Shown here: positions 1 through 64,000 of the stretch, in pieces
How the letters are laid out: each line of letters starts with the position of its first letter
How positions within the stretch are numbered: the first letter of the stretch is position 1
Assembly (NCBI GenBank): GCA_034509925.1
Contig: CM067526.1
Location: 3,136,001 to 3,200,000, forward strand
Origin: Hirudinaria manillensis
Taxonomy: Eukaryota; Annelida; Clitellata; Hirudinida; Hirudinidae
Direction of reading: 5' to 3'
Length of the DNA stretch: 64,000 nucleotides
The notes under the pieces: generated by a model
What the model saw: only the letters and a program-made list of their open reading frames with translations
Told to the model about the DNA's origin: nothing
The model's database searches: none
Translations under genes and position numbers: made by a program

Positions 1-706
1 ATAGCCGTATCTATTTTCGATTCAATTCGAGGTTCACGTGGCAGAAATTGCTTTTACCTGGATCAGGTCAAAAACTCGGTGCTATATACCTGTGAAGATG
101 AATTGAGTCTTAAAAAAAAAGAGTTCGTTAATCCTAAGATTTCAGTCCGGGAAAAATCCGTCATTTCACTTTCGGCTTTAATCGATTTATTAATGCATAA
201 ATAAAGCTTTGAAATCGATTTTGTAGAATTGCATTTGAGGTGGGTGTTGATAGTTTGCTGCATATCTAACAATTCGTCGGAAAGGGTTAAGCATAACAAA
301 AATGTCATTAAAATGTGACATATTTACGATTGTATTATTCACTAAATATATAATGAGATTAAAAGTTAATTTCTAATTTGAACCAATGGAATGCCAAGAG
401 TCAAATCACTTTCAAAGAAGACAAATGTCACGTGGAGTGTCGTCTCCATCCTTCATAAAGCCTCAAGCGAAGCAGAGCAGACGAGTCATCGAGTTGGCAC
501 AAGATGGGCACCGAGTACGCTTTTCGAAAACGTTGCCTAATTTTTGAAATCACTTTAAGATAATTGTAAATCGTTTGTTTAAATTAAATTATTGATTATT
601 AATTAAAATTTAACCGATTTAAATGAATTTCCTTGAGTGGTTTATCTTTTATTGTAAATACTTATATTTTATTAATTTTCATTCCAAATAATAGCCCATC
701 GTCGGC
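1..706. other. Upstream region, no supported gene
   Basis: This stretch precedes the phosphatase gene and should contain its promoter and 5' leader. I see no exon with splice sites and no family motif. A 40-codon ATG frame at 425-547 is rich in Arg and Lys and lies in a locally GC-richer patch. It could be an upstream ORF in the leader or chance. The rest is AT-rich. Confidence 0.5.
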
Positions 707-3700
707 ATGGGATGTGCATCCTCGCGTTTAGTTGCTGGAAAAGGCAAGTCAAAGATGTCCAATGTAAGCGAAGGTACAAAGCTTTTTATTAAATATTGAT
801 TCTCTCTGAGTGGAATGGGCTGTACCTGAAGTGTATCAATGCCGGTTCAGCTTAATGGATTACCTAATGATGATGCTTATATAAGGAAGCGGTGATGCCG
901 AGTGCGTTCGTGTGCGCTGCCAGACCCCACTAATAAATTTCACCGCTGTTGCTTCAATTAATTACCTAATTAACCGATCATTACTGTCGGCACTAATTAG
1001 AAGCTAATTGATTAATTAACAATGGCCGCCACAGTTCTCTACGCAACAGTGGTCATTCAGAAATGGGTTAGGAGGTGGCTGGCAAGACACAGGCTGAGGT
1101 ATTTGTGTTCCTGGCAGATATTTCAATCTTTGGAGTACGATGAGGAAGGGAAAGACACGGTGGTTGGTATTCGTACTTGAATTTGTGGCTTACACTGCAT
1201 CCCTATTGGATGGCGTAATTAATTTTGACAAAATTGGCAGCAAGTTGATTAAACTAGTAAATAAAAATTACAAAATATTTTGAATTAATTTTTATTTATT
1301 TATTTATTTTGTTCGATTTAGCTCTACAATCTCTACGCAGATTTGATCCAATTCTACAAAGAAGGAAATTCTTTGAGACCGAATTCTTCGAGTTCAAAAA
1401 GTGAGTTGAACTTCGATTTTGTGATGCAAGGAACTGTTTCATCGCAGTTGGACCTTAAACCCATCGTCTCGTGATCACAGAATTCAAACGATTTATACTC
1501 GTAACTCCAAATCAAACAACCTTCTGACAGTCCAGTGTTTATTGGTCTTTGAACTATTTTTACAAATTTTTAAAATTCAAAATTTCCGGATCACAATTGT
1601 TCATTAAAGAAACTTCTATAATTCTTGGAGGATTTCAATTTCAGGGGATCTTGGCAAATTGCACGAGGCAGACAATAGCAACATGATGGTATCAAAGAGT
1701 TACAAAGGTGTCCATCTTAAATTCCCTCTGACAAAAGACCAGCTGGTATCGGTCATGGATTCATTCAACAAAAATCAAGTGGGTATGTTTTTATCGCATG
1801 TGAGTGTAGGCGTTACTCGCACGTGGGTCTATTTACCGTTGGCGGGTACCCTCTTTTCAAAAGCACGATGACAATGATGATAATAATAATGTTCTGTTGA
1901 AAAACATTTAATTTTAATAATAATCAAACAACTAACAATCATAATTTATTAAAAGTGAAACCGATCACGAAACGAATTCTTAAGCGAATTAAAAGCCAAT
2001 CGGCCCCTGGCACTACAGACATCTGTATCTATGCTCATTGAAATCGATACTTGCTTGTATTTCATCAGGTGCTGCACGTCAAATACGTCATCCAGGTGAT
2101 AGCCAAAGCCAAGCAGATCCTAATGAGCCTCTCCAGTGTCAACGTCATCAGTGTTGTTAATCACCAGAGGTTGGTGGTCTGCGGAGATCTGCACGGAAGT
2201 TTCAGGTGCCTCGTCCATGTTCTGGAAAAGGCGAGTTTAAAGTTCGGACATCTGTCATTAATAATTATAATAATAATATTAATAATAACAACAACAATAA
2301 TAATAATATTAATATTAATAATAATAATGATAATAATAACGACTGTTGTAATGAGGTTTAATCAGGTTTCTTGGTAAATAAAAGCATCTTCGACCTCGAG
2401 CGCATTCTCATGTATTAATCTAGCAAGATTAATTAAGGATACAATGAAAATAAAACACAATCAATATTATTATTATTATTATTATTATTATTTATGTTAC
2501 TATTACTGTGATAGAGATAATAATTAAGCTCGTTAAATATCGATTGTGGCCTAATTAATTAACGGCTAATTAACGTCGGAGAGGTCGAGATTAATCCGCC
2601 ATTGCAGGCAGACGACTTAAATGAAACTATTTTTAGAAAAACAAAGCGCACCAGAAATAGATTGTTTCAAGCCGTCTCTCCTGTGAATGCCTCCAAGATG
2701 GAGATGCTGATAATCATAATCATAATCATAATCATCTTAAAAATTAATTAACGACTTTGTTGTCATCTGCATTTGTACGTCGTGGTGGAACAGGTGAGCG
2801 TTTAATTAGTCAGACGTATTGTTTGTCACGTGACTCGTGGCTCCGACCTGGATGTCTTTTGAGACCGGATTGATGGATATCAATTGAATTGAGATACAAT
2901 TCGAATTGAAACTCAAGACGTTCTCTGAAATTAAAAAAAAATAGATTAACTGTTACATTTCTTCTTGGATTTCTTCATGAAATTCAGTAAATATGCCTGA
3001 AATAAAGTTAAAATAATTTGGTGATCAAATTAAGGAATAATAATGACAACTAATTGCAGAAATGAGATAAATGAAGAATTTTCATGCTCTCATTATCAAT
3101 TAGAATACTTTTTGCTATTTTGTTTTAAATAATTAATCTTATCGCGATTATTATTGTTGTTGTTATGATTAATAACTTATTTTTTCTCGATTCTGTTTCA
3201 CGATTTTAAAAAACTCATTAAGAAATTTCACTTTTACTCTGCCCAAATGTTGAAATCAAACATTTCACCGCACCTGTGGCTCCACAGAACGGTCTGCCGA
3301 ATAATGGTTTGATGTACTTGTTCAATGGGGACTTTGTGGATAGGGGAGCACAGGGGATAGAAGTTCTCATCACCATCCTCCTACTCCTCATCTTCCAGCC
3401 CAAGAGCGTCTTCCTGAACAGAGGCAACCACGAGGATTTCGTCATAAATGTCAAGTGAGCTTTTCGGAGATTTTATAATTTGAGTATTTATTTATTTTCT
3501 TAATTATTCAAAATAATGTATGCAATTTTTAATGATTTGTACGATTTCTAATCAAAATCCTAGGTACGGATTTCAAAGAGAGTTGAAGGGAAAGTATGGA
3601 GTATGTTGCCAACTTATTAACTTGATTAAACTATGTCTCATTAACTGATGGGTCCCAATTTATCTTTCATTCTACAACGTAATACAAAATAATTCTCATA

Positions 3701-5970
3701 ATGTGCCAAAATATAATATAAATTAAATATTAATTGAGAAAAATTTGACGATAGAATAACTGGAACTATCTGTCGACGATGATCAATGACTTGTTCTCCT
3801 GGTTGCCTCTTGCTTCTGTGGTCAACAACAAAGTCTTTGTCTGCCACGGAGGAATTTCAGACAAAACGACTTTGGACAAACTCATATCCATAGAAAGAAA
3901 CAAGGTGATTTTATAGTATGATATTTTACTAATTGTTATTATTAATACTATTACAAATAAATGAATTTGACGTGTAGGACTTTCAGATATAACGATATAT
4001 TAAATTAATCTGTAAATAATTTAACTATCCACAGTTTTCCACTCTCCTGAAACTTCCCGACAAATCGTGGTCTGACGAAAAGGTGCAGCAGTGGGAAACG
4101 GTATCAACCATTCTTGTCCGACTTCCAATAACTTTCGAGGCTTACTTATGTTAAATGTCCACCAGATTTGTGATCTGCTGTGGAGTGATCCAATAGTTGG
4201 CAACGGAACATTTTACAACAAGAATAGAGGCTTCGGTGTAACATTTGGACCTGACATTACGAAGAAGTTTCTCGAAAATCATGGCTGGAGTCTGCTCATC
4301 AGGTCGCACGAATGCGTGCCCAGTGGATACTCTTACGGCCACAACGACCAAGTAAACGCATCTGTCGTCATCATGAATTATGTTAATTAGATGAAAGGAT
4401 AAATATTTACTAAAAATAATTCACTTGAAGCGCCCCTGTAGCTCAGAGCATGGCGGTATATAAATGATATATTATTATTTTTATTATGAAGAATGGTAAT
4501 AGACGATATAATATCCAGTCGCTTTCGCTTCAAGCTTCTGACGGTCTTCAGTGTCTCCAACTACTACAGCATGTACAGCAACAAAGGTTCTTTCCTGGTC
4601 ATTTGGTCCGATGGAGAGGCAAGACCTTTCCAGTTTGTTTCTTCCAACACGCCCAAGAACCTCACCTTTAGGAAACAGTAAAGTGCCCATATAATAATTT
4701 TCAATTATTTACTTATTTGTTTTCTTTTTTTCCAATATCAGGAAAATGTCTTAAATTAAATTATATTTAATGCTTATTTAATTGTCCGAGTAACATCTAA
4801 GATTTTTAATTGGTTTTTCAAACATTTATTTACAAATGAAATAATCAAATCTCTGGAATTAAAGTCAACGCTTGTCACGAAAAAAAATTGTTGGATTATA
4901 TTAAATAGGTGCCTCATTTTGTAAATTTTAAAGGGTGAATTCTTTGGAATTGGTAGCAGTGAACGACTTGAGGGCAAGAATTCTGAAAAACGAAGAGAAA
5001 TTGAGGACTCGTTTCAATCAGATTCAAGTCAAAGAAGGTGATGATTTCAATCGGTTTGAGTCAATTTGCCTAATTTTTAATTTATTTGCAAAATTCAACA
5101 TCACAGACCTAAAAACTTCACTTGATTTTCGAGTTTCGAGATTCTTTAAACATTAAAATGGGTTGTGACTAAAATTGCAATAATTCGATACCGTAGGATA
5201 CGTGAAGCTGTCAGATTGGGTTGATATCTTGGACGAAGAAATCCTGAGGGGTCTCTCCTGGAATACCATCGCACCCCTACTCACCGAAGTCACAAAGATG
5301 AATCTTGTCAACTTCGATAACATGTTCAAAAATCCTGAAGATCTCCAGGTTTAGAAATTATATTATTTGAACGACAATTATGGTTTATTCATAATTTATT
5401 CCATTATTTTCACGAAATGATATAATATTATTACTATAATAATAATAAAAATTTCAAAATTATTAATGTTATTATTTATAAATATAATTATCGTATAATT
5501 ATTAAATATATTATTATTTATTAATATCTTAATATATTAATTATTAATTTCTTCATAATCATTACAGGTCCAGGGTGGAGTGTGTGAGAGTGGAAAGTTG
5601 TACGAGAACGAAGATGTCCTAGAGGAAATTTTCAGAGACATGGATCAAGATGGCTCAGGTAATTGGAAGAAACATTTTCTTAATAAGCAAGAAAACTAAA
5701 AAAAACGCTTTTAAAGATTTTTTTTATACCGGCATGAATATCACGGTTCCTCAGGAGAAATAAAAAAAAATTGTATTCAAAGGAACAATATCAAAGTCAG
5801 AGTTCCACGAAGCCTGCCATCGTCTGTCGCAAGTTCCCAACAGGGAAATCATGATTTCCGAACAGGTCGAATCCATCATGAAACTTCTTGATAGGAATAA
5901 CGATGGATCAATCAACTTCAACGAATTCCTAGAAGCCTACAGGATCGTCAACAGACGACCCGAGACTTGA
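707..5970 (+). CDS. PPEF: Serine/threonine protein phosphatase with EF-hands (PPEF/rdgC family)
   Basis: PPP-family metal-dependent Ser/Thr phosphatase with calcium-binding EF-hands; in flies the family member rdgC dephosphorylates rhodopsin. Exons by splice phase: 707-773, 1035-1159, 1322-1400, 1645-1778, 2069-2230, 3288-3454, 3564-3600, 3755-3904, 4035-4100, 4166-4351, 4535-4677, 4934-5037, 5197-5348, 5568-5658, 5783-5970. All phases agree, giving 616 residues, close to the usual family length. The start MGCASS is a myristoylation/palmitoylation-type N-terminus. An IQ motif lies at about residues 29-43. Catalytic motifs are complete: GDLHG (174-178), GDFVDRG (203-209), GNHE (235-238), HGG (288-290) and RSHE (375-378), followed by FSVSNYY. 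Two C-terminal EF loops, at about 550-561 and 591-602, keep the D-x-D/N-x-S/D-G pattern and the final Glu. Donors after exons 2 and 4 (gtggtt, gtgggt) are weak, and the exon 5 donor is GC. Family assignment is very secure; exact ends of exons 1, 2 and 4 are less so. Confidence 0.93.
2231..3287 (+). other. GC-AG intron of the phosphatase gene
   Basis: Exon 5 ends ...GAAAAG and is followed by gcgagt instead of a GT donor. The acceptor is ctccacag before AACGGTCTGCC. Joining here in phase 0 gives the expected stretch between the GDLHG and GDFVDRG motifs. The nearest GT sites would add residues not expected at this place. The donor otherwise fits the consensus (AAG|GCRAGT). Confidence 0.75.
2256..2345. 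repeat. AAT/AAC trinucleotide-rich tract
   Basis: Impure run of taa/aat/aac triplets inside the GC-AG intron of the phosphatase gene. A second short tta run lies at 2463-2491. Confidence 0.8.
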
Positions 5971-6843
5971 AACACTTTCCATTTGAGGCTCATGTTGGGG
6001 ATTCCCAAGACTGGAACCGAAAATTTTTATTTCTTTGGCTTTGTCTGATTAGTTGCAACTTTAGATTTTGTATTTCCTTGTTCGGGAACGTGTTACATAA
6101 TTATGTTCCTATTGAATTTGCAGCTTAATGTCTCAAACATATTTGTAAATCAAGATTTTAACATGGTGTACGTGTTCCAAACACGGTAAAGGCCAAAAAA
6201 GAAGCCATCTGTTGCTATTGAGCAAAATTGTGGACTCATTCGATTTCAAATATCAAGGGTGGATAATAATTGAATAATGAGTATAATTTACACAAATACT
6301 ATTTAGCTTTATTTTAATTGAAACATTAATTCCAACAACTAATTTTTTATTATAAATTTCAACCGTTGAAACTTCAAAATTCTTCATGGGGGGAATCCGT
6401 CCAATTTTGAAAGCTTCTATTCATCTGAAATTAATCCGAATTTTGATCAATTCCTCTTCAAATGCCAAAATCCAAAGAAACTTTTTATCCTTGCTGTGGT
6501 CAACTTTCAGCCAGCAAAATACATAAATATAAGAACTTTTTTCATTATAATATAAGACAATTTTTCATTAATTTTTAAGAATTTCTTCAAATGGGTTGCT
6601 GATGATCAGAACTTTCTTGATTCAATTGTGACATCGAGTCATGAATTTGGGAACCAATTTGTGATCCTTTGGATTATATAATAATTACTATTTATAATAT
6701 GGTTATATAATAAATAAGTGAATAAATAAATAAATAAATAAAGTTAACAAATTAAATTAACATTAATATGCTATAGTATAACTCATACAATTTCTTGAAT
6801 GATTTTAAAACTCCCTTAGTAATAACATCAACCTAATTTTATT
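5971..6843. other. Convergent 3' intergenic region
   Basis: Lies between the stop of the phosphatase gene (+) and the stop of the first tetraspanin gene (-). It is AT-rich. A run of aaat repeats at 6711-6743 contains AATAAA hexamers that could serve as the + strand poly(A) signal. No coding exon is visible. Confidence 0.6.
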
Positions 6844-8216
6844 TTACTTACTATTTGGCTGCGTCAGAGGTGATTTATCAACATCACTTTCAATGTTATC
6901 ACCTTCTTCTTCTTCTCCCGAAGAGTTATGTCGACTCAAATTCGAATCGGGAAAATGTACAAAATCGTCTGGAACTAAGTTCAACCCAAGCAATTTATTT
7001 TTTTTTATAAGGATTAAATTCAGAGTCAATGGCTTGCTTACTTTCTGCACTTAATAAAACGTAGTCGGCAAAAACTTGCCAATACACGATCAGTAGTGGG
7101 ATTAAAGCAACCTGTAATCATTTACAATTTGTTGGTAATCGTTGGAAATTATTAAATCACAGAAGACAATGAAGTGCAAACCTCATTTAGCAGACAGATC
7201 AAAATATTTTTAGATCCATTTTTTAACCACTTTCCCAAATCATTTTGCATCATTTCAGTGCAACCTTTTCGAAATTCTTTGGTATTATTTTGCTCAAAGT
7301 AGGAGCTGAGCAGGCAAAGATTGTGAGTAGTGTATGGATCACAGCAGCTGTCTGGAAGGGACGGACGAGTAGTTGAGGTCAGGGGAAGGTTGTTGTGTCG
7401 TTCAATTTCGCTCTTTCCTTCAAGAAGCCCTTCTTGCTGGAGGTTGCGATAGAGAAACCAATCCCTAAAATCCTTGAAACCACAGCAGTGGTATTTGGTC
7501 TGCAAAGTGTCCAAGGTATTTCGAACGGACTGATCATCCTTATACTTTCCAATCAACGGCAGGGCATCAGACACGATGCTCTAAAAATATTTCTTTGCAT
7601 ATTCAACTCAACAATACCCGAGTGTAATATACAACTTTAGCGAAATTAATTAATATTATTGTCGTTATTATAACTTATATTTCCACGAATTTTTACAAAT
7701 AATACTTACCTGTACTGTATTTATGTGATAATGCTCATGTAGAAAACACATAACTGTCATAAGGAAAGTCGAAATTATCTGCATTAGTAGCATTGACCCA
7801 AAGAGTTTCGTTTGAGTCCTGGGACTTCTGCTATCGTTCTTTGCAAATCCGTGAACCTAAAGCAAACCAACTCCGTGTCAAAAACAAAAACTGATTTAAG
7901 ATAACTGAAAATTCAAACCAACAATCAGAGACGCAGCATGGAGTAGAATGACCGCAATTGACACCGAAACATATGAACCGACAAGAAAAATGCTGGATGT
8001 CAGCAGGTTATTCCCGTCTGAAATGCCACGATTTTCTTCAAGAAATTCATGAACAGAATATCCTACCATTAAGGTAAACATTGAGGCAAAGATTTCAAAC
8101 GTTGAAAGACTGAAGAATAAAATGCATGAAACTATTTTAAGGTTAAGATTCTGGATTTTTTCAAGCGGCATCGTAAAAGTGAGTTCATTCACGAGATTGC
8201 TAAAATATTTCTCCAT
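6844..8216 (-). CDS. Peripherin/RDS-type tetraspanin A
   Basis: Four-pass membrane protein of the peripherin-2/ROM1 branch of tetraspanins; vertebrate members shape photoreceptor disc rims. Exons, high to low: 7923-8216, 7710-7856, 7182-7580, 7042-7111, 6844-6968; all phases match and give 344 residues, near the family's ~346. TM1 is at about residues 25-48 and TM2 at 66-90. TM3 is in exon 2 (LFGSMLLMQIISTFLMTVMC) and TM4 in exon 4 (VALIPLLIVYWQVFADYVLL). The large extracellular loop in exon 3 has CCGFKDFRDWF, then SCCDP and a late GC pair, the RDS pattern. The tail is short and acidic (GEEEEGD). The frame stays open upstream to 8333, so the start is uncertain; 8216 was chosen because its N-terminus fits the family. 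The last codons also contain a gtaagt donor, so an alternative 3' end is possible. Confidence 0.82.
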
Positions 8217-9125
8217 CGCAAAACTTGTTGTCCATAAATCCTCAGTTTCCAAAGCAATACCGGACGGTGATGAATCAAAGACTTTAAACAATATCTTCGT
8301 AAAAAGAAGATCTTCGGAAAAGGCAAAAGTCAAAATTCTTTTTTATCTGAAAAGTAATTAATATATTTAATTATAAATCTGTTTGTTTATAATACAAAAA
8401 TTTGATTCTTGAAAGGGAATTTAGTCTCAATACCGGAAATTCAGACCTGTTTTTCCGAAAAATGGCAAGTTGTGCCAAAATTTGGAAAACAAATAGCAGA
8501 ATCTATATTAAAATACTTTTCTATGGGATATCTTCCAATATTCTACTACCAAATTTTTTAAAAACTTTCAAACTTTTTGCTGAAGTTTTGCTAATTTCAT
8601 CGTCGTAAGCAAAACTTTCAAAATATTCAATGCCATTCGAGTTAAACAAGTTTTTAAGAAACTCTCGAAGAAAGTTTGAAGTTTCCCATTTAAAACATTC
8701 GCGATAGCTAGAGATCCATTTCATAAAACAACACACAGTCTGTTATTTAAAAGTGAACTGAAATCTTTATAAAATGGCTTATCAGATGATTTTAAAATTG
8801 ATTATAATTGATTAGAACAAATTTATTTTCCAATGCATTTGCCTATCCAAAGTCAATTGGAGTTGATTTTTTTCAAAAATCTCTCTAATCTTTGCCGTTT
8901 GAAATCACACGGTGACGACTTTAAACGCTATTTTTATTTACTAGGCAAAATAACACGGGCTCCGTCCAAAATTTAGCCTGATGCTGATGAACGCAAACGA
9001 GGATTATTTCAGAGTCAGTCTTTAAATGGAAACGAATTGTCATTGTCCTGCAACATAATACGAATATATAACTGAATTAAAACGTTAACTTAAGTTACAG
9101 ATAAAACTTCCTTGATTTCCATTCC
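8217..9125. promoter_or_regulatory. Shared 5' region between two divergent tetraspanin genes
   Basis: About 0.9 kb separates the start codons of two head-to-head RDS-type tetraspanin genes, so it should contain both promoters. It is AT-rich. The short open frames (8402-8608 +, 8521-8736 -) show no family motif. I could not identify a specific transcription-factor site. Confidence 0.5.
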
Positions 9126-10996
9126 ATGCCATCTCTCCTGCACTTGGATCGTCGTCGCCGGCGACGCCGACCAACAGAGATTGGAAAGTGTTTAGCCCGT
9201 GCAACGATATTTCTGCACTCCGTCCAGACATTTCTTGGCTTTCTCCACCTCAGCTCAGCCGTGAGACTGACGTTCTTCTTATTGCTGAATTCGGAATTGT
9301 TCGGTGGCAAGGCATGGCTTCTTATGAGGTTCTTCATTGTCGGACCATTTGCCATCGTTTCGATGGCTCTTTTGTACGTTCAGTTGACCACTATCAAGGT
9401 AAGAGCTGAATATCATTTTGTATTTTCATTCTGCTGGACTACGTTAATGTTTTATTATTAAAAGATCCAAATTCTTACCTTGGAAAATCCTCTTATTAAA
9501 GGTCTCTCTTGAATTTTCCCATTTTTTTTGTATCCCCTGGTAACCTTTGTCTCACAAGTGGATAATAACATAATTAGTCTTAAATATATCGTTTAACCAC
9601 TCAAATTTATGTCAATAGGAATTAAATATTTCTCATTAGACAATCGTCAAAGAACGGACAGTTGGAATGAACTCAAAAGAGTACAAAAATCAGATCTACT
9701 TGGTTTTCTTCATAGTGCTAATAGCAGTGGCAAACTTTTATTTCCATACGAGTAGCAAAATTCGATTCAACATGGTACGATTATTCTAACTTACACCTGA
9801 TCTACGATTTCGATCAACGCTACCTTGAATAACTGCAACAAATAGAATAATATCACTCTGTCTATAGAGTGTATACTATAACTATAGGGGATCTTGGGAG
9901 ACTCCAAATATAAAAATAGATTAACACTTATCAAACATACTTCGATTTATGAAAGAGAGTGTCCATCAAATGAATCAAAATGTTTTTTTTGTAGACTTTA
10001 CAGACTGAACTGAAGAGAATGATGTTCGAATATCACAGTTCAGTAACATCGAAAGATGTTTTCGATTACATTCAAGTTCACTTCGAATGCTGTGGCTCGG
10101 AGGAACCAATGGATTGGATCGAGGAGAGGGAAAAGCAACTGGAAATTGCATTTGAGAATATTCAGAATACATCCATTTTTCCAGCGAGCTGTTGCATCCG
10201 AAATGTCTGCGGGAGTGGTCTCGATTACTCCTTGTTACATAACGACAGAGCGAATGACTTGAGCCTGTGGTCTCTTACAAAGCGCAGCGGTTGCATTGAG
10301 AAACTGAGGAAGGCGATTGCAGCCATGTGGATGGGATCCAGCTTCCTCTTCTTCCTCTTACCAGTAATTGTCGAAATGGCATTCGTGAGTATTCCATACC
10401 TCTCTACTTCGCGTCAAAATATTATATATATATATGGGTAAATTCAGAAATTTTTTATTCGTAAGCTAAAATCTCTTGGTTGAATGAAGGGCCAGCATAA
10501 CGCAGTTAAGGTGATTTATAAATATAAGAAAAAGAAATTAATATCAAGGTGGCTTCGTTTACAGGTGATCATCTTATTCCTTTCAAGAATCGTAAATGCA
10601 GTCAGACGATCAAGTAAGCAAGTTCCGTATCAATGTGGTCGATTGACTAATAGACCAATATTTGTAAAGTCACTCTCAACAATATTAGCAAGTTTGGGGT
10701 TTGATTGTTTTTATTTTGTCGCAGTAGACCTAGACTTTACCAATGACGGAATCATTATAGGAGACAACACAATCAACTTAGCGCAGCACAACACAGAAAG
10801 ATCTGATTCAACAGACCGATTAGACGGTATATCAGAATACAATCTTGATTTAAAGCGGCAGAATTCAGAATCGGCTCCAAGGAACGAGTTTGAAAATTAT
10901 TTCGGCACCAACGAAGCCGCCGGCACAACGACCGAAATTCCTGTACAGAGAATCAACAGCAAAAATGGAAAAATCGTGACAGAGACGTGGATTTAA
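9126..10996 (+). CDS. Peripherin/RDS-type tetraspanin B
   Basis: Second RDS-type tetraspanin, divergently arranged with tetraspanin A. Exons: 9126-9398, 9640-9774, 9995-10384, 10565-10613, 10725-10996; all phases match and give 372 residues. The N-terminus has a run of seven Arg before TM1 (about residues 21-45). TM2 is at about 64-86 and TM3 at about 108-126 (LVFFIVLIAVANFYF). TM4 spans the exon 3/4 junction (WMGSSFLFFLLPVIVEM). The large loop carries ECCGSEEPMDW at about 166-176, then ASCC, a further VC, and SGC near TM4, which is the Cys spacing of the family. The last exon encodes a 90-residue polar cytoplasmic tail with several Glu/Asn-rich stretches, longer than in paralogue A. The start ATG is the first in frame before TM1. 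Assignment to the RDS branch rests on the CCG...W and SCC patterns. Confidence 0.82.
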
Positions 10997-11863
10997 ATAC
11001 TAAACACTATAGCTATAACTTTAATAACTGAAGCTCTGCGATTTTATCTGAAACTGGGCTTACAAATAAAAGAAGCAGTGTTTAATCACTTAATCAATTA
11101 CAATCAATACAATTACAATCAAATAATTACTAATTCCTTGAGATTATTGTATTTTCATTTCTGAGATGTTTAGAATGAACCCGTTATAAGCAACATTCAT
11201 CCTATCTCGTTGAAATTTATTAGAGTTTCGTTTCTTAGTAGCTAGATATAAAAAAAATTGAGAAAGATCACAAATTTCAAGCATCTGCTATCCATGCGAG
11301 ACTACGACATTATCAACTTTGCTCTAGATCCCTCTTCAATATAATTTGATGTTGCTTCAATATCTGCCTTGCAAGCTATAGAATATAAAGAAAGAGTTAT
11401 AATTTATAATGTAACGAAAATAGAATCCGACTCCATTAACAATCAAACTGGTGATTTATCAGGAAATAAACTACATATAAAAAAACGTGTAAACAAAAAT
11501 TTAGCTTCAAATATTCAAGAGAATAATAAATAACAATAATTGATTTCAGAACGCTTTTAGGGCTCCGTATCAACAGAAAGTTGTTTGTTTATATCTAGCA
11601 TGGACTGAGCTAGGTTATTCTGAGGTTGTCCGGTGTTTCAAGTCGATTGAAGATTTCTTGTTATTTGGATTCGCCAATTGCTTGGGACAGTTTTTTGGTT
11701 GTTTATGTTTAAGCGCATAGTTGAGACGGTCAAACTCTGAGCTTCTCGAAGGTATTTTACCATTGTTTCTTATTTAAGACTCAGAATGTAATTTGCTAGT
11801 CTTGACACGTTTGTTTATTTTAGAAGATTTAGTTTAAAAACTGAGAGAAGCACTTTCTTTGCA
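10997..11863 (+). other. 3' UTR and intergenic region
   Basis: Begins with the 3' UTR of tetraspanin B, which has an AATAAA hexamer at 11065-11070, 69 bases after the stop. The remainder is AT-rich and should hold the promoter of the downstream phosphatase gene. No exon is visible. Confidence 0.6.
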
Positions 11864-13396
11864 ATGAGGATGATATTTTCAAGAACACTCGAGACAATGT
11901 GTAACCTGCGAGCCAGAGGCAGAGCCATAAGCTGCGTTCTACTTTCGAGGAAAAAGGAAACTTTAAAGCCGCGTCGATTTTATCACGCATCGAGACAGTC
12001 ATACAAGCAAGAGGAGCCTTTCCCACAAAGGTTGTCTCTGCCCGAGTCTTATGGATTCGTGCCAGTGCTCACTACTTCCCAAGTCACATCGATTCTTACT
12101 ACTAATCAGGCCTCGCATTCTTATCCATCCGGAGGACCGGTAAAGAAATTCGAAAGTTGCCAGTTGGCAGCCAACAATCCTCTCGAAGACAGAAGATCGG
12201 TCGGCAAGCTGCTCCAGACGGGCGGACTCTTGTTTGGCGTTTTTGACGGTCACGGAGGTGCTGCCTGTGCCCAGGCTGTGAGCGAACGTTTGTTTGACTA
12301 CATTGCAGTTGCTCTCCTTCCCCCCGAACTGCTCGAGCAGTACAGTCAGCTCATGAGGAGCGACAATCCGATGCCTCTGCTGGATTTGTACAAATTTCGA
12401 AACGACTACTTCAACGATGACCTGGTTGAGCTCTACAAACAGAGCCTGCAGAAATTCGTGGTCGAACAGCTCAGCACCAGCGGCCTCATTGACGACGAAG
12501 CGGACGAAATCGCCAACAGCATCATCGGCTTCTTGAAGGCGGCATTTCTCAGGCTAGACGACGACATTTCTTACGAGGCCATGCCTGTCGGTGGGAAATG
12601 CAACGAAGATCTCTTGTCCATTGCCATGTCTGGTTCCTGTTGCTGTACGGTTCACATTTTGGAAAACACTCTGCACACGGCGAACATTGGAGATTGTCGG
12701 GCGGTGGTGGGTAGCCTCTCTCCGCACGGACGCTGGGAAGCAAAGGTTCTTACGGTCGATCACAACGTGGAAAATGAGAAGGAGGCCAAACGAATACACG
12801 ACTCGCATCCAAAGAGCGAATGGAATTCTCTCATTCGAAACGGTCGATTGCTTTCTCAGTTGATACCTCTGCGTGCTTTCGGCGACGTGCGCTTTAAGTG
12901 GCCGGTCAAGGATCTCAAGGCTTTGGTCACTCTCCTCGGCAATAGTCCTTACGCCCAGAGCATAATTCCGAACCACTATTACACGCCTCCTTATCTCATT
13001 GCCAGGCCAGAGGTCAAGTCCTACCAGCTGACAGAGTCCGACCAATTTGTCATCATAGCCTCGGACGGTCTTTGGGAGATGCTGTCGGTGGAACAGGCAG
13101 TAGAAATCGTCGGAGATCACATAACGGGCAAACTGGCCACGGACAAAGTGGTCGACATCGAGAGGATGTCCCTGAGGGAAATAAATCAGATTCTGAGGGA
13201 AAGAAAAAGGAGTGTCGCACACAGAACCACGGATGCCAACGGGTCGGTACACCTCCTCAGGCATGCCTTGGGATTTGAACACAGAAAGGTCTCTGAGATG
13301 TTGACTTTCCCTCCTCACATTGCTCGCTCCTATCGAGATGATATCACCATCATCATCGCCTACATCAATCAGAATTACGTGGCCTCTAAGGGTTGA
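11864..13396 (+). CDS. PDP1: Pyruvate dehydrogenase phosphatase catalytic subunit, PP2C family
   Basis: Mitochondrial Mg/Mn-dependent phosphatase that dephosphorylates and reactivates the E1 alpha subunit of the pyruvate dehydrogenase complex. It is a single uninterrupted frame of 510 residues, close to the usual ~530. The N-terminus is rich in Arg and Ser without acids (RRFYHASRQS near residue 38), as expected for a matrix-targeting peptide. PP2C motifs in order: EDRRS (109-112), VFDGHGG (126-132), SGSCCCTVH, NIGDCRAVVG, DHN, PLRAFGDVRFKW, IASDGLWEM and YRDDITII (490-497). The metal-binding Asp residues in DGH, DGLW and RDD are all present. FGDVRFKW and YYTPPYL are typical of the PDP subgroup. 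No introns are visible, in contrast to most neighbours; it is locally GC-richer than its flanks. Both tetraspanin B and the large gene downstream lie on the same strand. Confidence 0.93.
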   Translation: MRMIFSRTLETMCNLRARGRAISCVLLSRKKETLKPRRFYHASRQSYKQEEPFPQRLSLPESYGFVPVLTTSQVTSILTTNQASHSYPSGGPVKKFESCQLAANNPLEDRRSVGKLLQTGGLLFGVFDGHGGAACAQAVSERLFDYIAVALLPPELLEQYSQLMRSDNPMPLLDLYKFRNDYFNDDLVELYKQSLQKFVVEQLSTSGLIDDEADEIANSIIGFLKAAFLRLDDDISYEAMPVGGKCNEDLLSIAMSGSCCCTVHILENTLHTANIGDCRAVVGSLSPHGRWEAKVLTVDHNVENEKEAKRIHDSHPKSEWNSLIRNGRLLSQLIPLRAFGDVRFKWPVKDLKALVTLLGNSPYAQSIIPNHYYTPPYLIARPEVKSYQLTESDQFVIIASDGLWEMLSVEQAVEIVGDHITGKLATDKVVDIERMSLREINQILRERKRSVAHRTTDANGSVHLLRHALGFEHRKVSEMLTFPPHIARSYRDDITIIIAYINQNYVASKG

Positions 13397-14100
13397 TAAG
13401 ACGGGTTCGATCGAATCATGCTAAGTGTCGTTTAGTATTAACCACGGCTAAGATTGTTGAGTTTTTGTGTTCCAATCTCTGGCACTTTTCAATGTTACGA
13501 AAGCAACTTTTCTCAGTTTGACTGGAAGATTTTGTTGTAGGTGGCTGACCAAGTTTGAAGGCTGCTTGGTTAAAGGCTACATTATGCTTTTGCCCGAATA
13601 TTTATTTTGTTTCATTTTCCAGAAAAAGGTTGATATCATGAAGATCTAAAAGACATTCAAAATTCAGTTGTACTTATGATTTTCAAAAATTATGGTGGTT
13701 ATGCCTTTGAATCTGAACTATAAATGTTGTTTTAGGGCTGAGTTCAGACAGAATTCTAAGCCCATGGCGTTGGTCTGAGTGGAGTAGTTGATTGATGTGG
13801 TTGAAATTGAACTTACCTCCGTTTTTCTTTAACAAAATACGAAACCAAAATATCCCAGAACGTATATCAGTTACCATATTTTTCGAGACCTGAATACAAT
13901 TTTTATTTTAATTTATGGTTCAAAAGAACTCCCCATCCCGTTTTATGACGTCGGCTGCGGCTCGGATTGCGACCGTTTCGTAAAAACATCAACAACGGGG
14001 GATCAAAATATCATCTAAGTTCCATAATTTTGTAATAATATCTTTAATTTTCGTCATGCCCTTTCTTGACCTAAAATAGCAGACGACTAATATCGCCGAG
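13397..14100 (+). other. Intergenic region
   Basis: Contains the 3' UTR of the PDP gene and the presumed promoter of the large orphan gene. Only short, motif-free frames occur here. I see no tRNA, repeat element or exon. Confidence 0.5.
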
Positions 14101-17100
14101 ATGCATCTGCCGGGAAATCAATCGGAACTTGATCAGAGTAAGCGATGGTAACTTATGTGAGTCGTACGAAGCCTACTTTGACATTGTGTTCATTCTTCAG
14201 TTTTGACGACGATATTTTATTTGCTCAACATCCATCTGGTAATGTTCATACTTGCATGTGTGGCTTTTGAAACTTTTTACAGTCTGCAATCTCTTGCTAG
14301 AGTTATTTCTCGGACATCAGGTCAAGGTTAGTCCGAAAAATCTTCTGCTGTTAAACCTGTTGATGCTTAAGATGTAAAAGAAATTTATATTGCAGTTGTC
14401 ATTAGGAATAATTCCACCAACTTTGGTAATCACAACTCAACCGCTGGAAAGCTGTCGGTATGCCATCGCTTTGCCTGTAGACCAAGCTTCATGAACTTCA
14501 TTATCCGAACGCATTCGAATGGATCACCAGAGTCCATTATTAACATTTGCGAAGGCCGGATTTACAAGAATTCATCTTTGTTTTTAAGGGTCCGGATCCG
14601 TAGAGATTCGTTCGCCTCTGTTCTTTTAATACCGAGTTTATTAGAAAATCAGGGAGGTTGTTCAAGACAAGTTGTCCGATATTGCAGTACAGATTCAAAC
14701 GATAATAGGAACAAATGTGCCCTTAAATGCTTAGGAAGCAAACTGAAGTTTTACTGTAGAATATTCCAGATGTTTGATGAACATTCAGGAGATTCGGCGC
14801 CAAGTAAATGTGAGTTCATCTTAAATAAATTGGATGAGATATATTGTTTAAAGATTCATAGCGATTTCAATAATTTCGTTCAACGAGCCACTGGCCTTAA
14901 AGCTCTTGCAATAGACCAAAAAAGTAAAGATGTTGTAAAATGTCTATCTACCCAGACTCGGAGAAGGCGATTGCTAGAACAAGCGAAAAAAACACAAAAT
15001 AGAGATTTTGTCAAATCTAATTTAAAAGACGCGCGAAGAACTATTAGAAATAACATATCTGGTAATCTGGGAAATTCCAGTATAACAGCCATTATCGATA
15101 AATATTTGAAATCACGAAGCTTTTTTAACGGACTTAATCCTATGTTTTGCACCGGAGTTTTGGATTCGAGAGGAAGATCGTGTACTATCTGGAGTTCTAT
15201 TCCAAAGAATCTGATTTTCAATCCGATGATTGATCAGTGCAACAACAACGAAAAAGATTCTAAAATTGGTAGCGATGGAGGATATTTGGATTTAGGGGAC
15301 TTTCCAAAGGACTTATCCAGAGGTGATCTTGCCCTTATTAGGGTCAGAGAGGGTTCAAGCGAGTCTTTTAGACGAGGTTCATCTGACGTCCTTGGAACAA
15401 AGATCAAGGACCTTTCTCACATCTTTAACAATGGAATGGACAGAATAGTACATGATTTGTGGATCTATGGATCTATTCCAGTTGTCTCACAGGCAGAATT
15501 TATGAGGTTAAAGTTTGGAATTTTTCCGGATTCATATGTGGAAAAGCACTGTCTAATAGAAAATTTCGGACATAAAGATAAGCATAAAGACGGCGATGGA
15601 AGTGACGGTAAGTATTTCATTTCCGATTGTTAAGAACTTTCTCAGAACTTAACTAGACTCGCCTAAATCGCCTCATTAATTTTAATATTTATTTTAATTT
15701 TATCGAATCTACTTTTCTTATTTCCCAGAACGTTTTGGCATCCGACTAGCAAATAGTGATTGTGTCAATCGATTATCTAAGTTAGTTGGTTCTACTCACG
15801 GATCCTCGTTAATGACTCTCTCAACAAAGAGAAGTATTCACGAGAAAAAGTTAAACAAAAACATAATTCCCTGTTATCTGCAGATTAGAACAATCGCTTC
15901 CATCCCATATACAACTTGGAATTTTGGAATTCCATCCGTTTTTGGAGGAAAATCATCAAATAATAATTCCGACTATAATTCTGATCTCAGTAGTGACAAG
16001 ATAAAGTTTAGGAAACCTGAACTAGAAAATGATGAAAGTCTGTTGAATGTTAGAGGCACATTGGCCGACATAATTGAGGAATTTTCAGGTGTTGACTGTT
16101 TTGCTAAAACCACACTGGCAAACACGTGCGAAAAAATGAAAAAGGCTTCGGAGGAAATACGCAAGACTTTTGCCGGCATCAACGACACTTCAAATAACAT
16201 TGCAAATGTTATGGCTGGTTTTCCCAAAGTGGCTATCATCAATGGTAATTGCCAAGGTAGAAACAGGCATATTTTTTGCCCAGAAACCGACGATTGCTAC
16301 CTGAAGCCGTCTGAAATACTATCGTTACCCTCAAAAATGGTTACCGATACTGCATTTCAGTTTATTCCAATAAAATATCCACTAGTCGATGAATCTTATG
16401 ACTCTAGTCAAATGTATCCAGGATTTCCACTGGAAATGTTACAACCTCAATTCATGTTTGCAGGAATGTCCGAGATCAATAAACGCTCGCCAATTTATTT
16501 CAGAGACACTAAGAAGCAGAAATTACAGAGTCACAAAGTGTCGCTTAAAAATTACGACCATCTAAACGCCAAGAAATACGACGAGCTGACCAATTCTAAC
16601 TTGAATATCAGAGAACCAGCAGAGCACATTGTCGACTATTGGTCTGATGACGGACAAAGGAAATGTGTCAAGCGTTCTTTCAATAAAAAATGCAAAGCCA
16701 TTTCTAGGAGCAGGAAACCGTCACCGTGGAAATTATTTGGTAAAAGTAGACCAAAGACTAAAGCCAAAATTCAGAAGCAATCTGAAAAGGATGAGATCTT
16801 ACGAAGAACTCTGAGCTGTACAGTTGAAGGTAATGAAGGAAATGTTTCAGGAAACGACGAGTGCATTCCAATCCCTATTAAATTAACCAAGTTCTTTCAT
16901 TCTTTGCCCACCTGTGGCAGTCAGGGGTTGAGTAAAACCAACTGGATCGGGGTCCACATGGACGATTTCGATGATTCAAATTCTTGGGATTCTAAAGTAA
17001 ATCCTATGGAATTTAATATTGGCATAAATAAAAAGAAAAATATGAAGAAAAAGATCCATTATCCTGAACCTCCGAATAAACCGATCCCAAAGCCGCGCAA

Positions 17101-20100
17101 GCAGAAATACGGAAAGGCAAGCGGCTACGAACTCGATACGAATTCTGAATCAAGTTCAAACGCAAAGTCCGATTATTCGCGACCGTCGCCCGAAAAATAT
17201 TACGCCAGAGAGAATTACCACTCCAAAGATGAGCAGGCCTACAGATATTACCAGCCCTCCAATCCGAGTCACTACTATAAAATAAAGAAGCCTTACCTTG
17301 AGCAAAGTCCTAAAGGCTGGCAAAATGTTCTCAAGAATTGCTTCAAACTGAAGGTCCATGGTTCCAGGGCGTATTTGGAACCTGTGCAGAAAGAAGGAGG
17401 AAAGAAAGTTTATAATCGAGAAAGTATGACCTTCCTGAAAGTTCTTCCGCCATCTGAGGAAGCGACGGAGTCTTACATGAAATCCGAATCGGTTGCTTCG
17501 AAAATATATCCAAATCGATCGAGTGAAGAATACATTTTCAAGGAGCTTGTCAAAATTCCGGACGAATTCCTCAAGAAATCAGACCATCTATCCAAACAAA
17601 TAAACGTTGTGGAAAACCACGTCAGGAATCTTGAGAAACTACTTGCATATCAATATCATTCTGACATGTCGAGTCACCTAAATTTCAGTAAATCGGATGT
17701 TCCTAACAATTCTTTAGATCTCAAAACGCCCAAAACTTCGGATTCTGGGTTCAATATTATCCACCAAATGAAGCATAAACCTCTGAAAAAAGTGGATTTA
17801 AGTCCAAGTGATCCTCTCGATCTGAAAGCATTCAGTAGCCTGCAGAGTGGTGCTTTAGAGTCCTGCGGGAACATATCCGCCCAAGAAATTCAATCACTTT
17901 TCGACAACTATTTGGAGAAACTTCAAAAAATCTGCATGACGACGGAGCATACGAAAGATATTTGTACTCTCATCCTGGACATAATTTCTAAGCCTGATTT
18001 TAGAAAAGTTAAGATGTCATCATTCGGAGATGAAGCTGTTTTCAAAAACGATCTCCTAGGACTGAACACTGAAGTGGCTTCTCCTCCTAAGAACATGCAA
18101 AGAAACAACCACTCCAGAGTGAGTGATAGGACCTTTGATTCTAGCGAGCTGAGCATCACATACTCTATTGTTGACCTAACGACAAAAGCAGTCGACAAAA
18201 ATAACACATCGACTTGGCCGGGTACAAATATTGAATCAATAATTAATTCCGATATTTTTACAGATTACAATCGCGACGGACTTTCGCATAATAATAATGC
18301 ACCATTTCGAAAGATAAAATATACTAAGAAAGGTTCTGAGCTCGCCTCAAAAGTGAAAATAAATAATTATAGGAAAAAAAACAAACACTGTTATTATATT
18401 ACGAAATCACTCAAAGCCAAAGATGTGCAGAGGATGTGCAAGTCGTGCTGTAGCAATAACAGCATCGCAAGCTCATTTGACGATGTCAATCTGGAATGTC
18501 ACTCTGTCAAAAGCTTTAGAAATCGTGGTCACCAGAATCTTCACAAACATCTGGTTCATTCCACTTCATTGTCGTTTAGAGCAAGAAATAGAAGTAGCAG
18601 CTCTTTCGACAGCTTATCTTCGGCCAAAGATGAGTTGTTCTCGGGCAGTAACGAAAGATCGAGTTCTTGTTGTTCTGCCGACGACTCAGACGATTGTTTT
18701 TCTTCGTTCAGCAACGACAACAGATCAGCAAACAACAATCCTGATCACAAGGCCAACAATTTTTCCGATCGAAAAGTTTCTTGTCGCAAAACGGTCATAC
18801 CTTTCGAAAGGAGTTTTGGATCGCACAGCAATGCAAGCTCACATTCCCATGCATCAAGGGCTCAAAGAAGGAGAGAGAGAAAATGTTTTTTTGAGATTTC
18901 CATAAACAATCACAATAAGAAAATTGATCATTCAACGAAAATTCAAGTTAGTAACGATGGCCATGCAAAACATCAAACCATTATTTTGGACGAACATCGT
19001 TTTAATTGTCGTGAATCTGGAATGGCTTTCGAGAATCAAAGTAACGTAACCACGAACAAATATGGAATGGAAAGCTCAATAAACTCTGAACTGGCAATGA
19101 AGGACACAAAATCCGATATTTCCTTTTCTACTGGAACGTCTTTGTGGACTGCTAAAAATCTGCCGGGCATGAACTTGTACTTGAGTTTATCGGATATTCA
19201 GAAACTTGAACAAGATGAAAATGATTCGAAGATTTGTGACTTTTTTGCTGACGATTTAAAATCCTCGTTTAAAGTGAAACCAGATTCTAGTAACAGTTCG
19301 GCCTCGAGGAGAGAGTCGTTTTATTCCGCCCAGTCTTGCACTTCCAAAAAATGTCCAGAACTTAACTCAACTATTGACTCTGCCTCTAGTCTCGAAAATA
19401 ACGACAGTGCAAGTTCCATGCTCAACTATGAAACCCTGACTTTCTACTCGAAGTTGATATCACCTCCGCATAAATCCTCCGTTTTCACAAACGCAAACTT
19501 CTTTAGAGAGAGCGAACTGTTGCCCCAAAGAACACTGAGTACTTATGAAAATTCTAAAGAAAACTTCAAATTCAGAAATCCGCAAAAAATGCTCAAGAGG
19601 GGGAACAAATTGAGTCCGTTTGATTGGATTGTTGGACAAAGAAAGGATTTTAGCACCAGAAACGGTGTTCCATTTGCAGCAGACGGAAGAAGTGGCATTT
19701 CGGGTTTTTCTTCGTCGAAAAGAGCGGAAGTTAATGAATACCACCTAGATATTGATTCAATTCTGGAAAAGGACCGCGCTTGTAATTTTATAGAAATCGA
19801 AAGCATGCCTGAAAATGGAATGTTTACAGCTAAAGAGGGCATTGATACATACGCTCACTATGCATGCGACGATCAAAATAACATGGAACCGATAGATGAT
19901 TTACACGGAAGCTATTTATTTTCTTCCACATTAGAAAGCGAGAGGCAGACTGAAGTTGTTGAAAATATTCGTAAAAAAGATGACCTTTGGAGAGCGACAC
20001 AATTCGAGACTATAACTGAATCTGTAATGTTGCCATTTCTTAAAAACTATTTCGAAGATGTAAAAGCTACTTGTCACAGCATCGATCCTGAGCTAGTTAC

Positions 20101-23100
20101 CGCAACTGATGCGACTTTTTCAGCTGATGTTTCGGGAAGTAACAGGCAATCATCGGGCATTGAATATATTCGAACGAAAGATGACGTTTGGGATTCTAAG
20201 GACTTACATATTGTAGACAAAACTGAAATGTCATCGGGCGAAAAAAATGATTTAGACACGAACGCCCGGTATGCAGGCAATGACTTGAACTGCATCGAAT
20301 CGTTTCAAAATGTTTTGGTCCATGGAACTCTCGAATCCGATTCAACGATCATCGACACAAAAGAAATTCTCATAAAATCTGAGATTGCATATTCTGCAGA
20401 TTTGGAAGTGCACGACAATATTGTAAATGCAGTAGCTACATGCGAGAAAGTCACTGAAAATGTTCAACTTTATGAAATACAGGAAAGGGCAAAATCCAGT
20501 ATAATTCCTGACCATGAATTTAATGATTACTTTCAAATTCACTCTCCAATCGTAGAAGATGGTGAAGCCGATTTGGGGAGGCGAGACAAAGTCGAATTAG
20601 ACTCAAATAGTAATGAACTCTGCATTGATACGGAGATCGACACAAATCATCGTGAAGAGAATAAAAATATAATTGTAATTGATCCAAACGAACCTAATGA
20701 TCCGAAATCAAAAGATGACATTGCAGCCATCGAGGAAAGTGTAGATTTTCCGGCCAGGGTTCTTTTTCCCGGTGAAAAACTGTTTTTGTTTCACAAGCTA
20801 GCAAAGACTTTCAAAAACAGCATGGATATCTTCGACATACTTTGTCTTCCCAGCGAAATTAAAAGAGTGGTTAATGTAGATGTCGGAATTCAGCACTCAA
20901 ACGATGAAATGATTGATAAAGAATGTGTTAATAAAGAAACAATTGCTTGCGATTTGGAAACAAAGTCATGCGATTCAACTGTTCACGTACCAAAAAGTGT
21001 CACGGCATCTTTGAACGATCAACATTCTCCTTCCAAGACAGAAGACGAAGAACCTCAAACTTTGAAATCTGAAACGCAAATCATTTCATGCCAGTTTAAT
21101 GCCGATTCGAAAGTCGCCGACGAAGACTCTCCGGAAGAAAAAAAAGAAAAGTTCTTCAATGAATCCACTCTCTCAACAGCTATTCGTACAGACAATGAAA
21201 TGTTTCTACAAGAGAAAGACGTTAAAGATGACGAAAGCCGCCAAGGTTCTACTTCTAACTTGGATGTTTGCAATAAATTGGAAACTATTTCAGCGCACCA
21301 CTTCAATATTGAGGCTACTGGATTTATCCCACCAGTTCCAGATATTTCAAGTGAAGGGCAAATCAGAGGTGATCAAACTGAGATGATCAATCTATCGTCA
21401 AACAGAGGACCTCTTCACTCAGACGAAGAGAAACATTCTTGTTCTCCTGCCATCGCTAAGGGCACGGCTCCGATTGACAATGCACAAAACGAAGTCCTGA
21501 TAAAAGAAGAGTCTATTGACTCGAAAACTGATAACCTCGAAGGCGACGTCAAATGCACTTTGCCCGTTGAAGCAGAAACTCGAAATGGCTGCACTGTTGA
21601 CTCAGAAATCCAAACCGATTTTGATGTGACAACAGTAACAGAGTCTGTGAACTGTGAACAAAAATCAATTGTCGAGAATGAGATTTTGCAACGTAAGGGC
21701 GCAACAGAAGTGCCTGGAGACAATCAATGCGCTGCTGACAAATGCAAACCTTCTGTCAACTTGTACAAATCTAAATCCTTGACATTAGAAGTTGAAAAAC
21801 GTCAGTTTGAAGAAAGCCTGAAGGAACGAAAAACGAAGTTAGAAAGCAATAAAAACTACGGAACTCGTGTTTCACCCGATGGAGCTAAGAAGATGATTTG
21901 CAACAAGGTCTCTTCAACTTCAGTAAATTCAAGTTGGAACATGCAATATGCTAACAATTTCAGCGATCCAAGATCTATTCCAAACACAGTTTCTGAGCAA
22001 TCCGAATTGTTTTCTTATAACGCCTTAGTCATTAAAGATTTGGAACACGAAAATGTGCCGAGCGATTTGACCTGCGGCTTGGAAACAACTCTTGATTCTA
22101 AAGAAATGTCCACGGAAAATACAGAAAGCACCGAAGAAAATAACTTTTTGTCGCTTATCAAGAAAAAAGAGAAGCAGATTAAAACCGATTTTAAAAAGCA
22201 CAGAGCCATTTTGCAGAGACCCAAGTCGAAGAGATTGCCAACCGGTACCGTAAGAAAAGAGATAGATCATATTAAAAAACAAGTTCAGGGGGGTGATCCC
22301 AGCCATGAGTTTACCATTTTTAATCTTAGCTTCGACACTGGAAAGATGTGTGAACAGGAGCAACTAGGCTCAGAATCGCTGCTTATTGGCAGAGATCAAA
22401 GCCCAAAAGTAACTGGAAACGTGACTCACAGACACAAACCCGCCTGTCAAAAGAAAACCAGTGAGGTTCTGAAAGCTGTGGAAAGAATGAGGTCTCGGGA
22501 AGACTGTAAAACTCTACCAGACCGCGACGCGGCAATGCAAAGTTCGAAACAAATTTCAAAACTACCTGCTATCAGAATACATCCGAATTTTAGAGAAAGT
22601 CACAATTCGCCCAAATGTAAGCCTGACTCGATCAAGACGCAAGACACTTCTATATCTCGACATACTTCAGCTTTGAGTCCCGAGAATTCGGATGGCGAGG
22701 TGGAATGTTTCGATATGAGTAAGTTGAACTTACACTCCCAAAAAATTGTCAGAAAAAAGCTTAGACGGGAGAGAGAATGCAACTTATTCAAACTTCGTAA
22801 TTTTAATCTCGATGAAATAGTGCAGCCGCTCGAGGAAAAATGTATGCTGACGACGACAAACGATCAAAGCCAAGATGAATTCATGCCTTGGAAATTCGGC
22901 CAAATTTACGATCAATTAGAAGATATTCAGAACAAGAGGTGTGACCAGGCTCACAAACGATGGAGAAACATACAGAATGAAACAAAGCTTGCTGTTAGAG
23001 AAAGTTCAATCAACTCCTGGAAAATTCCGGAAAAGCCTCGCATATGGCCAGCGAAACAGCGGAACTGTGGAAGATTTTCTCCACCGCCTAACGACGAGGA

Positions 23101-24154
23101 ATGCTCTAGCGCTATTGCTTCGCAATACGACGCTGATCAACACAAACCTTGTGGAATTCAAAGAGTACCGAACTTTGTTCCAAGAAATTTGAAAAATTCC
23201 ACTTCTAAGAAGGTAGAATTTGCCAAGGGCATGTTCAGCAGCTCAAAGTGTCACTTGAACGTGCTTTTAAATGAGATCGATAAAGCTTCTAAAGAGAATA
23301 TTGATATAGAAAATAAGCAGAAAATCGAAGAATTGGAAAAGGAAATTGCTTTGTACAAGTCGAGAATAAGCGAAATGAAGCGCCACATCAAAGTAAAGCA
23401 CTGTGTAGGAGATCAGGAAAGCCGCATCAAATTGTACGGAAATAGAAACATGCACCAGCACTACGAAGATCTTTTGAAGATTTTTAAGAGGAAAGAATAT
23501 GGTTCCAAAATCAGGATGAACATGTTAAGACATCAGTATATGATCAACAGCATCAGACGTAGCTCTGTGCCCCAAGAGAAATTATCCGCATTTCAAGAAA
23601 GGTGCGCAAAGGGAAAGAGAAAGGTGTCCAAACCGAGGCATAGTTCATGTTTAGCTGAATTCGAAACAAAACCGCAAGCAAAAAGCTACATTTCCTCTGA
23701 TACTTGTCCGGACGATTCTATTTATTCAGCTAAAGTCGAGTCGAGTGGATTAGGCAACTTGCTCGAATTCCCTAACTGTGAATTTTTGAAGAATTACAAA
23801 TGCGGACAGAGCGAAACTGCCGAAATCAGAAGATTGAAAAATAGTCTTGGCCACTGGCAACGTGAGGATAACACTAGCAGGCCACGCAGACAAAACGAGA
23901 TTAGGAAAGTCCTCAGAGAAGTAGCACAAAGACGAAACCGTCCAGATAAAAGCAGCACCTGCTGCAAAAAGGTTCGCGTTATTTTCGGCCACAACAAGAA
24001 ACCAAAGTTTAAAAGAAGCTCTGGCACCCTATCGACTCTAAGTTCTGATTGTCTTGCTCGAAAGCTGCGAAAACCAATAGCTGCCAATAAAGAGCCAACA
24101 GCATCCGAGTGGGTAAGGACAGCGTTTCCTTACAAGAAAACTTGTGACGTTTAA
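14101..24154 (+). CDS. Giant single-pass membrane protein, unrecognised (about 3,264 aa)
   Basis: I do not recognise this protein. Exons: 14101-14137, 14201-14320, 14396-15607 and 15729-24154. Donors are gtaagc, gtcaag and gtaagt; acceptors are cttcag, ttgcag and cccag; phases 1/1/1 agree at every junction. Exon 4 alone is 8,426 bases. Residues ~15-37 (FYLLNIHLVMFILACVAF) form one hydrophobic helix after a 14-residue N-terminus with an NQS site. The rest is polar and rich in Ser, Asn, Lys, Asp and Glu, with many charged clusters and a Ser-rich block near 18600-18760. A degenerate internal repeat lies around residues 1825-1990. A short coiled-coil segment (KIEELEKEIALYKSRISEMK) sits near residue 2980, and the last ~250 residues are strongly basic. 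No enzyme or adhesion motif is visible. A scaffold anchored in a membrane would fit, but that is inference. The exon structure is well supported; function is unknown. Confidence 0.8.
19838..20350 (+). repeat. Degenerate internal protein repeat in the giant gene
   Basis: Two motif families each occur twice. ENIRKKDDLW (near 19960) matches EYIRTKDDVW (near 20160). DTYAHYACDDQNNME (near 19840) matches DTNARYAGNDLNCIE (near 20255), and each of these is followed by a TLES stretch. The order is X-Y-Y-X rather than strictly tandem, so the duplication has been rearranged or has decayed. Confidence 0.55.
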
Positions 24155-25827
24155 AAAGCAGTGGTTTTGGTCATAAATCCAAATATTTGGAGCTCTGAAG
24201 ATACATCATTTTTAATATCAAAGTCATCTTTAACGATCACGTCTTGTGTATGCATTGGCCAAAGGGCAGCCATTCTTTGGAGTGCATTGCAAGGAGTGAT
24301 TTCTGGAGTGATTTTGTTCTGTTTATTTGATCGGCAAGGAAAGAAATATCAGAGAAATTCAAAGAAATATTGAAAATGTTACGAACTCCATCCTGGTCAT
24401 CTTCGTCGTACGGTGACTTAATAGACTTCGAGCAACGATTTAATCTTGCTTTCATTGAACCAAGGGCGATTTGTCACTGATAAAATAAAATTTAACAAAA
24501 AAAAGTTCGCTTCATAAAAAAAAACTTTGAAAACGCAACGGAGGCTTTTTCAACCTAAATAAACTGTTAACCATTCCTACTTAAAAAGGCAAAATGAAAG
24601 TCATTCTTTTAAAAAAAATTGGAATGCTTAAAATACTAGAACGAAACTCATTTAGCACTGTCTCTGTTTCAGCTTTTCATTCGATAATTTATTCGCAATG
24701 TATTTAACTCGACTTTGAAGGCACCATTAATGTTTTTATCTAACATGACATAACGCACAACGATGTGTCGAGTTTTTCGTAAAGACGCGATTATGGAAAA
24801 GGCTAGAAGAATAGAGTGGAGATGGGGTGCAAAATACTTTGGTGTTCAGAATAACGAATCAAAGTGTTACAAGTAAACTTGTATTTCCCATCATATAAAA
24901 TGAAATAAATTTATTTTGTAGCGATTATAACGATTATATTTTTGATCAAACAAATAAAACTTCTCAAATAGATTCTCAGATGATTTTTCCGACGTACTCA
25001 AATTAAGTTCTTGCATGTCTAATGTTATCACGCAATCTCAATTTGAATGATAAAATGCTATTAGTACCACTTAATTAATATCGTAAGGATAATAGCCACA
25101 GCCCGCATTTCGATAAAGATAAGGCTTCCTGAAAAGTTGCCAGATCATTTAACGACAATTGTGTCAAGAATAGACCAGCTTTATTCGTTACGTTTTCATT
25201 TGATTTCCAATCATTCTATTGTTGCGCAATTAACTGGTCGTTTACTGACTCATTACTGACACACTTAAGTCTCGTTAAAATTACTCACGCTTATTGTATC
25301 AATATTTTAATATAAGAAATATTTTCTGAGAACGAGTTTCGATTCTGCACAAGCAGGAGTGCCGCCTGATGTTACAATAAATCGTTAACTTGAAGTAACT
25401 TTCTGAATTATGAATTAAAAGCCGTTATTTTTTTTAATGATAATTCACTAGCACGATGAGTGTCCTTACTGCCGCAGACAGGATGCATGATTAACTAAAA
25501 ATCTGAATTCCTATCAAATTATGCCGGGGTACTTAACCGAATGCGCATCAATTTTCACTATAAATGTAAAAAATAATTTGCTAAAAAGTCTTTATCATTG
25601 TTAGACATTATTCACCTTTCTTTACGCACAACATTCACACATTAATTGGAACCGGAGCTAAGCTGGTCGAGTGGTTGTTGTTTTGGCCTTCGAGAGAAGG
25701 TGTTGATAATTCGCAGCTTTCGTTCGGCGATTGATTTGTTTGGATTTCTTTGTTATTCCGAGCCTAAAAATATTAACTATGAACGTATAGTGATTAAGAA
25801 AGTTGATATCAGCTGTTGTTTACTTGT
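24155..25827. other. Intergenic region with poly(A) signal
   Basis: Begins with the 3' UTR of the giant gene, with AATAAA at 24484-24489. The remainder is AT-rich and leads into the 5' leader of the TAO kinase gene. The frames seen here (for example 25646-25831) lack motifs. Confidence 0.55.
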
Positions 25828-32202
<6,375 letters not shown>

Positions 32203-33377
32203 GAATTAAGAGTCCCGAAAGATCAGCTCTGCTACGACGAGACACTTACTAATGACGAACGTGTAAGGAAACGATTAACTTTAATAACTGGTTGATAGGG
32301 TTTGTAGTAGACAACTCCTGGTTTGTTATTTATTGGGTGTTGCACCAGTTTGTTTGTTTTCGTGGTTTTCCAGTTCGTATTATCATTAATGATAACGTTT
32401 CGACTCCATCATGTACAAACTCAAATTGTCGGCAATGTTATCGATCGCTTCTGGAGGCAAATCAATCATCCACAAGTGAAATTTCAAGCCTGGGTTGTTG
32501 GATGTCGGGTATTTAAGTTATTCCGTGCTGGCGTCTTCGACATACCTTGGCACAAAAGTTGGAGTCACACTCTCGAGCATTGCCTTATTTGTTCTGTATT
32601 TTTGTAAATTCCACAAATGGCCGTCGGTCTTTGCTTAAGCATTCGTTTGTGTGCATTCCTTCTGACGTGTAAAGCCAGCTCTTTGACCTCGATTCAATCC
32701 TTCAAATGATGTCAGTATTTACGTTAACTAATGCTTTTCTATTTTCTTTTATTTATTTAATTTTCGTCTCCAGATCCACATTCTCCTACGCGATCTTCGC
32801 TCGTCCATGTTTAGTGCACGGCTGTCGTATTTAAAGCTCACCTTATCGGACTGTTTTTCAAACGTTCCACGATTTTCAGGAATTCGTAACTCATCCGCTC
32901 CGTTTGTGCCTCCAAGCGACATTTGAAGCAATGATGACTTTTGAACGCTCGCCGATTAAACGCAATGTAGCTTAACATTAAACAATCAGACTTGACTTAA
33001 CACTCCGTGCACCCCTAACGAACATCTCCGCATCGGTGGTTGGTCGCTGGTGAGTTCAATGAAATCGTTCGTCACGCGAGAAGCACGAAGCTTTCCATCT
33101 GCTACCTGACACTCGCCAGCACCATAATGCGTGAAAAAGCCGTTTTTAATGTTTTTATTTTTGCGCTTTTTATTTGAATTTCATAACTAAGTTGCAAGGT
33201 TATACTAATTTTAAGCAGTTTTCTTATTTTTAAGCACCTGCTAAGTATTAGCGATTTTACCCCAGCAACTGTCACATTTAAAGAAATGGATAAGAAAAAT
33301 ATAGTCTTGAGTTTCAACCAAAATGAAGTACCAAGCCACTTTAGTAGCGTGGCAAAAAACATATTGCAAATTAAGTA
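32203..33377. other. Convergent intergenic region
   Basis: Lies between the stop of the TAO kinase gene (+) and the stop of the 2,028-codon gene (-), so it holds two 3' UTRs. Short frames at 32292-32607 have no recognisable motif. No RNA gene or mobile element is visible. Confidence 0.5.
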
Positions 33378-36300
33378 TCACATCACGGACCACTTGGAAA
33401 AATAAGTGCTGATAGGATTGCATCCTAGCATCTCGGTGGTTCTGAGAGAATTGAGTGACGTGCTCTTCCTGATGGCTCTCAGCTTAGTGATGCCTTGCGG
33501 ACTGATGGCAAATGCTCCGCCGATCTTTAATCTTCTTGCTTTCTTCCTGCCAAAGTTCTGTTTGATTCTCATTTCTTTGTGTACCTTTTTATCTCTAATG
33601 AGCAGATTCTTGGCATGGTTAACTTTTAATGCTTTTGAAAAAGAGTGACCAGGGAAGAAGCTTCTATTGCAGTAATCATTGTGGAAACAGACAGAATCAG
33701 GGTGGGTTCTGTTATCAAAATTTTGAAAACCATGGTCTCTTTGACCCAATGTTTTTGGCATTGTTTCGATGGCATTGCTTGAATTGCCCAAACGACGCTT
33801 GCAATCGGTCGAAGTCAAAGGTCTGCTCTTTTTCTGAAAGTCACACATCTTTATTTTGTTGCTGTGAGGGCATTTGGCCAAGAAAGATTTTGTTTCTTGA
33901 ATGGAATCAGATGTTCTGGCAAAAGTTGGGCAACATGAGTTGTGGGGAACTCTGCTTTGGAAAGCTTGCTTTTTTGAATGGGGAGTAATGATATTTTGAA
34001 TTTCTGCAAAAGAATTTTGCCTCGCATCCGTTGCAGTACCATTTCCTTTTCTGGACTCCAGATTGTCTTTTAATAGGCAATATGCATTGACAGATCCTCC
34101 ATCTTGTTGCAAGGCTTGGAAACATTTTGAATTGCTGTTGTTTCTGCAAGAGTTTTGCATCTGGCACAGCATCGGTCTCATTGGCATGCTAGCAGCCTTG
34201 TGACCTTGGAAGTCCTTATTCATTTGATGAGCTTGAATGACAACCTCAGGATTTCTTAACGATGAGGACATTTTATTTGACAACAATGACATGTAAGGTT
34301 CCTGCTTATCTCCGCCAATGTAACCTCTCTTAATATTTTCTAAACCTGAGTTCAGATGAACATTTTCTGAAGTTTCTGGAATTTGCCTTCTTTGTGAACT
34401 GAAAATTGTGTCATTTAGCTTGGTGCTGCAGGCATGGGATTGATGAGAACTGACCAACTGATTAACTACCCTTTCACCTTCATTACCTTGCATCCTTGGT
34501 ACTTGTAAATTGATCTTTCCACTTTGCCTTTGATACACAGGATGTTCTGCTGGATTTTGGAAGCTGAAAAACTGAAATGTGTTAGAACTATTCTGAGATT
34601 TTTCTGGCACTGGTAAATTTTTTGGAACTGCTTGATTTGGGTTAATAGAATGAGGCACCTGCTCCACACAAGCTCTGGGATAAAGCATACCATTGGCAAA
34701 TTTGTTGGCAGTAGGTGTGTTATTATGAGTCTCTTTTGTCCAGTTGCCAAGTATATTTTCTTTAAAAATTGTTGCCTGTGCTGGGCAATTATTTATTGTT
34801 TGTCTATAAGTAGAAAAATCAACTTTTTCATTCTTTTTAGAATTGCCGTTCAAAAGAAGCGTCGGTGAAAAGAACCTCATAGAGGAAGACAAGGGCTCCC
34901 TTGCCTGAAAGTCATGGGGACTACCCTTCGGGTTGGCATACCTAACATTGGGTGAATACATGACTACATTGTCTGAGGAGTTCGGCCGAAATGTCGTCGA
35001 TGCGGGCAATGCCTGGACTTGATTTTGACAAAAATTTGGAACGTTTGGTGCTTGGAAGTCAGGACCTTGGTAAATGTTGTTGGCATTACTCCTCAAACTA
35101 GGATTGACAAAGTTTTCAGGATTCATACTCAAACCATTGTTTTGAGGGAACAACAAATTAGCAAAATCAATATTGTGTGGTGCAGGATGGTTTTTTATTA
35201 GCTTGTCATACATTTCCAATCGCTCGCAGACCGTCTTTTCTAAGCACTCCATTTTCCTCTTTTGGTCCAGTTCGTAATCGATCATTTGCTGACGCGTGGC
35301 ACTCAGCTCTCCTATAAAATTCGATCTTTCTCTTTTTAATGTGTCTCTTAGTCTCTCTAATTCAGAAAGTAGAAGATTTCTTGTTTCATCTCTTTCTCTC
35401 AGCATTCTTTTTACAGACTGCATGCTCAATAAAGAATGATCGGCAGAATAATTTGGAGCGAGAAAAGGATGTTGACTTCGGTGTCTCCTTCCGCTTCTGG
35501 GTTTGTATAGCACTTCCTTCATTATTCTACTATCTGGACATTCTTTCACTAAATGATTAATTGTTGGAGAGATTTTTCTGAATTTCCTAGATGAATTGTT
35601 GTTATTTTGGTCACGTTCTTTCCTTTCCTTGTAATTTATTTCAAATTTTGCCTCAGATTCATTCTGTAGCACTTCACTGGCATTTTTCATATTTAGCAAG
35701 AATCTTCTCTGAACTGAGCATGGTGAAGATATATAAAATTGTCCAAAACATCTTTTTTCCAAATTTGTTCTATCTGTCCTTGAAACATATTTGATTTCCT
35801 CAAAACAGCTGTTCTCACCATTATCATAATTCTTTTCACCAAGATCATATTCTGAAATCTTACATCTATTTTGTTGAATTTGTGTGATCATTTCAGGTCC
35901 CTCACATTTTTTAATTTCACTAGCTTGAAGTTCATGGTCCTGATTGTATTGCACTTTCTCATTGGACACTGACTCCAAACAATTATCTTTTTTAACAACT
36001 TGCAATTTTTCTGGATTATGTGTGTGGAATATCTCTGGATCACCATCCAGAAAGACATTGAGGCAACATTCTGTTCCATTTAAATTATCTACAGACTTAT
36101 TATTAGAATCACTTTGATTGATTTCAGAGTCTCTGGGTACATTCTGAGGGGAATGCTTCTCACAAATGTCACTTAATTTATTGCTATTCAAATTGCAAAT
36201 GCAAGATTCAAAGTTGAGATCCTGAGAAATACTTTTAAAATCTTCCGAGGTTCCTGACTTCTTAACCGATGGCTGGCAGATATCTTTCTCATTGCCATGC

Positions 36301-39300
36301 ATTTCTTTCAACTGATTGCAACTTTTTAGAGAACATTGAAGAGGACATGTGGAACAGCATGTCGGATTTGCATCGTTTTTATCTGGAGCTTGATTGCATT
36401 CATTTCTGTCCTGATTGAATACTGACAGATGTTCTTGCAAGGCTTTCATTAGCTCTGACAACTGTTGAGTGCATATCATGTTGTGCTTGGCGTGAGCAGG
36501 CTCGATATTATTCCAGAGATGACTAAAGCATCTGAAAATTGTGCTGCATTGATTGCAATACATGTTTTTATCTGAATCATCAACTCTTTGGGCAATTAGG
36601 TGGATTGAGCCATGGTTACTGTTGTTATTATTATTATTATTTGTATTCTGGAAGCCACCATCAGAATCAACAAACTCCACATGTTGTCCAATATTTTCAA
36701 AACACAATTTCATTTGATTTTCACAGTTTTCAAAATTGATGTTTGATTTAGGACATTCATGACAGTAATTAAGTTCATCTTTTTCTGACTTGAAGGGCCT
36801 TGCTTTATTTTGTCCAATCTCATCAAAATAATCACTGTCTTCCAGATGACAGCAATGATTTCCAGCCACATCACCTGATGAACTAACAGATGCCTCAGAT
36901 GCTGGAAAGCAATATATGGATTCACAAATATCACACTTGTGTAAATTCAGTCTCACTTGCCTCTGCATTTGAGAACAATCGTGCACCAAATGGCAGAAAT
37001 CATTTCCAAATTCTTTTTGATGATGATGACAATTTCTGCACTGAGGATTCGGTGATGTTATGGAACTTTGGCTTCTTTGCTTACAGCAATGACCATCGCT
37101 TTCTTGTGAATCTGTCTCATGAGGGATTGCATCTTCACCACACCAACCTTCATTAATCAAAGTTCTGAAAGATTCCTTCCTTTTTGAATCTGTTTGATAA
37201 GTGCTCACACGACAGAATTTTTTGAAATTTATTGGTAGTTGATCAAATTGTATCAAATCAGTTTTTGAAAGTGATCTTCTAGGATTTTGAGGCTCATCAA
37301 AATTAGGGGATGATTGACTAATGTTGGGCTTGAGGTCACAACAAGCACCATCAATGGCCTGGAGAGGGTAAGAAGATCCCACCTGAGGATCAGAATCTTC
37401 ATTAAGAGCTTCGACTTGACAATTATTCCCATTAGAATTAGCAATGTTTCTTTGTTTCAGGTTTTCCTTATTTACTATTTTATGCATATCCCTTCCATCA
37501 TCTCCTATGCTAATCCTGACAACATCATTGCTGGAACCTTCATGGAAGTCCTTCATGCTCTTGGACCATACAGCCTCTTCAAGGGCTTGGTCTATGTAAT
37601 CACTGGAACATTTCTGCCCCAGAGAGGAGCATACTGAAGTAGTGCCATAGCCATCAAAATCGTTTTTGTTGGCAGAACCATGGCTTCTAGTGATCTTATC
37701 AGCAAACTCATCCAAGTTATTAAAAGCTTTTGCATCATCATAACTAATGGCGGAAGTATCATAGTTATTAGCTGACCTATCGTTGTTAGTGACTGGCCTA
37801 TCATTATTAGAGGCTGATCTATCATTGGCTGACCAATCAGGATTAGCATCTGGCACATCACAAGCAGTTGCTGGCTTATCCAAAGTGTTGGCTGTATGAT
37901 TAGGTGCAGCTGTTATCTTATTGAAATCAGAAGTCATGACTTGGTCAAAACGATCATATTCGCTAATTGCCCAGTTACGCATCATGGCCTCATCCTTTCC
38001 TTCGACATTCCTCCCGTAAAGTCCACTCCTACTGTTTTGGCGGTCATCGCAAGTGGCCTCATTGAACATAGCCGATATGTTTTTCCATTTCCTAAATACC
38101 TCCGAGGGTATGCGTTCTTGGTGTTCAGCATTAGTTCTCTCCAGGTAATCTATATATTCTTCCCCTGGAAACTCATCCATATGAGAAGTTCGTGGTTTCC
38201 CACTGAGGCGATGAATAAAATTATTTTTCTCTTTCGGGGTGGCTCTAGCTTTAGGAATGATGATATCCCTAAATTCCTTTTTTGGTGCCTGCTCAAGTTT
38301 TTTCTCAATTTTTGGTTTTGAACTGAGAGCTTTGGGGGCTACAGTCTGAGTGGTCGCTTCATAAGATGGTGGCTTGCATCGAGTCGAAGGTTTTTGAGAC
38401 TTGGAGGATTTCTTGATATGCTTGAGGTAATGAGGACTAGAAGGATCAGATAAAATATAACTTTTTATGCTACTTACTGGTCCTTTGGCTTCTGAGAAAC
38501 GCTTAAAATTTTTGCTGTTCACGTCAGAACCCATTCTTATGTTTTGAGGCACATTCTTATGAGAATTTGAACAATTGTGCTGAAAATCATTGACCACATC
38601 ATGTAAATCAAGCTTCAGTTCATCTGGCAAGAAAATTTGATTTTCATTTGTGGTATTGGCATCTTCATCAAGATAACCACCACCTTCATCGTGTGGTTGA
38701 TTCTTCTCTGATTCTTCATGTTCTAGAATCTCCCATGAATCAATGTTATCTTTTGGGTCTTGGTCCTTTGAATTTTTTGAATCCTTGTCATGTTCAATCT
38801 TATCACACTTTTTGTCAACAGGATTTTCCTTTCCTACTGAACATAGATTTTCATCTGAAGTTTCACTATCATCTTCATCACAATAATAATAACCATATTC
38901 ATCATTGTTATTGTTACACTGGAAGTCTTCTTTTAAGTCAATGCTCTGTTCAAAGCTGTTTTTGATGCTTTTAGATCCAATAGCTCCATAATAGTACTTC
39001 CTATCAGTAACAATCATATTATTTTTCAATACCTCATGATACCGATTTCTATATCCTTCTAAGTCAGGCAAGTCTATACCTGTTTCTTGGGTCACATTGC
39101 AATTTGCACTTTGATTGAATTCAGGTTTTGAAACAAAATTTTCTTTTTGAACACGAACTCGTGGTACTGGTATCTTTTGATTTAAGGGATTCCTACTTTT
39201 GGCTATGTCCGACAATATAAATTGGCTTTTACAGGCCATTGGGTTTTTAGAATAAAGATGTACTTGCCACAATTTCTCTTTAGCTAAATCCAACTCCTGT

Positions 39301-39464
39301 GTAAGCTCCAGATTTCTTGCAGCACTTCTCTGGACTATTTGCAAGAATTGCAGAGCTTGACTATCATAACTGCTCGGCGGAAGTTCAAAGTTGGGCTCCT
39401 TCGCGGTATTAAACTCTATGCGTGATGCCAAGCGTTGCAACTTACCTCCAGGACTCGATTCCAT
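33378..39464 (-). CDS. Large Asn/Ser-rich protein with Cys/His clusters and a coiled coil, unrecognised
   Basis: Single open frame of 2,028 residues that I do not recognise. The N-terminus (residues ~35-65) is an amphipathic, probably helical segment (LQIVQRSAARNLELTQELDL). The middle is acidic and rich in Asn, Ser and Asp. It has a run of Asn (near 36620-36650) and an NDRS/NNDRP-type micro-repeat (near 37750-37860). Cys/His-rich patches lie at about residues 806-880 (CRNCHHHQ, CDICESIYC), 960-975 (YCNQCSTIFRC) and 1030-1050, suggesting metal binding. A clear charged coiled coil lies at about 1345-1430 (MLRERDETRNLLLSELERLR), followed by a Gln/Asn/Pro-rich stretch and a basic C-terminus (FGRKKARRLKIGG). 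The coiled coil vaguely recalls centrosomal or sperm-tail proteins, which I cannot confirm. A perfect donor (GGAG|GTAAGT) overlaps codons 6-8, so the first exon may be only a few codons long in some transcripts. That an ORF of this size arises by chance is excluded. Confidence 0.8.
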   Translation of the reverse strand: MESSPGGKLQRLASRIEFNTAKEPNFELPPSSYDSQALQFLQIVQRSAARNLELTQELDLAKEKLWQVHLYSKNPMACKSQFILSDIAKSRNPLNQKIPVPRVRVQKENFVSKPEFNQSANCNVTQETGIDLPDLEGYRNRYHEVLKNNMIVTDRKYYYGAIGSKSIKNSFEQSIDLKEDFQCNNNNDEYGYYYCDEDDSETSDENLCSVGKENPVDKKCDKIEHDKDSKNSKDQDPKDNIDSWEILEHEESEKNQPHDEGGGYLDEDANTTNENQIFLPDELKLDLHDVVNDFQHNCSNSHKNVPQNIRMGSDVNSKNFKRFSEAKGPVSSIKSYILSDPSSPHYLKHIKKSSKSQKPSTRCKPPSYEATTQTVAPKALSSKPKIEKKLEQAPKKEFRDIIIPKARATPKEKNNFIHRLSGKPRTSHMDEFPGEEYIDYLERTNAEHQERIPSEVFRKWKNISAMFNEATCDDRQNSRSGLYGRNVEGKDEAMMRNWAISEYDRFDQVMTSDFNKITAAPNHTANTLDKPATACDVPDANPDWSANDRSASNNDRPVTNNDRSANNYDTSAISYDDAKAFNNLDEFADKITRSHGSANKNDFDGYGTTSVCSSLGQKCSSDYIDQALEEAVWSKSMKDFHEGSSNDVVRISIGDDGRDMHKIVNKENLKQRNIANSNGNNCQVEALNEDSDPQVGSSYPLQAIDGACCDLKPNISQSSPNFDEPQNPRRSLSKTDLIQFDQLPINFKKFCRVSTYQTDSKRKESFRTLINEGWCGEDAIPHETDSQESDGHCCKQRSQSSITSPNPQCRNCHHHQKEFGNDFCHLVHDCSQMQRQVRLNLHKCDICESIYCFPASEASVSSSGDVAGNHCCHLEDSDYFDEIGQNKARPFKSEKDELNYCHECPKSNINFENCENQMKLCFENIGQHVEFVDSDGGFQNTNNNNNNNSNHGSIHLIAQRVDDSDKNMYCNQCSTIFRCFSHLWNNIEPAHAKHNMICTQQLSELMKALQEHLSVFNQDRNECNQAPDKNDANPTCCSTCPLQCSLKSCNQLKEMHGNEKDICQPSVKKSGTSEDFKSISQDLNFESCICNLNSNKLSDICEKHSPQNVPRDSEINQSDSNNKSVDNLNGTECCLNVFLDGDPEIFHTHNPEKLQVVKKDNCLESVSNEKVQYNQDHELQASEIKKCEGPEMITQIQQNRCKISEYDLGEKNYDNGENSCFEEIKYVSRTDRTNLEKRCFGQFYISSPCSVQRRFLLNMKNASEVLQNESEAKFEINYKERKERDQNNNNSSRKFRKISPTINHLVKECPDSRIMKEVLYKPRSGRRHRSQHPFLAPNYSADHSLLSMQSVKRMLRERDETRNLLLSELERLRDTLKRERSNFIGELSATRQQMIDYELDQKRKMECLEKTVCERLEMYDKLIKNHPAPHNIDFANLLFPQNNGLSMNPENFVNPSLRSNANNIYQGPDFQAPNVPNFCQNQVQALPASTTFRPNSSDNVVMYSPNVRYANPKGSPHDFQAREPLSSSMRFFSPTLLLNGNSKKNEKVDFSTYRQTINNCPAQATIFKENILGNWTKETHNNTPTANKFANGMLYPRACVEQVPHSINPNQAVPKNLPVPEKSQNSSNTFQFFSFQNPAEHPVYQRQSGKINLQVPRMQGNEGERVVNQLVSSHQSHACSTKLNDTIFSSQRRQIPETSENVHLNSGLENIKRGYIGGDKQEPYMSLLSNKMSSSLRNPEVVIQAHQMNKDFQGHKAASMPMRPMLCQMQNSCRNNSNSKCFQALQQDGGSVNAYCLLKDNLESRKGNGTATDARQNSFAEIQNIITPHSKKQAFQSRVPHNSCCPTFARTSDSIQETKSFLAKCPHSNKIKMCDFQKKSRPLTSTDCKRRLGNSSNAIETMPKTLGQRDHGFQNFDNRTHPDSVCFHNDYCNRSFFPGHSFSKALKVNHAKNLLIRDKKVHKEMRIKQNFGRKKARRLKIGGAFAISPQGITKLRAIRKSTSLNSLRTTEMLGCNPISTYFSKWSVM
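37740..37860 (-). repeat. Coding micro-repeat (NDRS/NNDRP units)
   Basis: Related units of about 21-24 bases containing tatcattattag / gatctatc-type sequence encode repeating Asn-Asp-Arg-Ser/Pro blocks (residues ~535-575 of the 2,028-residue protein). Confidence 0.6.
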
Positions 39465-40457
39465 GCAAGCAATGACCTAAGCTTTTTTGTTAACTTATTT
39501 GTTATTGTGACTATTAAAACGAAAAATTTGGTGTCATCATAAACTAAACTTCGGCTGGAAAGCAGGCCATTAACTTTCACGTTTTACACCTTATTCAAAA
39601 TAGCGGAGAAACGTCTCAGAAATCAAAATTTTCATTGGCGTTCCTATGGCGGAGTTGTTGTCTCAATTAAAAAAAAAACTCTCTGATATTAAAAATTACT
39701 TGTTTGAAACAATATCTGCTCAAAATTGAGTAGAACCATAAATTTTGCAATTTTCCGAAGGGAGTTCGATATCAACGGAGACCGGTAAATCCAATAGAAC
39801 TACATGCCACGGAAAAACCACAAACTCGAAAAATTGCAAGTTCCACCAGTTTGCGCATTATTTTACTAATTAAAAAAAATTACGTTTTCGCGGGAAAGGA
39901 ATGATGAGAACTAGGCAGCTAGTTAATCCATTAAAAACATTTATGCCGAGACTATGATGGGAATTTAGACGATTTTAAAACAGACATGGCTAGACGTTCA
40001 CTTTACAAATGATTTTCAATAAATGACCACTAATGACGAATAGTTTCAATATTATTCTACACCATACAAAGATTATACGTAACAAGTCGAATTTGACATG
40101 ATATGACAAATTTCAATCCATTTGCTTTAATTTGCAACACTGGTAAGTAATGTTAAAACAGAATTGATTCTTTATAGAACGAAAAGTGAATTGAAAATAA
40201 TATGAAAGTGCCAGCAGCTTAGACCACCTTTGATTTTTTTTTATTTCGACAGCCTCATTTCACTCTGAGTCACGAAAGGTGTGCCTCGTTAACTATAAAT
40301 CTTCAATAGTAACAATTTTTTAAAGGAACCTATTTTTGTTATGCTTGCGGTAATGCTCCGTTTTGAAGTTAAAATCTACATTTACATGTTTATGAAATTA
40401 GATTCAAAAGGCCTTGACCGTAGTATAAGATTCTTCCTTTCCTGCCGTAGTTTAAAA
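39465..40457. other. Intergenic region between two minus-strand genes
   Basis: Contains the promoter and leader of the 2,028-codon gene and the 3' UTR of the receptor gene. A minus-strand AATAAA (tttatt on the + strand at 40240-40245) lies about 210 bases after the receptor stop codon. No exon is visible. Confidence 0.55.
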
Positions 40458-59505
<19,048 letters not shown>

Positions 59506-60329
59506 GGTACCTACGAATCCGGTCAACCATGACGCTTCCAAGTGCACCCTCCGTCGTACCGAGCCCTCGGGCTAAGGAGTTGGTCCCCCCTCTCCTTTTT
59601 GGAAGCCCCGCTTTTGGCAGCAGCGGTCCGTTCCTGCGACTGGTTTCGGAGGACACCTTAGCGCGTAGGAAAATGCTGCTCCACAAAGTCTTCCGATTTG
59701 TTTTATTTACTTATAAATATATTTATTAATATTAATATTAAGTTTGGATATTAATAATTAAGAATGTCTCGTTGTATATTTTGTACTATTTAAAATATTT
59801 TAGCTATTTGAGAATATCTTGCATATATTTATGTAAGAATATTTGAAAATTATAAACAAAGTAGATCTACTTGCTCCTTTTAAAGACAACTCCTAAAAAG
59901 CAAAGCAAGGCAATGTGATTCTCCAACTTTTCGTTCCGATAAAACGTCAATTTACGATCGATTTAAAAATAAAAGAAATTAATTAGAAAATCTTTTCAAT
60001 TGGAATCCCGATTTCAAATTACAATTTAATCAATCACATCCGATAAACTTCCAAAGCGATCGGCAGCCGGCTAACATTCGGCTAACTTTTCTTTTTTCAG
60101 AAAAAAGAAAAAACAAAAACAAAGCAGATAAATAAAAGAAATCAGCTTTTAAATTTCGAGATTTTATAATTTAGATCGCAATCGTAAAGAAATAATTTCA
60201 ATCTCTTTGATTTCCACGGTGCTGTTCGTAGCTCGCTCCGGTGACTCCAGCGGTCCTCCATCCACGGAGCTGGGTGTGGCACAGGCGCGTCATATAGCCG
60301 ACTACAGGACGTGGAAGTAAGCGCCGAGT

Positions 60330-60410
60330 GTCTCTGCGTGCGTGTGTGCGTGCGTCCAGTCTTGTGCGTGCGTGTGTGCGTGCTTCCAGTCTTGTGCGTG
60401 TGAGCAACAA
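60330..60410. repeat. GTGC-rich tandem duplication (about 32 bp, two copies)
   Basis: The unit gtgcgtgcgtgtgtgcgtgc, followed by tccagtctt, occurs twice in tandem and partly a third time. Confidence 0.75.
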
Positions 60411-61662
60411 GAACAACGAGCATTCTCGCAAGCATGCTCCGAGGAGGTTGTTGCTCGGAATTTCCGAATCCTGGAAAGAGATGTCGATGATGACGACGAC
60501 GACGACGACGACGAAAGTGATGGTAGTAGTTGTTGGGGCGGTGGCGATGATGATGATGATGATCGTGATGACGATGATGACGACGAAGATGTCGTCTTTG
60601 GAGCAGACGTGTTTTGTTCAATGGAGGGAAATAACTGGCGTCTTGAAGGTTCCTCCATTTTTGGAGATTCAAAGCTGACAAGCGTCGAATAACAAAAAAA
60701 AGTCGAAAGTCATTTTAATAAAAAAAAAGTTAATTTTTTGCGTTGAGACTTCATTTCAAATTGTGAATTATCGTGAGCGTTCATTCTGATTTCCAAGCGC
60801 TGCATTTCAAATCCGCGGATCCGACTGCTTCAACCCTTTCGACCACTGAACCAATCATAAACGCGACCCCTCCTCGGATCTTGGGCCAAAAAAAGTTTCA
60901 AACGTGCGTGGAAGTCGGACTTAAAGGAGCATGCGCAGTAACCGGAAGTGAAGGGAAAGTGCTGGAATAAGAAGCGCCCTTCACGATAGAAGGTAAAATC
61001 CTGGAGATTATTTTGATCGCGAAAAGGCTCCTTTGAAATGGCGGAAAGAGATTTTTGAAAAGAATTAAGTAACCCCGGTTTTAGTTTCTCAGGCTATCGC
61101 TCACCCAGTCAACCCAGTCAACCCAGTCACCCTCATTATTCCTCCTCAGCCCCAATACCTCCCCACCAAATTTATTTCCAATCTCGAATCAGCCCTGGGG
61201 CTCTCTTGGCCGATTTTTTGTATTGGATGTTGATTGAGAAATTCAACATCAGAGGGAGCGGAAGAAATTTGATTACTTTTTGGCTCCCTTTTTCCCGTCG
61301 GAAGTTCTCGCTTTTTCGCGCCTCTTCGTGCGACGTCTGCTGACTCGTTCGTGTTTTATTTCGATTTTAAAATGTTTATAATTTAAAATAACATATAATT
61401 TAAAATATTATCATTTACATGTTAATATAAATTTTTTTGAGCATAAAAACATTTTAAAAAGTCAAGAAACTTAAAGTAAAGAAAGGTTATCACAATTTAT
61501 AACTTAAAAATCAGTTATAATAATATTTAAAATAATTATCGAGAAGATTTTCACGGATTATAATTTATATAATAATTTCATAATAATTATTGAACAGCCT
61601 CGGAACGATGAGAAATCCCTTATCGTTGCTACTTAATTAGATTCAATTCGTATTCAATCCGG

Positions 61663-61745
61663 ATGATGATGATGATGACGACGACGATGATGGTGGTGAC
61701 GATAGTGACGATGATGATGATGATGATGATGGTGGTGATGATTTG
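61663..61745. repeat. GAT/GAC trinucleotide repeat
   Basis: Mixed gat, gac and ggt triplets in the intergenic region. Confidence 0.8.
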
Positions 61746-62160
61746 GTGTTGTCATGGTAATAAAGATAATATTTATAAAGTTATTTGTTTGTAAATACCA
61801 AAAGCAAAGTGCTTAACGTTGTGGACAACAAATTGTGTCCACAACATTCAACGGATAAAAATACAGATCTATAATATTAAATTACGATATAATTTATAAT
61901 TGAAGCCGTAGAACGTTTTCCCAATAATTAAAATATCCCAAATATTCTTTTTGTAAACTTTTAAATTTTTAAATCCGTGTTTTTTTTATTATTTCAAATA
62001 ATTTTCTTATTAGGTTGCTGGGGAATCCCGTGAAAGTCCAAGCTCGCTCAAAGTCTTCTGTCTTTCAACTTTCGAACATCAAATGTAATCATTAATGCTC
62101 GAGATTATTTTTTTGAATATTTAAATTTTAAAATTGTAATTTTAATTCGTTAATTTAAAT

Positions 62161-62197
62161 TTAATTAATTAATTAATTAATTAATTAATTAATTACA
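62161..62197. repeat. TTAA tetranucleotide repeat
   Basis: About nine tandem ttaa units; the tract is palindromic and could extrude a hairpin. Confidence 0.85.
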
Positions 62198-62619
62198 AAA
62201 TCGTACTTTAATCTTCAACTCCATTTTCGAGTTACATTGAACAACACGAAGCCCAACATTGGCTAGCAGTCTAATATCAAGACTTGGACAAAATTAACAT
62301 TTAATTAATTATTAAAACTAACCAAAACCGACCGGTTACAATCAGATTGAAATCAATTACGATCTTATGACGGTCCTAATTCAACGACCGTGATCCTAAA
62401 CGGGCCGACATCGTAAGGACCACGTCGGCGCTGAGAGTAGCGCCAAATCAGCGTCCGAAAAATCCACCCAGCAACGCGGATCAGAAGAACTGAGCGGAGT
62501 GGGGAAGAGAGGATTTTTTTTCCAGAAGTTTTCAATTTTTCTCTCAATTAGATGCACAATTTCGGACACCAAGGATACGCGCATGACCGGATCTAGCCGA
62601 TGGAACTTTCTACTACCGT

Positions 62620-62800
62620 CGATCGTCGTCGTCATCATCATTTTCCTCATCATCGTCGTCATCATCATCTTCTCCTCAGTCACCAACGCCGTCGTCGTCA
62701 TCAACTCTCCATTCGACACTGGCATCAATTTTACTGACGTCATTACGGTCGTCCCCATCATCATCACCATCATCGTCGTCATCATCATCATCATCATCAC
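62620..62800. repeat. Degenerate TCA/TCG repeat
   Basis: Interspersed tca, tcg and tcc triplets over about 180 bases. It creates Ile/Val-rich and Met-rich frames that should not be read as genes. Confidence 0.75.
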
Positions 62801-62974
62801 TGACTCACTTTCTCGGCTTGTTTTCCTGGGCAGTGAAAGTGATGATGATTTAAACCTTTCCAGGGGAGGAAGTGGTGAATGGTTCTGCACGTACTCAACG
62901 CCACCTCTGAACGAACCGCCAGGGATTCGATCATTAGCACCAGCATGACTTTTATTTGCGTCCTCAACTTAGTC

Positions 62975-63070
62975 ACCGAGTGAGTAGATGGGTGGGTGAG
63001 TGAATGAATGAGTGAGTGAGTGAGCGGGTGGGTGGGTGAGTGAGTGAGCGAGTGAGCGACTGAGTGAAGC
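62975..63070. repeat. GAGT tetranucleotide repeat
   Basis: Impure tandem gagt/gagc/gggt units. Confidence 0.85.
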
Positions 63071-63599
63071 TAGTGAGCCTTTATTTACGGGCTTGATTTT
63101 GAGCGCAGACGTGACCTGAGAACGAAGTCTGAGGTTTGGGAGGCACAGCGGCCGAGGGAAGGGAAAGGATTGGCCGGGAATTGTTTACATCGTGCCCCGT
63201 GGTGGACGATCCAACTTAAGGTCGGTTGCGTGGAGCCACAGCAACGTCATCAGCGACTACGACATGCTATTCGGAGTGGAGACGCTAAAAAAAAATACAA
63301 AAACCAGTTGAATTGCGAAATACAAAGGAATACAAAATTGAACGTCATCATTACCGATCTTGATTTTTAAAAGTAACAATAACGGCAAAAAAAAATTTTT
63401 CGACGATGCCACGAAACAAGGAAGGATGGACATCGAACGCTGGCCGCAACGGCGTCAAGAGCGACACCAGCGACACTGGAGAGGTGCAGAGGCCGACTGT
63501 ACGTCCGGCTGGGAGGAGCCTGAGTAGCGTACATCTTGATTCCAGGCTGTGACGTCATACCTACGGTTGCTGCTGACTTGCCATCCATGCTGGAGAAAA

Positions 63600-63770
63600 C
63601 CAGAGTGATGATGACGACGACGACGATGTCGACGATGATGACGGCGATGATGATGATGATCGCCAAGCCGACGATGAAGGTATAAATCCTGCGAGCGATG
63701 ACCAGGCAGTTATGTGTTCCTACGATGATGATGATGATGACAGGAGGTGGTGATGATGACGAAGGGCATA
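63600..63770. repeat. GAT/GAC trinucleotide tracts
   Basis: Two clusters of gat/gac triplets separated by about 60 bases. Confidence 0.8.
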
Positions 63771-63941
63771 GCATGATGATGCAATGAATGATGACATCAT
63801 TTCATTTTGTGAGTTACAGACAGACAAGAGGAAGACGACGATGACGACGATGAACTCCATGGAAGGCGAATGTCACAAGCTATTCCGGAGCTACAACATG
63901 ATGGAATCGTCAAACTTTACCCTTGAAGCAAGACACGCCAC

Positions 63942-63942
<1 letters not shown>

Positions 63943-64000
<58 letters not shown>
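63943..64000. repeat. AAT repeat running off the window end
   Basis: Pure taa triplets to the last base, so the full length is unknown. Confidence 0.9.

Follow-up and report, generated by a model that had tools for sequence, protein, structure and literature searches.

The window that we analyzed, a 64,000-nt stretch of a leech genome (G000:C1:3136001-3200000 in the own-genome coordinates G000), contains a protein-coding gene that we regard as real with near certainty, and the predicted product of this gene is, by Pfam, NCBIfam, PDB, and own-genome searches, a giant orphan protein of 3,264 residues. Our working model, held tentatively and at a little short of even confidence, is an N-anchored membrane tether or scaffold with a cytosolic tail. 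Features of the gene are collected in Table 1; coordinates are positions in the window, and residue numbers refer to the spliced 3,264-residue model.

Table 1 Features of the predicted giant-exon gene, in window positions.
Feature	Position	Strand	Evidence
Predicted exon 1, translation start at ATG 14101	14101..14137	+	In-phase splice solution; donor rank 9/129
Exon 2 (predicted), with hydrophobic helix at residues 17-35	14201..14320	+	In-phase splice solution, hydropathy, shuffles
Exon 3, encoding residues 54-456, with a split codon at each end	14396..15607	+	Open frame of 420 codons; donor rank 1/129
Intron 3, 121 bases	15608..15728	+	Top donor and top acceptor of 13400-15800
Exon 4, residues 458-3264 plus stop	15729..24154	+	2,807 open codons, codon usage
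Nearest AATAAA after the stop codon	24484..24489	+	

A preliminary description of this locus had proposed four exons that join in phase to encode about 3,264 residues, with one exon of 8.4 kb. When shifts of up to 3 bases were tried at all six borders and GT/GC-AG combinations were allowed, exactly one combination fitted near the proposed borders; it remains in phase and yields 3,264 residues plus a stop codon (24152-24154), so that the proposed joins stand, and the last exon measures 8,426 bases. The introns are 63, 75, and 121 bases long, and an in-frame stop at 14077 lies upstream of the ATG. We ranked candidate splice sites across the region 13400-15800 with a matrix based on the general metazoan consensus; on this ranking, intron 3 uses the first of 129 donors and the first of 144 acceptors, and introns 1 and 2 use donors ranked 9 and 22 and acceptors ranked 3 and 12. 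At the thresholds of the shuffle test described below, the real sequence gave five chains, three from ATG 14101 and two from ATG 14242. The three chains from ATG 14101 end exon 2 at 14257, 14320, or 14326, with donors at 14258 and 14327 as the alternatives, the latter of which also keeps phase. These alternative donors and the start at 14242 leave both the start codon and the 3' border of exon 2 provisional. An unseen exon may also lie further upstream.

The length of the open frame identifies the locus as a gene. With a stop probability of 0.066 per codon, estimated from the base composition of the exon, the 2,807 open codons of exon 4 would arise with P of about 10^-83, which argues for a gene and not chance, as the preliminary description had held for a frame of this size. 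The only other listed frame of at least 150 aa inside exon 4 has 180 aa. A codon-usage model built from 4,634 codons (the longest frame at each of eight kinase loci in this genome plus the neighboring phosphatase) ranked the annotated frame best of six in every third of exon 4, with small margins. In exon 3 the annotated frame came second, at -0.059 against -0.035 for a reverse frame that contains 25 stops; exon 2 offers too few codons to discriminate. For comparison, 200 kb from elsewhere in the genome (35% GC) contained five frames of at least 800 codons, two of them reverse transcriptases and three of them identical tandem copies. As the longest of these reached 1,232 codons, exons of the size seen here are rare in that sample; the window holds two.

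The neighbors of the gene are a pyruvate dehydrogenase phosphatase (PDB 3mq3, E 9e-99) on one side and, on the other, a gene with many introns at about 25.8-32.2 kb. The latter, on the plus strand at 25820-32200, has many exons and reads as a TAO kinase, with ATT and ATC repeats in its introns. The second giant exon of the window lies on the minus strand at 33378-39476 and comprises 2,032 open codons of Asn/Ser-rich sequence devoid of a hydrophobic helix; Pfam, NCBIfam, and the PDB gave nothing for it within an E limit of 1, and the 200-kb sample contained no exon as large. Kinship between the two giant-exon proteins was considered and rejected (best E 0.14 against exon 4). At 45323-46444 lies an almost perfect (ATC)n array, 1,122 bases long with 98% matches, that is open in several frames on both strands.

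Several features elsewhere in the genome were recorded in passing. At G000:C8:3218655-3267020 there are 26 tandem protein kinase matches of near-equal score, about 1.9 kb apart and each in a 471-codon frame, and smaller protein kinase arrays occur on C6 and C11. Three 1,232-codon frames in tandem at G000:C2:4052919-4064558 (loci L021-L022) are base-for-base identical with a spacing of 3,972 bases, and an adjoining 713-codon frame reads like a reverse transcriptase. Matches to cox1 of equal score were found at nuclear C9:3026446-3027786 and mitochondrial C23:31-1371, the former being either mitochondrial DNA recently copied into the nucleus or a product of the assembly. The mitochondrial contig C23 (15,581 bases, N beyond about 5 kb) carries cox1, cox2, a short reading frame taken as atp8, cox3, tRNA-Gln, nad6, and cob in that order, where all names except cox1 and the tRNA come from reading the translations. 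Sipunculus is tabulated with an identical arrangement between cox1 and cob, and the leeches studied so far are reported to share a fully conserved mitochondrial gene order (PMC4866719). The genome also gave 63 antistasin matches and a single hirudin match over the cut-off (E 5.8e-6, 26 of 64 positions, internal stop); none of the 14 control genomes, of which the named ones are prokaryotic, matched antistasin, and none of the 14 matched hirudin. The mitochondrial gene order and these matches agree with an annelid, very probably a leech.

Membrane attachment in the working model depends on one segment. Hydropathy identified residues 17-35 as the sole good membrane-helix candidate (mean hydropathy 2.39), in keeping with the single helix that had been placed at residues ~15-37. 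On a flat insertion scale this segment scored -0.8 and the next separate segment +9.2, and none of the five most hydrophobic segments falls in the C-terminal half. To judge how readily such a segment appears by chance, we made 400 dinucleotide-preserving shuffles of the 695 bases that precede exon 3 and set the helix threshold at a mean hydropathy of at least 1.8. An in-phase chain of any kind appeared in 33 of 400 shuffles and one with such a helix in 0 of 400, a result that supports exons 1-2. The position of the helix within exon 2 nevertheless makes it dependent on two short predicted exons with moderate splice sites, and exon 2 is 41% T, a composition that favors a hydrophobic translation by chance. 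Taken together, we consider that the helix is probably in actual use.

The flanks of the helix bear on its orientation. Residues 1-16 include two acidic residues and no Lys or Arg, and residues 37-52 include two Arg and no acidic residue. Under the positive-inside rule, by which flanking positive charge marks the cytosolic side, this pattern predicts a cytosolic C-terminus; the argument is weakened by Glu36, which follows the helix immediately.

We characterized the body of the protein by charge-hydropathy in 100-residue blocks and 51-residue windows. Six of the first seven 100-residue blocks leaned folded versus four of the other 26, and 67% of the 51-residue windows were classed as unfolded; two islands, near 1141-1231 and 2123-2195, look folded. 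Residues 1-700 thus appear to lean folded and most of the remainder to be disordered. The huge disordered tail of the preliminary description holds, on this measure, for most residues past 700 and fails for six of the first seven 100-residue blocks. A single-sequence AlphaFold prediction of exon 3 had a mean pLDDT of 33.3. Residues 1801-2600 are acidic and the C-terminal end is basic, the latter as had been described. A simple heptad heuristic likewise placed its best stretch late in the protein, at residues 2984-3011, where a late coiled coil had been anticipated; the next best lies at 1069, and all heptad stretches are isolated. No internal protein repeats were found at E up to 1.

We compared 12 short-motif counts in residues 701-3264 with those of shuffles. 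Eleven of the 12 counts fell within z 1.1 of the shuffles, and dibasic pairs were slightly raised at 71 versus 58.7 expected (z 1.9). N-glycosylation motifs stood at chance level (28 versus 28.1). With no clearly raised motif count, nothing in the tail marks a scaffold. The predicted N-terminal helix and the flank charge favor an anchored protein with a cytosolic tail, but the scaffold role proposed earlier gained no positive support, either from the motif counts or from a relative of known function.

Two other readings turn on what becomes of the helix. If exon 2 is unused, exon 3 has its first in-frame Met at residue 85 (14491), and the helix would be missing from the protein. The product would then be a soluble giant cytosolic or nuclear protein, such as a disordered hub or a filament-associated protein, with exons 1-2 unused or another first exon in their place and with translation starting at Met85 or in an unseen upstream exon. 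We judge this unlikely, if well short of negligible: the moderate splice sites of introns 1 and 2, the other donors and the start at 14242 that the sequence allows, the T-rich exon 2 that draws no help from codon usage, the basic C-terminus, and the neighboring giant-exon protein lacking a helix (maximum 0.52) all speak for it, but a comparable in-phase helix exon arose in none of the 400 shuffles and an in-frame stop stands just upstream of ATG 14101. Alternatively, the helix could be a signal peptide or a type II anchor that places the tail outside the cytosol, in which case the protein would be secreted or lumenal with a degenerate Cys-rich head.

Evidence on the secreted or lumenal reading comes largely from exon 3, in which Kazal_1 (PF00050) aligned at residues 140-165 with E 0.019 and 0.036. 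Cysteines 141, 149, 160, and 164 share the 7-10-3 spacing of Kazal inhibitor domains (PF00050; infestin 2f3c), and Kazal appeared in none of four shuffles in which cysteines were kept and the other residues shuffled. The alignment is, however, sub-threshold (14.5 and 15.4 bits against a curated cut-off of 21) and spans 25 of 49 profile positions, about half of the profile; of the six-cysteine Kazal pattern, four cysteines fit, the first is absent, and the sixth is uncertain. The cysteine cluster itself is not unusual, being reached by 543 of 2000 shuffles. We regard this half-Kazal as an unsettled hint; were it genuine, that stretch would lie outside the cytosol. The N-glycosylation motifs of the tail also stand at chance and the flank charge pattern points the opposite way; a secreted or lumenal protein seems rather unlikely to us.

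Searches for relatives agreed with the absence of a recognized domain reported in the preliminary description. No family exceeded the cut-off when exons 3 and 4 were scanned against Pfam and NCBIfam, or when residues 1-236, 458-757, and 2598-3264 were scanned against Pfam at E up to 10. Against the PDB by sequence, exon 4 had no match at E up to 1 and residues 248-456 had none at E up to 10, and exon 3 gave infestin (2f3c) at E 0.35 and no credible match; a strong match to a known family was thus seen in neither Pfam, NCBIfam, nor PDB. Sub-cut-off matches to COG6_N (E 0.15), DUF6483 (0.054), MG280 (0.13), and LnuC (0.042) were taken as chance, as were Spectrin_Anc-1_2 (E 5.9) and infestin. The look of residues 300-430 vaguely suggested TASOR/TEX15, an idea dropped because DUF3715 (pseudo-PARP) was absent among the Pfam hits; the PDB search of residues 248-456 lent DUF3715 no support either. 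Searches of its own genome (148,429,096 bases in 23 contigs) covered residues 54-456 and 458-3264, 3,210 in all, and matched only the gene itself and no second copy among the best candidates scored, at E limits of 0.001 for residues 458-1457 and 10 for residues 54-456 and 1458-3264. Residues 458-957 had no match in viral contigs. In literature listings on giant disordered, single-exon, Kazal-membrane, SPATA31, and leech orphan proteins this gene did not turn up, though it may have been published.

We also weighed a rapidly evolved member of one of the known families of giant scaffolds, for example a ciliary, sperm, or cytoskeletal one, that has moved past profile recognition. The mostly disordered tail, a kind of sequence that loses similarity quickly, is consistent with such an origin, as is the arrangement of short first exons and one giant last exon found in mammalian SPATA31; yet no profile exceeded the cut-off in the pieces scanned, no PDB match was credible, and no positive evidence pointed to any such family, and we give this account only a slim chance. 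SPATA31 (FAM75) offers a close architecture for comparison: its mammalian members have short first exons, an N-terminal membrane helix, and a huge last exon, and are polar and mostly disordered, much like the leech gene with its predicted helix at 17-35 and 8,426-base last exon. SPATA31 is, however, multi-copy in mammals, whereas no second copy of the leech gene was detected, and no FAM75/SPATA31 Pfam model appeared either for exons 3 and 4 (E limit 1) or for residues 1-236, 458-757, and 2598-3264 (E limit 10).

Other membrane scaffolds resemble the predicted protein in part. Nesprin/KASH scaffolds are also very long with a single membrane helix, but the nesprin helix is C-terminal and accompanied by spectrin repeats, whereas the predicted leech helix is N-terminal and no spectrin family exceeded the Pfam cut-off in the leech protein (best E 5.9). 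Kinectin, RRBP1/p180, and triadin combine one N-terminal helix with a long charged tail, as predicted for the leech protein, and hydropathy together with charge predicts an N-terminal anchor with a cytosolic tail as in kinectin and RRBP1. The leech tail differs in having isolated heptad stretches only, no internal repeats, and no family match; the heptad heuristic found no long coiled-coil tail like that of kinectin or RRBP1, its best stretches being those at 2984 and 1069.

In the working model, residues 17-35 would act as a signal anchor, with the 16-residue N-terminus on the lumenal or outer side and the ~3,230 residues that follow the helix in the cytosol. A partly folded juxtamembrane region would extend to about residue 700 and give way to a long, charged, mostly disordered tail that is acidic in the middle, forms a short coiled coil near 2984, and is basic at its end. 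Such a protein could be a long, flexible tether at the membrane, gathering partners in the cytosol or connecting the membrane with some other structure. We infer the use of exons 1-2, membrane insertion, topology, the cytosolic tail, and the tether role from these predictions, and the membrane-scaffold reading, itself inferred, is the most economical one. A more specific reading would make it a membrane tether confined to leeches or annelids, more than 3,200 residues long and lacking any known domain, in which an N-terminal anchor precedes a giant, mostly disordered cytosolic tail encoded nearly entirely by one exon and in which the protein serves some structure found only in that lineage; this we consider doubtful.

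Animal genomes hold many orphan giant proteins, and the surprise is limited because orphan giant disordered proteins are already known as a kind. Without a real anchor the leech protein is still an orphan giant; with one, it would be a membrane-tethered disordered protein of very great length. Leeches serve neurobiology and anticoagulant research, and 8.4 kb open in one exon with no family match provides a direct handle on lineage-specific biology.
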